Shown here: piece by piece, positions 1-64,000 of the stretch | Layout of the letters: the number at the start of each line of letters is the position of its first letter | How positions within the stretch are numbered: the stretch's first letter is position 1 | DNA from: a bacterium | Lineage (GTDB): Bacteria > Sysuimicrobiota > Sysuimicrobiia > Sysuimicrobiales > Segetimicrobiaceae | Assembly (NCBI GenBank): GCA_035691305.1 | Contig: DASSJF010000050.1 | Span: forward strand, 1 to 64,000 | Length of the DNA stretch: 64,000 bases | Direction: 5' to 3' | The notes under the pieces: model-generated | What the model saw: only the letters and a program-made list of their open reading frames with translations | Database searches by the model: none | What the model was told of the DNA's origin: nothing | Position numbers and translations under genes: made by a program

Positions 1-814
1 CGATGTCGCGCAGGCGCAGCTGTTCCTGCATCAGCGACAGCGCGTGCGTCATGATCTCATTGACCGAAATCGGCTCGCGGCTGACCGGGGCCGTCCGCCC
101 AAAGGTGCGGAGGTGCGAAATGATCTCCGTAGCCTTGCGTACCTGCGCGGTCGCCCGGTCGAGGTCTCGCGCGACGCGCTCCAGATCGACGTCGCGCTCG
201 ACGCCGCCGATCCGGATCTGGTCGATGACATTGCCGATGAACAGGCCGATGTTGTTGAGCGGGTTGTTCAGCTCGTGCGCGACCCCGGCCGTAAGCTCAC
301 CGAGCGTGGCGAGCTTGCCGGCCTGGACGAGCTGTTCTTGTTTGTCGCGCAGGTCCTGCTCGCGCCGCTGCATCTCGAGCGTCATCTCGTGCAGGTCGCT
401 CATGATGTGGATCATCGCGCGCCGCGCCTGCCCGAGGCGGAGGTTGGACCGGTGCGAGTCCTGGAGGATGTGCAGCAGCGCGCGGCGGGAGTTGTCGAGC
501 CGCTCCGTCTGCAGGCCGAGCCGCCGGCGGTCCTGCTCGTAGTCGACGAGAATGTGCAGCATGGCCTTGCGCTGGTCGCCGAGGCGGCGGTTCACGTCGT
601 GCAGGTCCGCCATGATATGCAGCATCGCCCGGCGCTGCTCGTCGCGCTGGCGGAGCCGGCCTTCCAGGTCGGCGATCCGCTCGAGCAGGCGGACGTGCTC
701 CGCCGGGGACACCGCCGGCGCCTGCCGGGCGGGCTTCCCGTTATTCCCGCCGACGGGGGCGCCCGCGGCGGGCGCCCCCGCAGGTGTTTCCGGAAGCCCA
801 GGGCGCCTCTGCAC
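1..814 (-). CDS. Sensor histidine kinase, C-terminus cut by window edge
   Basis: Reading leftwards from a GTG three bases after the stop of the PAS-protein gene, the frame stays open to the window edge. The N-terminus is Ala/Pro/Gly-rich, followed by a long charged helix of about 100 residues and then a HisKA dimerisation domain with the phosphoacceptor box GELTAGVAHELNNPL (His near residue 180). The ATPase domain lies outside the window. The protein has no sensor domain or membrane segment of its own, so it probably takes its signal from the adjacent PAS protein. The long helix carries four copies of an A-(M/L)-(L/I)-H-I-(M/L) motif at heptad spacing. The HisKA assignment is firm; the exact start is less so, since no good ribosome site precedes the GTG. 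Confidence 0.85.
   Translation of the reverse strand, partial: MQRRPGLPETPAGAPAAGAPVGGNNGKPARQAPAVSPAEHVRLLERIADLEGRLRQRDEQRRAMLHIMADLHDVNRRLGDQRKAMLHILVDYEQDRRRLGLQTERLDNSRRALLHILQDSHRSNLRLGQARRAMIHIMSDLHEMTLEMQRREQDLRDKQEQLVQAGKLATLGELTAGVAHELNNPLNNIGLFIGNVIDQIRIGGVERDVDLERVARDLDRATAQVRKATEIISHLRTFGRTAPVSREPISVNEIMTHALSLMQEQLRLRDI
401..628 (-). repeat. Four heptad-phased AMLHIM-type motifs in the kinase linker helix
   Basis: Within the histidine kinase linker the motifs AMLHIM, AMLHIL, ALLHIL and AMIHIM occur at intervals of 21, 28 and 21 residues, all multiples of seven. Each is followed by Asp two residues on and most by an Arg-Leu pair further on. The phasing suits a continuous parallel coiled coil that relays a signal to HisKA. 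The spacing is read directly from the translation; the signalling role is inferred. Confidence 0.7.
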
Positions 815-816
815 GT

Positions 817-2493
817 CTACTGTTGCGACTCGCCCCGCAGGCGCTCCACTTCGCTCTGCCACCGCTCGACCTCTTTTTCGAGCGCGATCATCTTGATCTC
901 GCGCCCGACGACGACCTCCTCGAACTTCTCGAGCTCGAGGATCTTCTCTTGAAGCTCGAGCTTCGATTTCTCGAGGTCGCGCACGACGCGCTCATAGGCG
1001 CGCATGTCGCGGAGGATGCCGATCACGCCGATGGCTTTCCCGTCGGAGTCGCGGAGGGCCGAGGCGTTGAGCGTGGTCGGGATGACTTCGCCGGTCGCGG
1101 ACCGCGGGTTGAGGCGGACGTTGCGGATCACGCCGCGCTCGACGACCTCGCGCACCGCGGCGAGGAACTCCCGGGTCTCTTGAGGCGAGATGAACCGGGA
1201 GAGCGACTGCTCGATCACTTCGTCGCGGCGGAAGCCGAGCACTTCGGACACCGCGTCGTTGGTGTGGAGGATCTTGCCTTCGAGGTCGGAGACGAACACC
1301 GGGTCCGGGGCGTTCTTGATCAGGGCTTCCGCGTAGGCGCGCGCTTTGTCGAGCTCGCGCATGTCGCGGAGGATGCCGATCGCGCCGATGGCTTTCCCGT
1401 CGGAGTCGCGGAGGGCCGAGGCGTTGAGCGTGGTCGGGATGACTTCGCCGGTCGCGGACCGCGGGTTGAGGCGGACGTTGCGGATCACGCCGCGCTCGAC
1501 GACCTCGCGCAACGCCGCGAGGAACTCGCGCGTTTCCTCGGGGGAGATGAACCGGGAGAGCGACTGCTCGATCACTTCGTCGCGGCGGAACCCGAGGAGC
1601 TGGGAGACCGCGTCGTTGGACTCTAAGATTTTGCCTTCGAGGTCGGAGACGAACACCGGGTCCGGGGCGTTCTTGATCAGGCTTTCCGCGTAGGCGCGGG
1701 CTTTGTCGAGCTCGCGCATGTCGCGGAGGATGCCGATCGCGCCGATGGCCTGGCCGTCGGAGTCGCGGAGGGCCGAGGCGTTGAGCGCGGTCGGAATGCC
1801 CTCGCCGGTCGCGCTCTTCGGGTTGAGGCGGACGTTGCGGATCACGCCCCGCTCGACGACCTCGCGCAGCACCGCGAGGAACTCGCGCGTTTCCTCGGGG
1901 GAGATGAACCGGGAGAGCGACTGCTCGATCACCTCGTCGCGGCGGAACCCGAGAAGCTGGGAGACGGCGTCGTTCGATTCGATGATCTTGCCTTCGAGGT
2001 CGGAGACGAACACCGGGTCCGGGGCGTTCTTGATCAGGGCTTCCGCGTAGGCGCGCGCCTTGCCGATCTCGCGCATGTCGCGGAGGATGCCGATCGCGCC
2101 GATGGCTTTCCCGTCGGAGTCGCGGAGGGCCGAGGCGTTGAGCGCGGTCGGAATGATCTCCCCGGTCGCGCTCTTCGGGTTGAGGCGGACGTTGCGCGTC
2201 ACGCCCCGCTCGACGACCTCGCGCAACGCCGCGAGGAACTCGCGCGTTTCCTCGGGGGAGATGAACCGGGAGAGCGACTGCTCGATCACTTCGTCGCGGC
2301 GGAACCCGAGAAGCTGGGAGACCGCGTCGTTCGTCTGGAGAATGCGGCCTTCGAGGTCGGACACGAATACGGGATCGGGCGCGTTGCCGATGATGATGTT
2401 GGCGTCCAGCGCGCCCGTCGCCCTGGCGCCTTCCAGGCGCTCGGAAGCACGCGTCCCGGACAAGACTTCCGTGGACTGCCGCTTACGCTCCAC
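817..2493 (-). CDS. Quadruple PAS-domain sensor protein, no output domain
   Basis: A soluble 558-residue protein with a short N-terminal tail, four tandem PAS domains of 119 residues each (about residues 30-500) and a C-terminal coiled coil containing GREIKMI, a motif that usually sits just before HisKA in hybrid sensors. There is no kinase, GGDEF or other output module; the histidine kinase begins three bases after the stop, so the two probably form a split two-component sensor. The GTG start at 2493 is chosen because GGGGGGAG lies six bases upstream; longer readings to 2586 add only Arg/His-rich sequence. The PAS domains carry no His or Cys that would point to a specific cofactor, so the ligand is unknown. 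Confidence 0.85.
   Translation of the reverse strand: MERKRQSTEVLSGTRASERLEGARATGALDANIIIGNAPDPVFVSDLEGRILQTNDAVSQLLGFRRDEVIEQSLSRFISPEETREFLAALREVVERGVTRNVRLNPKSATGEIIPTALNASALRDSDGKAIGAIGILRDMREIGKARAYAEALIKNAPDPVFVSDLEGKIIESNDAVSQLLGFRRDEVIEQSLSRFISPEETREFLAVLREVVERGVIRNVRLNPKSATGEGIPTALNASALRDSDGQAIGAIGILRDMRELDKARAYAESLIKNAPDPVFVSDLEGKILESNDAVSQLLGFRRDEVIEQSLSRFISPEETREFLAALREVVERGVIRNVRLNPRSATGEVIPTTLNASALRDSDGKAIGAIGILRDMRELDKARAYAEALIKNAPDPVFVSDLEGKILHTNDAVSEVLGFRRDEVIEQSLSRFISPQETREFLAAVREVVERGVIRNVRLNPRSATGEVIPTTLNASALRDSDGKAIGVIGILRDMRAYERVVRDLEKSKLELQEKILELEKFEEVVVGREIKMIALEKEVERWQSEVERLRGESQQ
1001..2400 (-). repeat. Four tandem 357-bp PAS repeats
   Basis: The segment starting CGCATGTCGC recurs at 1001, 1358, 1715 and 2072, exactly 357 bp (119 codons) apart. 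The units are nearly identical at DNA level, differing at scattered positions such as LESND/IESND/LQTND. Such uniformity points to recent duplication or gene conversion, and makes the locus prone to copy-number change and misassembly. Confidence 0.9.
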
Positions 2494-2612
2494 GTGCGTC
2501 TCCCCCCAGTCGTCGTGGATTCGATCGTGGTGGCCGCGTCCTCGTGTTTGCCTTGCCCTCGGCATGTGTCGCCCGGCGCGGCCCATGGTGAAACGAGGCC
2601 CCTAGTTTTGGT

Positions 2613-2650
2613 AGTTTCCCAGGCCGCTCGGAGCCTAAACACCGGAAACT
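2613..2650. promoter_or_regulatory. Nested inverted repeat between the divergent PAS and M24 genes
   Basis: AGTTTCC (2613-2619) and GGAAACT (2644-2650) form a 7-bp inverted repeat enclosing a second one, AGGC/GCCT. It lies in the 254-bp divergent intergenic region, which holds no other recognisable feature. It could be an operator or a leader hairpin of the minus-strand transcript. The repeat is visible; the function is a guess. Confidence 0.25.
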
Positions 2651-2747
2651 GTGGGGTCAAACAGGGCGTGACGAAGGACGGGCGTATCCCCCGGTGCGGC
2701 GGCGTCCCGCCGGAGGACCCGCCCGCGGTCCGCTCGAACGACGACGC

Positions 2748-3911
2748 ATGATCCCTGCGGCGCCGTTTGATCTCGAGCGGCTGGCGCGCGTCGCGCGCGG
2801 GCAAGGGGTGGACGTCGTCCTGGCGAGCACGCGGCACAACGTCCGGTACCTCACCGGCGGCTACTATCTTCACTTCTTCGCGCGCGCGTCGCGCTTCGGC
2901 GGCGGCCAGTATCTCTCGTTCGTCGCCGTGCCCGCGGCGAGTCCGCAGTCCGCGTTCTACGTCGGCCGGCGCGACCAGATTCTCAACGAGCAGGACTACA
3001 TCGACGCCTTCGGACCGTTCTGGATCGACGAGCGGCACTGGGTGCCGCGGGGGCCCAGTATGTCGCAGGACGCGGCGTGCGTGGCCGCCCGCGCGCTGCG
3101 CGCAGGCGGCCACGCGGCGGCCACCATCGCGATCGAATCCTCCTTCCTCCCCGCCGACGCCTACGACGCGCTGCGCCGCGAACTGCCCGAGGCGACGTTC
3201 GTCAACGCCGCCCCGCTCCTCGGCGAGCTGCGCGCCGTCAAGCAGCCGCGCGAACTGGAACGTCTCCGCGAGATCCACCGCCTCACGGCGGAGGTCATCC
3301 GTCGGGTCTTTCGGGAGAGCACGGCGACCGACACGACGCGGGAGATCTCGACGAAGATCCAGCGCCGTGTCGGCGAACGCGGCGCCGGCTTTCTCTACTC
3401 GCTGATCAACGTCGGGCCCGGACTGCTCCGCGCCCCGTCGTCCGAGCCCTGGGGACGTGGACGGCCGATGCACCTCGATGTGGGCGCCGAGCTGGACGAG
3501 TACGTCGCGGATGTCGCGCGCATGGGATCAGTCGGCGCGCCGCCGCAGGCGGCCGCGGCGTTGTTCGAGATCTGCAAGGCGGCGCAGTCCCGGGCGCGCG
3601 CGGCGGTTGGACCCGGCGTCGCCTGCGCTGAGGTCTGGCGGGTCGGGACGGAGGCGATTCGGACCGGACCGAGCGCGGAACGCGGCCGCTTCCTCGCCCA
3701 CGGGCTCGGCATCGTGAGCCACGAGCCCCCCGTCGTCGCCGAGGGCGAGCGGCGGCCGCTCGAAACCGGGATGGTCGTGTCGATCGAAACCGAATTTCGC
3801 GACCCCGACGTCGGGCACATCAAGCTCGAAGACAGCGTCGTCGTCACCGAGGCCGGCTGCGAGGGGCTCGGCGATGTCGACCGGGGCTGGTGCGTCGCGG
3901 CGGACGCCTAA
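2748..3911 (+). CDS. M24 family aminopeptidase P / creatinase-like metallopeptidase
   Basis: A cytosolic 387-residue protein with an N-terminal creatinase-type domain (residues 1-130) and a C-terminal pita-bread catalytic domain. The five ligands of the dinuclear metal site are in place: Asp near 244 (LDVGAELDEY) and 255 (VADVAR), His near 319 (HGLGIVSHEPP), Glu near 347 (ETGMVVSIETEF) and Glu near 360 (IKLEDSV). Family members cleave Xaa-Pro peptides or act as amidinohydrolases; the sequence does not decide which. The ATG at 2748 is preferred over an upstream GTG (2694) because homologous sequence begins just after it, though no clear ribosome site is visible. It lies upstream of an aminotransferase, consistent with amino acid or amine catabolism. 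Confidence 0.88.
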   Translation: MIPAAPFDLERLARVARGQGVDVVLASTRHNVRYLTGGYYLHFFARASRFGGGQYLSFVAVPAASPQSAFYVGRRDQILNEQDYIDAFGPFWIDERHWVPRGPSMSQDAACVAARALRAGGHAAATIAIESSFLPADAYDALRRELPEATFVNAAPLLGELRAVKQPRELERLREIHRLTAEVIRRVFRESTATDTTREISTKIQRRVGERGAGFLYSLINVGPGLLRAPSSEPWGRGRPMHLDVGAELDEYVADVARMGSVGAPPQAAAALFEICKAAQSRARAAVGPGVACAEVWRVGTEAIRTGPSAERGRFLAHGLGIVSHEPPVVAEGERRPLETGMVVSIETEFRDPDVGHIKLEDSVVVTEAGCEGLGDVDRGWCVAADA

Positions 3912-3937
3912 CGCTTGGGGGCCGGCGCCCGCGGAGA

Positions 3938-3968
3938 GACCTCCTCACGCGGGTTATCACCGCAGGTC
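3938..3968 (+). promoter_or_regulatory. Structured leader upstream of the aminotransferase gene
   Basis: The 170-bp gap before the aminotransferase contains GACCT (3938) pairing with AGGTC (3964), enclosing a GCGG/CCGC stem with a seven-base loop, followed at once by a GCGCGC/GCGCGC hairpin. It does not match any riboswitch consensus I know. It may be a cis-regulatory leader or simply GC-rich DNA. Confidence 0.25.
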
Positions 3969-4081
3969 GCGCGCCGTTCGCGCGCCACACAGGGACCGTT
4001 TGGCCCGCAGAGAAGGAATGTCGCCGGCGAAGGACGCCGTGAGCCGGCCGGAGGAGTGGGGTGCCGGCAGAGGGAGCGTGC

Positions 4082-5431
4082 ATGGCCACCACACGGGAAC
4101 TGATCGCGCAGGATCAGCGCCACCTGATCCATCCGCTGCACCACCCGAGCGACCACCAGAATGCCGTGCTCATCGTGGAAGGCCGCGGTGCAATGCTCAA
4201 GGACGCGGAGGGCCGCGAGTACATCGACGGGTTGTCCAGCCTCTGGAACGTGAACATCGGCCACGGGCGGCCGGAGCTCGCCGAGGCGGCGTCGGAACAA
4301 ATGCGGAAGCTCGCCTTCAACTCGAGCTATGTCGGCGCCGCCAACATCCCGTCCGTCAGGCTGGCCGAACGGCTCGTGCACCTGGCCTACCCGAGCTCGT
4401 CGGGCGTCTACTTCACGACCGCGGGCGCCGAATCCAACGAGTCGGCGTTCAAGACGGCCCGCTACTACTGGAAAGTGCGGGGCAAGCCGGACAAGGTCAA
4501 GATCATTTCCCGCGTGCACGGCTACCACGGTGTGACGATGGCCGCGATGAGCGCGACCGGGATGCCGGTTTTCCATAAAATGTTCGGACCCCTCGTGCCG
4601 AACTTCGTGCAGATTCCCGCGCCGTACGCCTACCGGTGGCCGACCGGTGGGGACGTCGCGGCGGAGGCCGCCGACGCGCTCGAGCAGGCGATCGTCCGCG
4701 AGGGGCCGGAGACGGTGGCCGCTTTAATTGCGGAACCGGTCCAGGGCGCCGGCGGCGTTATCGCCCCGCCGCCCGGCTATTTCCAGAAGGTCCGTGCTAT
4801 CTGCACCAAGTACGACGTCCTGTTGATCGCCGACGAGGTAATCACCGGGTTCGGACGCACCGGCCGGTGGTTCGCGCTCGGCCACTGGAACGTCGAGCCG
4901 GACATCGTGTCTTTCGCGAAGGGTGTCACCAGCGCGTACCTGCCGCTCGGCGGTATCATCCTTTCCGAGCGGGTGCACGGCACGCTGCTCGAGGCGCCCG
5001 CCGACCAGAAGTTCATGCATGCCGCGACGTACTCCGGGCACCCGGTGTGCTGCGCCGTCGGCCTCGCGAACGTCGAGATCATGGAGCGCGAAAAGTTGCC
5101 CGAGCGCGCCGGCGTGATCGGGCGGCGGCTGCTGGCCGGACTTGAGACGCTGCGCGATCTCGCGCCGGTCGGCGACGTGCGCGGCCTCGGCCTGATGTGC
5201 GCGGTCGAACTGGTGGAGGACAAGAAGACGAAGAAACCCGCCCTCGGACTCGGCGGTAAAGTCGTGCGCGAAGCCCGCTCCCGCGGCCTGATCGCCCGCA
5301 TCCGGGCGGGCTCGGCCGATCCCGCCGCCGGCGACACGATCTGCCTCGCGCCGCCCCTCATGACGCCGGAGGAGACGATCGACCGGATCCCGGGAATTCT
5401 CAGGGACTCCATTCTCGCTGCGACGCGCTGA
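4082..5431 (+). CDS. Class III aminotransferase (omega-amino acid:pyruvate type)
   Basis: A 449-residue PLP-dependent fold-type I transaminase of the aspartate aminotransferase family protein / beta-alanine-pyruvate group. It shows the class III signature LLIADEVITGFGRTG with the PLP-ring Asp, followed by the Schiff-base lysine in SFAKGVTSAYLPLGG, and the phosphate-binding region near TTAGAESNESAFKTAR. Such enzymes move an amino group from a terminal or beta position onto pyruvate; the substrate is not identifiable. The ATG at 4082 follows a GGGAG site. A strong intrinsic terminator follows the gene, so it closes the transcription unit that may include the M24 peptidase. Confidence 0.9.
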   Translation: MATTRELIAQDQRHLIHPLHHPSDHQNAVLIVEGRGAMLKDAEGREYIDGLSSLWNVNIGHGRPELAEAASEQMRKLAFNSSYVGAANIPSVRLAERLVHLAYPSSSGVYFTTAGAESNESAFKTARYYWKVRGKPDKVKIISRVHGYHGVTMAAMSATGMPVFHKMFGPLVPNFVQIPAPYAYRWPTGGDVAAEAADALEQAIVREGPETVAALIAEPVQGAGGVIAPPPGYFQKVRAICTKYDVLLIADEVITGFGRTGRWFALGHWNVEPDIVSFAKGVTSAYLPLGGIILSERVHGTLLEAPADQKFMHAATYSGHPVCCAVGLANVEIMEREKLPERAGVIGRRLLAGLETLRDLAPVGDVRGLGLMCAVELVEDKKTKKPALGLGGKVVREARSRGLIARIRAGSADPAAGDTICLAPPLMTPEETIDRIPGILRDSILAATR

Positions 5432-5451
5432 TCCATCGATCGATATGGGGC

Positions 5452-5490
5452 ACGCGGGGCCCGGGAATTTCCGGGCCCCGCGTCATTTTT
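5452..5490 (+). terminator. Rho-independent terminator after the aminotransferase gene
   Basis: A perfect 13-bp stem (5452-5464 with 5471-5483, core GCGGGGCCCGG) with a six-base loop is followed by CATTTTTCC. The T-tract is on the plus strand only, so it ends the plus-strand transcript rather than the convergent small gene. Confidence 0.85.
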
Positions 5491-5511
5491 CCGCGCCGTC
5501 CGGCGTGGACG

Positions 5512-5760
5512 CTACGCCGATTCGCCGAGACGTCCGGGCCGTTTCTCCCGCGTGGGGCCCTGTGTCCGACCCGTGTACTCATGCCACGCCATGCGGGCGG
5601 CCGGGGAGAGTTTAGCGTAGTCCTGCGGGCACAGCAGGATGCGGCGCAGCGGGCCCTCCGTGCGGCCGCTCGCGATGTCCCCTTCGACGCGTGCGAACCA
5701 GCCCTTGGCGCCCGGCTTGTGCGGCTTACTACAGGACGCGCATTGCGCGGTTTCAGCCAT
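5512..5760 (-). CDS. Small hypothetical protein with CxxC motif
   Basis: An 82-residue protein beginning MAETAQCASCSKPHKP, with one CxxC pair near the N-terminus and a lone cysteine in LLCPQDYAKL. It is basic, Pro/Gly-rich at the ends and has no membrane segment. The two-cysteine knuckle plus the later Cys could bind zinc, but a full four-ligand site is not present. I do not recognise a family. The ATG at 5760 is preferred to the more distal start at 5835, which adds a low-complexity Arg-rich leader. It stands alone between a terminator and the divergent recombinase gene. Confidence 0.5.
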   Translation of the reverse strand: MAETAQCASCSKPHKPGAKGWFARVEGDIASGRTEGPLRRILLCPQDYAKLSPAARMAWHEYTGRTQGPTREKRPGRLGESA

Positions 5761-5883
5761 GCCGGGGCCTTCGACAGGAGAAGCCCGCCGGACCTGCGAA
5801 CCCCCCGTCGATCGCTTTGGTCTCGCCGTACGCACCGGACGGCATCGTCACAATAGTCGCAGCAGCGCGCCCGGAGGTTATCG

Positions 5884-6873
5884 ATGCCCGCACGCCGCCG
5901 GCTCAAGTCTCCGGTTCCGTCGACGCACCCCCTGCTCCTCGAATGGTGGACCGATCTCGAGGGGGCCGGGCGGTCCGTCAACACACGTCTCGCGTACGTC
6001 CGGGACGTCGCCGAGTTTGCCGCGTACGTGGAGGGCGGCCTCGACGGCGCGCGGCCCGACGATCTGCTGCGCTTTACCCGCCGGATGACCGAGGCCGGGC
6101 TGTCCACGGCGACCCGTGCGCGGAAGATCACCGCGCTGCGACAGTTCTACGAATGGCTGCGGCGCCGTCGGCGGCAGCCGTTTTCCGTCGCCCTCGATCT
6201 GCGGCCGCCGCGCCGGACAAAGCGCGTGCATCGCTGGTGGACGGAGGAGCAGGTCGCGCGGTTCCGGGCGGCGTTTGACGGCGATCAGCCGAAGGTGCTG
6301 CGCGACCGCGCCATGGCGGAACTCGGTCTCATGGGGTTGCGTGTCAGCGAGGTAACCCGTCTCGACATCGAGCGCGTCCTCTCGCTTGCGGATCCGGAGC
6401 GCGCTGCGATTGTGGTGTGGCGCAAGGGCGGCAAGGAGCAGGTGCTGCCGCTCACCGCCGACGCGCGGGCCGCGCTGGCCCGCTGGATCGCCGTGCGTCC
6501 GACCGTGCCGACGACCGCGCTGTTCTTCCGGATGCCCTTTCAGCCGCGGCGCGGGCGCCTCCACTACGCCAGCGTGGAGAAGATCTTCAAGCACTACGCC
6601 GCGAAGGCGCGCGTGCCGATTCCGGAGGGCATCGCCTTCCACCACCTCCGCCACACCGCCGGGCAGCAGATGGCGAACGTCGGCCTCGGCATTGAGGAGG
6701 CCCAGCGGTTGCTCGGTCACGAGAGCCCGGTGACGACGCAGGTCTACTACGAAGTCAGCGACGCGCGCCTCAGGCAGGCGGCGCGCCGTCTACGCTACGG
6801 CGATGCCCGCGTATCCCGCGGGCCGACCCCGCCCCCTCGGGCCGTCGCGGGGTCCCGGCGGCCGGGGCGCTAG
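5884..6873 (+). CDS. Tyrosine recombinase, XerC/XerD-like
   Basis: A 329-residue site-specific recombinase with an N-terminal SAM-like core-binding domain (residues 10-105) and a C-terminal catalytic domain. All catalytic residues are present: Arg near 153 (GLRVSEV), Lys near 184 (RKGGKEQVLPL), the HxxR box near 253-256 (HHLRHTAG), His near 279 (LLGHESP) and the nucleophile Tyr near 288 (VYYEV). The ATG follows GGAGG at good spacing. No att-like repeats or phage genes flank it, so it may be a chromosomal Xer paralogue rather than the integrase of a mobile element. The last 20 residues form a Pro/Arg-rich tail beyond the fold. Confidence 0.9.
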   Translation: MPARRRLKSPVPSTHPLLLEWWTDLEGAGRSVNTRLAYVRDVAEFAAYVEGGLDGARPDDLLRFTRRMTEAGLSTATRARKITALRQFYEWLRRRRRQPFSVALDLRPPRRTKRVHRWWTEEQVARFRAAFDGDQPKVLRDRAMAELGLMGLRVSEVTRLDIERVLSLADPERAAIVVWRKGGKEQVLPLTADARAALARWIAVRPTVPTTALFFRMPFQPRRGRLHYASVEKIFKHYAAKARVPIPEGIAFHHLRHTAGQQMANVGLGIEEAQRLLGHESPVTTQVYYEVSDARLRQAARRLRYGDARVSRGPTPPPRAVAGSRRPGR

Positions 6874-6888
6874 GAGCGGAGGGACACG

Positions 6889-8088
6889 ATGAGCGTGAGT
6901 CAGGTCGACGCCAAGTCGCTGAAGACGCGCGCGCTCGCCGCGCTCGACGCCGTCGCCGCGGAGGCGCGCGAGCTCGCGCTGCGGATCCACGCGCATCCCG
7001 AGGTCGGCTTCGAGGAGCGTCAGGCGGCGGCGTGGGTGAGCGAAGCGCTGGAGCGCCACGGCTACCGCGTCGAGCGCGGGGTGGCCGACATCGAGACGGC
7101 GATCGTGGCCCGCGCCGAAGGCCGCGGGCCTGGCCCGACGGTGGGACTCATCGCCGAGTACGACGCGCTCTCGGGGCTCGGCCACGCCTGCGGCCACAAC
7201 CTCATGGCCGCGGGGATGATGGCCGCGGCCGCCGCACTGCGGACGGTCCTGCCGGAGCTGCCGGGGACGGTCGCCTACTACGGCACGCCGGCCGAAGAAG
7301 GCGGCGGCGGCAAGGTTCTGATGCTCGAGCGCGGAGCCTTTGAGGGCCTCGACGTCGCCCTCCAGTATCACGCCGGGGCCGACGTGTCGGTGGCCACGGG
7401 CTGCCTCGCCGTGCAGGGCATCCGCGTCGGGTTCACGGGAAAGCCTTCGCACGCCGCGGCCGGCCCGTGGAACGGGATCAATGCCCTGGACGCCGTGATC
7501 CTGTTGTTCAACAGCATCGGGGCGCTCAGGCAGCAGACGCGGCCGGACGCGCGCATCCACGGGATCATCCGGGACGGCGGGCAGGCGGTCAACATCATTC
7601 CGGAGCGGGCCGCCGCGGAGTTCGGCGTGCGCGCCGCGGACGGCGAATACGTCGGCGATCTCGCGGAGCGTGTGGAAGCGTGCGCCCGCGCGGCGGCCGA
7701 GGCGACCGGCGCCCGCGTCGACATGTCCCGCGGGGTCTTTTTCGATTCCCTCCGTTACAACCCGGCGCTGGGCGGCGTCGTGCGCGACAACGCGGCGGCG
7801 CTGGGATTCGAGATGAAAGAACGCTTCGTCGGCGCCTCGACGGATCTCGGCAACCTGAGCCAGGCCGTGCCCACTGTCAGTTACACGCTGCCGACGTGTC
7901 CCCCGGGCGTCGGGATGCATACGCGCGAGGCGCTGGAGGCGGGCAAGGCGGAGATCGGTCTCGCCGGAATGCTGAACGACGCCAAGGTCATGGTGATGTC
8001 GGCGATCGACCTGCTGGCTTCGCCCGACGCGCTCGAGCGGGTGCGCGCCGACTTCCTGGGGAACTCGGGCCGCGCTCCCCGCGCTTAA
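6889..8088 (+). CDS. M20 family amidohydrolase / aminoacyl amidase
   Basis: A 399-residue zinc-dependent hydrolase of the M20D group (AbgB, IAA-amino acid hydrolase and hippurate hydrolase relatives). The features seen are RIHAHPEVGFEE near the N-terminus, EYDALSGLGHACGHN with metal ligands near residues 90-103, and PAEEGGGGKVLM carrying the catalytic Glu pair, with a dimerisation domain inserted in the middle. These enzymes release an amino acid from an N-acyl conjugate in the cytosol. The ATG at 6889 follows GGAGGG. It starts 15 bp after the recombinase stop and so may be cotranscribed with it. Confidence 0.88.
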   Translation: MSVSQVDAKSLKTRALAALDAVAAEARELALRIHAHPEVGFEERQAAAWVSEALERHGYRVERGVADIETAIVARAEGRGPGPTVGLIAEYDALSGLGHACGHNLMAAGMMAAAAALRTVLPELPGTVAYYGTPAEEGGGGKVLMLERGAFEGLDVALQYHAGADVSVATGCLAVQGIRVGFTGKPSHAAAGPWNGINALDAVILLFNSIGALRQQTRPDARIHGIIRDGGQAVNIIPERAAAEFGVRAADGEYVGDLAERVEACARAAAEATGARVDMSRGVFFDSLRYNPALGGVVRDNAAALGFEMKERFVGASTDLGNLSQAVPTVSYTLPTCPPGVGMHTREALEAGKAEIGLAGMLNDAKVMVMSAIDLLASPDALERVRADFLGNSGRAPRA

Positions 8089-8150
8089 GAAGGCAGCCGT
8101 GCCGCAGGCGCCATGGCGGCGCGGGGCCCTTTGAAGGGGGAGGTTTAGCG

Positions 8151-9554
8151 ATGCCCGGGGTTCTCGACCCGTTTGTCCCCTCGGCCGGCGATCCGTGGGA
8201 CGCGCGCAAGGCGGCGCATCTCCTGCGCCGCGCGGGGTTCGGTCCGCTGCCCGAGGAGGTGGACCGCGCCGTGGCCGCCGGATGCGACCGCACCGTTGAC
8301 GCGCTCTTCGCGTTTCCCCCGGAGCCGTCGCCGCCCGCCGTCTTCGACGACGTGCGCGGCGCCGAGCGGCAGCTGGAGTCGGCGCTGGAGACGCTGCGCG
8401 CGACCAGGCAGCCGATCAACCTCAAGACCCACCCCGAGCTTCGTGACCTCTACCGGGAGGCCGGCCGCCAGCACGGGCGCGCGGTCGTGACGCTGGCCGG
8501 CTGGTGGCTCAACCGGATGGCGACGTCCCCCGCTCCGCTTCAGGAGAAGCTCGTGCTCTTCTGGCACGGTCACTTCACCAGTTCGTTCGGCGACGTGCAC
8601 GACGCGATCGCGATGTTCAACCAGAACCAGCTGTTCCGACGCCACGCCGCCGGCAACTTCGCGCGGCTGCTCGACGGCGTGGCCCGCGACCCGGCGATGC
8701 TGCGGTACCTCAACAACGACGTGAACCGGAGAGGCCACCCCAACGAGAACTGGGCGCGCGAGCTCATGGAGCTGTTTACGATGGGGATCGGCCACTACGC
8801 CGAGGACGACGTGAAGGAATCCGCGCGGGCATGGACGGGCTGGACGCTACGCGACTTTCGCACCGGCGACGACCGGCGCGTCTTCGCGTTCAAGCCGATG
8901 ATGCACGACGACGGATCGAAGATGTTTCTCGGGCAGGCCGGGCCGTGGGACGGCACCGACATCCTGCGCATCATCCTCGCGCAGGACGCCACGCCGCGGT
9001 GGATCGCCGGCAAACTGGCGGCGTTCTTCGTCTCCCCCACTCCCAACCCGCCGCTCGTGGACGCCATGGGGCGCCGGCTGCGCGCCTCGGCCTACGATCT
9101 GGCGCCGATGCTGAAGACTCTCTTCCGGTCGCGGGCGTTCTACCAGCCGGACGTGATGCTGACGCAGGTGAAGGGGCCGGTCGAGTTCGCGGTCGGCGCG
9201 GTCCGCCACCTGGGCATCAACGCGCCCGACTGGGTGCGCGTCTTCCAGGCGGCGGGCGTGATGGGACAGCGCCTCTTCTTCCCGCCGAACGTGGCGGGCT
9301 GGCACGGCGGCACCGCGTGGATCAACGCCGGAACGGTCTTCGCCCGCACCGACCTGGCCGCGGGTCTCATCTCCGGCCGTCTCGGGCCGGTCGACGACGC
9401 GGCGTTCCCGACGCTCGACGCGACCGTTGCCAGGTTGTTGGCGCGGCCGCTCGCGCCCCACCGGCACGGCACGCTCGCGCTCGCGACGGACGGACGGCCG
9501 TCCCGGACGGCCGTCCATCTCGTGATGAGCCTGCCGGAGTATTTCGTCGCCTGA
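8151..9554 (+). CDS. DUF1800 domain protein
   Basis: A 467-residue protein of the DUF1800 family, recognisable from the N-terminal helix block DARKAAHLLRRAGFGP and the later signatures KLVLFWHGHFTSS, NENWARELMELFTMG and PPNVAGWHGG. The family is widespread, has no established activity and is almost always paired with a DUF1501 gene, as here. No signal peptide is evident, although the partner has one. The ATG at 8151 is fixed by GGGGGAGG nine bases upstream; the frame is also open upstream but that part overlaps the amidohydrolase in another frame. It probably forms an operon with the next gene, 28 bp away. Confidence 0.9.
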   Translation: MPGVLDPFVPSAGDPWDARKAAHLLRRAGFGPLPEEVDRAVAAGCDRTVDALFAFPPEPSPPAVFDDVRGAERQLESALETLRATRQPINLKTHPELRDLYREAGRQHGRAVVTLAGWWLNRMATSPAPLQEKLVLFWHGHFTSSFGDVHDAIAMFNQNQLFRRHAAGNFARLLDGVARDPAMLRYLNNDVNRRGHPNENWARELMELFTMGIGHYAEDDVKESARAWTGWTLRDFRTGDDRRVFAFKPMMHDDGSKMFLGQAGPWDGTDILRIILAQDATPRWIAGKLAAFFVSPTPNPPLVDAMGRRLRASAYDLAPMLKTLFRSRAFYQPDVMLTQVKGPVEFAVGAVRHLGINAPDWVRVFQAAGVMGQRLFFPPNVAGWHGGTAWINAGTVFARTDLAAGLISGRLGPVDDAAFPTLDATVARLLARPLAPHRHGTLALATDGRPSRTAVHLVMSLPEYFVA

Positions 9555-9582
9555 CGACTGGGAAGAAAGGGAGAAACGAATC

Positions 9583-10872
9583 ATGCGAACCATGAACACG
9601 CGGCGCGAGTTCCTCACGAAGGGCCTCACGATTCTGGCTGCCGGCGCGACCGCGCCGATGTTCCTCACGCGGACGGCGCTCGCCCTCAACGACCCGTGGG
9701 ACCTGGCCCTCACGGCGGCCGCGGCCGGCCGGCCCGACTGGCCGACGCTGGTGGTGATCCAGCTCGGCGGGGGCAACGACGGCCTGAACACGGTGGTGCC
9801 GTTCGTGCACGACGAGTACTACCGGGCACGGCCCAAGCTCGCGGTGCCGCAGCAGAAGGTCCTCCGGCTGACCGACGAGGTAGGCCTGCACCCGGCGCTC
9901 GCGGCGATCAAGAGCGCCTACGACGACGGGCGGGTCGCGGTCGTGCAGGGCGTCGGCTACCCGAACCCCAACCGCAGCCACTTTCGGTCGATGGAGATCT
10001 GGCAGACGGCCGATCCCGCCGGCACCGGCCCGAAGACCGGCTGGCTGGGCCGCCTCTTCGACAGCGAATGTCCCGACTGCGGCTCGAACGCCGGCATGAC
10101 ACTGTCCGCGGAGATGCCGCTGGCGATGCAGGGCGAAACGTCCAAGGTCGTTGCCGTCGACGATATCTCGCGGTTCGGCTTTCACCCGGTCCAGGGCGGC
10201 GGCGCCGCGGAAGCCGACGCCTTTCGCCGCCTCATTCAGCCGGTGCCCGGCGAGGAGCCGCTGGTGGACTTCCTCACGCACACCGAGATGAACGCGATGC
10301 TGGCCGCCGCCGACCTCAACAAGCTGGCCGGCCGGCTCGCGCAGGACGCGGGCTCGGGCTATCCTCGGGACCCGTTCGCGCAGAAGTTGCGGATTGTCGC
10401 CGAGTTGATCGCCGCCGGCTCGCCGACGCGGGTCTACTACGTGGGGCTCGGCGGCTTCGACACGCATGTGACGCAGACGGGGCGCCACGACCGGCTGCTC
10501 GAGTCGATGGGCGCGGCGCTCGGCGCGTTCCTCGGCGACCTCAAGACGAAGGGTATCCAAGATCAAGTGCTGCTCATGACCTTTTCGGAGTTCGGGCGAC
10601 GCGTCGCGGAGAACGCCTCCGGCGGCACCGACCACGGCACGGCCGCGCCGATGCTGCTCGTCGGCAGCCAGGTCAAACCCGGCGTGCACGGCGTGCACCC
10701 GAGCCTGACCGACCTCGACCAGGGGGACCTGAAGTACCAGGTCGACTTCCGCAGCGTCTATAGCACGGTGCTCGAGCAGTGGCTGGGGGTGCGGAGCGCC
10801 CCGATTCTCGGCGGCAAGTTCAACCCGGTGGATGTGATCAAGCCGCACGTCGCGGTGTCGGCCGGGGGGTAA
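9583..10872 (+). CDS. DUF1501 secreted protein with Tat-type signal
   Basis: A 429-residue protein beginning with a twin-arginine signal (TRREFLTKGLTILAAGATA), so probably exported folded. The body matches DUF1501, related to the alkaline phosphatase/sulfatase fold: it has QLGGGNDGLNTVVPF at the start, GGFDTHVTQ in the middle and TFSEFGRR followed by DHGTAAPMLLVG near the end. The family function is unknown. The first ATG (9583) has AAGGGAG nine bases upstream; a second ATG three codons on is possible. It is coupled to the DUF1800 gene, a conserved pairing that suggests one exported complex. Confidence 0.9.
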   Translation: MRTMNTRREFLTKGLTILAAGATAPMFLTRTALALNDPWDLALTAAAAGRPDWPTLVVIQLGGGNDGLNTVVPFVHDEYYRARPKLAVPQQKVLRLTDEVGLHPALAAIKSAYDDGRVAVVQGVGYPNPNRSHFRSMEIWQTADPAGTGPKTGWLGRLFDSECPDCGSNAGMTLSAEMPLAMQGETSKVVAVDDISRFGFHPVQGGGAAEADAFRRLIQPVPGEEPLVDFLTHTEMNAMLAAADLNKLAGRLAQDAGSGYPRDPFAQKLRIVAELIAAGSPTRVYYVGLGGFDTHVTQTGRHDRLLESMGAALGAFLGDLKTKGIQDQVLLMTFSEFGRRVAENASGGTDHGTAAPMLLVGSQVKPGVHGVHPSLTDLDQGDLKYQVDFRSVYSTVLEQWLGVRSAPILGGKFNPVDVIKPHVAVSAGG

Positions 10873-10946
10873 ACTTCTGCTCGAAATCAAACGGGTACGC
10901 ATACCGGCTGATCCAACGCGCCACTGCACCCAAGAAGGTACGGGGG

Positions 10947-11306
10947 CTACGGCAGTTTTTCCGCGATTCGCCCCGTGAACTCCGCGAGCAAAAACGGCTT
11001 GATGCCGTCCGGCCCCGTCATGCGGACGGTGAGCGGTCCCCGCGCGGCTTCGAACTCGACCGCAAAGGTGATGCACGGGCAGCAGAGGCGCTCGAGCGTG
11101 ATCCATTCGGTGACGGCAAGCGCCAGGGCGGCATCGCCGGGGGCGCCGGGCGCGGTCGCGGATCCCGAGGGGAACCGAAGGCGGAAGCCGTCGGGCAGTT
11201 CGTCGGCCTGCCGGCACGCGTCGAAGACCTGACGCACGAGGCCGCGGAGCCGTTCGCGCTGCTCCGGCGTGAACACGGTCAAGTCGCAGGCTAACGTAGG
11301 CGGCAT
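10947..11306 (-). CDS. Small conserved protein with ERLCCPC motif
   Basis: A 119-residue cytosolic protein. The centre carries EWITLERLCCPCITFAVEFE and the end MTGPDGIKPFLL, a pattern I recall from a widespread family of small uncharacterised proteins in which a E-R-x-C-C-P-F/C box precedes an amphipathic strand. The adjacent cysteines suggest metal or thiol chemistry, but no activity is established. It begins 31 bp from the start of the next minus-strand gene's stop, with no strong ribosome site visible. It faces the DUF1501 gene tail to tail. Confidence 0.65.
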   Translation of the reverse strand: MPPTLACDLTVFTPEQRERLRGLVRQVFDACRQADELPDGFRLRFPSGSATAPGAPGDAALALAVTEWITLERLCCPCITFAVEFEAARGPLTVRMTGPDGIKPFLLAEFTGRIAEKLP

Positions 11307-11335
11307 CGCTACCCCAGCAACGCGACGGGGGACGG

Positions 11336-11848
11336 TTATTCCGGCGGCGCGGTCGACCGCGCCGCCGCGTTTGCCGCGGCGACGAGCGCGTTGCGGAGTG
11401 CGCCCACGATCTCGAGGATGCCGTTGCCGAGAATCAGCGCTTTGCTGCCGGGGATGTCGTGGCCGGGCAGCGTGACGAGGTACGGCGGCGCGTGCGGCGG
11501 CAGCGGCGGCAGCGGTTCGAAGGCCTCTCGCGTGAGCGCGGACGCCGCCTTCTCGAGCGCGGCCAGCCGGTCTGCCAGCGCGGACGGCGCGTCGTCGGAC
11601 GCGGAGCCGGGCGGCGCGGCGCCGTCCGGCAGGACGGCCGGCAACAGCCGGCGGGCCTCCCGGAACGTCCGGCCGAGGTCGGCGAAGACGGCGCGCACCT
11701 CGTCGTCGTAAGAACGCCCGACGCCGGTGCGCGGATAGTCGGGGCGCGCCTTCTTCAGCGGTTCGTACTGGGACAGCCGGCGGAGGTCGTGTGCCCGAGC
11801 CTCGAGCACCTCGAGAGTCTTCCAGAATTCGATGGCGTCCGCGTCCAT
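11336..11848 (-). CDS. Hypothetical protein, helical, unknown function
   Basis: A 170-residue protein, mostly helical: an N-terminal acidic helix (MDADAIEFWKTLEVLEARAH), a charged middle and a Pro-rich stretch (PLPPLPPHAPPYL) before a C-terminal segment ending ILEIVGALRNALVAAANAA. No signal peptide, catalytic motif or metal site is recognised. Coding is supported by the long open frame with typical third-position G/C bias and by its fit in a row of minus-strand genes, just downstream of the toxin-antitoxin pair. The start is uncertain because no Shine-Dalgarno sequence is obvious before the ATG. Confidence 0.55.
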   Translation of the reverse strand: MDADAIEFWKTLEVLEARAHDLRRLSQYEPLKKARPDYPRTGVGRSYDDEVRAVFADLGRTFREARRLLPAVLPDGAAPPGSASDDAPSALADRLAALEKAASALTREAFEPLPPLPPHAPPYLVTLPGHDIPGSKALILGNGILEIVGALRNALVAAANAAARSTAPPE

Positions 11849-11855
11849 GTTGGAC

Positions 11856-12320
11856 TTAATCCGCTGTTCGCGTTTCAGGATCGACCACAGCCAGCCTTGG
11901 GAAATAGGTCCGGTAGTATCCTCGGTCGCGGGTCAGCAGCCGGCTCGCCTGAACCATCGCGTGGCCCCCGATGAGGAAGTCGGTGATCACACGGCGCCGC
12001 GGGACGATCGCGCGGCGGCAATGAGGGCACCGGTCCCGGGGCTGCTCCTTGGCGCGCCGCCGGTAACGCTTCCAGGCGTCGCCGGCGCTTACCAGCGATT
12101 CCGGTTCGAAGCCGGTCATTTGGACTCCGGCGTCGCCGAGAAACCGATCGAGGTCGCCGGCGTGCGCGAAGTGCGCCGTGAGTTCCGCGTACACGACCGG
12201 GCAGATGACAACAGGGCCGCTTCGCGCGGCCGACAGCAATGCTGTGCGGGACGCGTCTGCGTGCTCCGGATCGTCGAGGAGCAGATCAAACAAGACGTTC
12301 GAATCGACGGCGACTGTCAT
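11856..12320 (-). CDS. vapC: PIN-domain toxin of a VapBC-type module
   Basis: A 154-residue PIN-domain ribonuclease. The acidic active-site residues are Asp in AVDSNVLFDLL at the N-terminus, Glu in YAELTAHF near residue 50 and Asp residues in VITDFLIGGHA near 115. Members cleave tRNA or rRNA and are held inactive by the cognate antitoxin. An insertion with a CPHC pair (RDRCPHCRRAI) sits before the third acidic site and is typical of a PIN subgroup with a small zinc-knuckle-like loop. The ATG overlaps the antitoxin stop by four bases (ATGA), so translation is coupled and the antitoxin is made first. Confidence 0.88.
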   Translation of the reverse strand: MTVAVDSNVLFDLLLDDPEHADASRTALLSAARSGPVVICPVVYAELTAHFAHAGDLDRFLGDAGVQMTGFEPESLVSAGDAWKRYRRRAKEQPRDRCPHCRRAIVPRRRVITDFLIGGHAMVQASRLLTRDRGYYRTYFPRLAVVDPETRTAD

Positions 12321-12556
12321 TTGCCCCGCAGGGTTTCGATGACGACATCCGTCCTCGCTGCCTTGCCGCCGCGCTTTAGAAACCCGCGCCACCGATCAAG
12401 GGCCGTGCCGGTGACGCGCTTCCGTAGAATTATCGCGCCGCTCCGAACTTCGAAATCCACTTGTGCCCCAGGCCCCAGGGCCAGGGCGTCCCTTGCCGCT
12501 TTCGGCAGAGTAATTTGTCCCTTTCGCGTCACGGTTGCCACAGGCGGCGTCACCAT
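12317..12556 (-). CDS. vapB: AbrB/SpoVT-type antitoxin
   Basis: A 79-residue DNA-binding antitoxin with the swapped-hairpin AbrB domain at the N-terminus (TVTRKGQITLPKAARDALAL then GAQVDFEV) and a C-terminal tail that should bind and block the PIN toxin. These proteins repress their own promoter, alone and with the toxin. The ATG at 12556 lies six to seven bases downstream of a strong -10 box, so the mRNA is probably leaderless; a TTG two codons upstream would fall inside the untranscribed region. Three 14-bp-spaced GCATTAC repeats cover the promoter and are likely binding sites. Confidence 0.88.
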   Translation of the reverse strand: MVTPPVATVTRKGQITLPKAARDALALGPGAQVDFEVRSGAIILRKRVTGTALDRWRGFLKRGGKAARTDVVIETLRGK

Positions 12557-12561
12557 CCGCA

Positions 12562-12590
12562 ATTGTAATGCAAACCGGGTAATGCGTCAA
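12562..12590 (-). promoter_or_regulatory. Sigma-70 promoter of the vapBC module, leaderless start
   Basis: On the minus strand TTGACG (12590-12585) and TACAAT (12567-12562) are separated by exactly 17 bp. The predicted transcription start falls on or next to the A of the antitoxin ATG at 12556, leaving no room for a ribosome binding site. Confidence 0.75.
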
Positions 12591-12599
12591 GAGTAATGC
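12565..12599 (-). repeat. Three GCATTAC direct repeats at 14-bp period (putative operator)
   Basis: GTAATGC occurs on the plus strand at 12565, 12579 and 12593 (GCATTAC on the coding strand), exactly 14 bp apart. The repeats overlap the -10 box, the spacer and the region beside the -35 box. The arrangement suits cooperative autorepression by the AbrB-type antitoxin, which is inferred rather than shown. Confidence 0.65.
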
Positions 12600-12678
12600 C
12601 GCATTGCGTTCATGATATCGTCCGCAGTCTACGGCGGCGGGTGGGGAAAACGCGCGCCGTTCGGGAACCCATCTCGCT

Positions 12679-13551
12679 GTGAACGTGAGCGGCGCCGGCT
12701 GGAAGCGCACCCTCTCTCTGCCCTCTTCGGTCAGGCTGGTCTGGCACGCCTCGGAGCCGTTTCCGCGCGACGTGCCGCTGGACGAATTCTACGGGCGCAT
12801 CGAGGTGCCGCCGGGGCCGGACGGCCTCCCGCCCATCATCGCCAACATGGTGATGACCCAGAACGGCGAGGCGACGATCGACGGCAAGGCGGCGCCGATC
12901 GGCACGCCGGTGGACCGGTTCGTCCTGGGCCGCCTGCGGACGTCGGCGGATGTGCTGCTCTCCGGCGCCGGCACGATGCTCGCCGAGGACCTCTCGGCGC
13001 TCGTGCCCGAAGGGGACCTGGCGCGCCGGACCGCGGCGGGACGCCCCGCTCGCCTGCTGGCCGCGCTCGTCGCCACGGGCGTCGCGTGGAGCGACGACGT
13101 GCTGGCCAAGAAGTTTTTCACCGACCCGCGCTTCGACCGGCTGATCATCACCGGCGACCGGCCCAGCCCGGAGCAGGTCCGGCGGCTCGAAGCGCGCGGC
13201 GTGGAAGTGCTGCGCGTCGAAGCGGGACCGGACGGGCGCCCGCGGACGCGCGCGGCGGTCGGCGCGCTCGGCGCGCGCGGCGCGCGTCTCGTGCTGACGG
13301 AGGGCGGGCCGCGGGTGCTCGCGTCGCTCATGCGCGAGCGCCTCGTTGTCGACTACTTCCTGACGACGAGCCCGCTCGTCACCGGCGAGCCAAAGGCGCA
13401 GATGCCGGTCGCGGCGCACGTCACCGCCGGCGGCCGCCCGCTGCTGCTGTCGCGCCGGAGCCGCCACGAATACGCCTTTCGAGACCCGGAAACGGGCGCG
13501 CCGCTGATCGAGGCGTACGACCGGTTTCGTGTCGTGTATCCGCGGGTGTGA
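12679..13551 (+). CDS. RibD C-terminal-type reductase (dihydrofolate reductase fold)
   Basis: A 290-residue protein with one RibD_C domain: ANMVMTQNGEATIDGKA near residue 55 corresponds to the substrate-binding strand, followed by SADVLLSGAGTMLAED and the NADPH-binding LVLTEGGPRVLASLM near 215. Full RibD proteins join a deaminase to this reductase; the deaminase is absent here, so this is the stand-alone pyrimidine reductase-like form. Such proteins act in riboflavin synthesis or on other small heterocycles, and no riboflavin genes are nearby to decide. The GTG at 12679 is used; a GTG two codons on is equally possible. It is divergent from the toxin-antitoxin module. Confidence 0.8.
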   Translation: MNVSGAGWKRTLSLPSSVRLVWHASEPFPRDVPLDEFYGRIEVPPGPDGLPPIIANMVMTQNGEATIDGKAAPIGTPVDRFVLGRLRTSADVLLSGAGTMLAEDLSALVPEGDLARRTAAGRPARLLAALVATGVAWSDDVLAKKFFTDPRFDRLIITGDRPSPEQVRRLEARGVEVLRVEAGPDGRPRTRAAVGALGARGARLVLTEGGPRVLASLMRERLVVDYFLTTSPLVTGEPKAQMPVAAHVTAGGRPLLLSRRSRHEYAFRDPETGAPLIEAYDRFRVVYPRV

Positions 13552-13573
13552 CGAAGGGGGGCAATCGATTCGC

Positions 13574-14680
13574 ATGGAGATGGCGACGTACCTCGAACGG
13601 ACCGTCTGCGACCTGGTGGCGATCCGCAGCGTGACCGGAGAAGAAGCGGCGATCTCGCAGTACATCCACGACTCGCTCGCGCGCGCGGGCGTCGGCGTGG
13701 AGCGCGACGCGGAGGGCAACGTCACGGCCGAAGTCGGGTCCGGCGACCGGCTGCTGGTTGTGAACGGGCATATGGACACGGTCCCGCCGGTGGACGGCTG
13801 GACCCAGGACCCCTTCTCCCCGCGGGTGGAGAACGGCCGGATCATCGGGCTCGGCGCGTCCGACATGAAGGCGGGGCTCGCGTGCATGATGTGGCTTGCT
13901 CAGCATGTGCGGCCCAAGGTGCGAACGTGGTTCGCGTTCACGAACAACGAGGAAGGCGGCGCCGTCACGCCGCGCAACGGCGTGCGCCGGCTGATCGGCC
14001 GCGTCTCTCCGGACTACGCGATCACGACCGAGCCGTCGTACGACGAGACGAAGAAGCGCCTGTCGATCGGCGTCGGCTGTCAGGGCCGCGCGATCGGGCA
14101 TCTCGTCGTGATCGGCCGAAGCGGCCACTCGTCGGACTGGCGGCGCGCAGACAACGCGATCTACCGCGGCGTGGACGTCATCAGGCGCATCGCCGAGACG
14201 GCGTCCCGCCACAAGGGCGTGGAGGTCGCGCCCGGGGTGCAGAGCGTCCCGTCCCTTTCGGTGGTCGCCGCGCGGGCGGGCATCGCCACCAACATCATTC
14301 CGGATCGGCTCCGGCTGACCGTGGACCGGCGGCTCGCCCCGGGCGAGGACTACGGGACGTTCGAAGGCGAGCTGCGCGGCTCGATCGACGGCACCGCGCA
14401 CGAGCTCGAGATCGAGAAACTCTGTCTGCCGACGCTCGCGGACCGCAAGGGCCGCACGCTCGCCGTGGCGATCGCCGCCCTGGACCGCCTCCAGGGCGAG
14501 GCGCCGCTGCAGTTCTCGCAGGGACGGCAGGATCTATCGATCTTCGCCGAGCGCACCCGCGACTTCGTCAACCTTGGTCCCGGCTCGTCGGGGCAGGCGC
14601 ACAATGCGGGCGAACACGCGACGGTCGCCGGGATGGTGGCCGCGGCGACCGTGTTGAAAGCCGTGATCGAAGGGATCTAG
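13574..14680 (+). CDS. M20 family peptidase (ArgE/DapE/CPG2-like)
   Basis: A 368-residue zinc hydrolase. Metal ligands and catalytic residues are visible in order: VNGHMDTVPP near residue 65 (His, Asp), GASDMKAG near 97 (bridging Asp), FTNNEEGG near 123 (general base Glu and ligand Glu), TTEPS near 153 and AHNAGEHA near 340 (final His). The lid domain between carries the His of SGHSSDWR. Relatives deacylate N-acyl amino acids or cleave dipeptides; the substrate is unknown. The ATG at 13574 lies downstream of a GGGGGG run, with a second ATG two codons on. Its stop overlaps the convergent paaD stop in a CTAG. Confidence 0.85.
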   Translation: MEMATYLERTVCDLVAIRSVTGEEAAISQYIHDSLARAGVGVERDAEGNVTAEVGSGDRLLVVNGHMDTVPPVDGWTQDPFSPRVENGRIIGLGASDMKAGLACMMWLAQHVRPKVRTWFAFTNNEEGGAVTPRNGVRRLIGRVSPDYAITTEPSYDETKKRLSIGVGCQGRAIGHLVVIGRSGHSSDWRRADNAIYRGVDVIRRIAETASRHKGVEVAPGVQSVPSLSVVAARAGIATNIIPDRLRLTVDRRLAPGEDYGTFEGELRGSIDGTAHELEIEKLCLPTLADRKGRTLAVAIAALDRLQGEAPLQFSQGRQDLSIFAERTRDFVNLGPGSSGQAHNAGEHATVAGMVAAATVLKAVIEGI

Positions 14681-15159
14681 GGCTCGGCGGGCGGCTTGAA
14701 GCGCTCGAACGGATTGCGGCAGTGCCGGCAGACGTAGGTGGATCGGCACAGGGTCGGACCGAACAAACTCGCGACCTCGACGTCGTGCGATCCGCAATAC
14801 GGGCAGACCGGCGGCTCCGCGAAGCGGCAGGACGGGACGGACAGTCCGTGTGCGGCGAGGCGCTCGCGGCCTCGGGCCGTCATCCGTTCGAGCGTCCACG
14901 GTTCGTCGTAGGTATACTCCACCGAGACGTCGCGGACGCCCGGGATGGCGAGCAGCCCGTCGCGGATGCGGCCGCGGATCACGGCGAGCGCCGGGCACGC
15001 GGTCCACGTCGGGACGAGGCGGACGCTCACACGGGCGCCGGCCTCCACGCGGACGTCCCGGACGAGGCCCAGGTCGGTGATCGCGATCGGAAGCTCCGGG
15101 TCCTCGACGGTCGCAAGGACGTCCCAGGCCGCCTCCTCGAGCGACGTGACGGCAGTCAC
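14677..15159 (-). CDS. paaD: Phenylacetyl-CoA epoxidase maturation protein PaaD
   Basis: A 160-residue protein with an N-terminal MIP18/DUF59 domain (AWDVLATVEDPELP then DLGLVRDV and PTWTACPAL) and a C-terminal zinc-ribbon-like part with cysteines in CPYCGS and CRHCRNPFERF. In the Paa system PaaD is thought to help assemble the metal centres of the multicomponent epoxidase. The GTG start overlaps the paaC stop as GTGA. It is the last gene of paaABCD; no paaE reductase follows, so electrons must come from a reductase encoded elsewhere. Confidence 0.9.
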   Translation of the reverse strand: MTAVTSLEEAAWDVLATVEDPELPIAITDLGLVRDVRVEAGARVSVRLVPTWTACPALAVIRGRIRDGLLAIPGVRDVSVEYTYDEPWTLERMTARGRERLAAHGLSVPSCRFAEPPVCPYCGSHDVEVASLFGPTLCRSTYVCRHCRNPFERFKPPAEP

Positions 15160-15995
15160 CAGTGCGCCTCTGGATCCGACCGCCAGACTTCCGTCATCTC
15201 CGCGTGCATCCGGGTCAGCGCCGACGTGTGGATCCCGCGCCGGCCTCCCTCGGCCGCGGCCCCCTTCGGAATCGTGAGGCCGAGCGGCTCGAAGACGGCG
15301 CGGACGGCCGCCTCCCACGTTTCACGCTGCCGGGCCGGCGGCTCTTCCAGTAATCCGGCCTTCAGCAGAACGCCGTCCACCTCGGTGCTTTCGAAGAACC
15401 CCAGCGCAAACGTCCACGCCGAGTCGAGCGCCGCCTGCACGCGCGCCCGTGCCTCCGTCGACACCGCGTCCGGCGATGCCGGCGCATCCCGCCGACTGGT
15501 CCCCGAAGGGGGAGCCGGCGCCCACGCCAGCCGCTCAAGCCACGTTGCGGCGAACAGCGCGTGGTAGCGTTCCTCCCGCCCGAGCGTCGCGGCGAGTCCC
15601 GCGACGGGCTCCTGCCCCGACCTCGCCAGGAGGCCGAGGCGCTGTTGTTCGAACGCTTCGTACAGGACCAAGCGGACGATCGTGAACTCCCATCCGCCGT
15701 TCGGCTGCTCGAGTAAGACCGCGTTGCGATAATCTGCCGGCGCGCGTCCGAACGCCAGCCGGTCCGCGCCGCCGGCTTCGTCGCCGGCGATCTGCTCGTA
15801 GAACAGCCGCGCGTGGCCCATCTCTTCCTGGGCGATGCTGCTCATTGCGACATCGCTCTCGATGTCGGGGCCGACACCGGTCCACTCCGAGTGGCGGTGG
15901 CCGATGGCCAATTCGTCGTCCGCCACCCGCAGCAGCCACTCGCGGAACGCCGCGCGGACCGCCGGGTCGGTGATCGCCGCCAGCTGTGCCGGCAC
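15156..15995 (-). CDS. paaC: Phenylacetyl-CoA epoxidase structural subunit PaaC
   Basis: A 279-residue ferritin-like protein. Helix signatures ADDELAIGHRHSEW (residues 25-40), IAQEEMGHARLFYEQ (near 60) and LGREERYHALF (near 145) are typical of PaaC, the partner that holds catalytic PaaA in the heterotetramer and does not itself bind the di-iron centre. The GTG at 15995 begins two bases after the paaB stop; the frame upstream of it only overlaps paaB. It contains a Pro/Ser-rich loop (APAPPSGTSRRDAPASPD) not seen in enteric homologues. Together with PaaA it converts phenylacetyl-CoA to the ring-1,2-epoxide. Confidence 0.9.
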   Translation of the reverse strand: MPAQLAAITDPAVRAAFREWLLRVADDELAIGHRHSEWTGVGPDIESDVAMSSIAQEEMGHARLFYEQIAGDEAGGADRLAFGRAPADYRNAVLLEQPNGGWEFTIVRLVLYEAFEQQRLGLLARSGQEPVAGLAATLGREERYHALFAATWLERLAWAPAPPSGTSRRDAPASPDAVSTEARARVQAALDSAWTFALGFFESTEVDGVLLKAGLLEEPPARQRETWEAAVRAVFEPLGLTIPKGAAAEGGRRGIHTSALTRMHAEMTEVWRSDPEAHW

Positions 15996-15997
15996 GG

Positions 15998-16369
15998 CTA
16001 CCGCTCGTCCTCGGTGGGCGCGATGTGGTATCCGCCCCGGTACGCCCGCTGCAGCTGCCGGTAGGACCCGCCGAAGCGGTAGCTCTTGTCCGTGACGGGC
16101 GCGAACATCTCCGCGGCGTCCTCCGCGGTCGCGCGGATGTCGCGTGCCGGCACGACCCACAGGCTGACGCAGGGGTCGCGCCGCGCGTAGTTCTCCTTGG
16201 CCAGCAGCAGCGCCATCTCGGCGTCGGGCGCGTGCACGTCGCCGGCGTACACGTGCGGATCCCGCCGGCGCGCCTGGATGAAGACGGCCCAGACGTCCAC
16301 GGGCGCGCCCAGCGTCCGCACCCACGATGCGGCCGGTTTGGACGGCGCCGGGGCCCGAGGACCGCTCAT
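15998..16369 (-). CDS. paaB: Phenylacetyl-CoA epoxidase subunit PaaB
   Basis: A 123-residue protein homologous to PaaB. The core reads WAVFIQARRRDPHVYAGDVH, then LAKENYARRDPCVSLWVVP and KSYRFGGSYRQL, all hallmark stretches of this small subunit, which bridges PaaAC heterodimers into the larger complex. Its N-terminal 15 residues are Pro/Ala-rich and probably disordered. The ATG overlaps the paaA stop by four bases (ATGA), so expression is translationally coupled. It acts in the cytosol in aerobic hybrid degradation of phenylacetate. Confidence 0.92.
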   Translation of the reverse strand: MSGPRAPAPSKPAASWVRTLGAPVDVWAVFIQARRRDPHVYAGDVHAPDAEMALLLAKENYARRDPCVSLWVVPARDIRATAEDAAEMFAPVTDKSYRFGGSYRQLQRAYRGGYHIAPTEDER

Positions 16370-17310
16370 GCGGCCGCGGAGCTCCACTTGCCCAGCGCTT
16401 CGCGGACCCATGCGTGCTGGCGGTAAAACGACTGTCGCAGCGCCAGCCGCTCCGCGCTCTTCGGGCCTCCGTTGCGGCCGACACGCTTCAGTTCTTCCCA
16501 GTCGGGTTCCGTGTACGCGTAGCGCTGCTCGGGTTCTACCCAGCGCATCGCCGGGTCGGGAACTTGAAGCCCGTACTCGAGAATGACCGGGATGAACCGC
16601 CTCAGAAACTGCTGCCGCAGCTCCTCGTTGGACTTCACCTTGAGCCGCCAGGCCAGCATCGTTTCGGTGTGCGGCGACACCTTGTCCGGCATCCCGAAGA
16701 AGTGCATGATCGGCGTCCACCAGCGGTTGAGCGCGCCCTGCAGCATCGCGCGCTGCGCGGGAGTGCCCTCGGCGAGTACGCGCCATACGTCCAGCCCCAG
16801 CTGGATGTGGAAGTCCTCCTCGTAACAGATCCGCTTCAGCACGCGGGAGTACGGTGCGTACGAGCAGGAGCGCAGCGCCCCCTGCGTCTGCATCGCGGCC
16901 CCGTCGACGAACACCTGGATGATCGCCACGTCTGCCCAGGTGTCTGCCGGGTAGTGGAAGACGTTGTGGAACCGCGCCTTGCCCTCGACGAGCTCCGCGT
17001 ACATCTCCTCCCGCGGCCGCCCGAGCGTTTCCGCGACGCGGTACAGCAGCATGCCGTGACCCACCTCGTCCTGAACCTTGGCGGTGAGCGCCATCTTGCG
17101 TGCGAGCGTCGGAGCGCGAGGTATCCACTCGCGCTCCGGCAGCGCGCCCATGATCTCCGAGTTGGCGTGCATCTGAATCAGGCGCTGCGCCTCGAAACAG
17201 TACTGCCGCGGCATCCACTCCCCGGCCTCGATCTGATCGCCGGAGGCGATGCGGGCGTTGAAGCGGGCGATGAGCTCCGGATCTTCTTGGAGAGGGGCGA
17301 CGGTCGACAC
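16366..17310 (-). CDS. paaA: Phenylacetyl-CoA epoxidase catalytic subunit PaaA
   Basis: A 314-residue di-iron monooxygenase subunit. The metal-binding helices show KVQDEVGHGMLLY and YEEDFHIQLG (ExxH pairs), with HANSEIMGALPEREWIPRAP upstream as in enteric PaaA. It inserts one oxygen atom into the ring of phenylacetyl-CoA. The start is taken as GTG at 17310 because AAAAGGGAG lies eight bases upstream; an ATG ten codons earlier (17340) has GGTGGA directly abutting it, too close for a ribosome site. First gene of paaABCD behind a good sigma-70 promoter. No paaK, paaG or paaZ is in the window. Confidence 0.93.
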   Translation of the reverse strand: MSTVAPLQEDPELIARFNARIASGDQIEAGEWMPRQYCFEAQRLIQMHANSEIMGALPEREWIPRAPTLARKMALTAKVQDEVGHGMLLYRVAETLGRPREEMYAELVEGKARFHNVFHYPADTWADVAIIQVFVDGAAMQTQGALRSCSYAPYSRVLKRICYEEDFHIQLGLDVWRVLAEGTPAQRAMLQGALNRWWTPIMHFFGMPDKVSPHTETMLAWRLKVKSNEELRQQFLRRFIPVILEYGLQVPDPAMRWVEPEQRYAYTEPDWEELKRVGRNGGPKSAERLALRQSFYRQHAWVREALGKWSSAAA

Positions 17311-17373
17311 GCTGAACGCTCCCTTTTCGTTACGTGACATTCCACCAACGTAAGCGGAGATTCGTCACAAATG

Positions 17374-17402
17374 ATCTTAGGAGCGTCGGCGGGCGCTGTC
17401 AA
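17374..17402 (-). promoter_or_regulatory. Sigma-70 promoter of paaABCD
   Basis: On the minus strand TTGACA (17402-17397) is followed after exactly 17 bp by TAAGAT (17379-17374). The predicted start near 17367 gives a leader of about 55 nt before the paaA GTG. Confidence 0.65.
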
Positions 17403-17488
17403 GGCGAGTGCGGTGGTCGCGCCGCGCTCGACTTTCGGCCGGATCGATGTCCGTTTTCCGCGAGTGTACGGGCATACTAGGGAGATAC

Positions 17489-19069
17489 ATGGCCGATTCT
17501 CTGGTATTCTCCGCTAAGCCCCCGATGTCCGCCGGCCCTACGGACGAGGGCGCGACCCACGCCGCCACGTCCGGCCGCCGTCGCGCCCCGATGTGGTCGA
17601 CGCTCGTTCGAATCCTCATTCTCTCGACCCTCATTCCGGCGACGTGGCTCGGCATCATCACCGTTCCTCCCGCCGGCGCCGTCGCGACGATCGGAGTGCT
17701 CGCGGCCTACGTGGTCGTGCTCGGCGTCGGGCAGAGACGCGTGCCGATCCTCCGGCGGCCCGATCTGATCCTCGTACTGGACCTCACGGTCATTACGGCG
17801 CTGCTCGTGCTCTCGGGCAGTCTCAACAGTCCGTTCCTGTACCTGTACTACCTCGCCATTTTGGAGGCGGCGGTGACGCTGGACCTTCGCCAGTCGCTGG
17901 CTGCCGCCATCGCGACGGCCGGTCTCCTCGTGCTGCTCTGGACGGCGGGCGGGCAGGCCGCGACGTTCACGACGGCCGGCTTTCAATTGGGCGCGTTCAT
18001 GGCCGGTGCGTTTCTGCTCGCGCTGGTGCTCGGCATGGTCGCCCAAGAGCACAAGGCGAGCCTGCAGCGGGCCCGCTGGACCCTCGAACTGGACCGCAGA
18101 TTGGCGGAGGCGACGCGCGAGCTGAAGGAGCGGGTCGACGAGCTCGAGACGTACAACGGGATCGCGCGGCAGTTGAGCGGCGAACTGCGCCTCGAGAGCG
18201 TCATGGACGCGCTGCTGGCGGCCTTTCGCAAGCTCGTCGGCGCCGAGCATGGCGTCGGCCATGTGGTGACGGAAGCCGGGGCCCTCCACGCGGCCGTTTC
18301 GCACGGCACGCCGCCGCGGGAGACCAAGGGCCTCATCCTGCCCGCGGTCGCGGACGGCAGCGACGTCCTGATCGAGGCGCGGGGTCCGGCCGATCAGCCC
18401 GCCGGATGGTGGTGCTCATCCGCGCTCGTCCGCTCCGGGCAGCCGCGGGCGTGGTTGAGCGCCTATCGGGAGACACCGTTCGACCTATCGGACGCGGTCC
18501 GCCGCCGTGTCCAAGGCCTCGCCACCCAGAGTGTGGCGGCCGTCGAGGCGGCCCGGCTGCACGAGGAAGTACAGCGCATGATCCGGACCGACCCGACCCG
18601 CGCGCTCTGTCCGTGGCCGACCTTTGAGCAGCTGGTGCGCGACGAGATCGACCGCTGCCGCTCGCTGGTTCTCGTTTTCTCGATCGCCGAGGTGCAGCTC
18701 GAGGATTATGCCTCGTCCCGGACCGAGGCACAGGACCGCGACCTCGCACTGCGCCGCGCGGTCAACTTGCTGCGGGCGCCGCTGCGGCGAGTGGACATTC
18801 TCTCCTACGACGGCGCCGGCCGGTTCGCGATGCTCCTGCCGCGCGTGGCCAAGGTTCGCGCGATCGAGCAGACGCAGGAACTCGTCTCACGGCTCGAGCG
18901 CGACGACGTCGCGGCGCGCCTGTTCATGGTGAGCCGCCTCGCGCTGAGCGCCGGGGTCGTCTCGTTTCCCGAAGACGGCACGACGCCGTCCGACCTGATG
19001 GCCGGCCTGGAGGGGATGCTCGTGCTCGGCCCCCGGACCCCGGCGGACGTCCGGACGCTCGCGACCTAA
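17489..19069 (+). CDS. Membrane sensor with GAF-like region and degenerate GGDEF domain
   Basis: A 526-residue protein: a short cytosolic N-terminus, about five membrane helices (residues 35-190), a coiled-coil linker (QRARWTLELDRRLAEATREL), a GAF-like region (about 220-370) and a C-terminal domain aligning with GGDEF diguanylate cyclases. The signature loop reads LSYDGAGRFAMLLP where an active enzyme has GGDEF, so it should not make cyclic di-GMP and may bind a nucleotide or act as a protein-interaction module. The ATG at 17489 follows AGGGAG. It is divergent from paaABCD across a 178-bp region, but a regulatory link is only a guess. Confidence 0.78.
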   Translation: MADSLVFSAKPPMSAGPTDEGATHAATSGRRRAPMWSTLVRILILSTLIPATWLGIITVPPAGAVATIGVLAAYVVVLGVGQRRVPILRRPDLILVLDLTVITALLVLSGSLNSPFLYLYYLAILEAAVTLDLRQSLAAAIATAGLLVLLWTAGGQAATFTTAGFQLGAFMAGAFLLALVLGMVAQEHKASLQRARWTLELDRRLAEATRELKERVDELETYNGIARQLSGELRLESVMDALLAAFRKLVGAEHGVGHVVTEAGALHAAVSHGTPPRETKGLILPAVADGSDVLIEARGPADQPAGWWCSSALVRSGQPRAWLSAYRETPFDLSDAVRRRVQGLATQSVAAVEAARLHEEVQRMIRTDPTRALCPWPTFEQLVRDEIDRCRSLVLVFSIAEVQLEDYASSRTEAQDRDLALRRAVNLLRAPLRRVDILSYDGAGRFAMLLPRVAKVRAIEQTQELVSRLERDDVAARLFMVSRLALSAGVVSFPEDGTTPSDLMAGLEGMLVLGPRTPADVRTLAT

Positions 19070-19077
19070 CCCACCGC

Positions 19078-19638
19078 TCAGTCCCCGTACTTCTCGCGCA
19101 GCCGCCGCGAGAGCCTCAGCATCAGCTGGATCCGCTCGAACTGTTCCACCCATTCCGCGGTGACGGCGCCGAGGAGCGCGGGCCCCGGCGGCACGATGCC
19201 GGTCGGGCAGGCCGGGCCGAGACGGTCCGCCGCCATCTGCCGGTAGGTGGCCAGGGCGCGGTCGCCGTACCGGCCGCACTCCTGATCGTCCTCGCTCAGA
19301 AAAACGACGACCGGCACGCGCTTGCCGAGGTTGATCATCACGGCCTCTTGGGCCGCGGCGTGCGCGTCGCGGTCGACGTAGCGCACCCTGATCTTGGCGT
19401 TCTGGTGCGCGATGTGCTCGAAGACGGGACACTGGTTGACGCAGTCGCCGCACCACGCGCCGGCGATGACGAGCACATGCATCTCCCGGACGAACCCGGC
19501 GAGCAGCTCACGCTGCTCCCCGGTGAGCGCGACCTTGTCGTAGACGCCCTTCCACCGCGCCTGATGCTCCGCGGTGCCGTGGCGCTTCAAGAACTCGTCG
19601 TAGCTCAGTCCTTCCGCGAACTCGCGGCTCCAGTCCAT
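19078..19638 (-). CDS. Thioredoxin-family protein
   Basis: A 186-residue cytosolic protein with a thioredoxin fold. The active site is GAWCGDC (CxxC near residue 63), and the cis-proline region appears as GKRVPVVVFLSEDD. A helical N-terminal extension (about 45 residues) and a C-terminal amphipathic helix flank the fold. Proteins of this type (WCGDC group) are common in soil bacteria and are presumed thiol-disulfide reductases without a signal peptide; the partner is unknown. The ATG follows AGGGAGG at good spacing. It lies tail to tail with the GGDEF-like gene, eight bases apart. Confidence 0.85.
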   Translation of the reverse strand: MDWSREFAEGLSYDEFLKRHGTAEHQARWKGVYDKVALTGEQRELLAGFVREMHVLVIAGAWCGDCVNQCPVFEHIAHQNAKIRVRYVDRDAHAAAQEAVMINLGKRVPVVVFLSEDDQECGRYGDRALATYRQMAADRLGPACPTGIVPPGPALLGAVTAEWVEQFERIQLMLRLSRRLREKYGD

Positions 19639-19766
19639 GCGCGCCTCCCTGTCGGAACGCTTCGTCCCCTATTCGAACGTTGCCCACGCCGGAGGTCATT
19701 CCCTCGCGCCGCCGCGGCCGGCCGCCGGGAGAGGGTCTGCCGCCGGAGCGGAGGAAGAAAGCGCGA

Positions 19767-20903
19767 ATGAAGATCGCCTCGGTCACGTGCACGCCGATCG
19801 CCGCGAGGACCCCGCGCCCGGTCGAGTTTTCCATCGGCACGTTCCCGACATTCTACGCCGCGATCGTGCAGGTGCGCACCGACGACGGCCTGGCCGGCGC
19901 GGGCGAGTGCATCGTGCGCCGCGCGCCTGAAGTGGTGACGACGATCGTCGACCGGCTGCTCGCGCCGCTCGTGCTCGGCCGCGATCCGTGGGATGTCGAA
20001 GGGCTGTGGGACGAGATGCTCGCGCTCCTCCGCCGCTGGGGACATTCACGCGGCTTCGTGCTCGAGGCCATGAGCGGAATCGACACGGCGCTCTGGGACT
20101 TGCTGGCCCGCGCCGCCGGTGTCCCGCTGTACAAATTCCTCGGCGGCGCCGGCCGCGAGCGGGTGCGCTGCTACATCTCGAAGGTGTACTTCGACGAAAT
20201 CCCCCGCATGGCGGAGGAGGCGCGCGCGCAGGTGGCGCGCGGCTTCTCGCAGGTGAAGGTCCAGCTCGGATGGCCGGCCCCGCGCGGCGGGGAGCGGGCC
20301 GACGTCGAGACGGCGCGCGCGGTGCGCGCGGCGGTCGGGCCCGCCGTCGCGCTGATGTTCGACGCGAACGGCGCCTACGACGCGGGCACCGCGGTGCGCG
20401 TGGGCCGGCAGATCGAAGAGCTCGACGTGACGTGGCTCGAGGAGCCGGTGCCGGCGGACGACCTCGACGGGTACGCGCACCTCCGCCGTTCGGTCCGCGT
20501 GCCGCTTGCGGCGGGTGAAACGGAGTTTGGTCTGTTCGGGTTCCGCGACTTGATCGCACGGGGCTGTGTCGATGTGCTGCAGCCGGAGGTCGCGCGGATC
20601 GGCGGTATTACCCCGGCGCGCCGGTTGTGGGCGCTCGCCCACGCCCACAATCTTGCCTACGCTCCGCACACCGGTTTCAGCGGCGGAATCGCGCACCTGG
20701 CGTCGCTGCACCTCGCGGCCGCGGCGCCCAACTTCTTCACGTACGAGTACATGGGGACGGCCTACGTCGAGAATCCCCTGCGGGAGATCTTCACCACGCC
20801 CTTCCCCGTTCCGCGGGAGGGCATGATCGCGCTGCCCGGCGGCCCGGGACTGGGCCTCGAGCTCGATCCGGAGAAGCTCGCGCGGTTTGCGGTGAGACCT
20901 TAG
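19767..20903 (+). CDS. Mandelate racemase/muconate-lactonizing enzyme superfamily protein
   Basis: A 378-residue enolase-superfamily enzyme with capping domain (1-125) and TIM barrel. Metal ligands are Asp near 199 (MFDANGAYD), Glu near 225 (TWLEEPV) and Glu near 251 (AAGETEFG). At the catalytic lysine motif the sequence is QVKVQLG, so Lys164 is present but the usual second lysine (position 166 here) is Gln. On the other face, His near 301 (APHTGFSGG) is present, while its usual Asp partner is Glu near 274 (LQPEVARIGG). It may therefore act as an acid-sugar dehydratase using only the His side, or be altered in function. The ATG at 19767 follows GGAGGAAG. Confidence 0.88.
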   Translation: MKIASVTCTPIAARTPRPVEFSIGTFPTFYAAIVQVRTDDGLAGAGECIVRRAPEVVTTIVDRLLAPLVLGRDPWDVEGLWDEMLALLRRWGHSRGFVLEAMSGIDTALWDLLARAAGVPLYKFLGGAGRERVRCYISKVYFDEIPRMAEEARAQVARGFSQVKVQLGWPAPRGGERADVETARAVRAAVGPAVALMFDANGAYDAGTAVRVGRQIEELDVTWLEEPVPADDLDGYAHLRRSVRVPLAAGETEFGLFGFRDLIARGCVDVLQPEVARIGGITPARRLWALAHAHNLAYAPHTGFSGGIAHLASLHLAAAAPNFFTYEYMGTAYVENPLREIFTTPFPVPREGMIALPGGPGLGLELDPEKLARFAVRP

Positions 20904-20969
20904 CCGCGGGGTATCGCGCGGAGCGGACGGCCTATCGCGGCAGGCTCCGACGTCGCCGCATACCGACGG

Positions 20970-21329
20970 CTAGTCCCCGCGTTCGCGGGGGGCCTCGGCG
21001 CGGGCCCTCGTGCAGTCCTCGCACTCGCAGATGTTGCGCAGCAGCGGAAAGGTGTATATGCCGGTCATGTGGCCGTCCGACCAGGTAAAGCGCAGCGCGT
21101 AGGCGCCTACGCGGGCGACCTCCTTCGGGTGCACGCTCTCGGGCACACGCTTCGGGTCGAGAAGCCGTTCGCCCGTCCACTCGTGCACGCACATGGCGCA
21201 CGGACACGCTTGGCGGAGGCGCTTGTAGCCGTAGCGGCTCACGTGGCCGTCGCTCCACGTAATGCGCAGCTCGCGCGCGGCATGGTCCTCGCCGATCTCG
21301 GTTGGGACTGGCATCGCGCGGCGGGCCAT
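20970..21329 (-). CDS. DUF971 domain protein
   Basis: A 119-residue protein with the DUF971 domain, the small N-terminal module also found in gamma-butyrobetaine hydroxylases. It shows LRITWSDGHVSRY, then LRQACPCAMCVHEWTG, then LRFTWSDGHMTGIYTFPLLR and CECEDCTRA. The four cysteines of CPCAMC and CECEDC probably bind zinc, as in the related domain. Stand-alone DUF971 proteins sit near iron-sulfur or carrier genes in many bacteria, but no activity is established. It faces the molybdenum hydroxylase genes across a 107-bp divergent region. Confidence 0.85.
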   Translation of the reverse strand: MARRAMPVPTEIGEDHAARELRITWSDGHVSRYGYKRLRQACPCAMCVHEWTGERLLDPKRVPESVHPKEVARVGAYALRFTWSDGHMTGIYTFPLLRNICECEDCTRARAEAPRERGD

Positions 21330-21436
21330 CGCGCCGTTAGTGTAGCACGCCGCGGCCGGGCGCCGGCGCGCCTCCGAAGGAGCGTGCGCGGACCGGCCAG
21401 AAATGGACGCGCATCCCCGCCCGCTAGGAGGGTTTC

Positions 21437-21970
21437 ATGCCGACTCATGCCTCGCCGGATGGTCCCCTGACCGTCACCGTGACGGTGAACGGCAGGGGCG
21501 AGACGCTGAGCGTGCCGGCGCGCCGGAGCCTGCTGCACGCGCTTCGGGAAGATCTGCATCTCACCGGGACCAAGGAAGGCTGCAGCGTCGGGACCTGCGG
21601 AGCGTGCACGGTGCTGCTTGACGGGCGGCCCGTGTTCTCATGTCTCATGCTGGCGGTGCAGGCGGAGGGCCGCGCCGTGGAGACGATCGAATCCCTCTCG
21701 CGCGACGGGGCGCTGGCGCCCGTCCAGGACGCGTTCGTCCGCCACGACGCGCTGCAGTGCGGCTTCTGCACGCCGGGGCAGATCATGGCCCTCGAAGGGC
21801 TGCTGCGCCGGACCCCCCGGCCCTCCGAAGAGCTGGTCCGCCGTGCGTTGGAGGGCAACGTGTGCCGGTGCGGCACCCAGCTGCGCATCCAGGAGGCCGC
21901 CCGCGAACTCGCCGGCCCCGGCGCCGCCGGCGCATCCCGCCGGCCGGTCCCCGACGGGGGAAGCCGCTGA
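21437..21970 (+). CDS. Molybdenum hydroxylase small subunit, (2Fe-2S) protein
   Basis: A 177-residue iron-sulfur subunit of the xanthine oxidase family. The plant-type ferredoxin cluster is bound by GCSVGTCGACTV and the later Cys of FSCLM, and the second, four-helix cluster by LQCGFCTPGQIM and GNVCRCGT. It carries electrons from the molybdenum site. The N-terminus has no export signal, so the complex is cytosolic. The ATG follows AGGAGG. Its stop overlaps the start of the large-subunit gene; no FAD-binding medium subunit is present nearby, so the complex may lack flavin or recruit it from another locus. Confidence 0.93.
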   Translation: MPTHASPDGPLTVTVTVNGRGETLSVPARRSLLHALREDLHLTGTKEGCSVGTCGACTVLLDGRPVFSCLMLAVQAEGRAVETIESLSRDGALAPVQDAFVRHDALQCGFCTPGQIMALEGLLRRTPRPSEELVRRALEGNVCRCGTQLRIQEAARELAGPGAAGASRRPVPDGGSR

Positions 21971-24267
21971 TGCCGAAGATCGTCAAGCAGAAGATCGAGT
22001 TCGAGGGCCGCGTCGAGGAGCGCGAGGTCGTCATCGAAGGCGACGACGTCCCGATTTGGGCGGCGGACCAGCCGCTGCGCGTGGTCGGGACGCCCGTGCC
22101 GCGGGTCGACGGCGCCGAGCGCGCGGCCGGCACCGCGGAATACACCGCGGACCTTACTCCCGCCGGCCTGGTCTTCGGTGCGCTGCTGCGCTCGCCGCAC
22201 GCCCACGCGAAGATCCAGCGCCTCGATACCGCGCGCGCCGAGCGGGCGCCGGGGGTGCGGCTCGTCCTGTCCCACCTGAACACGAAGGGGATCCCCTGGT
22301 ACAACGGACTGAGCACCTTGTTCGACACGGAGCTGCGGTACGCGGGTGAGGAAGTGGCCGCGGTGTTCGCGGACACCGCGGCGTGGGCGCGCGACGCGCT
22401 CGATCTTATCGACGTGGACTACGAGGTGCTGCCCCACGTCGTCGATCCGGAGGCGGCGCGCGCGAAGGATGCGCCCAGGATCCACGCGGCGGGCAACGTC
22501 CTCGGCGGTGACGCCGAGCGGTACGCGCGCGGCGACGTCGAAGCCGGGTTCGGCGCCGCCGCGGCGACGGTGGAGCTGCGCGCCGAAACGCAGGACGTGC
22601 TCCACCACAGTATGGAGACCCACGGTTCCATCTGTGAATGGACGGGCGGGCGCCTCACGATCTACGACTCGACGCAGCACATCTTCGGCGTCCGCCGCCA
22701 GGTCGCCGCCGCGCTGAAGGTCCCGCTCGACCACGTGCGGGTCGTCAGCCGGTTCATGGGCGGCGGGTTCGGCAGTAAGAATCAGGCCTCGAAGTACACG
22801 GTCCTCGCCGCGCTCGCGGCGCGGCGCCTCGGCCGGCCGGTGAAGATCATGTTCACCCGCACCGAGGAGAGCATCGCCGCGGGCAAGCGGCCGCGGAGCG
22901 CGCAGCGCATCCGGCTGGGCGCGGCACGCGACGGACGCCTCGTCGCACTCGACTACTGGGGCATCTCGGGCCTCGGCGCCTATCGGGCGATCGGTACGCC
23001 GCTTGCCGGCCCGGCGAAAGAGTTGTACGCGTGTCCCAACGTACGGACGGAGGTCTGGAACGTTTTCACGAACACCGGCCCGAGCGCGGCTTTTCGCGCG
23101 CCGGGATACGTCGAAGGGACCGTCGCGCTGGACTGCGCGATGGAGGCCCTGGCCGACCGTCTCGGCATCGATCCGCTGGAGATGCGCCTCCGCAACTACG
23201 CCGAGGCCGATCAGGTCCTGGGCCGCCCCTACTCCAGCAAATTCCTGCGCGAGGCCTACAAGCTGGCGGCCGATGCGGCCGGCTGGTCCCGCCGAGCTCC
23301 GACCCCCCCGTCGCCGGTCCGGTCGGGCGCGCCGCGCCGCGGGTTCGGAATGGCATCGCAGATCTGGGGCGGCGCGGGGTCTCCGCCCGCCTACGCCGAG
23401 GTCCGGCTCAACCCCGACGGGACGGTCGACATCCGTATCGGCACCCAGGATATCGGCACCGGCGCCCGGACCGCGCTCGCGCAGATCGCCGCCGAAGTGC
23501 TGACGGTGCCGATCCAAAAGATTACCGTGCGCCTCGGCGACACGGACTTTCCGTACAGCCCGCTCTCCGCCGGCAGCCAGACGATCGCCTCGTGCGGCCC
23601 CGCCGTTCGCATGGCCGCGGAGGAAGCGCGCCGGCACCTCGTCGACACCGCGGCGTCGGTGCTCGAAGCCGCTCCCTCTGACATCCGGCTGGACGCGGGC
23701 AGTCTATCTGTGGCCGGCGTACCCGACCGCAAGATCGGTTTGCACGAGCTCACCGGCCGGATGAACAACTTCACGATCGCCGGCCGGGGCTTCCGCGGTG
23801 CGAACCCCGACGGCGTGACGATCCGCACGTGGGGCGCGCAGATCGCGGAGGTCGAGGTCGACCCGGAGACCGGCGAGGTGCGGGTCGTCAAGATCACGGC
23901 GTGCCACGACGTGGGCCGCGTCATCAATCCGATGGGGTACGTGAGCCAGATCCACGGCGGCGTCATCCAGGGCCTCGGCATGGCGCTGTACGAGGATCAT
24001 GTCACGGATGCCGACAGCGGAACGGTGATGGACCTCGGCTTCGACACCTACGCGATGCCGCGGCAGTCCATGATCCCGGAGATCGAAGCGCTCGCCGTGG
24101 GCCGGCCGGACCCGATCTCGAACAACCTTGGAGTGAAGGGCGTCGGCGAGCCGCCGATCATCCCGACCGCCGCGGCGATCGTGAACGCGATCGCCAACGC
24201 CGTCGGCGTACGGGTGGTGTCGCTGCCGGTGACCCCGGCCAAGATCGTCCGCGCGTTGCGCGCGTAG
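21970..24267 (+). CDS. Molybdenum hydroxylase large subunit (xanthine dehydrogenase family)
   Basis: A 765-residue molybdopterin-binding subunit. It has the Ald_Xan_dh a/b hammerhead at the N-terminus (GTAEYTADL then LRSPHAHAKI), the cofactor-binding stretch RFMGGGFGSKNQ near 265 and the active-site glutamate in GVKGVGEPPII near the C-terminus. The segment corresponding to the CoxL active-site loop reads PSAAFRAPG, without the AYXCSFR of true CO dehydrogenase, so this is a hydroxylase for an unidentified aldehyde or heterocycle. It overlaps the small-subunit stop by one base. A perfect GC-rich hairpin follows the stop. Confidence 0.92.
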   Translation: MPKIVKQKIEFEGRVEEREVVIEGDDVPIWAADQPLRVVGTPVPRVDGAERAAGTAEYTADLTPAGLVFGALLRSPHAHAKIQRLDTARAERAPGVRLVLSHLNTKGIPWYNGLSTLFDTELRYAGEEVAAVFADTAAWARDALDLIDVDYEVLPHVVDPEAARAKDAPRIHAAGNVLGGDAERYARGDVEAGFGAAAATVELRAETQDVLHHSMETHGSICEWTGGRLTIYDSTQHIFGVRRQVAAALKVPLDHVRVVSRFMGGGFGSKNQASKYTVLAALAARRLGRPVKIMFTRTEESIAAGKRPRSAQRIRLGAARDGRLVALDYWGISGLGAYRAIGTPLAGPAKELYACPNVRTEVWNVFTNTGPSAAFRAPGYVEGTVALDCAMEALADRLGIDPLEMRLRNYAEADQVLGRPYSSKFLREAYKLAADAAGWSRRAPTPPSPVRSGAPRRGFGMASQIWGGAGSPPAYAEVRLNPDGTVDIRIGTQDIGTGARTALAQIAAEVLTVPIQKITVRLGDTDFPYSPLSAGSQTIASCGPAVRMAAEEARRHLVDTAASVLEAAPSDIRLDAGSLSVAGVPDRKIGLHELTGRMNNFTIAGRGFRGANPDGVTIRTWGAQIAEVEVDPETGEVRVVKITACHDVGRVINPMGYVSQIHGGVIQGLGMALYEDHVTDADSGTVMDLGFDTYAMPRQSMIPEIEALAVGRPDPISNNLGVKGVGEPPIIPTAAAIVNAIANAVGVRVVSLPVTPAKIVRALRA

Positions 24268-24292
24268 ACCGGCGCAGCGCCGAGCGCAAGGC

Positions 24293-24318
24293 GCGAGGCG
24301 CCCGCGGGGGCGCCTCGC
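24293..24318. terminator. GC-rich hairpin between convergent genes
   Basis: A perfect 11-bp stem GCGAGGCGCCC/GGGCGCCTCGC with a GCGG loop lies between the hydroxylase large-subunit gene and the convergent VOC gene. No T-tract follows on either strand, so it may be a weak or Rho-assisted terminator for both. Confidence 0.45.
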
Positions 24319-24384
24319 CGGTCGTGCTGCCGCTGACGTTCGTGGAGCCGCCATCGCTCGAGACGGAGATCGATCGGCGAATTC

Positions 24385-24750
24385 TCAGGCCGGCTGGAAC
24401 AACTCGATCACGTTCCCCGACGGGTCCTCGCACAGCACCTGACGCCCGCCCGGACCGGTGAGGATCTCGTTTCTGAACGGGACCCCCGCACGCCGGAGGC
24501 GTGAGACCAGCGCGTCGAGACCGTCGACCTGGACGACGAACCGATTCCATCCGCCAGGCTCGGGCCGGCGGCCGTCCGGCATCGGCCGGGACGCCGACGC
24601 CTTGGGTCCCGCGAGCCACAACGTCAGGTCGTCCCGCTCGAGAATGGCCATGTTGGGTCCGAACTGCCGGAGCAGCACGAAGCCGAGGTGTGCGGTATAG
24701 AACGCGACCGCCGCGTCCACGTCGCGGACGATGTATCTGATCGACGCCAT
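24385..24750 (-). CDS. VOC-superfamily (glyoxalase/bleomycin resistance-like) protein
   Basis: A 121-residue vicinal oxygen chelate protein with paired beta-alpha-beta-beta-beta units: IRYIVRDVDAAVAFYTAHLG at the start and FVVQVDGLDALVSRLRRAG in the second half, ending VLCEDPSGNVIELFQPA, where the Glu is the usual last metal ligand. VOC proteins range from glyoxalases and dioxygenases to antibiotic-binding proteins, and the sequence does not tell which. The ATG at 24750 follows GGAGGGACGGAAG. It starts 35 bp from the end of the ligase-like gene and probably belongs to the same minus-strand transcript. Confidence 0.88.
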   Translation of the reverse strand: MASIRYIVRDVDAAVAFYTAHLGFVLLRQFGPNMAILERDDLTLWLAGPKASASRPMPDGRRPEPGGWNRFVVQVDGLDALVSRLRRAGVPFRNEILTGPGGRQVLCEDPSGNVIELFQPA

Positions 24751-24785
24751 CTTCCGTCCCTCCGCCTTGGCAGTCCGCGGGCGCC

Positions 24786-26765
24786 TTACGGGGACGCTTT
24801 CAGGTCTCGCAGCGCGCGCTCGACCTCGCCGAGCTGGGCCTGCGACACGGCGTAGCGGTCGCCCTGCCCTTCGTGGTGCTCGATCAACACGAGCTCCACG
24901 GGGTACAGCCGCGCGGCTTCTTCGTACGCGGTCCGCGCGCCGCTCTTGTCCCCGGTGAGTCTCAGCGCGTCGCCGAGCCACAGCCGGTAGCGCGGCGCGT
25001 ACGGGTCGAGCCGGACGGCGTCCCGAAACGCCGCCACCGCTTCGGGATAGCGGTGCTCGTCCCGCAGCAGGCGGCCCAGCTCCGCACGGGGATAGGCGTC
25101 CCAGGCGTTGTCCGCGATCGCCTGCTTGTAGTAAGCGGCCGCGACGTCGCGCATCGACGCCCAGGGTCCGAGGTCGGTGTTCAGCCGCCGGCGGTATAGG
25201 TCGGCGGCGAGGTCGCCGACGTACGCGGGGATGACGCTGTTGAGGGGGTCGAGCGGCAGCGCGGCCCGAAACGTCTTCACCGCCTCGGTGAACTGCAGCC
25301 CGGCCACCTGCTCGGACGCTTCCGCGTGCAGCACCGTCGCGACGACCGGCGGCACCAGGAGCGGCGGCAGCGCGGCGAAGATCACGGCGAGCGGCAGCAC
25401 GAACAGCCGCTGCCACAACCTGAGCCCGCCGCGTTCCTCGCGCACGGCGTGGGCGGCCACGACGGCGGCCAGCGCGACGAGCATAGTCAGGTTCGTGATC
25501 ACATAGAGGTTCTCGTCGACGATGCTCGTGACGCCGATGCCGGCGGCCGCGGCCGCCGCGGTACCGAGCCAGATCCTGTCCTCCGCACCGCCCGTCCGGT
25601 AGCGGTCCGCCGCGCGCCACACGCCCCACAGCAGGGCCGCGCAGAGGATGCCCGCGCCGGCGGCACCGGTCTCCGCCAGTACTTGAAGATAGTCGTCGTG
25701 GGCCGACCCGGGGACGTTCAGCAGTGCGTACGTCGCGAGCACGTCGGGCGGCCGGTACGTCGAGTACACGACATTGAACGTCCCGAGCCCGGTGCCCCAG
25801 ACGCGGTGCTCGGCCCACACGCGCCGCGCCGCGCGCCAGATGAACCGGCGGCTCGTGACCGTGTCCTCCTGCGCCGGCGTCAGGCTCTGCGCGCGGAGTC
25901 CAACGGCGGGCAGCCGCGCGATCGCGACGCCTGCGACGACCACGATCAACAGCAGCACCCACCACGCCCGCCGGCGGACCGGGACGAGCGCGACCGCGTC
26001 GGCGGCGACAAATGCCGCAAGCCCGGCGTACCCTCCGCGCGAGTAGGTCAGCATCATGGCCAGGGTCTGCGCGACCAGCGCCGCGGCCGCGACCGGCCGG
26101 AGGAAGACCGGCAGCGACATGGCGAGCGCGGCGGCGGCGGCGATGCCGAACAATAGAAAGCCCGCCAGCACGTTCGGGCTGCCGAGCGTGCCGTAGACGC
26201 GGGTGTGAATGATGTCGGCGAACGACGGGCTCAGCCAGTAGGCCGGCGTGGGAATGCCGGCCGCGTACTGGCGGAGGCCTTCGACGGCTTCCCAGCACGC
26301 GAGGCCCGCGAGTCCCGCGAGAAACACGTGCGTCTTGATGCCGTCGTTCAGCACCATCAACAGGCCGAGACCGAACACCGCGACGGCGGTGACGAGAAAC
26401 ACCTCTTCCCGCGTGGCGTAGAGGTTGGCCGTGTGCGCGAGCGAGAACAGGCACAAGGCGACCACCGCTCCAAGCCCGACGAGCGCCGCGCCGGGCAGCG
26501 CCCGTCCTCCGAGCAGGCGGCGGAGGCCGCCCGCCGCGCCGACTGCCAGCGCCGCCTGCTCGAAGACGAGCAGCGGGACGCGGTGCGCGAGAAAGCCGGC
26601 CGCCGGCATGAACGTGAGCCCCGACCCGGCGGCCCAGCCGAGCAGCGCAAGGGCGCCCAGCAAGATGACCCAGTCCAGGACCTCGCCCGCCGCGGCGTGA
26701 AATGCGGGCGGGGCGCCGTCCCTGCGGGTCTCCTCAGCGGGAGTCGCGTCTACCGCGCGAGCCAT
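24786..26765 (-). CDS. O-antigen ligase-like membrane protein with C-terminal TPR
   Basis: A 659-residue inner-membrane protein. About a dozen hydrophobic helices (residues 25-480) surround the Wzy_C-type signature, with TYSRGGYAGL and the periplasmic loop WGTGLGTFNVVYSTY leading to SAHDDYLQVLAETG, where the His of the HDDYL box is typical of O-antigen ligases and polymerases. The last 150 residues carry TPR-like helices (AELGRLLRDEHRYPEAVAAF, LWLGDALRLTGDKSGA). Expected to join or polymerise glycans at the outer face, or to glycosylate a protein. The ATG at 26765 lies inside the end of the SDR gene (16-bp overlap). No other glycan genes adjoin it. Confidence 0.82.
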   Translation of the reverse strand: MARAVDATPAEETRRDGAPPAFHAAAGEVLDWVILLGALALLGWAAGSGLTFMPAAGFLAHRVPLLVFEQAALAVGAAGGLRRLLGGRALPGAALVGLGAVVALCLFSLAHTANLYATREEVFLVTAVAVFGLGLLMVLNDGIKTHVFLAGLAGLACWEAVEGLRQYAAGIPTPAYWLSPSFADIIHTRVYGTLGSPNVLAGFLLFGIAAAAALAMSLPVFLRPVAAAALVAQTLAMMLTYSRGGYAGLAAFVAADAVALVPVRRRAWWVLLLIVVVAGVAIARLPAVGLRAQSLTPAQEDTVTSRRFIWRAARRVWAEHRVWGTGLGTFNVVYSTYRPPDVLATYALLNVPGSAHDDYLQVLAETGAAGAGILCAALLWGVWRAADRYRTGGAEDRIWLGTAAAAAAGIGVTSIVDENLYVITNLTMLVALAAVVAAHAVREERGGLRLWQRLFVLPLAVIFAALPPLLVPPVVATVLHAEASEQVAGLQFTEAVKTFRAALPLDPLNSVIPAYVGDLAADLYRRRLNTDLGPWASMRDVAAAYYKQAIADNAWDAYPRAELGRLLRDEHRYPEAVAAFRDAVRLDPYAPRYRLWLGDALRLTGDKSGARTAYEEAARLYPVELVLIEHHEGQGDRYAVSQAQLGEVERALRDLKASP

Positions 26766-27511
26766 CCGCCGTCCACGGCCAGCACGTGGCCGTGCACGTA
26801 ATCGGACGCCCGGGACGCGAGGAAGACCGCGGCGCCGGCCAGGTCGTCGGGCCGTCCCCACCGCCCCGCCGGAATGCGGGCCAGGATCGCCGGATTCCGC
26901 TCGGGATCGTCCCGGAGCGGGCGCGTGAGGTCGGTTTCAATGTAGCCGGGCGCGATCGCGTTGACGTTGATCCCGTGCGGCCCCCACTCGTTGGCGAGCA
27001 GCTTCGTGAGCTGGGCGACCGCGCCTTTGCTCGCGGTGTACGCGGCGATCAGGATGCCGCCCTGAAAGCTCATCATCGAGGCGATGTTGATAATCTTCCC
27101 GCGGCCGCGCGGCAGCATCTCGCGGGCCGCCTGCTGGCAGAGGCTGAACACGGCGTGGAGGTTCACCTGCAGGACGCGGTGCCAGTCCTGGGGCGTGACG
27201 TCGACGGCCGGGCCGCGAACGCCGGTGCCGGCGTTGTTGACAAGGATGTCCACGCGGCCGAGGGCGCGCACCGCCTCGGGAATCACGCGGTCGACCTGCG
27301 CGGGGTACGCCAGGTCCGCCGCGACCGGCACGCACCGACGCCCGAGACGCTCGATCTCCGCGGTGACGTCTTCCGCGGCCGCGCGGCCGACGAGCGCCAG
27401 GTCGGCGCCCGCCTGCGCGAGCCCGAGCGCGAGGCCGCGCCCGATCCCGCGCCGCGCGCCGGTGACGACGGCCACCTGGCCGCGGAGGTCGAACCAATCG
27501 ACACCGCTCAC
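26750..27511 (-). CDS. SDR family oxidoreductase, KduD/gluconate 5-dehydrogenase-like
   Basis: A 253-residue short-chain dehydrogenase. It has the Rossmann motif TGARRGIGRGLA, the NNAG motif, and the catalytic Ser (ASMMSFQ) followed by AAYTASKGAV with Tyr and Lys. The C-terminus SDYVHGHVLAVDGGWLAR closely resembles 2-deoxy-D-gluconate 3-dehydrogenases (KduD) and gluconate 5-dehydrogenases, which interconvert keto- and hydroxy-sugar acids. The GTG at 27511 is used, since the preceding frame adds residues with no homology; its ribosome site is poor. It is divergent from the sugar ABC importer, which fits a role in uptake-linked sugar-acid metabolism. Confidence 0.85.
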   Translation of the reverse strand: MSGVDWFDLRGQVAVVTGARRGIGRGLALGLAQAGADLALVGRAAAEDVTAEIERLGRRCVPVAADLAYPAQVDRVIPEAVRALGRVDILVNNAGTGVRGPAVDVTPQDWHRVLQVNLHAVFSLCQQAAREMLPRGRGKIINIASMMSFQGGILIAAYTASKGAVAQLTKLLANEWGPHGINVNAIAPGYIETDLTRPLRDDPERNPAILARIPAGRWGRPDDLAGAAVFLASRASDYVHGHVLAVDGGWLAR

Positions 27512-27560
27512 GCGTAAGAAGGTTCGGACCCATCTGCGGCGGTCCTCCGCGCGGGCGAGT

Positions 27561-27577
27561 ATGGTACCATCCTGGTA
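27561..27577 (+). promoter_or_regulatory. Overlapping palindromes upstream of the sugar ABC operon
   Basis: ATGGTACCAT is a perfect palindrome, and within it TACCA pairs again with TGGTA after a three-base gap. This TGGTACCA-type symmetry, in the divergent region between the KduD-like gene and the binding-protein gene, resembles the operator style of GntR-family repressors. No regulator gene is adjacent, so the role is inferred. Confidence 0.35.
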
Positions 27578-27599
27578 GATGCGACAGAGGAGTTTTCGC

Positions 27600-28868
27600 A
27601 TGCCGCGCCGGTTCGTCCGCGTCGCCGCCCTCGCCGCCGTGCTCGCCCTCGCCGGGACGCTGCTGCCGGGGCCGGGCGCCGCCCGCGCCGCCGGCCCCAC
27701 CACCATCGAGTTTTGGACGATTTCGCTGCAGCCGTTCTTCACCAAGTTCATCACGGGGATGATCGACGACTACCAGCGCGCGCACCCGGACATCCGGATC
27801 CGCTGGATCGACGTCCAGCCCCAGGCGCTGGATCAGAAGCTCCTGTCCGCGATTGCCGGCGGGGTGCCGCCCGACGTCGTCAACCTCAACACCGAGACGA
27901 CGCTGCGGCTCGCGGAGGCGAGGGCGCTGGTCGACATGGACGCCGCGGTGCCGCCCGCCGCGCGAGACCGCTACTTCCCGAACATCTGGGGCTCGATGCG
28001 GCTCGACGGACATGCCTACGGCGTGCCGTGGTACGTTACCCCGGACGTCCTCGCATACAACCAGGCGCTGTTCCGCAAGGCCGGGCTCGACCCCACGAAG
28101 CCGCCCGCGACCACCGAGCAGTGGATCCGCGCCGCCGCGGTGATCAAGAAGAAGGCCGGGGTCTACGGCTTCATGCCGAACGTCGACGGCATCCGGTTTC
28201 TGAAGGTGTTCCAGGAGGAGGGCCTTCCGGTGCTCGGCCCGGACCGGAAGCACGCCGCGTTCGGCAGCGCCGCCCACGTCGCGCTGCTCGCCCGGTACGT
28301 CGACCTTTACAAGCACGATCAGTTTCCTGACGATACGCTGCGGCGCGGCTACCTCGGCGCCACCGAGCGCTTCGGGGACGGCCAGCTGGCGATGCTGACG
28401 ACCGGGCCGCAGTTTCTGCTGCGCGTCCGCAGCGACAACCCCGACGTCTACAGGGACACCGCGGTCGCCCCGGCCCCGATGGGCCGCGGCGGGGTGCTCG
28501 ACCTGCCGACGATGGACCTGGCGGTCCCCGTGGCGAGCCGCCATCGCAACGAGGCGGTCGCGTTCGCCCTCTACGTTACGAACGACGCGAATCAGCTCGC
28601 CTTCTGCAAACAGGTCGTGATCTTTCCGTCGACGAAGGCCGCGGCCGCGGATCCGTACTTTACCCGCGGTGGATCGACGCCCGAAGACCGGGCGAGGCTC
28701 GTCGCGGTTCGCGAGCTCGGCCAGGCGAAGGATCTCACCGTCGTCGTGCCGCACAGCGATGAGCTGTACCGCGTCTTCCGCGAGGCGATCGAAAGCGCGT
28801 TCTACGGCAAAATGAGCGCGGGGCAGGCTCTCGAGTGGGCCGTCCGCGAGTGGAATCGCCGGCTCTGA
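27600..28868 (+). CDS. Sugar ABC transporter substrate-binding protein
   Basis: A 422-residue exported binding protein of the family 1 (MalE/UgpB) type. A signal peptide ends in GAARAAG, after which EFWTISLQPFFTKFITGMID starts the mature fold. Central motifs GVPPDVVNLNTE, YGVPWYVTPDVLAYNQ and TGPQFLLRV are typical. The signal peptide lacks a lipobox cysteine, so anchoring is not evident. The ATG at 27600 is chosen because GAGGAG sits seven bases upstream; the earlier ATG at 27579 has no such site. It is the first gene of the importer operon; the ligand is probably an oligosaccharide or amino sugar given the downstream genes. Confidence 0.9.
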   Translation: MPRRFVRVAALAAVLALAGTLLPGPGAARAAGPTTIEFWTISLQPFFTKFITGMIDDYQRAHPDIRIRWIDVQPQALDQKLLSAIAGGVPPDVVNLNTETTLRLAEARALVDMDAAVPPAARDRYFPNIWGSMRLDGHAYGVPWYVTPDVLAYNQALFRKAGLDPTKPPATTEQWIRAAAVIKKKAGVYGFMPNVDGIRFLKVFQEEGLPVLGPDRKHAAFGSAAHVALLARYVDLYKHDQFPDDTLRRGYLGATERFGDGQLAMLTTGPQFLLRVRSDNPDVYRDTAVAPAPMGRGGVLDLPTMDLAVPVASRHRNEAVAFALYVTNDANQLAFCKQVVIFPSTKAAAADPYFTRGGSTPEDRARLVAVRELGQAKDLTVVVPHSDELYRVFREAIESAFYGKMSAGQALEWAVREWNRRL

Positions 28869-28934
28869 TGCCGGCGGACCGGCTGACGCCGGAGTCGCCG
28901 GAACGGTCACATTGCAGCCGGACTCGCCGATACC

Positions 28935-29909
28935 ATGACAGGACAGCCGGACTCGCCGGCCACCGCGTCACCAAGCCCCGCGCAGGCGGTCGGCACGCGG
29001 CCGCTCTCCCGCGCCCGGGCGCTCCGCGGGCGGCGGCAGGCGCTGGCGCGCACGGCGATCGCGTATCTCTTCCTCGCGCCGGCGCTCGTGCTGCTCGCGG
29101 TGTTCACGTTCTATCCGGTCATTTTCGGGACGGCGCTCAGCCTCTTTGACTACAATGTGATTTCGCCGCCGCAGTACGTCGGCCTGAGCCAGTTCGCCGC
29201 GCTGTGGCAGGACCGGTACTTCTGGACGGCGCTGCGTAACAGCGCGATCTACCTCGCCGTCGTGCCGGCCCTGCAGCTCTCCGCGATCGTGCTGGCGCTC
29301 TGGGTACGGCGGCCGCTGCGCGGCATCGCCTGGTTCCGGGTGGCCTACTACGTCCCGGTGGTCACGTCGATCGTCGTCGTCGGGTTGATGTGGCGGTGGC
29401 TGTACGACGAGGCCGGCCTGCTCAACTATGCGCTGCTGCGCATTGGCCTGATCCACGCGCCGATCCACTGGCTCAGCGACCCCGGCCTCGCATTGTACTC
29501 GGTAATGCTGGTGACGTGGTGGAAGGGCGTCGGCTATTACATGGTGATCTACCTCGCCGGGCTCGAAGCGATCCCGTCGTACTACGATGAGGCGGCGGCG
29601 CTCGACGGCGCCGGCCCCGCGGCGCGTCTGTTCCACGTCACGATCCCGCTGCTGCGCCCGAGCATTCTGCTCGCCAGCACCATTTCGATCCTGGCGGCGC
29701 TGCGGGTCTTCGAAGAAGTCTACGTCATGACGGGGGGCGGCCCGATCTTCTCAACGTACACGATTTTCTATTATATGTTCGACCAGGCGTTCAATTCGCT
29801 GCACCTGGGCTACGCCGCGGCGATCGGCGTGGTGCTGGCGGCGATCACCATGGTGTTCTCCGCGCTGAACTTCCGCCTGATGCGTCGGGGAGGGCTCTCC
29901 TATTACTAG
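28935..29909 (+). CDS. Sugar ABC transporter permease (MalF type)
   Basis: A 324-residue permease with six membrane helices after a 40-residue Pro/Arg-rich cytosolic tail. The EAA loop that contacts the ATPase is EAAALDGAGPAARLFHVTIP, near residue 215. It pairs with the next permease to form the channel. The ATG at 28935 lies between two copies of the direct repeat CAGCCGGACTCGCCG (28915 and 28944), which may indicate a small duplication at the start region; no clear Shine-Dalgarno precedes it. No ATPase gene follows, so a shared MsmX-like ATPase encoded elsewhere is expected. Confidence 0.9.
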   Translation: MTGQPDSPATASPSPAQAVGTRPLSRARALRGRRQALARTAIAYLFLAPALVLLAVFTFYPVIFGTALSLFDYNVISPPQYVGLSQFAALWQDRYFWTALRNSAIYLAVVPALQLSAIVLALWVRRPLRGIAWFRVAYYVPVVTSIVVVGLMWRWLYDEAGLLNYALLRIGLIHAPIHWLSDPGLALYSVMLVTWWKGVGYYMVIYLAGLEAIPSYYDEAAALDGAGPAARLFHVTIPLLRPSILLASTISILAALRVFEEVYVMTGGGPIFSTYTIFYYMFDQAFNSLHLGYAAAIGVVLAAITMVFSALNFRLMRRGGLSYY

Positions 29910-29964
29910 CCCCGCCCGGCCTCCCCGGGCCCGCGCCGCCCGTCGCACGGCGGAGGCGGCGGGA

Positions 29965-30756
29965 ATGTACGCCCTGCTGAGCGCGCTCGCGGTCGTGACG
30001 GTGTTTCCGTTCCTCTGGCTGCTCGCGACCGCGCTCGGCTCGCGCGGCGCCGTCTTCGCTTTTCCGCCGGCGCTGATTCCCAACCCGCCCACGCTCGCCA
30101 ACTTCGCCGGCGTCTGGCAGACGATGCCGGTGGGCCGGTTTTTCGTGAACACGGTGTACATCACCGGTGTGGGGATCGTGCTGACGCTGCTGGTCAGCGC
30201 GCTGGCGGGCTACCCGCTGGCCCGGATGCGCTTCCCCGGCCGCGACCTGATCTTCTACGCGATCGTCGGCAGCCTCATGCTGCCGCAGCACGTCGGGTTG
30301 ATCCTGAACTTCGTCACGATGATGCGCCTGCATCTTGTGGACACCTACGCCGCGGTCTATCTGCCGAGCCTCGCGAGCATCTTCGGGATCTTCCTGCTGC
30401 GGCAGGCGTACCTCGTGGTGCCCGCGGAGATCGAAGACGCCGCGCGCATCGACGGCGCCGGCGAGCTGCGGCTGTGGTGGCAGGTGATGCTGCCGCTTGT
30501 CGCGCCGGCGCTCGCGACGCTCGCGATCGTGGAGTTCTCCGGCTACTGGAACTCGTTTCTCTGGCCGCTCATTGTGTTGAAGTCGCCGGACCGGTATCCG
30601 CTGGCCGTTGGGCTGCTTTATCTCTCCGGTCTCTTCGCGCACAACACCCGCTACGTCGCCGCCGGCGCCGTCCTGATGACGGTGCCGGTGATCGTTGTGT
30701 TCGTCGCGCTGCAGCGGTATTTCTTGCGCGGGATCATGCTCGGCGCCGTCAAGTGA
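29965..30756 (+). CDS. Sugar ABC transporter permease (MalG type)
   Basis: A 263-residue permease with six membrane helices. The N-terminal helix is ALLSALAVVTVFPFLWLLATA and the EAA loop near residue 155 reads EIEDAARIDGAGELRLWWQV, matching carbohydrate importer family 1. Together with the preceding permease it moves the bound sugar inwards. The ATG has GGAGGCGGCGGGA upstream. Its stop codon overlaps the GTG of the DUF4127 gene as GTGA, showing that transport and processing genes are translated together. Confidence 0.92.
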   Translation: MYALLSALAVVTVFPFLWLLATALGSRGAVFAFPPALIPNPPTLANFAGVWQTMPVGRFFVNTVYITGVGIVLTLLVSALAGYPLARMRFPGRDLIFYAIVGSLMLPQHVGLILNFVTMMRLHLVDTYAAVYLPSLASIFGIFLLRQAYLVVPAEIEDAARIDGAGELRLWWQVMLPLVAPALATLAIVEFSGYWNSFLWPLIVLKSPDRYPLAVGLLYLSGLFAHNTRYVAAGAVLMTVPVIVVFVALQRYFLRGIMLGAVK

Positions 30757-32249
30757 GGGCCGCCTTCCTGCCGCTCGACGAGCGGCCCGTTACGCGCGAC
30801 GCGTTTCTCAAGCTCGCGGCGGTCGCCGGCGCGGAGGTCGTGACGCCGGCCCGCGGCCAACTGGGGAGCCTGAAGCGTCCTGCAGACGTCGACGCGCTGT
30901 GGGCTTGGCTCGAGGGGCCGGGCGCGGCCGCGGACGTCGTCATCGCGTCCGCGGAGCTGTTGATTTACGGCGGCCTCGTGCCGTCGCGGGTGGGGCGCGA
31001 GCCGCTCGATCGGTGCCTCGCGCTCGCATCGAGATGGCGGGACCTACGCCGCGCGGCGCCGGACAGGCGGCTGTATCTGTCTGCGAGCAACCTGCGGCTT
31101 CCCAACAGCGCGGATGCCACCGAGGAGCCCGACTACTGGACCGAGTACGGCCCGCAGATCTTCGCGCTGAGCTTCCACGCGGACCGCTACGAAGCGACCG
31201 GGGACGCCGCCTCGCGGGAGCGCGCAGCGCAGGCGGCCGCGGCCGTGCCGGCCGCCGTGCTCGCGGATGTGCGGTGGCGGCGGGCTCGAAATCTCGCGGT
31301 CCTCCTCCGGCTGGTCGACCTCGCCGGCGCGGAGGTCTTCGACGGTTTGCTCATCGGGCAGGACGACGCCGCCGAATACGGGTGGACCCGCCGCGATCTA
31401 CGAGCCGTCGCCGCCGCGGTCGAAGAACGGCGCGCCGGCGCGTGGGCGTGGGTTACCTACGGCACGGACGAGCTGACGGCGCGCCTGCTGGCGCGCGCCG
31501 TCGTGACCGGCCGCGGTAGGCCCCCCGCGGTTCGCGTCACCTACTCGGCGCCCGCCGGCCGCGGCCTGATCCCCCGGTACGAGGGACAGGCGCTCGATTT
31601 GACCGTCACGTCGCACATCGTCACCGCGGGATGCCGCCGCGTGGAGCGCGATCGGCCGGACCTCGCGCTCTTCGTCCACAACTCGCCGGGCGACCAGTTG
31701 GAAGCGCCGGATCAGGAGCCGTATCCGGCCGCGGAACTCGACGAACTGTTCGGCGCGCTCGGCCGCGCCGCCGCCGACAACATCCCCTGCGCGCTGGCCG
31801 ACGTCCGCTACAGCAACGGTGCCGACCGGACGCTCGTGGAGCGGCTGCTCGGCGCGCCGCGCGCGTTCGGCGTCTCCGCCTACGGCGGATGGAACACGAT
31901 GAGCAACACGCTCGGGATGGCGCTCGCGCAGGCTCTCCTGTCCTCCGAGCCCGGCGCGTCGCGGGACGCCAACCGTGACTTCACGATCCTGCGGTTGCTC
32001 GACGACTGGGGCTACCAGGCAATCGTCCGCCAGCGGCTCGCGCGCGAGGTGCTGCCGCGTTTCCCGGGCGCGGCGGCGCCGGACATCGGCGCGGCGTACG
32101 AGGCCTGTGCCGGGGCGGCGCAGCGGTGGCTGCAGGAGACCTGTGTGCCGCCGATCGCCCGGTCGTTCGGGGTGCCGCTCGGGCTCGGCACCCCGGGGTT
32201 TCCCTGGAACCGGTTGTTCCACGTCGCCCTCGAGATCCGTGTCGGCTGA
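30753..32249 (+). CDS. DUF4127 family protein
   Basis: A 498-residue cytosolic protein starting AAFLPLDERPVTRDAF, the diagnostic N-terminus of DUF4127, with later signatures SAELLIYGGLVPSR, GQDDAAEYGWTR and AYGGWNTMSNTLG. The family is encoded beside carbohydrate ABC importers and glycosidases in many bacteria, and no activity has been assigned. The conserved Asp/Arg/Asp-rich loops suggest an enzyme. Its GTG overlaps the permease stop (GTGA) and its own stop overlaps the next ATG by one base, so it is firmly part of the sugar operon. Confidence 0.85.
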   Translation: MRAAFLPLDERPVTRDAFLKLAAVAGAEVVTPARGQLGSLKRPADVDALWAWLEGPGAAADVVIASAELLIYGGLVPSRVGREPLDRCLALASRWRDLRRAAPDRRLYLSASNLRLPNSADATEEPDYWTEYGPQIFALSFHADRYEATGDAASRERAAQAAAAVPAAVLADVRWRRARNLAVLLRLVDLAGAEVFDGLLIGQDDAAEYGWTRRDLRAVAAAVEERRAGAWAWVTYGTDELTARLLARAVVTGRGRPPAVRVTYSAPAGRGLIPRYEGQALDLTVTSHIVTAGCRRVERDRPDLALFVHNSPGDQLEAPDQEPYPAAELDELFGALGRAAADNIPCALADVRYSNGADRTLVERLLGAPRAFGVSAYGGWNTMSNTLGMALAQALLSSEPGASRDANRDFTILRLLDDWGYQAIVRQRLAREVLPRFPGAAAPDIGAAYEACAGAAQRWLQETCVPPIARSFGVPLGLGTPGFPWNRLFHVALEIRVG

Positions 32250-33262
32250 TGGACGCGGCGCGCCGCCGCCGGGCGGGCGTCGATCTCCGGCCCTTCGACG
32301 CGGGCCGGATCGGCGACATTGTTGCGCTGTGGAACGCCGCCTTCGCTCCCTCGTTTCCGCTGCGCGAAGTACTCCTCCGGCAGAACATGCTCCTCGACCC
32401 GCACTTCGACCCCGCGGGCGCCTGGCTCGCCTGCGACGCGACGGGCGGCGGGCGTCTCGTCGGTTGCGCGGTCGCCAAGGTGGCGCGCGAGCCGCTCGGC
32501 GCGGACGGGCTGCGCCTCGACCGCGGCTGGCTCAGCGTTGTCGCGGTCCACCCCGGGCACCGGCGGCGCGGCATCGGCACGGCGCTCGTGCGCGCCGCGG
32601 AAGCGTTTCTTCGGGCGCACGACCGCCCGACCGCGGTCCTCGGCGGCGATCCCGCGCACTTCTTCCCCGGGGTGCCGGACGGGTCCGGCGCCCCGGAGTT
32701 CTTTCAGACGGCCGGCTACGCGCTGCGCGGCGAAGCCTACGATTTGCGGCGCTCGCTTGACGGCTATCGAACGCCGGAGACGGTGACGGCGGCGCGCGCG
32801 GCGAATTCCGGCGTCGAGGTGCGGCCGCTGAGGGCCGGCGAGGAGGCCGCGCTGCTCCGGTTTCTCGACGCGGTCTTCCCCGGTCGCTGGCGGTACACCG
32901 TCGCGCGCTTTCTGGAGCACGGGGGCCCCGTCGACGATGTCATGGGCGCCGTCAAAGGCGGCGAGGTCGCCGGCTTCGCGATGCTGTTTCACCCGCGCTC
33001 CTGCTGGATCGGCCCGAGCATCGCCTGGGCCGGGCCGTCCGACGGAGCCCGCCCGGCCGAAGGCGGCCTCGGCCCGATGGGGCTCGCGCCGGAACTGCGC
33101 GGTCGCGGGCTCGGCCACGTGCTGCTCGACCGCGCGATGGTGCACCTCGCCACGCTCGGCGTGCGGGAGATGGTGATCGACTGGACGATTTTGCTCGATT
33201 TCTACGGCGCGCTCGGGTTCGCGCCGTGGCGGCGATACCGGCACGGCCAACGGGTGCTGTGA
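32249..33262 (+). CDS. GNAT acetyltransferase with two GNAT domains
   Basis: A 337-residue protein. The N-terminal half is a GNAT domain with the acetyl-CoA-binding A motif VAVHPGHRRRGIGTALV (near residue 110). The C-terminal half is a second GNAT domain with GLAPELRGRGLGHVLLDRAM (near 280). Tandem arrangement of this kind occurs in aminoglycoside and amino-sugar acetyltransferases. In this operon it could acetylate the amino group of an imported sugar, but that is inferred from position only. The ATG overlaps the DUF4127 stop as TGATG. Confidence 0.85.
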   Translation: MDAARRRRAGVDLRPFDAGRIGDIVALWNAAFAPSFPLREVLLRQNMLLDPHFDPAGAWLACDATGGGRLVGCAVAKVAREPLGADGLRLDRGWLSVVAVHPGHRRRGIGTALVRAAEAFLRAHDRPTAVLGGDPAHFFPGVPDGSGAPEFFQTAGYALRGEAYDLRRSLDGYRTPETVTAARAANSGVEVRPLRAGEEAALLRFLDAVFPGRWRYTVARFLEHGGPVDDVMGAVKGGEVAGFAMLFHPRSCWIGPSIAWAGPSDGARPAEGGLGPMGLAPELRGRGLGHVLLDRAMVHLATLGVREMVIDWTILLDFYGALGFAPWRRYRHGQRVL

Positions 33263-33321
33263 CGCCGGCCGGTCTCGCGGCCGGCCAAGGTCGTGATGAC
33301 GCCCACAACGGAGGCACGCGC

Positions 33322-34836
33322 GTGACCGCGGATCAGGTCGGACAGCTGTTCATGGTTGATTTCACCGGCCACGCGCCGTCCGCGGAGGTCGAGCGGTTGA
33401 TCCGGGAGGGTGTCGGCGGGATCGTCCTCTTCGAGAAGAATGTGGCGGAGCCGGTCCAGATCGCCGCGTTGACCAACGCGCTGCAGGCGGTCGCCAGGGA
33501 CGCCGGCCGCCCGCCCGTGCTGGTCGCCATGGACCAGGAAGGCGGCCCGGTCGTGCGCCTCCGCGCCGGCGCGACGCATTTCCCGAGCGCGATGGCGTTC
33601 GGCGCGGCCGGCAGCGAAGCGCTTGTCGCGTCCGCGGCCGGCATCACGGCCCGCGAGCTGCGCGCGGTCGGCGTGCAGATAAACTTCGCGCCGGTGCTCG
33701 ACGTCAACACAAACCCGCTCAATCCCGTCATCGGCGTGCGGTCCTTCGGCGAGGACCCGGACCGCGTTGGACGACTCGGGGCGGCCGCGGTTCGCGCGAT
33801 GGAGGTCTCCGGCGTGGCGGCGACGGTCAAACACTTCCCGGGCCACGGCGACACCGTCGTCGACTCGCATCTCGGCCTGCCGCTGGTGGCCCACGACATG
33901 CGCCGGCTCGACCGCGTCGAGCTGGCGCCGTACCGCCAGGCGATCGCCGCGGGCTGCGCCGCGGTCATGACGGCCCACATCGTCTTCCGGGCGCTCGATC
34001 CCGACCGCCCCGCGACGGTGTCGTCGGACGTTCTCGGGTTCCTCCGCGAGCAAATGGGCTTCGGGGGTGTGCTGGTCACCGACTCGATGGCGATGAACGC
34101 GATCACGGAGTACGCCCCGCGCGGCGAGGCCGCGGTGCAGGCGGTGCTGGCCGGGGCGGACATCGTGCTCGCCTGCGGCGAGCTCGACGCGCAGCGCGAG
34201 GCGCTCGACGCGGTGCGCACGGCGGCGGAGAGCGGACGCATCCCGGCCCCGCGGATCGCCGAGGCCGCCGCGCGCGTCGCCGCGCTCAAGGAGCGGTTCA
34301 GGCTCGCGGAGCGGACCACGGTCTCGCTCGAGGACGTGCCGCGGCGCGTCGGCGTCCCGGCCCACCTCGTCGTCGCGGACCGGGTCGCCGAAGCCGCCGT
34401 GACGGTCGTCCGGGATCCGGAGGGACTGCTGCCCGCGCGCAGCGGATCGTTCGCGGTCGTGGACGGCGCCGCGGGCCGGGGCGCCGCCGCCGGTCTGGCG
34501 GAGGCATTTCGCGCGGCGGGCCGAGAGGCGGCCGTGGTCCCCGGGACATTCGCCGGACCGGCCGACCCGGGCGGGGTGCGCGTGGTGCCGGTCGGACACG
34601 CCCGGCGCGATACGCCGGAGACGCGGGCCGCCGCGGCGCGCGTCGCGCATGCCGCGGCGGCCGCGGGACCGATCATCGCCGTCGCTACGGGCGCGCCCTA
34701 CGTGCTCACCGAGGTGCCGCCGCGGGCGACGTGCGTCGCCGCCTACGGTGACGACCCGGCGTCGCTTCGCGCCGCGGCGCGTCTGATCGCCGGTCTGGTT
34801 ACGGCGCAGGGCGTGTTGCCGGTCTCGCTGTCGTAG
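33322..34836 (+). CDS. nagZ: GH3 beta-N-acetylhexosaminidase, NagZ-like
   Basis: A 504-residue glycoside hydrolase of family 3. It shows ALVAMDQEGGPVVRL-type substrate binding near residue 70, the catalytic His/Asp loop KHFPGHGDTVVDSH near 170 and the nucleophile Asp in VTDSMAM near 255. Those features, including the KHFPGHGDT loop, define the NagZ type that uses a His/Asp dyad as acid/base. No signal peptide is present, so it acts in the cytosol on imported muropeptides or chito-oligosaccharides. The C-terminal 160 residues form an extra domain seen in Gram-positive NagZ. The GTG at 33322 follows GGAGG. It ends the salvage operon. Confidence 0.9.
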   Translation: MTADQVGQLFMVDFTGHAPSAEVERLIREGVGGIVLFEKNVAEPVQIAALTNALQAVARDAGRPPVLVAMDQEGGPVVRLRAGATHFPSAMAFGAAGSEALVASAAGITARELRAVGVQINFAPVLDVNTNPLNPVIGVRSFGEDPDRVGRLGAAAVRAMEVSGVAATVKHFPGHGDTVVDSHLGLPLVAHDMRRLDRVELAPYRQAIAAGCAAVMTAHIVFRALDPDRPATVSSDVLGFLREQMGFGGVLVTDSMAMNAITEYAPRGEAAVQAVLAGADIVLACGELDAQREALDAVRTAAESGRIPAPRIAEAAARVAALKERFRLAERTTVSLEDVPRRVGVPAHLVVADRVAEAAVTVVRDPEGLLPARSGSFAVVDGAAGRGAAAGLAEAFRAAGREAAVVPGTFAGPADPGGVRVVPVGHARRDTPETRAAAARVAHAAAAAGPIIAVATGAPYVLTEVPPRATCVAAYGDDPASLRAAARLIAGLVTAQGVLPVSLS

Positions 34837-34880
34837 GGCGCGCCGCGGCGGCGGGCCGGCGCACTGAGGCCGCGGTTCGG

Positions 34881-36059
34881 TTAGCGGAGCCGGGCGAGCC
34901 GCTTTGCAAGCCGCGCCGCGGGCGCGGCGAGGCCGAGGCGCGATGCGATCTCCAGCGCTTCGCCCGCGGCGCCCCGCGCCGCGGCGACATCCCCTGCGCG
35001 CGCGCGGATCTTGGCGACTTCCTCCAGCACGTGCGCCCGGTAGAGATCGGCCGCCTGCCAGGATGCCACCTCGGCTTCGAGGCGCCGGCGCCGCGCCGGC
35101 TCCGCCCCCGTGAGCCGGTACGCGCGGCTGAGCCGCCGCAGCGCGCGCCAGCGATCGCGGGGTGCCGCCGCCGCGTCGACCGCGCGGTCGAAGCACGCCG
35201 CCGCCCGCCCGCAATCGCCGCGTCGGAGGAGCAGCATCCCCGCGCCTTCCCAGTCGAACCGCACCCGCGAGGCCTCCAGATCGTGGAGCGTCCGGAGCAC
35301 CTCGCCGTGCAGCGCGACCATCGCCAGCAGATCGGCGCGGTTGTGGGCGATCACCGGATCGAGCGCGGCGCGGTCGCCCGATCGCAGATACTCGACGTAG
35401 ATGCCGGGGATCAGCCACCCGGGAACGTCGTTGTGCCGCGGTGCGCCGACGATCTCCGCCTCCAGCGTGCTCAGCCGGTACGTGCCGAAGACGCGGTGCC
35501 AGAGGCGGCGCGCGGGCGTGATGAGATCGGTGTGGACCTCCGGCGAGGCCGGGCGCTGGCGCGCGAGGACGAACCGCGCCTCGAGGATCGGCCAGTCGAA
35601 CCGCCGGCCGTTGAACGTGACGAGGTGCGGCCGTCCCGCGAGCCGTTCGCCGACCGCGCCGAGGAGATGCGCCTCCGACCGGAGGCGCCGCAGCAGAAAC
35701 TGCTCCGTGACGAGCACGTCGCCGTCCACGTAGGCCAGCCCGATCAGAAACGCGTACGTTCCGGTTCCGCCGGCGAGCCCGGTCGTTTCGGTGTCGAGCC
35801 AGACCATGCCGGCGGCCGCCCCCGCGTGCTCTTCGGCGACCCAGCCGATGCTGGCGCCGATCTCGACGCGCCCGTGGCGGTGGCCGAGGGCATAGCGCGC
35901 GCGGACCACTTCGACGCCGTCGCCGCCGGCGGCGGTCGCCGCGGGCCGGTGGGCCGGCGCCGGTACCGAACGACCTGTCTTGTCCCTCGGCGCGAGGCCC
36001 GCCCCGTACCGGCGGAGCCGCTCGCGAAGCGCGTCGACCGCGGTCTCAGGCAGGGACAC
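34881..36059 (-). CDS. mrfB: DEDD exonuclease MrfB/YprB-like, RNase H fold, with helical repeats
   Basis: A 392-residue protein. The exonuclease domain (residues 80-250) has the acidic DETTGL motif near residue 90, LVTFNGRRFDWPIL near 150 and the Asp of IAHNRADLLAM near 240, as in YprB/MrfB. A C-terminal TPR-like helical region follows (LLLRRGDCGRAAACFDRAV). In Bacillus subtilis MrfA and MrfB repair mitomycin C damage by a nucleotide-excision route independent of UvrABC. The GTG start overlaps the helicase stop by 14 bases, so the two are coupled, as in Bacillus. Confidence 0.85.
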   Translation of the reverse strand: MSLPETAVDALRERLRRYGAGLAPRDKTGRSVPAPAHRPAATAAGGDGVEVVRARYALGHRHGRVEIGASIGWVAEEHAGAAAGMVWLDTETTGLAGGTGTYAFLIGLAYVDGDVLVTEQFLLRRLRSEAHLLGAVGERLAGRPHLVTFNGRRFDWPILEARFVLARQRPASPEVHTDLITPARRLWHRVFGTYRLSTLEAEIVGAPRHNDVPGWLIPGIYVEYLRSGDRAALDPVIAHNRADLLAMVALHGEVLRTLHDLEASRVRFDWEGAGMLLLRRGDCGRAAACFDRAVDAAAAPRDRWRALRRLSRAYRLTGAEPARRRRLEAEVASWQAADLYRAHVLEEVAKIRARAGDVAAARGAAGEALEIASRLGLAAPAARLAKRLARLR

Positions 36060-38301
36060 AGACGTCGCGCAGCAGGCGCAGCGTCCGGCGTTTCGGGTCC
36101 GGACCGAGGCCGAGGACGGGACCGACGCAGGACGGGCAGCCGGCGTCGCAGCCGCAACCTTCGATCAGCGAGGCGGCGGTGTCCAACAGGTCGCGCCGCA
36201 GCGCGAACAGCCGCTCCGCCTGCCCCACCCCGCCCGGGATCTGCTCGTAGACCGTCACCGTCGGCTCGCCGGTGTGCGGCGAGCGCGTCTCGGCGAGCGC
36301 GCCGAGGTCGCGGGGATCGCACATCAGATAGAGCGGCGCGACGTTGTGCAGCGCGTTGGCCACCCCGAGCAGCGCGCCCTGCAGCGTGTCGTTGTCGAGG
36401 TCGGCGACGCGAGACCGCGGGAACACCCACCAGGCGCCGGTCGTGTGCAGCGTCGTCTCCGGCAGGTGGATCGTGCCGAAGCCGACGTTCTCGTGGTTGG
36501 AGAGGGTCAGTTTCTTGAAGATCGTCGGCCGGAACGTCACCGTGACTTCGCCGTGCGCCGCGTCGTCCGCCTTGGCGAACTCGGCCATCACGCGCAGGTC
36601 GGTCGCGATCTGGGCGTCGGTGTAGTAATCGACGTCGACCCGCCTGACGTAGGCCTTCCGTTCCTCCCAATCGAGCCGGTCGACGTGGTACTGCTGGCCG
36701 AGGTGGATATAGATCGCGTCCTCGTGGACGAACGCGGGCGCCGACGCGAGGTCGATCTCGCCGATTACGCGCGGGCGCGGGTCGGTCGTGTCGATGATCA
36801 CGACGTTCTCCTGGCTCGCGCTGCGCAGGCTGACGTCCTCCGCCGGGTACGCCTCCGCGATGTAGTGCCAGGCGTCGTCCTCGTGGTGCAGGACGCCGGC
36901 CTCCTCGAGGTACGCGAGGATCTCCGGCAGCGTGTTGGGCCCGAAGGTTTCGCCGTCGCGCAGGGGGAGTTCGAACGCCGCGCACTTGAGGTGGCTCGCC
37001 AGCACCAGCAGGTTGTCGGGGTTGGTGCGGGCTTCTTCGGCGCCCTGGCGCAGCAGATAGTCGGGATGGCGGACGATGAACTGATCGAGCGCCGCGCTGG
37101 TTGCGACCAGGACCGCGAGCGCCCGCTCGCGCCGCCGGCCGGCCCGGCCCATCTGCTGCCAGGTGCTGGCGATCGTGCCGGGATAGCCGACCAGCACCGC
37201 GGCGCTCAGCTGCCCGATGTCGATGCCCAGCTCGAGCGCGTTGGTGGCGGCCACCGCCCGCACCGCGCCGCTCCGCAGCCCCGCCTCGATTTTCCGCCGC
37301 TCCGAGGGCAGGTAGCCTGCGCGGTAGCCGCAGATCGCGTCGGCGGACAGCGAGCGTCGCTCGGCGGCCGCGCGCAGGTACGTGGTGAGCAACTCCGCGG
37401 CGAGGCGGGATCGGGCGAAGAAGATCGTCTGAATCCGGCCGCCCAGCAACTCGCCGGCCAGCGTCACGGACTCGCGCACTGCGTCGATGCGGATGCCGAG
37501 TTGTTCGTTGACGACCGGCGGATTGTAGAAGCCAACCACGCGCTCGCCGGAGGGCGCGCCGTTGCGGTCGATCAGCGCCATCGTGCGGCCGGTGAGGCGC
37601 TCGGCGTGCTCTTTCGGGTTCCCGATGGTGGCCGAGCAGCAGATGAACTGCGGCGTGCTGCCGTAGAACGCGCAGATCCGCGCGAGCCGCCGCAGCACGT
37701 TTGCGAGGTGGGAGCCGAACACGCCGCGGTAGTGATGCAATTCGTCGAGCACGACGTACCGGAGGTTCTCGAACAATCGCAGCCACTTCGTGTGGTGCGG
37801 CAGGATCGCGGTGTGCAGCATGTCGGGGTTGGTCACGACGACGTGTCCCGCCGCCCGGATCGTGCGGCGCGCGTCCGCCGGCGTGTCGCCGTCGTACGTG
37901 AACGCGCGCACATCGGCGCCGAGCAGGTGAATCAGCGTCTGCAGCTCGTCCACCTGATCGGCGCCGAGCGCCTTCGTCGGAAAGAGGTACAGCGCGCGGG
38001 CCTGGTGGTCGCGAAGGGCGGTATCGAGCACCGGCAGGTTGTAGCAGAGCGTCTTGCCGGACGCAGTCGGGGTGACAACGACGATATCCGAACCTGAACG
38101 GACGCGGCTGTACGCCTCGGCTTGATGCGAATACAACCGGGTGATCCCCGTGCGGCCGAGCGCCTCGGCGAGCCGCACGTCGATCCCGGAGGGAAAGGGT
38201 TCGTATTGGGCCGTGCGCTCGGGAATGGTGTGCCAGGCCGTGAAATGCGACGAAAAGCGCGGACGCGCGCGCAGCGCTTCGATGATCTGGTCCAATGTCA
38301 T
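36046..38301 (-). CDS. mrfA: DEAD/H-box helicase MrfA/YprA-like, with C-terminal Cys motif
   Basis: A 751-residue superfamily 2 helicase. RecA-like domain 1 has Walker A TPTASGKT near residue 80 and the DEAH-like box LDELHHYRG near 190; domain 2 has ATNALELGIDIG and QMGRAGRR. The C-terminal MZB/DUF1998 domain carries the cysteine cluster CGCDAGCPSC that holds an iron-sulfur or zinc site in MrfA. It works with MrfB in repair of mitomycin C adducts. The ATG at 38301 follows AGGAG seven bases upstream. It is the first gene of the repair operon. Confidence 0.92.
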   Translation of the reverse strand: MTLDQIIEALRARPRFSSHFTAWHTIPERTAQYEPFPSGIDVRLAEALGRTGITRLYSHQAEAYSRVRSGSDIVVVTPTASGKTLCYNLPVLDTALRDHQARALYLFPTKALGADQVDELQTLIHLLGADVRAFTYDGDTPADARRTIRAAGHVVVTNPDMLHTAILPHHTKWLRLFENLRYVVLDELHHYRGVFGSHLANVLRRLARICAFYGSTPQFICCSATIGNPKEHAERLTGRTMALIDRNGAPSGERVVGFYNPPVVNEQLGIRIDAVRESVTLAGELLGGRIQTIFFARSRLAAELLTTYLRAAAERRSLSADAICGYRAGYLPSERRKIEAGLRSGAVRAVAATNALELGIDIGQLSAAVLVGYPGTIASTWQQMGRAGRRRERALAVLVATSAALDQFIVRHPDYLLRQGAEEARTNPDNLLVLASHLKCAAFELPLRDGETFGPNTLPEILAYLEEAGVLHHEDDAWHYIAEAYPAEDVSLRSASQENVVIIDTTDPRPRVIGEIDLASAPAFVHEDAIYIHLGQQYHVDRLDWEERKAYVRRVDVDYYTDAQIATDLRVMAEFAKADDAAHGEVTVTFRPTIFKKLTLSNHENVGFGTIHLPETTLHTTGAWWVFPRSRVADLDNDTLQGALLGVANALHNVAPLYLMCDPRDLGALAETRSPHTGEPTVTVYEQIPGGVGQAERLFALRRDLLDTAASLIEGCGCDAGCPSCVGPVLGLGPDPKRRTLRLLRDVCVPA

Positions 38302-38340
38302 GCGGCAGCTCCTGCGTCAACGGCGCTCGGGCGGGGTCGA

Positions 38341-38592
38341 TCGTCCCCCGAACTGACGTTCGCCAATAGTGGCCTCTTTCCTGTCGCGGCGCGACATGAG
38401 AGTGTCGCGGGCGCCGTGATCGTGCTGCCGTGTGATCGGGACGCGGGGTCGTCTATGACCGGTTGCGCGCGGCTTTCGAGCGTAGCGGCATCGCCTTGTC
38501 GGAACCGGACCTGCGGATCGCCGCCGTCGCCCTGGCGCGTTCCCTGATGCTTGTCACCGGCACCGTCCGCCGTTTCGCGGCCGTTACATCGT
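38341..38592 (+). pseudogene. Remnant of a PIN-domain (VapC-like) toxin, frameshifted
   Basis: Two adjacent plus-strand frames read as one degraded PIN domain: SPELTFANSGLFPVAARHE then AVIVLPCDRDAG in the first, and VVYDRLRAAFERSGIALS then LRIAAVALARSLMLVTGTV in the second. They resemble the middle and C-terminal parts of VapC toxins (VLPFD..A..Y..LRA..., IAA.AL......LVT). The switch falls in the run GGGG at about 38445-38448, and no N-terminal part or antitoxin remains. This fills the 290-bp gap between the helicase and DinB genes. A sequencing error could explain the shift, but not the missing start. Confidence 0.45.
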
Positions 38593-39097
38593 CAGCGCGG
38601 GACGCCCTGGAGCGCCCGCAGGTACTGGATCTGGCCCGTGTGGTACGCGTCGTGCGTGATGGTCCGGACGATGCGCATCGCGATCGCCTGCCGGTGCCGG
38701 CCCTGGTACCAGTCGATCGCGCGCGAGAGGCCCGCGTCGTCGAGTGCGTGCACGCGACTCAACAGTTCGAGCGAGATCGGAGCAGCATCTGCCGGTCGCG
38801 CGTCCACTCTTGCTCGCCGCCCCCGGCCTCTCGCCGATCGCAAGCGAGGAGCTGCCGTCCGTCGGCCGGATTGCCGTTCCAGGCGTCGACCACGCCGCCC
38901 TTCCACAGGGTCAGGTGGCGGACGATTTGCCAAATCGAGTGCCGGTCCGGCGACGGCTTCCACGCCGCCTGCGCCGCGGACAGGCTGGACAGCGCGTGGG
39001 TCAGGGGCGGCTGCCACTGCCATCCCTCTTTCTCCGGCAGTGTGTAGACGTGGTCGACTACGAGATCGTGGAGCCTCAGCGTGTCGGGCCGGCTCAT
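38592..39097 (-). pseudogene. DinB/YfiT-family protein gene, frameshifted
   Basis: The N-terminal part (MSRPDTLRLHDLVVDHVY, then HSIWQIVRHLTLWKG) is in one frame and ends at a stop shortly after EWTRDRQMLLRSRS. The C-terminal part (LELLSRVHALDD, ending THDAYHTGQIQYLRALQG) continues in another frame. Joined, they give a normal four-helix DinB-like protein with the usual three metal-binding His (WQIVRHL; THDAYH). The break is near 38765-38790. The start is sound: ATG with GGGGGAGG five bases upstream, overlapping the hydroxylase stop as ATGA. Either a recent inactivating indel or an assembly error; nothing here distinguishes them. Confidence 0.7.
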
Positions 39098-41421
39098 CGG
39101 GGCCTCCCCCGCGTATCCTGCGCCTCTGCGATCGCGGCCCGCACGCGCTCGGGAGAGAGCGGCATGTCGAGGTGCCGGACGCCCAGGTGCGCGAGGGCGT
39201 CCACGACCGCGTTCACGACGCACGGCGTCGAGCCGATCGTCGCGGCCTCGCCGATCCCTTTGGCCCCGAGCGGGTTGCGCGGGGTCGGCGTGACCGACCG
39301 GCCGCGCTCGACGCGCGGCATGTGGTGGGCCTTCGGGACGGCGTACTCGGACAGGGCGGCGGTGAGCAACTGGCCCTGCTCGTCGTAGGCCGCATACTCG
39401 AGCAGCGCCTGCGCGGCGCCCTGCGCGATGCCGCCGTGGATCTGTCCGTCGACGAGCAGCGGATTGATGACGCGGCCGCAGTCGTCCACGCAGACGTAGC
39501 GTTCGAGGCGCACACTGCCGGTGTCGGCGTCGACCTCCGCGACGCAGACGTGGGTGCCGAAGGGAAACGTGGTCCCCTCCGACTTGAACCGGCTCGTCGC
39601 CTCGAGGCCCGGGCTCTGGTTCTCGGGGAGATGCCGGCCGGCATAGGCCGCCTTCGCGATCTCGGCGAGCGCAACACCCCGTCCCGGCGCGCCGCGCACC
39701 GTCACACCGCCGTCCTCGAGCACGAGGTCGGTCTTAGCGGCTTCGAGCATCACGGCGGCGATGCCGAGTATCTGCTCCCGCACCTCCATCGAGGCCAGGT
39801 ACACGGCGGAGCCGCCGAGCGACATGCTGCGACTTCCGCTCGTGCCGCCGCCGTACTGGACCATCAGGGTGTCGCCGTGCACCACCGTCACCTGCTCAGG
39901 CGAAATCCCGAGCGCGTCGGAGACGATCTGGGCCAGCCCGGTGGCGCCGCCCTGCCCGTGGGGTGACGTCCCGGTGATCACGGTCACCGTGGCGTCGGGG
40001 TTCATTCGAACGGTGCCGAGTTCCCACGGGCCGAAGCCGCAGATCTCGACGTAACTGGAAAGGCCGATACCGAGGAGGCGGCCCTCCCGCCGCGCCTCTT
40101 CCTGCCGCCGCCGCAGGGCGGCATAATCGGAGAGCCGCAGCGCCTCGTCGAGGGGCTTCGCGTACTCGCCGGAGTCGTACGTCGCGCCGGTGAGGGTTTT
40201 GTACGGAAACTCCGCGGGCGGGATGAAGTTGCGCCGCCGGACTTCCGCCGGGTCCACGCCGGCCTCGCGCGCCACGAGATCCATAATCCGCTCGAGGTAG
40301 TAGGTCGCTTCCGGCCGGCCCGCGCCACGGTAGGCGCCGGTCGGGCACGTGTTCGTGTAGAGCGCGAGCAACTCGCTGCGGATCGCCGGGATCTTGTAGG
40401 GCCCCTGGATCATGAGCGGCGTGAGCGTCGGGATGATCGCCGTCAGGTAGATCAGCTCACCGCCGAGGTCGGCGAGCACGCGCATGCGCAGCCCCCGCAG
40501 ACGGCCGTCGCGCTCAGCGGCGGCCTCGAGGTCGGCCACCTGCGCGCGACCGTGGGTCGTGGTGAGCATGTTTTCCCGCCGCGTCTCGATCCATTTCACC
40601 GCGCGGCCGAGGCGACGCGCCACCTGCGCGACGACGACGTCCTCCGGATACGTGTTGAGCTTCGCCCCGAACCCCCCGCCGACGTCCGGTGTGATCACCC
40701 GGATCCGCCCGGTCTCGAGCCCGAGCGTCTGCGCGATCCCGTCTCGAAGCGCGTGCGCTTCCTGCGTGGAGTTCCAGACGGTCAGGATGCCCTGCCCCGT
40801 GCTGCCGTCGTACATCGCGACGGTGCCCCGGGGCTCGAGCGATACGGGCGCGAGGCGCTGGTTGATCATGCGCCGGCGTACGACGACCGGCGCCCCGCGG
40901 AAAGCCGCCTCCACGTCCCCCTCGTCGAGCACCTGCCGGTACGCCACGTTCGTGCCGAGCGATTCATGGACGTACGGTGCCCCGGCCGCCGCCCGCTCCA
41001 GGTCGATCACGGCCGGCAGCGGCGCGTATTCCACGGTCACGCGCTCCGCGGCGTCCCGGGCGCGGTACGCGTCGTCGGCCACAACCACGGCGACCGGCTG
41101 CCCGGCATAGTGCACCTCGCCGGAGGCGAGCGGACGGTGCGCAGCGCTCTGCATGTCGGCGACGGTCAGGATCGGAAGCGGCTTCTGGATCTCCGGGAGG
41201 TCCGATGCGGCAAAGGCCGCGGTCACGCCCGGCATTGCGCGCGCCGCGCCGAGATCGATCCGCACGATCCGCGCGTGGGCGTGCGGGCTGCGCACGAAGG
41301 CGGCGTGCAGCATGCTCGGCAGCGTCAGATCGTCGACGAACTGACCCTCGCCGCGGATGAGCTTGGGGTCCTCGATGCGCCTCACCCGAGCGCCGACATA
41401 CCGGGAGACCGCCACCTGCAC
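39094..41421 (-). CDS. Molybdenum hydroxylase large subunit, form II CoxL-like
   Basis: A 775-residue molybdopterin subunit. The hammerhead domain starts at VGARVRRIEDPKLIRGEG; the cofactor loop reads VGGGFGAKL near 265; the active-site loop is TGAYRGAGRPEA near 370, the AYRGAGR signature of form II CoxL-like proteins; and the catalytic Glu is in GAKGIGEAATIG near 740. Form II proteins are called putative CO dehydrogenases, but their substrates are mostly unknown. No iron-sulfur or FAD subunit gene adjoins it, so it is an orphan large subunit. The GTG at 41421 has GAGG five bases upstream; other in-frame GTGs lie within ten bases. Confidence 0.88.
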   Translation of the reverse strand: MQVAVSRYVGARVRRIEDPKLIRGEGQFVDDLTLPSMLHAAFVRSPHAHARIVRIDLGAARAMPGVTAAFAASDLPEIQKPLPILTVADMQSAAHRPLASGEVHYAGQPVAVVVADDAYRARDAAERVTVEYAPLPAVIDLERAAAGAPYVHESLGTNVAYRQVLDEGDVEAAFRGAPVVVRRRMINQRLAPVSLEPRGTVAMYDGSTGQGILTVWNSTQEAHALRDGIAQTLGLETGRIRVITPDVGGGFGAKLNTYPEDVVVAQVARRLGRAVKWIETRRENMLTTTHGRAQVADLEAAAERDGRLRGLRMRVLADLGGELIYLTAIIPTLTPLMIQGPYKIPAIRSELLALYTNTCPTGAYRGAGRPEATYYLERIMDLVAREAGVDPAEVRRRNFIPPAEFPYKTLTGATYDSGEYAKPLDEALRLSDYAALRRRQEEARREGRLLGIGLSSYVEICGFGPWELGTVRMNPDATVTVITGTSPHGQGGATGLAQIVSDALGISPEQVTVVHGDTLMVQYGGGTSGSRSMSLGGSAVYLASMEVREQILGIAAVMLEAAKTDLVLEDGGVTVRGAPGRGVALAEIAKAAYAGRHLPENQSPGLEATSRFKSEGTTFPFGTHVCVAEVDADTGSVRLERYVCVDDCGRVINPLLVDGQIHGGIAQGAAQALLEYAAYDEQGQLLTAALSEYAVPKAHHMPRVERGRSVTPTPRNPLGAKGIGEAATIGSTPCVVNAVVDALAHLGVRHLDMPLSPERVRAAIAEAQDTRGRPR

Positions 41422-41574
41422 CACCGCCTCTGAGGGAATCCAACGGCCGCGCCGTGCGGAACTGCTCGACGTTTTCGACCGCTCCGCGACCGCACCCTGC
41501 CCCGGGGCCGGATTCGGCCCGCGCAGGCCGCGCGGGGCGCCCGTCCGGGTACCCGACCTGTCCACGCACTCCGG

Positions 41575-42153
41575 CTAGTCCTCCGGCACCGGCTTTCGGG
41601 CAATCAACCCGATCCACCGCGCGAAGGCGGCCAGGAACGCGCGCACGTGGTTCGCCGTTTCCTCGTCGGTGAGCCGGCCGTCCGCGTCGAATTTGTCGCC
41701 GGCGCGCGCGATCAGCACGGCCGGCTGCGGCATGACGATGGCGTTGAGGTTGACGAGCACGTCGCGCAGATGCATCTGCGCCCGCGCCGTCCCGGCCTGC
41801 CCGGTCGTGGCGCCGAGGATGCCGACCGGCTTGCCGCGGAGCGCGGAGTCTCCCGGCGGCCGGCTGATCCAGTCGATCACGTTCTTGAGCACCCCGGACA
41901 TCGAGAAGTTGTGTTCGGGCGTGATGATCAGCGTGCCGTCCGCGGCGCGCAGCGCGTGCTTGAGGCGCGTGACCGCCTCGGGAAACGCCGCCCTCTCCAG
42001 ATCGAAATTGTAGAGCGGGATCGCGTCGATCTCCTCGATCCGGACGGCGAGGAAGGGCGGCGCGAGGTCGCGCACCGCGCGTGCGAGCGCGCGGTTGTAC
42101 GACACCGCGCGCAGGCTGCCGGAGAACACGGCGACGGAGAGCGGCTCAGGCAT
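41575..42153 (-). CDS. NADPH-dependent FMN reductase family protein
   Basis: A 192-residue flavodoxin-like reductase. The FMN phosphate loop is FSGSLRAVSYNRALARA at the N-terminus and the isoalloxazine-binding stretch is ITPEHNFSMSGVLKNVIDW near residue 75, both diagnostic of the family that includes ArsH, azoreductases and chromate/quinone reductases. It reduces quinones, azo dyes or metals in the cytosol with NADPH; the true substrate is unknown. The ATG at 42153 has AAGGAG seven bases upstream and overlaps the MFS stop by eight bases. It may be coexpressed with the exporter and SDR upstream. Confidence 0.9.
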   Translation of the reverse strand: MPEPLSVAVFSGSLRAVSYNRALARAVRDLAPPFLAVRIEEIDAIPLYNFDLERAAFPEAVTRLKHALRAADGTLIITPEHNFSMSGVLKNVIDWISRPPGDSALRGKPVGILGATTGQAGTARAQMHLRDVLVNLNAIVMPQPAVLIARAGDKFDADGRLTDEETANHVRAFLAAFARWIGLIARKPVPED

Positions 42154-43669
42154 CTGTCGGCTCCTTCCTGAAGGCGCCGCCGGGAGGCCGCGACCGCGGT
42201 CGGGGGCCCTGCGAAGACAGGACGAGGGGCGCCGGAGATTCGAGCATGCGGACGGGCGCGGAGGTCGGCGGACCGGTCCCGGCATGCACATTGCCGCGGG
42301 CGAGCGACGCCAGCACACCGGTCGCGCACGCGGCCGCGAAGACGGCAAACCCGAGGCGGGCGGCGGCGCGGAAGCGGAGCAGGTTCTCGGCCGTTACCGG
42401 CGCTGAGCCGAGGAAAGCGTTGAAGATCATCGTGATCGCGGCGAAGCTCAGCAGTTGTCCCGCGATCCGCACAGTGCTGGTGACGCCCGCGGCAACCCCG
42501 TAGATGCGCGGCGGGACGCTGCTCATGATCGCGTTGGTGTTCGGCGAGGAGAACAACCCGAAGCCGGCGCCCATCACGATGAGTGCCGCGGCGACGTACG
42601 AGACCGGTGCTCCGGGCGGCGCGGCGGCAAGCGCGGCCAGCCCTCCGGCCGTCATCGCCATTCCGATGGAGGCGACGGTGCGGGGTTCGATCCGCTCGGA
42701 GAGCCAGCCGGCCGCGGGCGAAATCACGGCCTGCGTGGCCGGCTGCGCGATCAGCACCGCGCCCGCGTGCACCGGCGTCATGCCCTTCAGATACTGTAGG
42801 GACAGGCTGACGAGGAACGCGCTCGGCGACCCCGCGGCGTAGTTGAGCAGCGCCGCGAGGCTGGACAGCGTGAAGACGCGGTTGGTCTGGAACAGGCGGA
42901 CGTCCAGGACGGGCGACCGGACGCGCAACGACCGGAACGCGAACGCCGCGCCCGCGGCCAGTCCGGCGGCGATCAGCCACGGCGAGGGCGGAGCGGGCAC
43001 GAGCGACAGCCCGATCGCGAACCCGATGAACATCGCCGCGTAGAGCGCGACGCTTACGGCGTCGATGCCGTCCGCGCGCTCGGCGGCCCCGGTTTCGGCA
43101 CGAGGCGCGTCGGCGCCGCCCGGCAGGTACCACGCGGCGAGGACAAACGTGGCGAAACCCAGCGGGACCGTACCGAGGAACACCGACCGCCAGCCGAAGA
43201 CCTGCGTCAGCACGCCGCCGATGATCGGGCCGAGCGACAGCCCGGTGTACACGCACGCGACGGTGACCCCCAGCAGCCGGCCGCGCAGCTCGGGCGGCGC
43301 GACCGCGGTCAGCATCGCGACCCCGTTGCTGAAGATCATCGCCGAGGCCACGCCCTGGAGGACGCGGCAGACGAGCAGCACGGCCGTGGACGGGGCCAGC
43401 GCGCAGGCCACCGACGCCAGCACGAACCACACGACCCCGATCGTGAACAGCCGCCGGCGGCCGTACAGGTCCGCGAGGCGCCCGAACGGCACGAAGCAGA
43501 CGACGCTCGCCAGCAGGTAGGCGGTCGTAATCCAGCTCAGCGTCGCGGCGTCGGTGTGGAACTCCCGGCCGACCGCCGGGAGCGCGACGGTGAGCGCGCT
43601 GACCATGTAGGGATTGAGAAACGACGCGGCGGCCGCGACCAGCAGCGCGGCCCTGACTCTCGGATGCAT
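42146..43669 (-). CDS. MFS transporter, DHA2-type (14 helices)
   Basis: A 507-residue drug/proton antiporter-like membrane protein. Loop 2-3 carries GRLADLYGRRRLF and the motif C region of exporters appears as GPIIGGVLTQVFGWRSVF near residue 150. Length and hydrophobicity fit 14 helices, the DHA2 pattern (EmrB, QacA relatives). It probably expels a toxic organic compound. It lies 13 bp from the SDR gene upstream and overlaps the FMN reductase gene downstream, so all three are one transcription unit, perhaps a small detoxification cassette. The start has no strong ribosome site. Confidence 0.9.
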   Translation of the reverse strand: MHPRVRAALLVAAAASFLNPYMVSALTVALPAVGREFHTDAATLSWITTAYLLASVVCFVPFGRLADLYGRRRLFTIGVVWFVLASVACALAPSTAVLLVCRVLQGVASAMIFSNGVAMLTAVAPPELRGRLLGVTVACVYTGLSLGPIIGGVLTQVFGWRSVFLGTVPLGFATFVLAAWYLPGGADAPRAETGAAERADGIDAVSVALYAAMFIGFAIGLSLVPAPPSPWLIAAGLAAGAAFAFRSLRVRSPVLDVRLFQTNRVFTLSSLAALLNYAAGSPSAFLVSLSLQYLKGMTPVHAGAVLIAQPATQAVISPAAGWLSERIEPRTVASIGMAMTAGGLAALAAAPPGAPVSYVAAALIVMGAGFGLFSSPNTNAIMSSVPPRIYGVAAGVTSTVRIAGQLLSFAAITMIFNAFLGSAPVTAENLLRFRAAARLGFAVFAAACATGVLASLARGNVHAGTGPPTSAPVRMLESPAPLVLSSQGPRPRSRPPGGAFRKEPTDA

Positions 43670-43681
43670 GCGCGGGGGCCG

Positions 43682-44473
43682 CTACATCATCGAGCGCATT
43701 TGTCCGCCGTCGATGCAGATCGTCTGGCCGGTAATGTAGCTGGCGGCCTCGGACGCGAGGAAGACCGCCAGCGCGGCGAACTCCCGCGGCTCCCCGTAGC
43801 GGCCGAGCGGGATGCCGGCTTCGCTTTCCTTGACGATCGCTTCGACCGGTTTGCCCGTCTCCTTGGCGCGCACACCGTCGAGCCAGCGCACCCGGTCCGT
43901 GTCGATCCGGCCCGGCGCCAGATTGTTGACGAGGATGTTGTGGGGCGCGAGCTCGAACGACAGGGTCTTCGTAAACGCCACCACGCCCGACCGGAAGACG
44001 TTGCTCAGGACCAGTTGCGGAATCGGGACCTTGACGCCCGAGGTGATCACGGTGAGGATGCGGCCCCAGCCGTTCGCCCGCATCAGCGGCACCGCGCCGC
44101 GAATCAGGCGTACGGCGCTCATGAGGTTCTGGTTGTAGGCCTGCTCCCACTGCGCGTCGGTCAACGTGAGGCCGGATCCGGCCGGCGGCCCGCCGGCGTT
44201 GGCGACGAGGACGTCGAGCCGGCGGAACCGCTCCCGGGCGGCGCCGAGGAGCCGTTCCACGCCCGCGGGGGTGGCGACGTCGGCGACGACGGGCACCGCG
44301 GTCCGGCGCGTCGCCCCGGCGATCTCGTCCGCCGCTCGGGTGACGGCGTCCTCCCGGCGGCTGCCGATCACAACGTCGGCGCCGGCCTCCGCGAAGCCGT
44401 GCGCGATCGCGCGCCCGATCCCGGCGCTCGCGCCCGATACGACCGCGACCCGGCCTGACAGATCCACCTGCAT
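43682..44473 (-). CDS. SDR-family protein with atypical active site (BKR-like)
   Basis: A 263-residue protein with the SDR fold: VSGASAGIGRAIAHG near the N-terminus, VANAGGPPAGSG in place of NNAG, and a C-terminal TGQTICIDGGQMR. The catalytic Tyr-x-x-x-Lys is missing: the aligned stretch is LVLSNVFRSGVVAF, giving Ser and Arg at those positions. This matches a recognised atypical subgroup of beta-ketoacyl reductase-like SDRs whose activity is unclear. The ATG follows AGGAGG seven bases upstream. It is the first gene of a unit with the MFS and FMN reductase genes. Confidence 0.85.
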   Translation of the reverse strand: MQVDLSGRVAVVSGASAGIGRAIAHGFAEAGADVVIGSRREDAVTRAADEIAGATRRTAVPVVADVATPAGVERLLGAARERFRRLDVLVANAGGPPAGSGLTLTDAQWEQAYNQNLMSAVRLIRGAVPLMRANGWGRILTVITSGVKVPIPQLVLSNVFRSGVVAFTKTLSFELAPHNILVNNLAPGRIDTDRVRWLDGVRAKETGKPVEAIVKESEAGIPLGRYGEPREFAALAVFLASEAASYITGQTICIDGGQMRSMM

Positions 44474-44622
44474 GCGGTTTCCTCCTTCGTCAGCCTGCGT
44501 GATTCTTCGGCCTCGCCGCGCACCGCTTCCTCCGGGCGCCGCGCGGCGCTGGAGGATCGGCGGGCGTACACGGGAAACACCTCACGTGTGCGCGTCCGTA
44601 GATACCTGATGTGCGACGATCG

Positions 44623-45885
44623 ATGAAGCTTCCCGCCGTCCCACGCTGTGCCGCCGTCGCGCTGGCCGCGCTGCTCTCCGCGGCCCCCTTCGTTCCCGGC
44701 GCGGCGCAGCCCGCTCCGCCGCCCCCCCCGGGTCCGCCGGTGCCGGTCTCGGTGACCGGCGGGCCCGCGACCCTCGACACGTTGCGACTCGCGATCACGA
44801 CCGCGGCGCGGCTTGCGCTCGGGGTGCAGCCGTCGTCGCTCGTCCGGCTCGCCCAGACCCAGCCGCCCCTCGTGCCGCTCGACGCCTCGGCGGACGAGAC
44901 GGTGGTTGCCGGCCTGACCGTGCAGGCGCCCGGCATGCCGCCCGCGCTCCGGCTGGCCCGGTTCGCGCTGACGAACACCATCATTCCCTGGAACGACGCG
45001 GAGATTCTGCTGGTCAGCAACAGTCCGGAGACGATCCCGTTCGGGAAGATCCTCTACACCGGGGCCCTGTCGTCCGCGCAGACGGTGCGGCTGCTCTTCC
45101 ACCACCAGAACGGGTCGAAGAGCCAGCACATGTTCATCGCGGTGACGCTCAGCAACCCCGGGCGCGAGCCCGTCTCGATGTGGGTCCAGGGGGCGGTCGG
45201 CGGTCCGTCGCAGGAGGAGGTGACGCCCGGGCACGACGCGGCCCGCGTGTTCCTCGACGAATACGCCCACCACGCCGGCTTTCTCGTGCGGCTGCCGGGT
45301 AACTCGACGGTGCCGCTCTACGTTGAAGATCTGCCGCCCCTCGCGGTCACGAGCGGCATCGCGCAGTTCAGCCTGCTCGACGGCGACCGGGTGAACGTGC
45401 AGGTCGTGGCGCGGCTCGCGAGCGAGCCGGATCCGTCGGTGATGAGCTTCGCGCCGGATTTCGATCGCGTCCATCAGCGCGGCGCGTTCATCCGTCCGCA
45501 GATCGGCCGCACGATGCGTTACACGGTGGGCGGTCCGCCCGCGATCATGGTGCTCGCCGCGGACCCCGACCTGCTGCACGAGGGCCAGACGGGCGCGCCG
45601 CTCCAGGGCAACTACGGCGTCGTTTATCGGTTCGACGTCGACGTTTCGAACCCGACCGCGGCGTCCGCGGTCGCGCAGCTCGTCCTGCACGCCGACGGCG
45701 GGCAGGCCCGTGGTACGTTCGTGATCGGCGACCAGATCGTCGAGAGTCAGCTCGTCCAGCCGAACGCGCCGCAGACCGTGACGAGCTTTCCTCTCCGCCC
45801 GCAGACGCGCCGGATGATCCGGATCCTCACCGTGCCCGAAAGCGGCTCGAACTACCCCGTGCGTCTTACGCTCGGCGCTCCGTGA
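44623..45885 (+). CDS. Secreted protein of unknown function
   Basis: A 420-residue exported protein. The signal peptide (KLPAVPRCAAVALAALLSAA) is followed by a Pro-rich linker (PAPPPPPGPPVPV). The rest is predicted beta-rich, with recurring segments such as FALTNTIIPWNDAEILLVSN and VYRFDVDVSNPTAASAVAQL that look like immunoglobulin-type or jelly-roll strands. No catalytic motif or lipobox is seen and I do not recognise the family. The ATG at 44623 is preferred over a GTG four codons earlier because the signal peptide starts there. It is translationally linked to proB by a GTGA overlap, an unexpected partner. Confidence 0.75.
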   Translation: MKLPAVPRCAAVALAALLSAAPFVPGAAQPAPPPPPGPPVPVSVTGGPATLDTLRLAITTAARLALGVQPSSLVRLAQTQPPLVPLDASADETVVAGLTVQAPGMPPALRLARFALTNTIIPWNDAEILLVSNSPETIPFGKILYTGALSSAQTVRLLFHHQNGSKSQHMFIAVTLSNPGREPVSMWVQGAVGGPSQEEVTPGHDAARVFLDEYAHHAGFLVRLPGNSTVPLYVEDLPPLAVTSGIAQFSLLDGDRVNVQVVARLASEPDPSVMSFAPDFDRVHQRGAFIRPQIGRTMRYTVGGPPAIMVLAADPDLLHEGQTGAPLQGNYGVVYRFDVDVSNPTAASAVAQLVLHADGGQARGTFVIGDQIVESQLVQPNAPQTVTSFPLRPQTRRMIRILTVPESGSNYPVRLTLGAP

Positions 45886-47036
45886 CGCCGCTCGCGGCGG
45901 CGACCCGGATCGTCCTCAAGGTCGGTACGACCACGCTGACCGGCGGTGCTCCGGTCGTCGACCCCGCGCGGATTACCGCCGTCGCGGAGGACATCGCGGC
46001 CGCCGTCGGGCGGCGGCGCGAGGTGCTGCTGGTCTCCTCCGGCGCCATCGTGACCGGCGCGGGGCTCCTCGGCCGCCGCCGGCCGCGGCGCCTCATTGAC
46101 AAGCAGGCGTTCGCCGCGGTCGGGCAGCCGGTGTTGATGCAGCGGTACAGCGCGGCGTTCGACCGGCTCGGGCTGCGCGTTGCGCAGATCCTGCTGACGC
46201 GCCAGGATTTCGAAGACCGCCGGCGCTATGTCAACGCGCGGCAAACGCTGCTCGCGCTGCTCGCCGAGGGCGTCGTGCCCGTGATCAACGAGAACGACAC
46301 GATCGCCACCGACGAGATCCAGATCGGCGACAACGACACGCTCTCGGCGCTCGTGGCGAGCCTCGTCGCGGCGAGTCTGCTCGTCGTGCTGTCGGACGTC
46401 GAGGGTCTCATGACGGCCGATCCCCGGCGCCAGCGGGGGGCGCGCCTGATCCCGACCGTGGAGCGTATCGATGCGCGGATCGTCAGCGCGGCGCGGCGCA
46501 CCGTGACCGCGCAGGGCGTCGGGGGCATGGCGACCAAGGTGGAAGCCGCCCGCATCGCCACCGAATCCGGGGTGGCGACCGTGGTCACGGGCGGCGCGGT
46601 GCAGCGCCCTCTCGCGCGGCTCCTGAGCGGGGAGCGCCTCGGAACACTGTTTCTGCCAGCGGGTCGCTTCTCCGGCCGCGGGCGCTGGCTCGCGTTCGGC
46701 CTGGTCGCCCGAGGCACCCTCGTCGTGGACGACGGCGCCTCGGCCGCGCTGCGCCGCGGCAAGAGCCTTCTCCCGGCCGGGATCGTCGGAATCGGCGGCA
46801 CGTTCGACGCGGGCGAGGCAGTGACGATCGCCGACGGCCGCGGGCAGGAGCTGGCCCGAGGACTCGTCAACTACTCGAGCGCGAATCTCGCCAGAATCCA
46901 GGGCCGCCGGAGCTCCGAGATCGCGCGCCTCCTCGGCGACAAGACCCACGATGAAGTCGTTCACCGCGACAACCTGGTGGTAACGGCAGGACTGCCGAAC
47001 GGCCGCGAGGGCGGCCGAGACCGGATCGGCCGGTGA
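45882..47036 (+). CDS. proB: Glutamate 5-kinase with PUA domain
   Basis: A 384-residue enzyme that phosphorylates glutamate in the first step of proline synthesis. The kinase domain (1-265) shows VLKVGTTTLTGG at the N-terminus, LLVSSGAIVTGAGLLG, and VINENDTIATDEI with GDNDTLSALVA; VVLSDVEGLMTADP forms the nucleotide site. A PUA domain (about 285-360) follows, as in long-form ProB. The GTG overlaps the secreted-protein stop, and the stop overlaps the proA GTG, so proB and proA are coupled. Proline feedback is known for the family and is not visible in the sequence. Confidence 0.95.
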   Translation: MTPLAAATRIVLKVGTTTLTGGAPVVDPARITAVAEDIAAAVGRRREVLLVSSGAIVTGAGLLGRRRPRRLIDKQAFAAVGQPVLMQRYSAAFDRLGLRVAQILLTRQDFEDRRRYVNARQTLLALLAEGVVPVINENDTIATDEIQIGDNDTLSALVASLVAASLLVVLSDVEGLMTADPRRQRGARLIPTVERIDARIVSAARRTVTAQGVGGMATKVEAARIATESGVATVVTGGAVQRPLARLLSGERLGTLFLPAGRFSGRGRWLAFGLVARGTLVVDDGASAALRRGKSLLPAGIVGIGGTFDAGEAVTIADGRGQELARGLVNYSSANLARIQGRRSSEIARLLGDKTHDEVVHRDNLVVTAGLPNGREGGRDRIGR

Positions 47037-48286
47037 GCTCCGCGGTTGTCGGCGTCGAAACGCAGGCCCGCGCCGCGCGCGCGGCGGCGCAGACGCTGCA
47101 TTACGCCCCCGACGAGGCACGCCGCGCGGTCCTCGGCGCGATCGCCGCGGCGGTCCGCTCGGACGCCGCGGCGATCCTGGACGCCAACGGCCGGGACCTC
47201 GCGTCGCTCGGCGACCGCCCGGCGGCGTTTCGCGACCGCCTCACCCTCACCACGGCGCGCGTCGGGCAGCTCGCCCGTGCGCTCGAGGAAATCGCCGCGA
47301 TGCCCGATCCGCTGGGCGCCGCGGTCGAGGTCCGCGTCCGTCCGAACGGCATGGAGGTCCGCCGGGTGCGCGTGCCGATCGGCGTGGTGGCGATGATCTA
47401 CGAGTCCCGCCCCAACGTGACGGTGGACGCGGCGGGCCTCTGCCTGCGGTCCGGGAACGCGGTGATCCTGCGCGGCGGCGCGGAGTCGCGGCACTCCGAC
47501 GAGGCGCTCGGCGCGGCGATTGCGGCGGGTCTTCGCGCGGCGGGCCTCCCGGAGGCCGCGGTCACGCTGCTCGCGCGGCGGGACTACGACGCGATCCGGG
47601 AGCTGGTGCGCCTCGATGGTCTCGTCGACCTGGTCATCCCGCGGGGCGGGCCCGCGTTGATCCGGCTCGTCACCGAGCACGCCCGCGTGCCGGTCCTGAA
47701 GCACGACCGGGGCGTGACCCACGTCTTCGTCGACCGGGACGCCGATCTCGAGATGGCGGTGCGGCTGATCCTCAACGCCAAGACGAACCGCCCGAGCACG
47801 TGCAACGCGCTCGAAAAGGCGCTCGTCGACGCGCCGGCGGCGCCGCGGATCATTCCGCCGCTGGTCTCCGCGCTGCGGGCGGCGGGCGTCGAGGTGCGCG
47901 GCGATGCGGAGACGCGCCGGCTGGCGCCGGAGGCGGCGCCGGCGACGGACGATGACTGGGACGCCGAGTATCTCGACCTCGTGCTCGCGGTCCGCGTGGT
48001 CGACGGCCTCGACGCGGCCGTCGACCACATCCGGCGGCACGGCACCGCGCTCGCCGACGCGATCGTCACGAACGACCGCGCGCGCGCGGAGCGGTTCGTC
48101 CGCGAGGTCGACAGCGCCGCGGTGCTGGTCAACGCGTCCACGCGGCTCGTCGACGGCGGGGAGTTCGGTCTCGGCGCCGAGGTCGGGATCAGCACCAACC
48201 GTCTCCACGCGCGCGGGCCGATGGGCCTCGCGGACCTGACGACGACGAAGTGGATCATCTGGGGCTCCGGACAGATTCGGACGTAG
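47033..48286 (+). CDS. proA: Gamma-glutamyl phosphate reductase
   Basis: A 417-residue NADPH-dependent reductase that converts glutamyl phosphate to glutamate semialdehyde, the second step of proline synthesis. The catalytic Cys is in NRPSTCNALEK near residue 255; VPIGVVAMIYESRPNVTVDA and EFGLGAEVGISTNRLHARGP are typical ProA stretches. Length is normal for the family. The GTG overlaps the proB stop as GTGA. A weak hairpin follows before the convergent ABC genes. The last step enzyme, ProC, is not in the window. Confidence 0.96.
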   Translation: MSSAVVGVETQARAARAAAQTLHYAPDEARRAVLGAIAAAVRSDAAAILDANGRDLASLGDRPAAFRDRLTLTTARVGQLARALEEIAAMPDPLGAAVEVRVRPNGMEVRRVRVPIGVVAMIYESRPNVTVDAAGLCLRSGNAVILRGGAESRHSDEALGAAIAAGLRAAGLPEAAVTLLARRDYDAIRELVRLDGLVDLVIPRGGPALIRLVTEHARVPVLKHDRGVTHVFVDRDADLEMAVRLILNAKTNRPSTCNALEKALVDAPAAPRIIPPLVSALRAAGVEVRGDAETRRLAPEAAPATDDDWDAEYLDLVLAVRVVDGLDAAVDHIRRHGTALADAIVTNDRARAERFVREVDSAAVLVNASTRLVDGGEFGLGAEVGISTNRLHARGPMGLADLTTTKWIIWGSGQIRT

Positions 48287-48332
48287 AACGGCCCGCCCGC
48301 GGGCCACCGGACCACGGCGTCGCCGGTTGGGA

Positions 48333-48362
48333 AGTGAGGGCTCCCCCACTCCTTTGGTTTTG
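48333..48362 (+). terminator. Weak terminator after proA
   Basis: AGTGAGGG and CCCCCACT form an eight-base stem with one mismatch and a minimal loop, followed by CCTTTGGTTTTG. The T-rich tail is broken by GG, so termination would be weak. It sits between convergent genes. Confidence 0.35.
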
Positions 48363-48378
48363 AGCGGGGCTGCCGCGT

Positions 48379-49179
48379 TCAGACGACGACGTCGCGCCGC
48401 TCGAAGACGACCACCGCAAGGACGGTGGTGAGCGCCGCAACGCCTACCAGGACGGCCACGTCGGACCAAATCAGCCCACCACGGGCCACGACACCCTGCG
48501 GGTCCCAGTATGCAAACACGGAGTACCGCTTGAGCCATCTCCACGCCGGAGCGAGGTTGGCGACGTAGTCCGCGACATACGACACCAGGGCAAACGCCGT
48601 GCCGACCGCGCCCGCCCGGCCCGCCTCGCTGGCCGCCGCGGAACTCAGCAGTGTCACGCCGCCGATTACCCAGAACGCCACCGTTCCCGAGGCGGCGGCC
48701 CAGCCGAGCGCCGTCACATCGACAGGGCCAAGACCGCGAAGCCGGGTGACGAGAACGAGCCCCATCCACAGCGCGGCGCACATTGCGACGATGCCGGCCA
48801 CCATCACCAACGCGATACTGGTCACCACCTGGCGACGGCTGATAGGGCGCGTGAGGACGAGCGCGATCGTGCGGCGTTCGACCTCGCCGGCCAGGGCGCC
48901 GGATGCAAACGCGATCGGAAATGCGCTCATCAGTACCAACACGAAGGGATGGACGAATATGAACGCGAGAAATCCCTGCGGCGTCAGCAGCCGGCCAACT
49001 TCGTTGCCGAGGAGCGCCTGGATGCCCGGCGGGAGCAATTGCACCATTGCCCCCAGGTTCGGCCCTCCTAATGTCCCGTAGACGACCGCGAGCAGGTATT
49101 CAAAGAGGACGAGGCCCGCGGAGTAGACTCCCAGTGCGCGAAGACTGAAGCGGAGCCGCCGGGAGATTTCAGGACGCAT
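48379..49179 (-). CDS. ABC-2 type transporter permease
   Basis: A 266-residue membrane protein with six hydrophobic helices, starting RRLRFSLRALGVYSAGLVLF and including FIFVHPFVLVLMSAFPIAFA and the loop EVERRTIALVLTRPISRRQV that is typical of ABC-2 permeases of the BcrB/NatB kind. It pairs with the ATPase upstream and probably exports a drug, peptide or lipid. The ATG at 49179 lies inside the end of the ATPase gene (11-bp overlap). The C-terminus reads VAVLVGVAALTTVLAVVVFE with a short charged tail. Confidence 0.88.
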   Translation of the reverse strand: MRPEISRRLRFSLRALGVYSAGLVLFEYLLAVVYGTLGGPNLGAMVQLLPPGIQALLGNEVGRLLTPQGFLAFIFVHPFVLVLMSAFPIAFASGALAGEVERRTIALVLTRPISRRQVVTSIALVMVAGIVAMCAALWMGLVLVTRLRGLGPVDVTALGWAAASGTVAFWVIGGVTLLSSAAASEAGRAGAVGTAFALVSYVADYVANLAPAWRWLKRYSVFAYWDPQGVVARGGLIWSDVAVLVGVAALTTVLAVVVFERRDVVV

Positions 49180-50095
49180 CCGGATGCCCGCGATAATAGC
49201 CGAGAAAGATGTCCTCCAGGGAGGGCCGCTCCCACACCAAGTCCGCGACGTCCCACGGCGCGAGGGCGTCCAGCATCGAGGCCGTTCTTTCCACCGGCAC
49301 CCGCATCGTGAGCCGCGCGCCGTCCACGCGGTCCACGGCGACCCCGGCGGCAGGCCGGAAGGCGGTCGCGTCGGCGGCCCGCGAGAACTGGACTTCGACT
49401 CGACGGGGGCTGCGCTGCCGCAGCGAGTCGATGCGTTCGGTCGCGACAAGCCGCCCCTCGCGGATGATGGCCACGCGGTCGCAGATCCGCTCGACTTCCC
49501 AGAGGAGATGCGAGGAGATAAACACCGTCCTGCCCCGCGCGCGCAACTCGTCGAGCAACTGATAGAACGCCTGCTGCATGAGAGGATCCAAACCTTCGGC
49601 GGGCTCATCCATCACGAGGAGGACGGGATCGTGTTGGAGCGCCTGTACTATCCCGAGCTTCTGCTTCATGCCGCGCGAATAATGCCGAATCGGACGGCCC
49701 AGATCTTGCCGACTGAGCGCAAACCGTTCCAGCAGTTGCGTGCGTCGCAGCGCCGGTCGACGTGTCAGCGCCCCCAGGTAGTCTAGGACCTGGCCCCCCG
49801 TCATACTTTCAAACAGGCTCAGCTCTCCTGGAACAAACCCCAGACGGCTGCGATCCGCCCGGCCGGCCGGTTCTCCGAACATCGTGGCCCGACCATGCTG
49901 GAGGCGCACCAGTCCGAGCAGGGCGCGGATTGTGGTTGTCTTCCCGGCTCCGTTCGGCCCCAAGAATCCAAAGATCTCGCCCTCCTGCACGGAAAAAGTC
50001 ACATCTTCGATGGCGCGTCTCCGTCCATAACGTTTGGTCAGGCCGAGGGCGTTGATAACGGCATCAGGATCGTTCACGGCTGCTGGCTCTCCCAT
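49169..50095 (-). CDS. ABC transporter ATPase (drug/lantibiotic exporter type)
   Basis: A 308-residue ATPase with Walker A GPNGAGKTTT near residue 45, the signature HYSRGMKQKLGIVQAL near 143, Walker B LLVMDEPAEGLDP near 165 and the switch His in FISSHLLWEVE near 198. In the signature the usual LSGGQ is replaced by YSRGM, as is common in this CcmA-like group. A C-terminal extension (about 80 residues) follows. It powers the adjacent ABC-2 permease. The ATG at 50095 is used; a GTG at 50077 is an alternative. Confidence 0.92.
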   Translation of the reverse strand: MGEPAAVNDPDAVINALGLTKRYGRRRAIEDVTFSVQEGEIFGFLGPNGAGKTTTIRALLGLVRLQHGRATMFGEPAGRADRSRLGFVPGELSLFESMTGGQVLDYLGALTRRPALRRTQLLERFALSRQDLGRPIRHYSRGMKQKLGIVQALQHDPVLLVMDEPAEGLDPLMQQAFYQLLDELRARGRTVFISSHLLWEVERICDRVAIIREGRLVATERIDSLRQRSPRRVEVQFSRAADATAFRPAAGVAVDRVDGARLTMRVPVERTASMLDALAPWDVADLVWERPSLEDIFLGYYRGHPDAS

Positions 50096-50115
50096 GGACG
50101 CAATACCCCGCCCTA

Positions 50116-50763
50116 CTAGTGTATTCGCGCCGGGCCGCCGTTCGACGTCAGCACCAGCAGCAACCTGACGCCGAAGTACGCCATGGCGATGCCGCACACA
50201 AGGTTGATACCCCGATAAAGCGTACGGGACAGAAATCGGCGGCCCCATGCGATCACCGCGGCCATCAGAAAGCACCACGCCACGCACGCCAGCATGAATC
50301 CGCCGAAAAACACGGGGAGTACGTCTTGACGGTTCGCGCCGAGCGCGGCCACCGCCCCGCCCCCGACGCCGAGCCAGAACGTGATGTTCTGCGGATTGGA
50401 AAGCGACAGGGCGGCGCCGGCCGCGAAGTCGCCGCGGGACGCCGTGGCCCGGGGCTCCGCGGCGTGCGGGACCGCGCCGGCGCGGGCATCCCGAAGCGCC
50501 CTCCAGGCGACCGAGAAGAGAAGCGCGACGCCGAGCGCGCCGAGCACGGCGGCGGCCGGCCGGTAGACCGTGAGGTAGGCGACGCCGGACAGCGCGAGCG
50601 CCGCCCAGGTCGCGTCGCCGACGAGCGACCCGAATTCGGTCAGCAGCGCGCCCGCAAATCCCCGACGCATGCCGCGTCGCAGGGCCTCCGCGAGCACGAC
50701 GCCGGGAGGCGCGCAGAACACGATCCCGAGCACGAACGCGGTCCAGAAGAGCGGCGCCGTCAC
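50116..50763 (-). CDS. LysE family translocator
   Basis: A 215-residue membrane protein of the LysE/RhtB exporter superfamily, with about six helices. It shows the N-terminal signature FCAPPGVVLAEALRRGMRRG near residue 18, where family members have G-P-x-x, and ALSLSNPQNITFWLG near 125, a typical motif after helix 4. It exports amino acids or analogues. The GTG overlaps the HAD stop as GTGA, so the gene ends the long operon that begins at yceD. Confidence 0.88.
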   Translation of the reverse strand: MTAPLFWTAFVLGIVFCAPPGVVLAEALRRGMRRGFAGALLTEFGSLVGDATWAALALSGVAYLTVYRPAAAVLGALGVALLFSVAWRALRDARAGAVPHAAEPRATASRGDFAAGAALSLSNPQNITFWLGVGGGAVAALGANRQDVLPVFFGGFMLACVAWCFLMAAVIAWGRRFLSRTLYRGINLVCGIAMAYFGVRLLLVLTSNGGPARIH

Positions 50764-51476
50764 GACGGGGCGCTGCGCCCCGCGTCGCCGGCCCGCCCGG
50801 GCAGCGAGGTGAGGGTCTCCACCGTGACGTAAAGCAGGCTCCCCACTACGAGGTCGGCCGCCGAGAAATCCATCCCGCGCGTCAGCGCCGACGGCACCGC
50901 GACGCACCACATCCCGGCGGCCTTCGCGGCCTGCACCCCCGACTCGCTGTCTTCGAGCGCGACGCAGGCTCGTTCCGCCACCCCGATCCGCTGCGCCGCC
51001 AAGCGATAGACGTCCGGCGCGGGCTTTGCCCGCCGCACTTCGTCGCCGCCGGCGACCGCGTCGAATTGAGCCGTCAGGCCGATCTCCCGGAGGCGCTCCC
51101 GCACCCGCGCAATCCGCGAAGACGAAGCCACCGCGGTCCGGAGCCGGTGCGCGCGCACGCCTTCCAGCAAGGCCGCCACCCCCGGCAGCGGTTTCAGGAA
51201 TTCCCGCTGCAGGCGGTCGTGGTGATCCTGCCACACCGCCCGCGCCGCCTCCGGCGCCATCGGGCTGTCCGGCTCGCGGAAGCGCCCGAGTGGATCGAAC
51301 GGACTGTCGGCGCGTCCGATGTTGAGGCGCCACGACTCGATCGGAAACGGCCAGCCGTGCTGGGCGTGCACAGCCTGCCACGCCAGATATTCCGGCGTCT
51401 CCGTATCTACGATGAGTCCGTCGAGGTCGAAGATGACGGCCCGGACCCGGGATCCTCCGTATCCGCGTACGCTCAC
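50760..51476 (-). CDS. HAD-superfamily hydrolase (beta-phosphoglucomutase-like)
   Basis: A 238-residue phosphatase or phosphomutase. The nucleophile loop is VIFDLDGLIVDTE near the N-terminus (Asp-x-Asp), motif II is the Ser of TAVASSSRI near 120, and motif III/IV appears as RRAKPAPDVYRLAAQ (Lys) and VALEDSESGVQAAKAAGM (Asp) near 180. A four-helix cap lies between. It probably acts on a sugar phosphate. The GTG overlaps the AttH-like gene stop as GTGA and its stop overlaps the LysE GTG. Confidence 0.9.
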   Translation of the reverse strand: MSVRGYGGSRVRAVIFDLDGLIVDTETPEYLAWQAVHAQHGWPFPIESWRLNIGRADSPFDPLGRFREPDSPMAPEAARAVWQDHHDRLQREFLKPLPGVAALLEGVRAHRLRTAVASSSRIARVRERLREIGLTAQFDAVAGGDEVRRAKPAPDVYRLAAQRIGVAERACVALEDSESGVQAAKAAGMWCVAVPSALTRGMDFSAADLVVGSLLYVTVETLTSLPGRAGDAGRSAPS

Positions 51477-52987
51477 GGCCGCACGAACGTCTCCGAGGCG
51501 GCCGGCCCGTGCCACGAGATCTCCGTGCCGCCGATCGTGCCCAGGAGGGCGGCGTCCCCGCGCAGCTGCAGAAAGACCGGGACCCGGCCGGCCGCCTCGG
51601 CGCCGGCCGGCGTCCCGAGGGGCCGGCTGCCGAGCGCGTCCTGCACGACGATTCGGACCGTGACCGTGTCGGGTCCGTTCTCGGCGTGGACCGTGACCTC
51701 GGACGGCGCCGCCACGCGGTGGCCGTCGACCACCGGCCCGGGCCGCCATCCGCTGTACGTCACGCCGGTCACCGGCAGCGCGGCGACGAGACCTCCGGAG
51801 TCCTGCGCGGGCGCGGCCCCCGGCCGGGCCCGCCGCCACACAAAGAGCGTGGCCCGGGTTCGTCCCCCGTCCGGCACGTCTGGGTTCGGCAGGTGCACGC
51901 TCGCATAGACAAGCGCGCCGACGTCGCTCGACGCCTGCCCCCACTCCCACGTGACGCCCGCCCACGTGCCCCAATTGTGGTCGTGGTAGGCCGGCGCGCC
52001 CGCAAACGCAAGCGTCCGGCCGCCGGTTCGAATCGTGCCGTCCGCCCGTCCGCGCGCCACCGGGACCACGTAGCCACTCACCGCTGGTCCGAGCCGCACC
52101 TCGGTCGCCGGCAGTACGAAACCGGCGTCCGGCCGAATCGTGAGATCGACCCGCAGCCGCGAATCGTCGACGGTGAGGCGGTAGCCGCGCGGGCCGGCGG
52201 TGAGCCGCGCGGGGCCGAGGTGCTGCTCGGCCGTCTCCGTCGAGATATCGCCCGGCAGGAGCACGCTTGGGATAACCACGTCCCGAACGGGCGCGCCGGG
52301 CACTTTGACGCGGGCCAGCACCGCGCCGGCCGGCTGGGCTCCGGTGATAAGCGTGAGGTACGCGTACGCGTGCGTTGCAGGATCGAAGACGTTGAAGTAG
52401 TCCCACTCCACCCACGGAGACCGCGCGGCGGCGCGGGAACGAGATCGCGCGGGCGCGGCCGGCACTACGTGGAAGCGGTCGAGGACGTGGGCCAGCGCTG
52501 CCGGCGCTGGATGCAGCCACGCCTCGTCCGCCGCGCTGTCGCTCCCGTCCGTCACGGCGCGGGCGGCGCGGGCGGCGCGGTCCAGCGACGGGATGCCGGC
52601 CGAGGCGCTCGCCGTCACCACGCGGCCGTGCGCTCGCACGTAGAGCAGCCTCGAGGAGATCTGCGGCGCGGCCGCGGCGACGTCGCGGCGGAAGCGCGGG
52701 CCCTCGAGGACGTCGCGCACGAGAAACCCGGCGTTCGGCACGGTGAGGAACATACCGGTTACGCCGTTCACCTTGATGACCGCGGGATCGATACCCTCCG
52801 GCAGCACCACCACGTCGCCGCCGGCCACGAGGTTCCGGTCCTTCGCCTCGAGCAGCAGCGCGTCGCCGACCGAGAGCAGCGCGATCATGATCGCCACGCC
52901 GACGCCGTAGCCGAGCAGCAGCAGCGTCGAGCGCCAGGGCCGGTCGAGCAGCGCCCGCCGCGCGACCAACCGGGCCGCCGGCGTCAT
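51473..52987 (-). CDS. Membrane-anchored CrtC/AttH-like lipocalin-type protein
   Basis: A 504-residue protein. The first 130 residues resemble the start of an FtsX/MacB-type permease: a basic tail, one membrane helix (STLLLLGYGVGVAIMIALLS) and an extracytoplasmic segment (NLVAGGDVVVLPEGIDP). From about residue 190 the sequence matches the CrtC/AttH family, a double lipocalin-like fold found in carotenoid 1,2-hydratases, with the signature AYHDHNWGTWAGVTWEWGQ near 340. No other permease helices follow, so it appears to be a permease stub joined to a lipid-binding domain. It is translationally coupled to the exporter ATPase (ATGA), so it may load or receive the exported lipid. Confidence 0.75.
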   Translation of the reverse strand: MTPAARLVARRALLDRPWRSTLLLLGYGVGVAIMIALLSVGDALLLEAKDRNLVAGGDVVVLPEGIDPAVIKVNGVTGMFLTVPNAGFLVRDVLEGPRFRRDVAAAAPQISSRLLYVRAHGRVVTASASAGIPSLDRAARAARAVTDGSDSAADEAWLHPAPAALAHVLDRFHVVPAAPARSRSRAAARSPWVEWDYFNVFDPATHAYAYLTLITGAQPAGAVLARVKVPGAPVRDVVIPSVLLPGDISTETAEQHLGPARLTAGPRGYRLTVDDSRLRVDLTIRPDAGFVLPATEVRLGPAVSGYVVPVARGRADGTIRTGGRTLAFAGAPAYHDHNWGTWAGVTWEWGQASSDVGALVYASVHLPNPDVPDGGRTRATLFVWRRARPGAAPAQDSGGLVAALPVTGVTYSGWRPGPVVDGHRVAAPSEVTVHAENGPDTVTVRIVVQDALGSRPLGTPAGAEAAGRVPVFLQLRGDAALLGTIGGTEISWHGPAASETFVRP

Positions 52988-53694
52988 ACGACGGTTCCGT
53001 TCCGCATGCGGAGCTGCCGGTCGGCAAGCGATGCGAGTTCGGCGTTGTGGGTCACGACCACGACGGCGCACCCGTCGCGCGTCGCGTCGCGCAGCAGCCG
53101 GATGATCTCGCGGCCCGTGGCGTCGTCGAGCTCGCCGGTCGGCTCGTCGGCGAGAAGCAGCGCGGGGCGATTGGCGAGGGCGCGCGCGATGGCCACCCGC
53201 TGCATCTCGCCGCCGCTCAGCTGTCCGGGCCGGTGCCCCGCCCGGCCGGCGAGCCCCACCCGCTCGAGGAGCGCCGCCGCCCGCGCCCGACGCGCGGACG
53301 CGGGGACTCCCGCCTCCAGCATCGGCAGTGTCACGTTCTCCTCGGCCGTGAGCATCGGCAGCAGAAAAAACCGCTGGAAGACGAAGCCGACGTGTGCGAG
53401 GCGCAGTTTTGCGAGCCGCGCGTCGGGGAGCGCGCGGGTGTCCTGCCCGAGCAGGGTGACGGCGCCCTCCGTCGGCACGTCCACGCCGCCCAGCAGGTGC
53501 AGCAGGGTCGACTTGCCGCAGCCGCTCGGGCCGACGATCGACACCATTCGTCCCCGTTCGACGCTCAAACTCACGCCGCGCAGCGCGCGCACCGTGCCGC
53601 CCGCCGTACGGTACTCCTTGACCACCGCATCCGCTGTGACGGCCGCGGCGTCCGGCGTGCCGAACGCCGCGGCCGCGTCGGCACGGGCGCTCAC
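52984..53694 (-). CDS. ABC exporter ATPase, LolD/MacB type
   Basis: A 236-residue ATPase with Walker A GPSGCGKST near residue 60, the Q-loop GFVFQRFFLLP, the signature QLSGGEMQRVAIARAL near 160 and Walker B LLADEPTGELDDATG, the hallmark of the LolD/FtsE/MacB class that drives FtsX-like permeases. It serves the two permeases encoded just upstream in the transcript. The GTG overlaps the permease stop (GTGA) and its stop overlaps the lipocalin-type gene. No periplasmic adaptor gene is present. Confidence 0.93.
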   Translation of the reverse strand: MSARADAAAAFGTPDAAAVTADAVVKEYRTAGGTVRALRGVSLSVERGRMVSIVGPSGCGKSTLLHLLGGVDVPTEGAVTLLGQDTRALPDARLAKLRLAHVGFVFQRFFLLPMLTAEENVTLPMLEAGVPASARRARAAALLERVGLAGRAGHRPGQLSGGEMQRVAIARALANRPALLLADEPTGELDDATGREIIRLLRDATRDGCAVVVVTHNAELASLADRQLRMRNGTVV

Positions 53695-54917
53695 GATTGC
53701 ACCTCGGCGTGCAGCGTGGCGGCGACCGCGGTTTTCGAGGCGACCGCCGCCGGGTACACGCCCGCCGCGGCGCCGGTGGCCGCGAGCAGCGCGATCGTGC
53801 GCGTCGCCGCCGCGGGGGTCAGCACGAAGAAGTGGAGGTCGACCGGGAGCCCCGGCGCCTGCCTGAGGATCCCGTCGAGGTAGCGCGCGATGACAAGTCC
53901 GAGGAGAAACGTGCCCGGCAGGCTCGCCACGCCGAGCGCCGCGCCCTCCAGCAGGACGAGCGACGCGATGCGCGCGCGGGTAAAGCCGATCGCGCGAAGC
54001 GTCGCGATCTCGCCGAGTCGCTCGCCGACGGACAGCGTCACGATCGCCGTGATCAGGAGGAACGAGACGGCGACGCTGAGCGAGCCGAGGATCAGCGAGA
54101 ACTGATTGAAATACGTGAGCCGCGTCGCGAGGCGCGCGAGGAAGTCCGCGTTGCTGAGCGCGTCGACCCGCGGGTCCTGCGCCTCGATCCACCGCACCAG
54201 CGCCGGGGCGCGCGCCGGGTCGTTGAGGCGCACGAGAATCATGGACGCCGCCCCGGCCGGCCGGCCCTGGAGCGCGCGCAGATCGGCCGTGGGAATGGAG
54301 ATCGACCGCTGCGAGGCGAGGTCGACGTAGAAGTCGGCGATGCCGGAAACCCGGAACGCGCGCGACGCCGCGAGCGGCGCGAGCCCCCGCGACGGCACCG
54401 CCGAGAGCACCACCGTGTCGCCGATCCGCACCCCGTCGCGCCGGGCCATGGTCGGGTTGATGATCGCGGCCGGCGCTCCGCCCGGCGCGCGGTCCGGCGC
54501 GAGCCGGTCCGCCGGCGGCAGGTCGCGGCCTTCGAGGAGCGCGTAGGCGCCCGTGCCGCCGCCCGGCACCGCGAGGACGAACGTCGGGAACCGTCTCCCA
54601 TCGTGCTGCGCGTACACGTTGGTGGCGGCGACGGGCACCGCCTCGGCCACCCCGGCCTGCCGCGCGATCGCTCCGGCGAGGCGGTCCGCGCCGCCGACCT
54701 CTTCTTCCCCCGCAAACGGCAGCGCGCCCTTCGGCAGCACGCGGATCGCGAAGCCGATCCGGCCGAGCACGGTGCCCAGGCTCGTCTCGAGGCCGTGCGC
54801 GAGCATGGTCATGTCGAGGAGGAGCGCGCCGGTCACCGCGAGGCCGAGGAGGACGAGCGCGCTGCGCACGCGATTGCGCCCGAGCATCCGGCCGGCGAGA
54901 AAGACGAGGGATGCCAC
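53691..54917 (-). CDS. FtsX/MacB-type ABC permease
   Basis: A 408-residue permease of the MacB topology: one membrane helix at the N-terminus (SALVLLGLAVTGALLLDMTM), a large extracytoplasmic domain (about residues 45-260) and three C-terminal helices with the FtsX signature VGERLGEIATLRAIGFTRARI between the first and second. Such permeases do not form a channel but couple ATP use to mechanical work outside the membrane, often lipoprotein or lipid release. The GTG at 54917 starts four bases after the stop of the second permease gene. Confidence 0.9.
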   Translation of the reverse strand: MASLVFLAGRMLGRNRVRSALVLLGLAVTGALLLDMTMLAHGLETSLGTVLGRIGFAIRVLPKGALPFAGEEEVGGADRLAGAIARQAGVAEAVPVAATNVYAQHDGRRFPTFVLAVPGGGTGAYALLEGRDLPPADRLAPDRAPGGAPAAIINPTMARRDGVRIGDTVVLSAVPSRGLAPLAASRAFRVSGIADFYVDLASQRSISIPTADLRALQGRPAGAASMILVRLNDPARAPALVRWIEAQDPRVDALSNADFLARLATRLTYFNQFSLILGSLSVAVSFLLITAIVTLSVGERLGEIATLRAIGFTRARIASLVLLEGAALGVASLPGTFLLGLVIARYLDGILRQAPGLPVDLHFFVLTPAAATRTIALLAATGAAAGVYPAAVASKTAVAATLHAEVQS

Positions 54918-54921
54918 GCCG

Positions 54922-55743
54922 CTAGCGTCCGATCTGGTCGAGCGGGCGCCGGCGCAGCAGCCGCCAGGCCGTGAGCGCCCCGGCGGCCAGGCCGAGTACG
55001 ACCGAAAGAGCCGCGGCGTCCGCGACCAGCCGCCACGTCACGCGCGAAAAGAGAATGTCGGTGTCGAACAGCCGCCGATAGTACGCGTTGATCGCGAACG
55101 AGATCGCATATGCCAGTCCCGCGCCGGCGAGGCTGCCGGCGACCGCCACCGCGGCCGCGACGAGCAGGACCGCGGACGCCACGGTGCGCGAGCCCAGACC
55201 CATGAGGCGCATCATACCGACTTCGCGCCGCATCTCCTCGCCGCGCAGCGTCATGATCGTCACGAGGAAGACGCTGCCCGCGAGGACCGCGACCGCGCCG
55301 ATCGCGCGGTGGAAGCGCGCGATCACTTCGAACGAACTCGAACTGCGGCGGGCGAGCTCGACGGACGTGTACGCGTGGACGCCGAGGCCCATCGCCGTCA
55401 GCTCCGACGCCACGCCGGGCGCCCGGGACGAGTCGCGGAGCCGTATGACGATGCTGTCGACCGCGTCGCCCGAACCGGTGAGGGCCTGCAGGTCGGGAAG
55501 GTGCAACCGGACGTCCGCGTCGCGATCGGCGACTTCGGTGGGGTACAGCAACGGCCGGTAGAGGTGCGCGATCCGGACGCGCCGCCACGGACCGGCCGCG
55601 GTCGGCGCGATCTCGATCACGTCACCGGCCGCCACGCCGAGGGCGCGCGCCGTCCGGTCGCTCAGGGCGATGTCGACGGCCGCCGCACCGCCGCCGGCCG
55701 CCGGCGGACCGGCTGCCGCCGGACTCGCCGGCAACGATGTCAT
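54922..55743 (-). CDS. FtsX/MacB-type ABC permease, start uncertain
   Basis: The conventional ATG at 55743 gives 273 residues with an extracytoplasmic part (ALSDRTARALGVAAGDVIEI onward) and three C-terminal helices with the FtsX signature RGEEMRREVGMMRLMGLGSR. That start lacks the first membrane helix that every such permease needs. Thirty codons upstream in frame, a CTG at 55833 overlaps the HIT gene stop as CTGA and supplies TLRRFQAAGTAAAVLLAAAA, a fitting first helix; no ATG, GTG or TTG is available. I keep the ATG coordinates as the conservative call but think the CTG start is likely. It is the partner of the next permease. Confidence 0.82.
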   Translation of the reverse strand: MTSLPASPAAAGPPAAGGGAAAVDIALSDRTARALGVAAGDVIEIAPTAAGPWRRVRIAHLYRPLLYPTEVADRDADVRLHLPDLQALTGSGDAVDSIVIRLRDSSRAPGVASELTAMGLGVHAYTSVELARRSSSSFEVIARFHRAIGAVAVLAGSVFLVTIMTLRGEEMRREVGMMRLMGLGSRTVASAVLLVAAAVAVAGSLAGAGLAYAISFAINAYYRRLFDTDILFSRVTWRLVADAAALSVVLGLAAGALTAWRLLRRRPLDQIGR

Positions 55744-55829
55744 TACCGCCGGCGCGAACGCCCGGAGAGCCGCGGCCGCGGCGAGCAGGACCGCCGCGGC
55801 GGTGCCGGCGGCTTGAAAACGCCGGAGCG

Positions 55830-56333
55830 TCAGGACTGCGGGCCGGCCGCGGAGCCCGCGCGGAGCACCGCCGCGAGCCGGTCGTAGGTCACGGTCAGCT
55901 CCTCGGGCAGCACTTTGGTCTCGCCGAGGACCGGCATGAAGTTCGTGTCGCCCACCCAGCGCGGGACGACGTGAGTGTGCAGGTGGTCGGCGATGCCGGC
56001 GCCGGCCGCGTGGCCGACGTTCATGCCGATGTTGAACCCCTCCGGCCGGTAGACCTCGCGCAGCGCGCGCATGGAGGCGACCACGAACTGCTGCATCTCG
56101 AGCTGCTCGTCGTTCGTGAGGTCGGCCGGGTCGGCGACGTGGCGGTGCGGTACCACCATGAGGTGGCCCGAGTTGTACGGGTACAGGTTCAGGATGACGA
56201 AGGCGAGCCGGCCCTGGATCAGGATACCGCGCTCACGGTCGCGTCCCTCGCGGGGAAACGTGCAGAAGATGCAGTCCGGCATCGGCGGTCCTTTAATGTA
56301 GTGCAGCCGCCAGGGGGCCCAGAGATGCTTCAA
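55830..56333 (-). CDS. HIT family hydrolase
   Basis: A 167-residue histidine-triad protein. It starts KHLWAPWRLHYI, the usual opening of the bacterial branch resembling Ap4A phosphorylases, has a CIFC cysteine pair near residue 20 and the triad DHLHTHVVPRW near 115. It probably cleaves a nucleotide-linked phosphoanhydride such as Ap4A. The TTG start at 56333 overlaps the rnc stop as TTGA, and homologues begin at just this point, so the TTG is well supported. Confidence 0.88.
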   Translation of the reverse strand: MKHLWAPWRLHYIKGPPMPDCIFCTFPREGRDRERGILIQGRLAFVILNLYPYNSGHLMVVPHRHVADPADLTNDEQLEMQQFVVASMRALREVYRPEGFNIGMNVGHAAGAGIADHLHTHVVPRWVGDTNFMPVLGETKVLPEELTVTYDRLAAVLRAGSAAGPQS

Positions 56334-57064
56334 CCCGCCCGGCTCCGCCGGAGGTGCTCGAGGGCCTGCTGCGCCGCGGCCTGCTCGGCTTCTTTCTTGC
56401 TCTTGCCCCGTCCCTCGCCGATCACCCGGCCGCTCACCTCCACCACCGCCACGAACGCCCGGTTGTGCTCCGGGCCTTCCTGGCCGGTGATGCGGTATCG
56501 CGGCAGGCGGCGCTCGCGCTGCTGCACGAGTTCTTGAAGCAGGCTCTTGTAGTCGCTGCCGCCCGGCTCCTCGAGCCGGGACAGGTCCTCCGCAAACCAC
56601 CGCGTCACGCAGTGGTGCGCGACGCCGTAGCCCGCGTCGACATACACCGCGCCGACGACCGCTTCGAGCGCATCGGCGAGCAGCGACGCGCGCGACCGTC
56701 CCCCGCCCTTCTCCTCCCCCCGTCCCAGCAGCATGTAGCGGCCGAGGTCCATCGCGCGGGCGATCTGGGCGAGCGGGCCTTCGCTGACGACCGACGCGCG
56801 CAAGCGCGCGAGGTCGCCTTCGAGCCGCGTGGGAAAGAGCCGGTAGAGGTGATCGGCGACCACGAGGTTGAGGACCGCGTCGCCGAGAAATTCCAGCCGC
56901 TCGTAGTTGTCGCCGTGCCGGCTGCGAGCTTCCGCGCCGACCGAGCCGTGCACGAGCGCGGTGTGCAGCAGCGTCCGGTCGCGGAAGTGCACGTCGAGCC
57001 GCCGTTCCAGCTCCGCGAGCTGCGCGTCGCGGTCCGGAGCGAGCGGCTCGATCACCTCGACCAT
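56330..57064 (-). CDS. rnc: Ribonuclease III
   Basis: A 244-residue double-stranded RNA endonuclease used in rRNA and mRNA processing. The catalytic domain has the signature NYERLEFLGDAVLNL near residue 53 and the second acidic site LLADALEAVVGAVYVDAG near 127; the dsRNA-binding domain starts at DYKSLLQELVQQR and ends GKSKKEAEQAAAQQAL. The ATG lies one base after the fabF stop. Its place after acpP-fabF is a widely conserved order in Gram-positive-type genomes. Confidence 0.95.
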   Translation of the reverse strand: MVEVIEPLAPDRDAQLAELERRLDVHFRDRTLLHTALVHGSVGAEARSRHGDNYERLEFLGDAVLNLVVADHLYRLFPTRLEGDLARLRASVVSEGPLAQIARAMDLGRYMLLGRGEEKGGGRSRASLLADALEAVVGAVYVDAGYGVAHHCVTRWFAEDLSRLEEPGGSDYKSLLQELVQQRERRLPRYRITGQEGPEHNRAFVAVVEVSGRVIGEGRGKSKKEAEQAAAQQALEHLRRSRAG

Positions 57065-57065
57065 A

Positions 57066-58307
57066 CTAGGACGGGCTCTTCACGATCAGGATCGAGTTGT
57101 GGCCGCCGAAGCCGAAGCCGTTCGACATCGCGGCGGTAATCTTCGCCGGCCGCGCCCTGTTCGGCACGTAGTCGAGGTCGCACTCCGGATCGGGCGTCTC
57201 GTAGTTGATCGTGGGCGGCAGCATGCCGCGGGCGACGGCGAGGATGGCGGCGATCAGCTCCACGCCGCCGGCCGCACCGAGCAGGTGCCCGGTCATCGAC
57301 TTCGTCGAACTGACCGGCACGCGCTTCGCAGCCTCGCCGAAGACCCGTTTGATGGCGAAGGTCTCGAACTTGTCGTTGTACTCGGTGCTCGTGCCGTGCG
57401 CGTTGATGTAGCCGATCTCATGCGGTTCGAGCTTCGCGTCCCGCAGGGCCCGCCGCATCGCCAGCGCGGCGCCGTCGCCCTCCGGGTCGGGCTGCGTGAT
57501 GTGGAAGGCGTCCGCGCTGGCCCCGTAGCCGACGAGCTCCGCGTGGACGCGGGCGCCGCGGCGCTCGGCGTGCTCCCACGCCTCGATCACCACCACGCCG
57601 GCCCCCTCGCCCATCACGAAGCCGTCCCGGTGAAGGTCGAAAGGCCGGACGGCCTTCGCCGGGGCGTCGTTGCGGGTGCTGAGCGCTTTTTCGGCCGTGA
57701 ACCCGGCGAGGCTCAGCGGCGTGATCGCGGCTTCGGCGCCGCCGCAGATCATCGCGACCGCGTCGCCGCGCTGGATCTTGCGCATCGCCTCGCCGATCGC
57801 GTGGCCGCCGGTAGCGCAGGCGGAGGCCACGGAGAAGTTGGGGCCGCGTGCGCCCGTCAGCATGCCGACGATGGCGGAAGCGCTGTTGTGCATCATCATC
57901 GGGACGAAGAACGGGCTGACGCGGCCGGGCCCGCGCTCGAGCAGCAGTTGGTGCTGCCCTTCCCAGGTGATGGCGCCGCCGGTGCCGGTGCCGATGATGA
58001 TGCCGACGTCGTCGCGAAGCTGCGGGGTGATCCGCAGGCCGGCGTCGTCGAGCGCCTGGCGCGCGGCCGCGACGGCCAAGTGCACGTTGCGGTCGTTGCG
58101 CCGGACTTCTTTGCGGTCGAGGTACGCGGCGGGGTCGAAGTCGACGACTTCCGCCGCGATCTGGCAGGCGTACGGCGACGGATCGAACGCCGTGATCCGG
58201 CGGACGCCGGAGCGGCCCTCCATCAAGGCGTTCCAGAATGTTTCGGTGGTCGTGCCGATCGGACTGACGACGCCCAGGCCGGTCACGGCCACCCGGTGTT
58301 CGGTCAT
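57066..58307 (-). CDS. fabF: 3-oxoacyl-ACP synthase II
   Basis: A 413-residue condensing enzyme that extends acyl-ACP with malonyl-ACP. The triad is complete: Cys in [13 protein letters not shown] near 165, His in [11 protein letters not shown] near 305 and His in [15 protein letters not shown] near 340. The C-terminal FGFGGHNS loop is also typical. The ATG is preceded by a gap of 17 bp from the acpP stop. Cysteine, both His residues and length all agree with FabF rather than FabH. Confidence 0.96.
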
Positions 58308-58324
58308 TTGCAGGACGCGCCCGG

Positions 58325-58573
58325 TTATTCCGCGGGCGCCTCGACGTGGCCCTCGATGTACTTGACCGCCTCGCCGACGGTCGCGATCTTCTCCGCGTCC
58401 TCGTCCGGGATCTCGATGTCGAACTCTTCCTCGAGGGCCATGACGAGCTCGACGACGTCGAGCGAATCCGCGCCCAGGTCTTCGACGAACTTCGACTGCG
58501 GCGTCACCTGGGCGGCGTCCACGCCGAGCTGCTCCACCACGATCGCCTTCACCCGGTCAAATGCCGATGCCAT
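58325..58573 (-). CDS. acpP: Acyl carrier protein
   Basis: An 82-residue acidic carrier. The phosphopantetheine attachment serine is in [19 protein letters not shown] (DSL near residue 37), followed by [20 protein letters not shown], the usual helix III region. It carries the growing chain for all fab enzymes encoded around it. The ATG follows GGGAGGT. The C-terminal tail (GHVEAPAE) is slightly longer than in Escherichia coli. Confidence 0.97.
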
Positions 58574-58590
58574 TCGTGCACCTCCCGTGA

Positions 58591-59337
58591 TTACCGCATG
58601 ACCAGTCCGCCGTCGACGTTCAGGACCTGCCCGGTGACGTACGACGCGTCATCGGCCGCGAAAAACGCGACCGCGGCGGCGACCTCATCCGGCCGGCCGG
58701 TCCGCCCCACCGGGATCTGTTCGACGAAGCGCGCGCGCTGGGCGTCCGTGAGCTTGCCCGTCAGCCCGGTGTCGATGTACCCCGGCGACACCGCGTTGAC
58801 CGTGATTCCGCGCGTGGCTACTTCCCGCGCGACCGCCTTCGTGAAGCCGATCACGCCGGCCTTGGCCGCGATGTAGTTCGCCTGCCCCGGGTTCCCGACC
58901 TCCGCCACGACGGACGAGATGTTCACGACCCGGCCCCATCGGTGCCGGAGCATCTCACGCAGCACGGCGCGGGTCAAGTAGAACGTCGCGTGCAGGTTGA
59001 TCGCCATGATTTCGTGCCAGTCCTCGTCGCGCATCCGCACCAAGAGGCCGTCGCGCGTGAGCCCGGCGTTGTTGACGACGATGTCGAGCCGCCCGCGCCA
59101 CGCGTGCGCCGCGTCGGCGCACTGCCGGCAGGCCTCGACGTCGGTTAGGTCGGCCTGGAGGATCGTTCCCTCGCCGCCCGCGGCGGTGATCTCCCGCAGC
59201 GTCTCCTCGGCCCCCTGGGCGTTGCGGCCGTAATGGACGATCACGGCCGCGCCTTCCCGGGCCAGGCGCGCGGCGATCGCGCCTCCGATGCCGCCCGATG
59301 CGCCGGTGACGAGCGCGACGCGCCCCGCGGCGATCAG
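58591..59337 (-). CDS. fabG: 3-oxoacyl-ACP reductase, CTG start
   Basis: A 248-residue SDR that reduces 3-oxoacyl-ACP with NADPH. It has [16 protein letters not shown] at the N-terminus, NNAGLTRDG, the catalytic [10 protein letters not shown] followed by ANYIAAKAG with Tyr and Lys, and the C-terminal [16 protein letters not shown]. No in-frame ATG, GTG or TTG lies between the fabD region and the Rossmann motif. A CTG at 59337 overlaps the fabD stop as CTGA, has GGGAG seven bases upstream and gives the normal family length. The CTG start is therefore strongly implied, although automated callers would miss or truncate the gene. Confidence 0.93.
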
Positions 59338-60269
59338 GTCGCCACTCCCGGCGCCGTCAGCAGCGTGAGCGCCTCGTCGCGGGAGGCGGCGTCCTCGACG
59401 TGGCAGGTCGCCGCGTCGACGGTCCGGCGGATCATGCCGCTCACCGTGGTGCCCGGACCGATCTCGACAAAGAGATCGACCCCGTCCCGGCGCATTGCCC
59501 GCACGGACTCTTCCCAGCGAACGGGGGAGGCGACCTGCGCCAGCAGCGCCCGGCGGATCTCGTCCGCGATCCGCACCGGCGCGGCGGAGACGTTTGCAAA
59601 GACCGGAATGCGGGCATCCCGCAGCGGCAGCGCCTCGAGATCGCCGGCGAGCCGCTCCGCGGCCGGGGCCATGAGCCGCGTATGGAACGGCGCGCTCACG
59701 GCCAGGGGCATCGCCCGCCGCGCGCCGGCGGCCTTCGCGGCCTCGAGCACGGCGCGGACCGCGGCCGCCTCTCCACCGACGACGACCTGCCCGGGACTGT
59801 TGAAGTTCGACGGCTCCACCACGCCGAGGTGGGCCTGCGCCTCGCACACCGCGCGCACCCGGTCGCCGTCGAGCCCCATCAGCGCGGCCATCATCGTGTC
59901 GCGTCCCAGACAGGCCTCCTGCATGTACCGTCCGCGCAGCCGCACGAGCCGCACCGCGTCTTCGAGCGCCAGGGCGCCCGCACACACGAGCGCCGTGTAC
60001 TCGCCGAGGCTGAGGCCGGCCGCGCAGGCCGGCGCGAGCGGCACCGTCGCGAGACAGGCGAGGCTTGCGGTCAGGAGCGCCGGCTGCGTGTTCTCGGTCT
60101 GCCGCAGCGCCTCTTCCGGGCCTTCGGCGCACATCCGGTAGAGGTCTACGCCGGCCGCGGCGCTCGCCCGGCGGAAGATCTCGCGCGCCTCGGGATGCCG
60201 CTCCGCGAGCTCGCGGCCCATTCCGACGTGCTGCGCGCCCTGGCCGGGAAAGACGGCCGCGGTCGTCAC
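59334..60269 (-). CDS. fabD: Malonyl-CoA:ACP transacylase
   Basis: A 311-residue transacylase that loads malonate onto ACP. It shows AAVFPGQGAQHVGMG at the N-terminus, the Ser nucleophile in AGLSLGEYTALVCAGAL near 90, Arg in VRLRGRYMQEA near 115 and the catalytic His in VSAPFHTRLM near 200. The residue before the Ser is Leu where nearly all FabD have His (GHSLGE). The GTG overlaps the fabH stop as GTGA, and its own stop overlaps the CTG of fabG. Confidence 0.94.
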   Translation of the reverse strand: MTTAAVFPGQGAQHVGMGRELAERHPEAREIFRRASAAAGVDLYRMCAEGPEEALRQTENTQPALLTASLACLATVPLAPACAAGLSLGEYTALVCAGALALEDAVRLVRLRGRYMQEACLGRDTMMAALMGLDGDRVRAVCEAQAHLGVVEPSNFNSPGQVVVGGEAAAVRAVLEAAKAAGARRAMPLAVSAPFHTRLMAPAAERLAGDLEALPLRDARIPVFANVSAAPVRIADEIRRALLAQVASPVRWEESVRAMRRDGVDLFVEIGPGTTVSGMIRRTVDAATCHVEDAASRDEALTLLTAPGVAT

Positions 60270-61264
60270 GCCGCCCCGCCCCACCGGATCGCGCAGGCGC
60301 CCCACGTGTACCCGCCGCCGAACGCCACCATGACGCCGATGGCGCCCTCGCGCACGCGCTCCGTCGCGACCGCTTCGTAGAGCGCCACGGGCACCGACGC
60401 GGCCGACGTGTTGCCGTAGTGCTGGACGTTGACGTAGAATTTTTCGATCGGCACGCGCATCCAGTGCGCCGCCGACTGGATGATGCGTAGATTCGCCTGA
60501 TGCGGAATCACGAAGTCGATATCCGCGGGCGCGAGGCCGGCTTTGGCGATCGCCTCCAGCGCGGCGCGCGGGATCGTCCGGACCGCGAACTTGTAGACTT
60601 CGGGGCCGGCCATGCGGATGGTGTGCTCCTGGTGCTCCACCGTTTCGAACGACGCGGGTTTCCGGCTGCCCCCCGCCGGCAGGTACAGCTGCGCGGCACC
60701 CGCCCGGCCGTCTCCGCCGAGCGCGAACGAGAGAAAGCCGTAGCCCTCGCGCGCGGGACGCACGACCGCGGCGCCCGCCGCGTCTCCGAACAGAATACAG
60801 GTCGCGCGGTCCCGCCAGTTCGTGATCCGCGAGAGTGTCTCGGCCCCGACGACCAGGACGGTCTCGGCCTGATCGGCGACGACGGCGGCGTGGGCGACGC
60901 TCAGCGCGTACATGAAGCTCGAACACGCCGCGGAGACGTCGAGGCAGCCGACGGTGCGCGTGCCGAGCCGCTGCTGAAGGAGGCACGCCACACTCGGGAA
61001 GACCATGTCGGGCGTCGTCGTGCCGACAACGATCAGGTCCACGTCCGCGGGCGCGACGCCGGCCGCCCGGAGCGCCTCGACCGCAGCGCCGTAAGCCAGG
61101 TCCGAGGTGGCCGTCTCGGGCCCCGCGATGTGGCGCTCCTGGATACCGGTGTGCGATTCGATCCACGCGGGCGTGGTCTCGACCGTCGCCGCGAGCTCCG
61201 CGTTGGTCAGCACGCGCTCGGGCACGCACCGGCCCATCCCCACGATCGTGGATCCGCTTCGCAC
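60266..61264 (-). CDS. fabH: 3-oxoacyl-ACP synthase III
   Basis: A 332-residue condensing enzyme that starts fatty acid synthesis from an acyl-CoA and malonyl-ACP. The catalytic triad is Cys in DVSAACSSFMYAL near 115, His in FVIPHQANLRI near 250 and Asn in YGNTSAASVPVAL near 282. The N-terminus begins VGMGRCVPERVLTN with the usual motif. The GTG at 61264 follows AGGAGG six bases upstream. A stop-start overlap (GTGA) couples it to fabD. Confidence 0.96.
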   Translation of the reverse strand: MRSGSTIVGMGRCVPERVLTNAELAATVETTPAWIESHTGIQERHIAGPETATSDLAYGAAVEALRAAGVAPADVDLIVVGTTTPDMVFPSVACLLQQRLGTRTVGCLDVSAACSSFMYALSVAHAAVVADQAETVLVVGAETLSRITNWRDRATCILFGDAAGAAVVRPAREGYGFLSFALGGDGRAGAAQLYLPAGGSRKPASFETVEHQEHTIRMAGPEVYKFAVRTIPRAALEAIAKAGLAPADIDFVIPHQANLRIIQSAAHWMRVPIEKFYVNVQHYGNTSAASVPVALYEAVATERVREGAIGVMVAFGGGYTWGACAIRWGGAA

Positions 61265-61283
61265 GCGTCGCCTCCTGGTGAAG

Positions 61284-62312
61284 TCAGACCGCGGAGAATC
61301 CCTGCGCGAGCGCCAGTTCCGCGAGATGCGCGACGTCGGCCCGGATCGCCTCGACCATGCGCGCGCGCACCGATTCGGCGGCCAGGCCGACAGCGTTGCG
61401 GACGGCTCTCGCCTTCGAGCTGCCGTGGCTCACGATGCAGATGCCGTCGACGCCGAGGAGCGGGGCGCCGCCGTACTCGGTGTGGTCGAGCCGGAGGGCC
61501 AGCGCGCGCAGGCGCGGGCGGGCGAGCGCCACGCCGAGCCGGACGAAAAGCCCGCGGCTCAGCTCCTCGCGTAGCAGGCTGAAGATGCCGAGGGCCAGAC
61601 CTTCGCCGAACTTGAGAACGACGTTGCCGACGAAACCGTCGCAGACCACGACGTCCGCGTCGCCCGCGAAGACCCCGCGGCCTTCCACGTTGCCGATGAA
61701 CCGGAGGCCGGACCGCCGGAGCAGCTCCGCCGAGCGGATCACGAGCTCGTTGCCCTTCGTGTCCTCTTCGCCGTTGCTGAGGAGGCCGACGCGCGGCGAC
61801 TCGACGCCGAGGACGCGCGCGGCGTAGACGCTGCCCATCACGCCGAACTGCAGCAGATGCTTGGGGCGGCAGTCCACGTTGGCGCCGGCGTCGAGCATGA
61901 TCACGCGGCCGCGCTCGCGGCGCGTGGGCAGCACCGCCGCGATCGCCGGGCGGTCGATCCCCTCGATCGGCCGCAGCGTCAAGAGCGCCGCGGCCATCAC
62001 CGCGCCGGTGTTGCCCGCGCTGACCATGGCGTCGGCCTCGCCGCGCCGCACGAGATCGAGCGCGACCGCGATCGACGAGCGACGCTTCCGGCGGAGGGCC
62101 ATCGCGGGCGCTTCGGCCATGCCGATGACCTCGGGGGCGTCGACGATCCGCAGGCGCCCCTGGTCCGGGAAGTGGCGCAGTTCATCCTTTAGGCGGTCGG
62201 CGGGACCGACGAGCACGACTTCGACGTCGAGGTCCCGGACCGCGTCCGCGGCGCCGGCGACGATCTCGTGCGGCGCGTGGTCGCCTCCCATCGCGTCGAG
62301 CGCGACCCGCAT
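61284..62312 (-). CDS. plsX: Phosphate acyltransferase PlsX
   Basis: A 342-residue enzyme that makes acyl-phosphate from acyl-ACP for phospholipid synthesis, at the membrane surface. It shows the N-terminal VALDAMGGDHAPHEIVAGA, then SAGNTGAVMAAAL near 97, LDAGANVDCRPKHL near 148 and CDGFVGNVVLKFGEGLA near 225, all conserved in PlsX. The ATG at 62312 is preferred to the GTG just before it. It is placed between rpmF and fabH, as in many Gram-positive-type genomes. It lies 28 bp after the rpmF stop. Confidence 0.96.
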   Translation of the reverse strand: MRVALDAMGGDHAPHEIVAGAADAVRDLDVEVVLVGPADRLKDELRHFPDQGRLRIVDAPEVIGMAEAPAMALRRKRRSSIAVALDLVRRGEADAMVSAGNTGAVMAAALLTLRPIEGIDRPAIAAVLPTRRERGRVIMLDAGANVDCRPKHLLQFGVMGSVYAARVLGVESPRVGLLSNGEEDTKGNELVIRSAELLRRSGLRFIGNVEGRGVFAGDADVVVCDGFVGNVVLKFGEGLALGIFSLLREELSRGLFVRLGVALARPRLRALALRLDHTEYGGAPLLGVDGICIVSHGSSKARAVRNAVGLAAESVRARMVEAIRADVAHLAELALAQGFSAV

Positions 62313-62340
62313 CACACGCGCGGCCCCACGCGGAGGATCA

Positions 62341-62538
62341 CTAGGCGCTCTTGTCTTCCTTCGTCTTGATCTGGATCGCCTGACGCCCGCCGTAGTAGCC
62401 GCAGGCGGGGCAGACGCGGTGCGGCACCATCCGCGCGTGGCACTGCGGGCAGTCGACGAGCGTCACCGCGCGCGCCTTGAATACGGCGCGGCGGGACGCG
62501 GTGCGGGCCTTGCTGAATCGCCGTTTGGTCAGTCCCAT
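62341..62538 (-). CDS. rpmF: 50S ribosomal protein L32, zinc-binding form
   Basis: A 65-residue protein of the large ribosomal subunit. The basic N-terminus (TKRRFSKARTASRRAVFKA) is followed by two cysteine pairs, DCPQC and VCPACGYYGG, of a zinc ribbon, the C+ paralogue type that is replaced under zinc limitation in some bacteria. The ATG at 62538 follows GGGAG. It lies 14 bp after the yceD stop, the usual partnership. Confidence 0.96.
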   Translation of the reverse strand: MGLTKRRFSKARTASRRAVFKARAVTLVDCPQCHARMVPHRVCPACGYYGGRQAIQIKTKEDKSA

Positions 62539-62552
62539 CTCGTCACGCTCCC

Positions 62553-63089
62553 TTACGCCTCGCCGTCTCCGGCGCGCCAGCGCCGCAGGACCTCCAGTCT
62601 CGGATCCACGTTGTCGGCCGCGCACCCGCACGGCCCGTTGTTGAGGTCCGCCCCGCAGCGGGGACAGAGGCCGGGGCAATCGTCCCGGCAGCGCGGCGCG
62701 AGCGGCAGAGCCAGCAGCACGTGCTGCCGGACCACCTCCGCAACGTCGATCGTGTCGCCCTGCTCCACCGGGACCAGAAAATCGCGGGCGGTCAGCTCCC
62801 GCTCCGCGTCGGCTTCCTCGGGTTGCCCCGTCCGCGGCCCGTAGTCCTCGGCGACCTCCACGGTCAACGGCAGGTCAAAACGCCGGAGGCAGGCGCCGCA
62901 GGTGCACGTGGCGGCCGCCCGGACGCGGCCCCGAAGCGACACGCCCCCGGCCGTCCCGGTCAGCCGAATTTCGCCGGCGACCGGCCCGACGAAGGCGATG
63001 TCTTCGCTCGGCGCGGGCAGCGGTTCCGCGAACGCGAGCACCCGGACGCCGTCGCGGTCCGCCAGCAGCTCACTCACGCTCACGCGCAC
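62553..63089 (-). CDS. yceD: DUF177 family protein (YceD-like)
   Basis: A 178-residue protein with the DUF177 fold. A beta-rich N-terminal half (GEIRLTGTAGGVSLRGRV, then CTCGACLRRFDLPL) leads to the C-terminal cysteine cluster CRDDCPGLCPRCGADLN, where four cysteines probably bind zinc. Homologues stand next to rpmF in most bacteria, and plant and bacterial members affect 23S rRNA accumulation. The GTG at 63089 starts the first gene behind the strong promoter. A nearby GTG two codons on is possible. Confidence 0.9.
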   Translation of the reverse strand: MRVSVSELLADRDGVRVLAFAEPLPAPSEDIAFVGPVAGEIRLTGTAGGVSLRGRVRAAATCTCGACLRRFDLPLTVEVAEDYGPRTGQPEEADAERELTARDFLVPVEQGDTIDVAEVVRQHVLLALPLAPRCRDDCPGLCPRCGADLNNGPCGCAADNVDPRLEVLRRWRAGDGEA

Positions 63090-63115
63090 GTTCGCTACAC
63101 CACCCTAACAACACA

Positions 63116-63140
63116 GTGCCCGGCGGATCTCGCCGGGCAC
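63116..63140 (-). promoter_or_regulatory. Leader hairpin of the yceD-rpmF-fab operon
   Basis: A perfect 10-bp stem GTGCCCGGCG/CGCCGGGCAC with a five-base loop lies about 8-32 nt downstream of the predicted transcription start and 26 bp upstream of the yceD GTG. No T-tract follows, so it is not a simple terminator; it could stabilise the mRNA or serve as a regulatory site. Confidence 0.55.
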
Positions 63141-63154
63141 ACGAACACCCGTTC

Positions 63155-63184
63155 ATTATACGGATCGCCGGTTTCCATTGTCAA
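63155..63184 (-). promoter_or_regulatory. Consensus sigma-70 promoter of the yceD-rpmF-fab operon
   Basis: On the minus strand TTGACA (63184-63179) and TATAAT (63160-63155) are separated by 18 bp. Both hexamers match consensus exactly, the strongest promoter seen in the window. It lies between the coaD stop and the yceD start, so the fatty acid operon has its own promoter. Confidence 0.9.
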
Positions 63185-63227
63185 GGCAGAGCAGGCGACC
63201 TCGGGAATCGATGGCACGTGTCTTGAG

Positions 63228-63734
63228 TTACGCGGGCCGGCGCGGCTTTGGGGCGCGCGCGAGGCGCTCTCCTGCCGCTGCGGGAATCAATCCCGCGACG
63301 GAACCGCCGAACGACGTCACCTCCCGAATGAGCGTCGAGCTTAGATAGGCGTATTCGGGACTCGTCATCATAAAGACGGTCTCGATCTCCGGATGTAACC
63401 GCTTGTTCATAGCGGCCATCTTGAGCTCGAATTCGAAGTCCTCGTTGGCGCGCAGGCCCCGGACGATCACCCCGGCATGGATCGAGGCCGCGAACTCGAC
63501 CGTGAGGCCCTCGAACGCCCGCACCTCGATGCCCTCCTGCCCCGCCATCGCCGCCCGCAGCATCTCGACGCGATCGTCGGTCGAAAACATCGGCTGCTTG
63601 CCGAGGTTGTTGGCCACCGCCACGACCACGCGGCCGAAGACGCGCCGCGCCCGGACGATGATGTCGATGTGGCCGTTGTGGACCGGATCGAAGCTGCCGG
63701 GGTAGACCGCGGTGACACCGTCCGCCTTTGTCAT
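63228..63734 (-). CDS. coaD: Pantetheine-phosphate adenylyltransferase
   Basis: A 168-residue enzyme that joins ATP and phosphopantetheine to dephospho-CoA, in coenzyme A synthesis. The nucleotidyltransferase motifs are VYPGSFDPVHNGHIDII at the N-terminus (HxGH type), VRGLRANEDFEFELKMA near 92 and SSTLIREVTSFGG near 130. The ATG at 63734 overlaps the rsmD stop as ATGA, so this conserved pair is coupled. The stop is TAA, rare among the genes of this window. Confidence 0.96.
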   Translation of the reverse strand: MTKADGVTAVYPGSFDPVHNGHIDIIVRARRVFGRVVVAVANNLGKQPMFSTDDRVEMLRAAMAGQEGIEVRAFEGLTVEFAASIHAGVIVRGLRANEDFEFELKMAAMNKRLHPEIETVFMMTSPEYAYLSSTLIREVTSFGGSVAGLIPAAAGERLARAPKPRRPA

Positions 63735-64000
63735 GCGCCACCACCTTCCCCTGTCTTCGCAGGACCTTCGGCTGCATCCGCAGCCTCCTGTCTCACGTAG
63801 AACCAAAGGCCCGTCTCGCCGTAGCGCGCGTCGCGAATCCGGCGAAGTCCCGGGATCTCGCCCGGGTCGTCGCGCCAGTGCCCTTCCGCGGCGATGATAC
63901 CGCCTGGAGCCAGAAGCGGCGAGGCCGCGAGACGCCGCAGCGTGCGCGCCGGCAGATCCTGGCCGTACGGAGGATCGAGCACGATCAGGTCGAAGCCCGC
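63731..64000 (-). CDS. rsmD: 16S rRNA (guanine966-N2)-methyltransferase, N-terminus cut by window edge
   Basis: Only the C-terminal 89 residues are present. The catalytic motif DLIVLDPPYGQDLPARTL (DPPY) is followed by LLAPGGIIAAEG and the last strand GLWFYV, as in RsmD, which methylates G966 of 16S rRNA. The cofactor-binding half lies beyond the right edge. The gene order rsmD-coaD is widely conserved and supports the call. A short Ala/Gly-rich tail closes the protein. Confidence 0.88.
   Translation of the reverse strand, partial: AGFDLIVLDPPYGQDLPARTLRRLAASPLLAPGGIIAAEGHWRDDPGEIPGLRRIRDARYGETGLWFYVRQEAADAAEGPAKTGEGGGA

Follow-up and report, generated by a model that had tools for sequence, protein, structure and literature searches.

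A vapBC operon with three GCATTAC repeats at a 14-bp step: a putative autoregulatory operator and a probable GTG start for the antitoxin

We find that the minus strand of the window (the whole 64,000-nucleotide stretch of bacterial DNA that was analyzed) carries an ordinary type II VapBC toxin-antitoxin operon whose antitoxin is of the AbrB type, and that three copies of the heptamer GCATTAC lie across its promoter. The explanation that best fits the evidence as a whole, and that we consider likely, is a VapBC operon in which the GCATTAC triplet serves as the autoregulatory operator and the mRNA has a leader, VapB starting at GTG 12541.

The antitoxin gene, vapB (12541-12317, minus strand, with GTG 12541 as its most probable start), encodes a small protein of DNA-binding type with an AbrB/MazE fold (PF04014, E = 3.8e-11; TIGR01439 also matched). 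Directly downstream lies vapC (12320-11856, minus strand), predicted to encode a PIN-domain ribonuclease (PF01850, E = 1.6e-9), and the two genes overlap in an ATGA at 12320-12317 that joins the antitoxin stop to the toxin start. The first-pass annotation had proposed both a toxin-antitoxin pair with an AbrB-type antitoxin and a toxin start coupled by ATGA; the two domain matches bear out the former, and the overlap the latter. The acidic residues D6, E46, D114, and D132 are all kept in the window VapC; among relatives, D6 and E46 are present in 125 out of 125, D114 in 121, and D132 in 117. In several relatives (L019, L020, L025, L026, and L066), VapC has a zinc-ribbon-like insert, CPxC-N9/10-CxxC, immediately ahead of a DFLIGxHA motif; the window protein has lost about 10 residues including the first cysteine pair and retains only the second CxxC (CPHC, residues ~98-101). 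A 170-codon open reading frame without a match in Pfam (11848-11336, minus strand) begins a few bases past the vapC stop and could be cotranscribed. Among viral contigs, the query used found no relative, and a viral origin was set aside.

A promoter scan places a -35 hexamer, TTGACG, at 12590-12585 and, after a 17-nt spacer, a -10 hexamer, TACAAT, at 12567-12562 (minus strand). This promoter, already proposed from a first inspection of the sequence, matches the consensus at 10 out of 12 positions and is the sole match in 11700-12800 (0.1 expected). The three GCATTAC copies are identical and exactly 14 bp apart: Repeat 1 (12599-12593, its TTAC at 12596-12593) lies 2 nt upstream of the -35 hexamer; repeat 2 (12585-12579) lies in the spacer, its first G common with the -35 hexamer; and repeat 3 (12571-12565) contributes the TAC that begins the -10 hexamer. 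The claim that GCATTAC recurs every 14 bp across both promoter elements is thereby confirmed in position and identity. Repeat 1 together with an inverted partial copy just upstream forms a near-perfect palindrome, GCAATGCGGCATTAC (12607-12593, minus strand), and the inverted copy is perhaps a fourth half-site.

Repeat 3 overlaps the -10 hexamer, and -10 hexamers often begin with TAC themselves. The repeats could in principle be a product of chance or a by-product of the promoter elements, an explanation we find scarcely credible. The full triplet pattern, with up to three mismatches, has one match in the window and none in 100 dinucleotide shuffles; the 14-bp step differs from the distance between the -35 and -10 elements (23 bp between hexamer starts); and the 14-bp spacing is common to relatives, a comparative test that already contradicts this explanation. 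A scan for evenly spaced exact 7-mer triplets in the window returned GCATTAC, one GC-rich triplet elsewhere, and no others. In the 3.58-Mb genome, exact GCATTAC pairs occur at this site only. We also considered a genome-wide GCATTAC regulon and rejected it, there being a single exact site and two-mismatch pairs being no more common than in a reversed control.

We gathered relatives of this VapC from named genomes, from this phylum, and from further samples, and located the AbrB-type antitoxin before each; 131 nonredundant vapB upstream regions were retained after de-duplication. Expected spacing counts derive from 100 dinucleotide-preserving shuffles. TTAC proves to be the half-site common to these relatives. 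Tandem TTAC occurs at a lag of 14 bp in nine of the 131 loci (0.51 expected), at 15 bp in 12 (0.38 expected), at 28 bp in nine (0.23 expected), and at 26 bp in six. The palindromic arrangement TTAC-N7-GTAA (an offset of 11 from TTAC to GTAA) is found in 16 loci (0.20 expected), and GTAA is followed by TTAC at 17 bp in eight and at 16 bp in seven. The shuffles never exceed, at any lag, four, three, and three loci for same-strand TTAC, TTAC..GTAA, and GTAA..TTAC, respectively. The 14-bp loci include members of the Chloroflexota (L019, L020, and L025), Verrucomicrobiota (L030), and Acidobacteriota (L037). They are not nine independent events, because many of the relatives have common ancestors: mapped onto the VapC tree, the 14-bp lag needs five changes, of which supported branches force only two. 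The 14-bp hypothesis came from the window itself; without it the count is eight, including L113, whose pair is a short simple repeat well away from the promoter.

The half-site also coincides with promoter elements: of 49 consensus promoters in the set, 35 have a TAC-type -10 element, and in 18 of these a T precedes it. Since the TTAC half-site and its spacing recur in relatives above expectation, it is very probable that the GCATTAC repeats form the autoregulatory operator of vapBC, with conserved TTAC half-sites running across the -35 and -10 elements as its putative form. The link between repeats and antitoxin is purely comparative, so one may ask whether another regulator binds the repeats and VapB is not their reader. 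We regard this as very unlikely: the TTAC half-site travels with vapB through several phyla, and the genome holds no further exact copies, as expected of a dedicated autoregulator.

Across the 131 loci, the half-site also varies with the loop motif of the antitoxin: xKGQ goes with TTAC, EKGQ with CTAC and TTAC, and xRGQ with ATAC and TGAT. TTAC dominates in 57 out of 92 KGQ loci and in none of the 33 RGQ loci. A recognition rule from KGQ or RGQ to half-site was nevertheless rejected: the association is clear, but supported branches provide only one independent pair, and it is confounded by ancestry.

In the clade of this VapC, multiples of 14 make up 16 out of 36 same-strand differences between half-sites, and 23 out of 48 opposite-strand differences are congruent to 11 modulo 14. 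We scanned the seven closest relatives for three equally spaced sites, leaving the window out and building the half-site matrix from other relatives. The mean score peaks at 14 bp (12.5; runner-up, 5.4), a value reached by none of 1000 shuffles. Among the eight close members, window included, 14 bp ranks first in five and second in two; it is not the best spacing in L066 and L026. L064 has decayed copies (GTATCGC, GCCTTGC, and GCCTTAC) at the same three positions as the window repeats.

Most half-sites of the clade fall at 0, 14, and 28 on one strand and at 11, 25, and 39 on the other, and individual loci hold different subsets: F0 F14 F28 R39 in L019; F0 F14 R25 R39 in L025; and F0 R11 F28 in L067, L175, and L121. 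All of these subsets would be explained by a palindromic dimer site of 15 bp that recurs at 14-bp intervals. A second group has 10 and 26 instead, near a 13-bp step. We tentatively propose that the VapB proteins of the clade read one lattice, in which 15-bp TTAC-N7-GTAA sites overlap at a 14-bp step and from which the individual loci have retained different half-sites. The window would have kept only the three on the same strand; its second half-sites at +11 are poorly kept (GCAT, GCAT, and GATG, versus GTAA). One step of 14 bp is 14/10.5 = 1.33 turns, a rotation of ~120 degrees between neighboring sites, so that neighboring dimers might climb the helix by 120 degrees per step and not sit on a dyad, which would make the VapBC-DNA assembly translational and not palindromic.

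One claim of the first-pass annotation that does not fit the comparison is that transcription begins on A12556 and that the antitoxin is made from a leaderless mRNA at that ATG. The -10 element lies 5 nt from ATG 12556 and 20 nt from GTG 12541; neither distance is the 6-nt gap seen in other leaderless-looking vapB genes. The frame from ATG 12556 reads MVTPPVATVTRKGQ, and GTG 12541 is its codon 6. From this GTG the protein reads VATVTRKGQ, and the relatives, whose start codons were assigned by a simple rule in what are mostly metagenome assemblies, begin MATVTRKGQ (L025 and L064), MATITSKGQ (L066), MATVSSKGQ (L020), and MAIVTSKGQ (L026). The homologous start is therefore GTG 12541, and the extra residues MVTPP are not conserved among relatives. 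The promoters agree with this register: L064 and L026 have TTGAC-17-TACACT followed by 20 nt and ATG, and the window has TTGACG-17-TACAAT followed by 20 nt and GTG. Measured from GTG 12541, TTAC stands at -55, -41, and -27 in the window, at -55 and -41 in L025, and at -27 in L064 and L026. Ungapped promoter identity to the window is 31/62 for L064 and 27/62 for L026, with zero shift the best of 51 shifts.

The ribosome-binding evidence points the same way. A Shine-Dalgarno-like element, GGATGGTGA (12558-12550, minus strand), contains the very ATG proposed as the leaderless start, and the Shine-Dalgarno-like GGAUGGUGA spans it. The assembly yielded no 16S 3' end; pairing to the standard anti-Shine-Dalgarno sequence has a duplex energy of -11.4 kcal/mol before GTG 12541 versus -2.7 kcal/mol before ATG 12556. 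Clear Shine-Dalgarno sequences precede the starts of L064 and L026; that of the window lies a few nucleotides further from the start than theirs, and some of it may precede the point where transcription begins. A transcript beginning at the ATG would still have GGTGA in its 14- to 15-nt leader (-7.2 kcal/mol).

Leaderless toxin-antitoxin transcripts are a well-documented phenomenon, dominating the toxin-antitoxin pairs of M. tuberculosis (PMC3898074), and the same geometry appears in our set. In 18 of the 131 vapB loci, exactly 6 nt separate the -10 element from the ATG (TTGAC-16/18-TAnnnT; 0.005 expected for gaps of 5-7 nt), many of them in another branch. Loci with a consensus promoter near the start comprise these 18, one with a gap of 7 nt, and the window alone with a gap of 5 nt. 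The 6-nt vapB genes come from several phyla (e.g., L009, L010, L036, L060, L079, L080, L082, L144, L151, and L155), which suggests that leaderless antitoxins exist outside actinobacteria. The only other PF04014 antitoxin of this genome, paired with a PIN-like toxin (L006; G000:C41, ~1220-1351, minus strand), also has a promoter of leaderless type, TTGACA-16-TAGAGT-6-ATG.

These parallels, together with the mere 5 nt between the -10 element and ATG 12556, speak for a leaderless start in the window. Against it, the nearest relatives, which have this same promoter, begin 15 nt downstream behind Shine-Dalgarno leaders, and a 6-nt gap as in the leaderless loci would start the transcript at T12555, so that the ATG would be lost. 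The genome, sampled as 20 stretches, shows Shine-Dalgarno enrichment at starts over 457 kb (0.42 of first ATGs vs. 0.12 of internal ones), and general leaderless use was rejected, as no promoter-plus-5-to-7-nt signature was seen in these 457 kb. Because the homologous starts, the leader length, the operator register, and the Shine-Dalgarno match all favor GTG 12541, the leaderless reading is disfavored: we hold it to be unlikely, and the earlier claim is probably wrong. A 5'-terminal AUG at 12556 might be used in addition, since it is in frame with GTG 12541.

With the start at GTG 12541, the operon would work as follows. VapB dimers, probably within the VapBC complex, would read TTAC half-sites through the beta1-beta2 loop (the RKGQ stretch) and fill neighboring sites at 14-bp intervals, the first upstream of the -35 element, the next within the spacer, and the last over the -10 element. 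Occupancy of these sites would block RNA polymerase, a repression by occlusion, and with the antitoxin lost the promoter would be free again and expression would rise; binding, cooperativity, and derepression are here predicted by analogy with the family. The 5' end of the mRNA would most likely lie at ~12556-12554, giving a leader of 13-15 nt with a GGUGA Shine-Dalgarno element; VapB would be translated from GTG 12541 and VapC through ATGA coupling.

The 131 loci provide a sizeable body of sequence-only data on operator recognition by AbrB-type antitoxins (half-site, spacing, and orientation), and the 14-bp operator lattice is directly testable by binding assays with respaced repeats. The set also points to leaderless-looking vapB genes outside actinobacteria, and the window adds a caution: where an in-frame ATG upstream of the start lies close to a promoter, that promoter can pass for leaderless.

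Direct repeats are known from related systems. NtrPR of Sinorhizobium meliloti, a vapBC-type pair, binds a direct repeat in its own promoter, and MraZ is a protein of the AbrB-superfamily fold. In Mollicutes, MraZ binds direct repeats AAAGTG[T/G] in its own promoter but, unlike the window VapB, is no toxin-antitoxin protein (PMC8475190). A published account (PMC3920265) describes AbrB-fold VapB dimers in Rickettsia felis VapBC2, part of a 4+4 complex that sits on curved promoter DNA of ~26 bp; going by this description, the window shares the AbrB-fold VapB. By the same account, the E. coli MazEF operator is similar in having an AbrB-fold antitoxin and three related motifs side by side across the promoter, but it differs in its alternating palindromes and MazF toxin, where the window has direct repeats and a PIN toxin (PMC3920265).

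No close match to solved VapBC structures was detected by sequence similarity. In organization, the window resembles VapBC of the Shigella/Salmonella type, with an AbrB-type antitoxin gene followed by a PIN toxin gene and operators over -10 and -35 (Dienemann 2011, PMC3384007). In Shigella, two octamers bind two sites over these elements, whereas the window has three 7-bp direct repeats, all identical, at a 14-bp step; the Shigella loop residues 8-11 are predicted to read the bases, the same beta1-beta2 loop that we propose here (PMC3384007). The suggestion of an unusual multimeric binding mode stands in part: successive repeats do lie on different faces of the helix, but the spacing recurs elsewhere and overlapping dimer sites fit it. 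Nor is the geometry without precedent, because the DNA-binding domains of the Shigella octamer are also not whole turns apart and are rotated by 56 degrees (PMC3384007). The 14-bp step is thus interesting but not clearly an unusual binding mode, and it shares its nonintegral helical spacing with Shigella VapBC.
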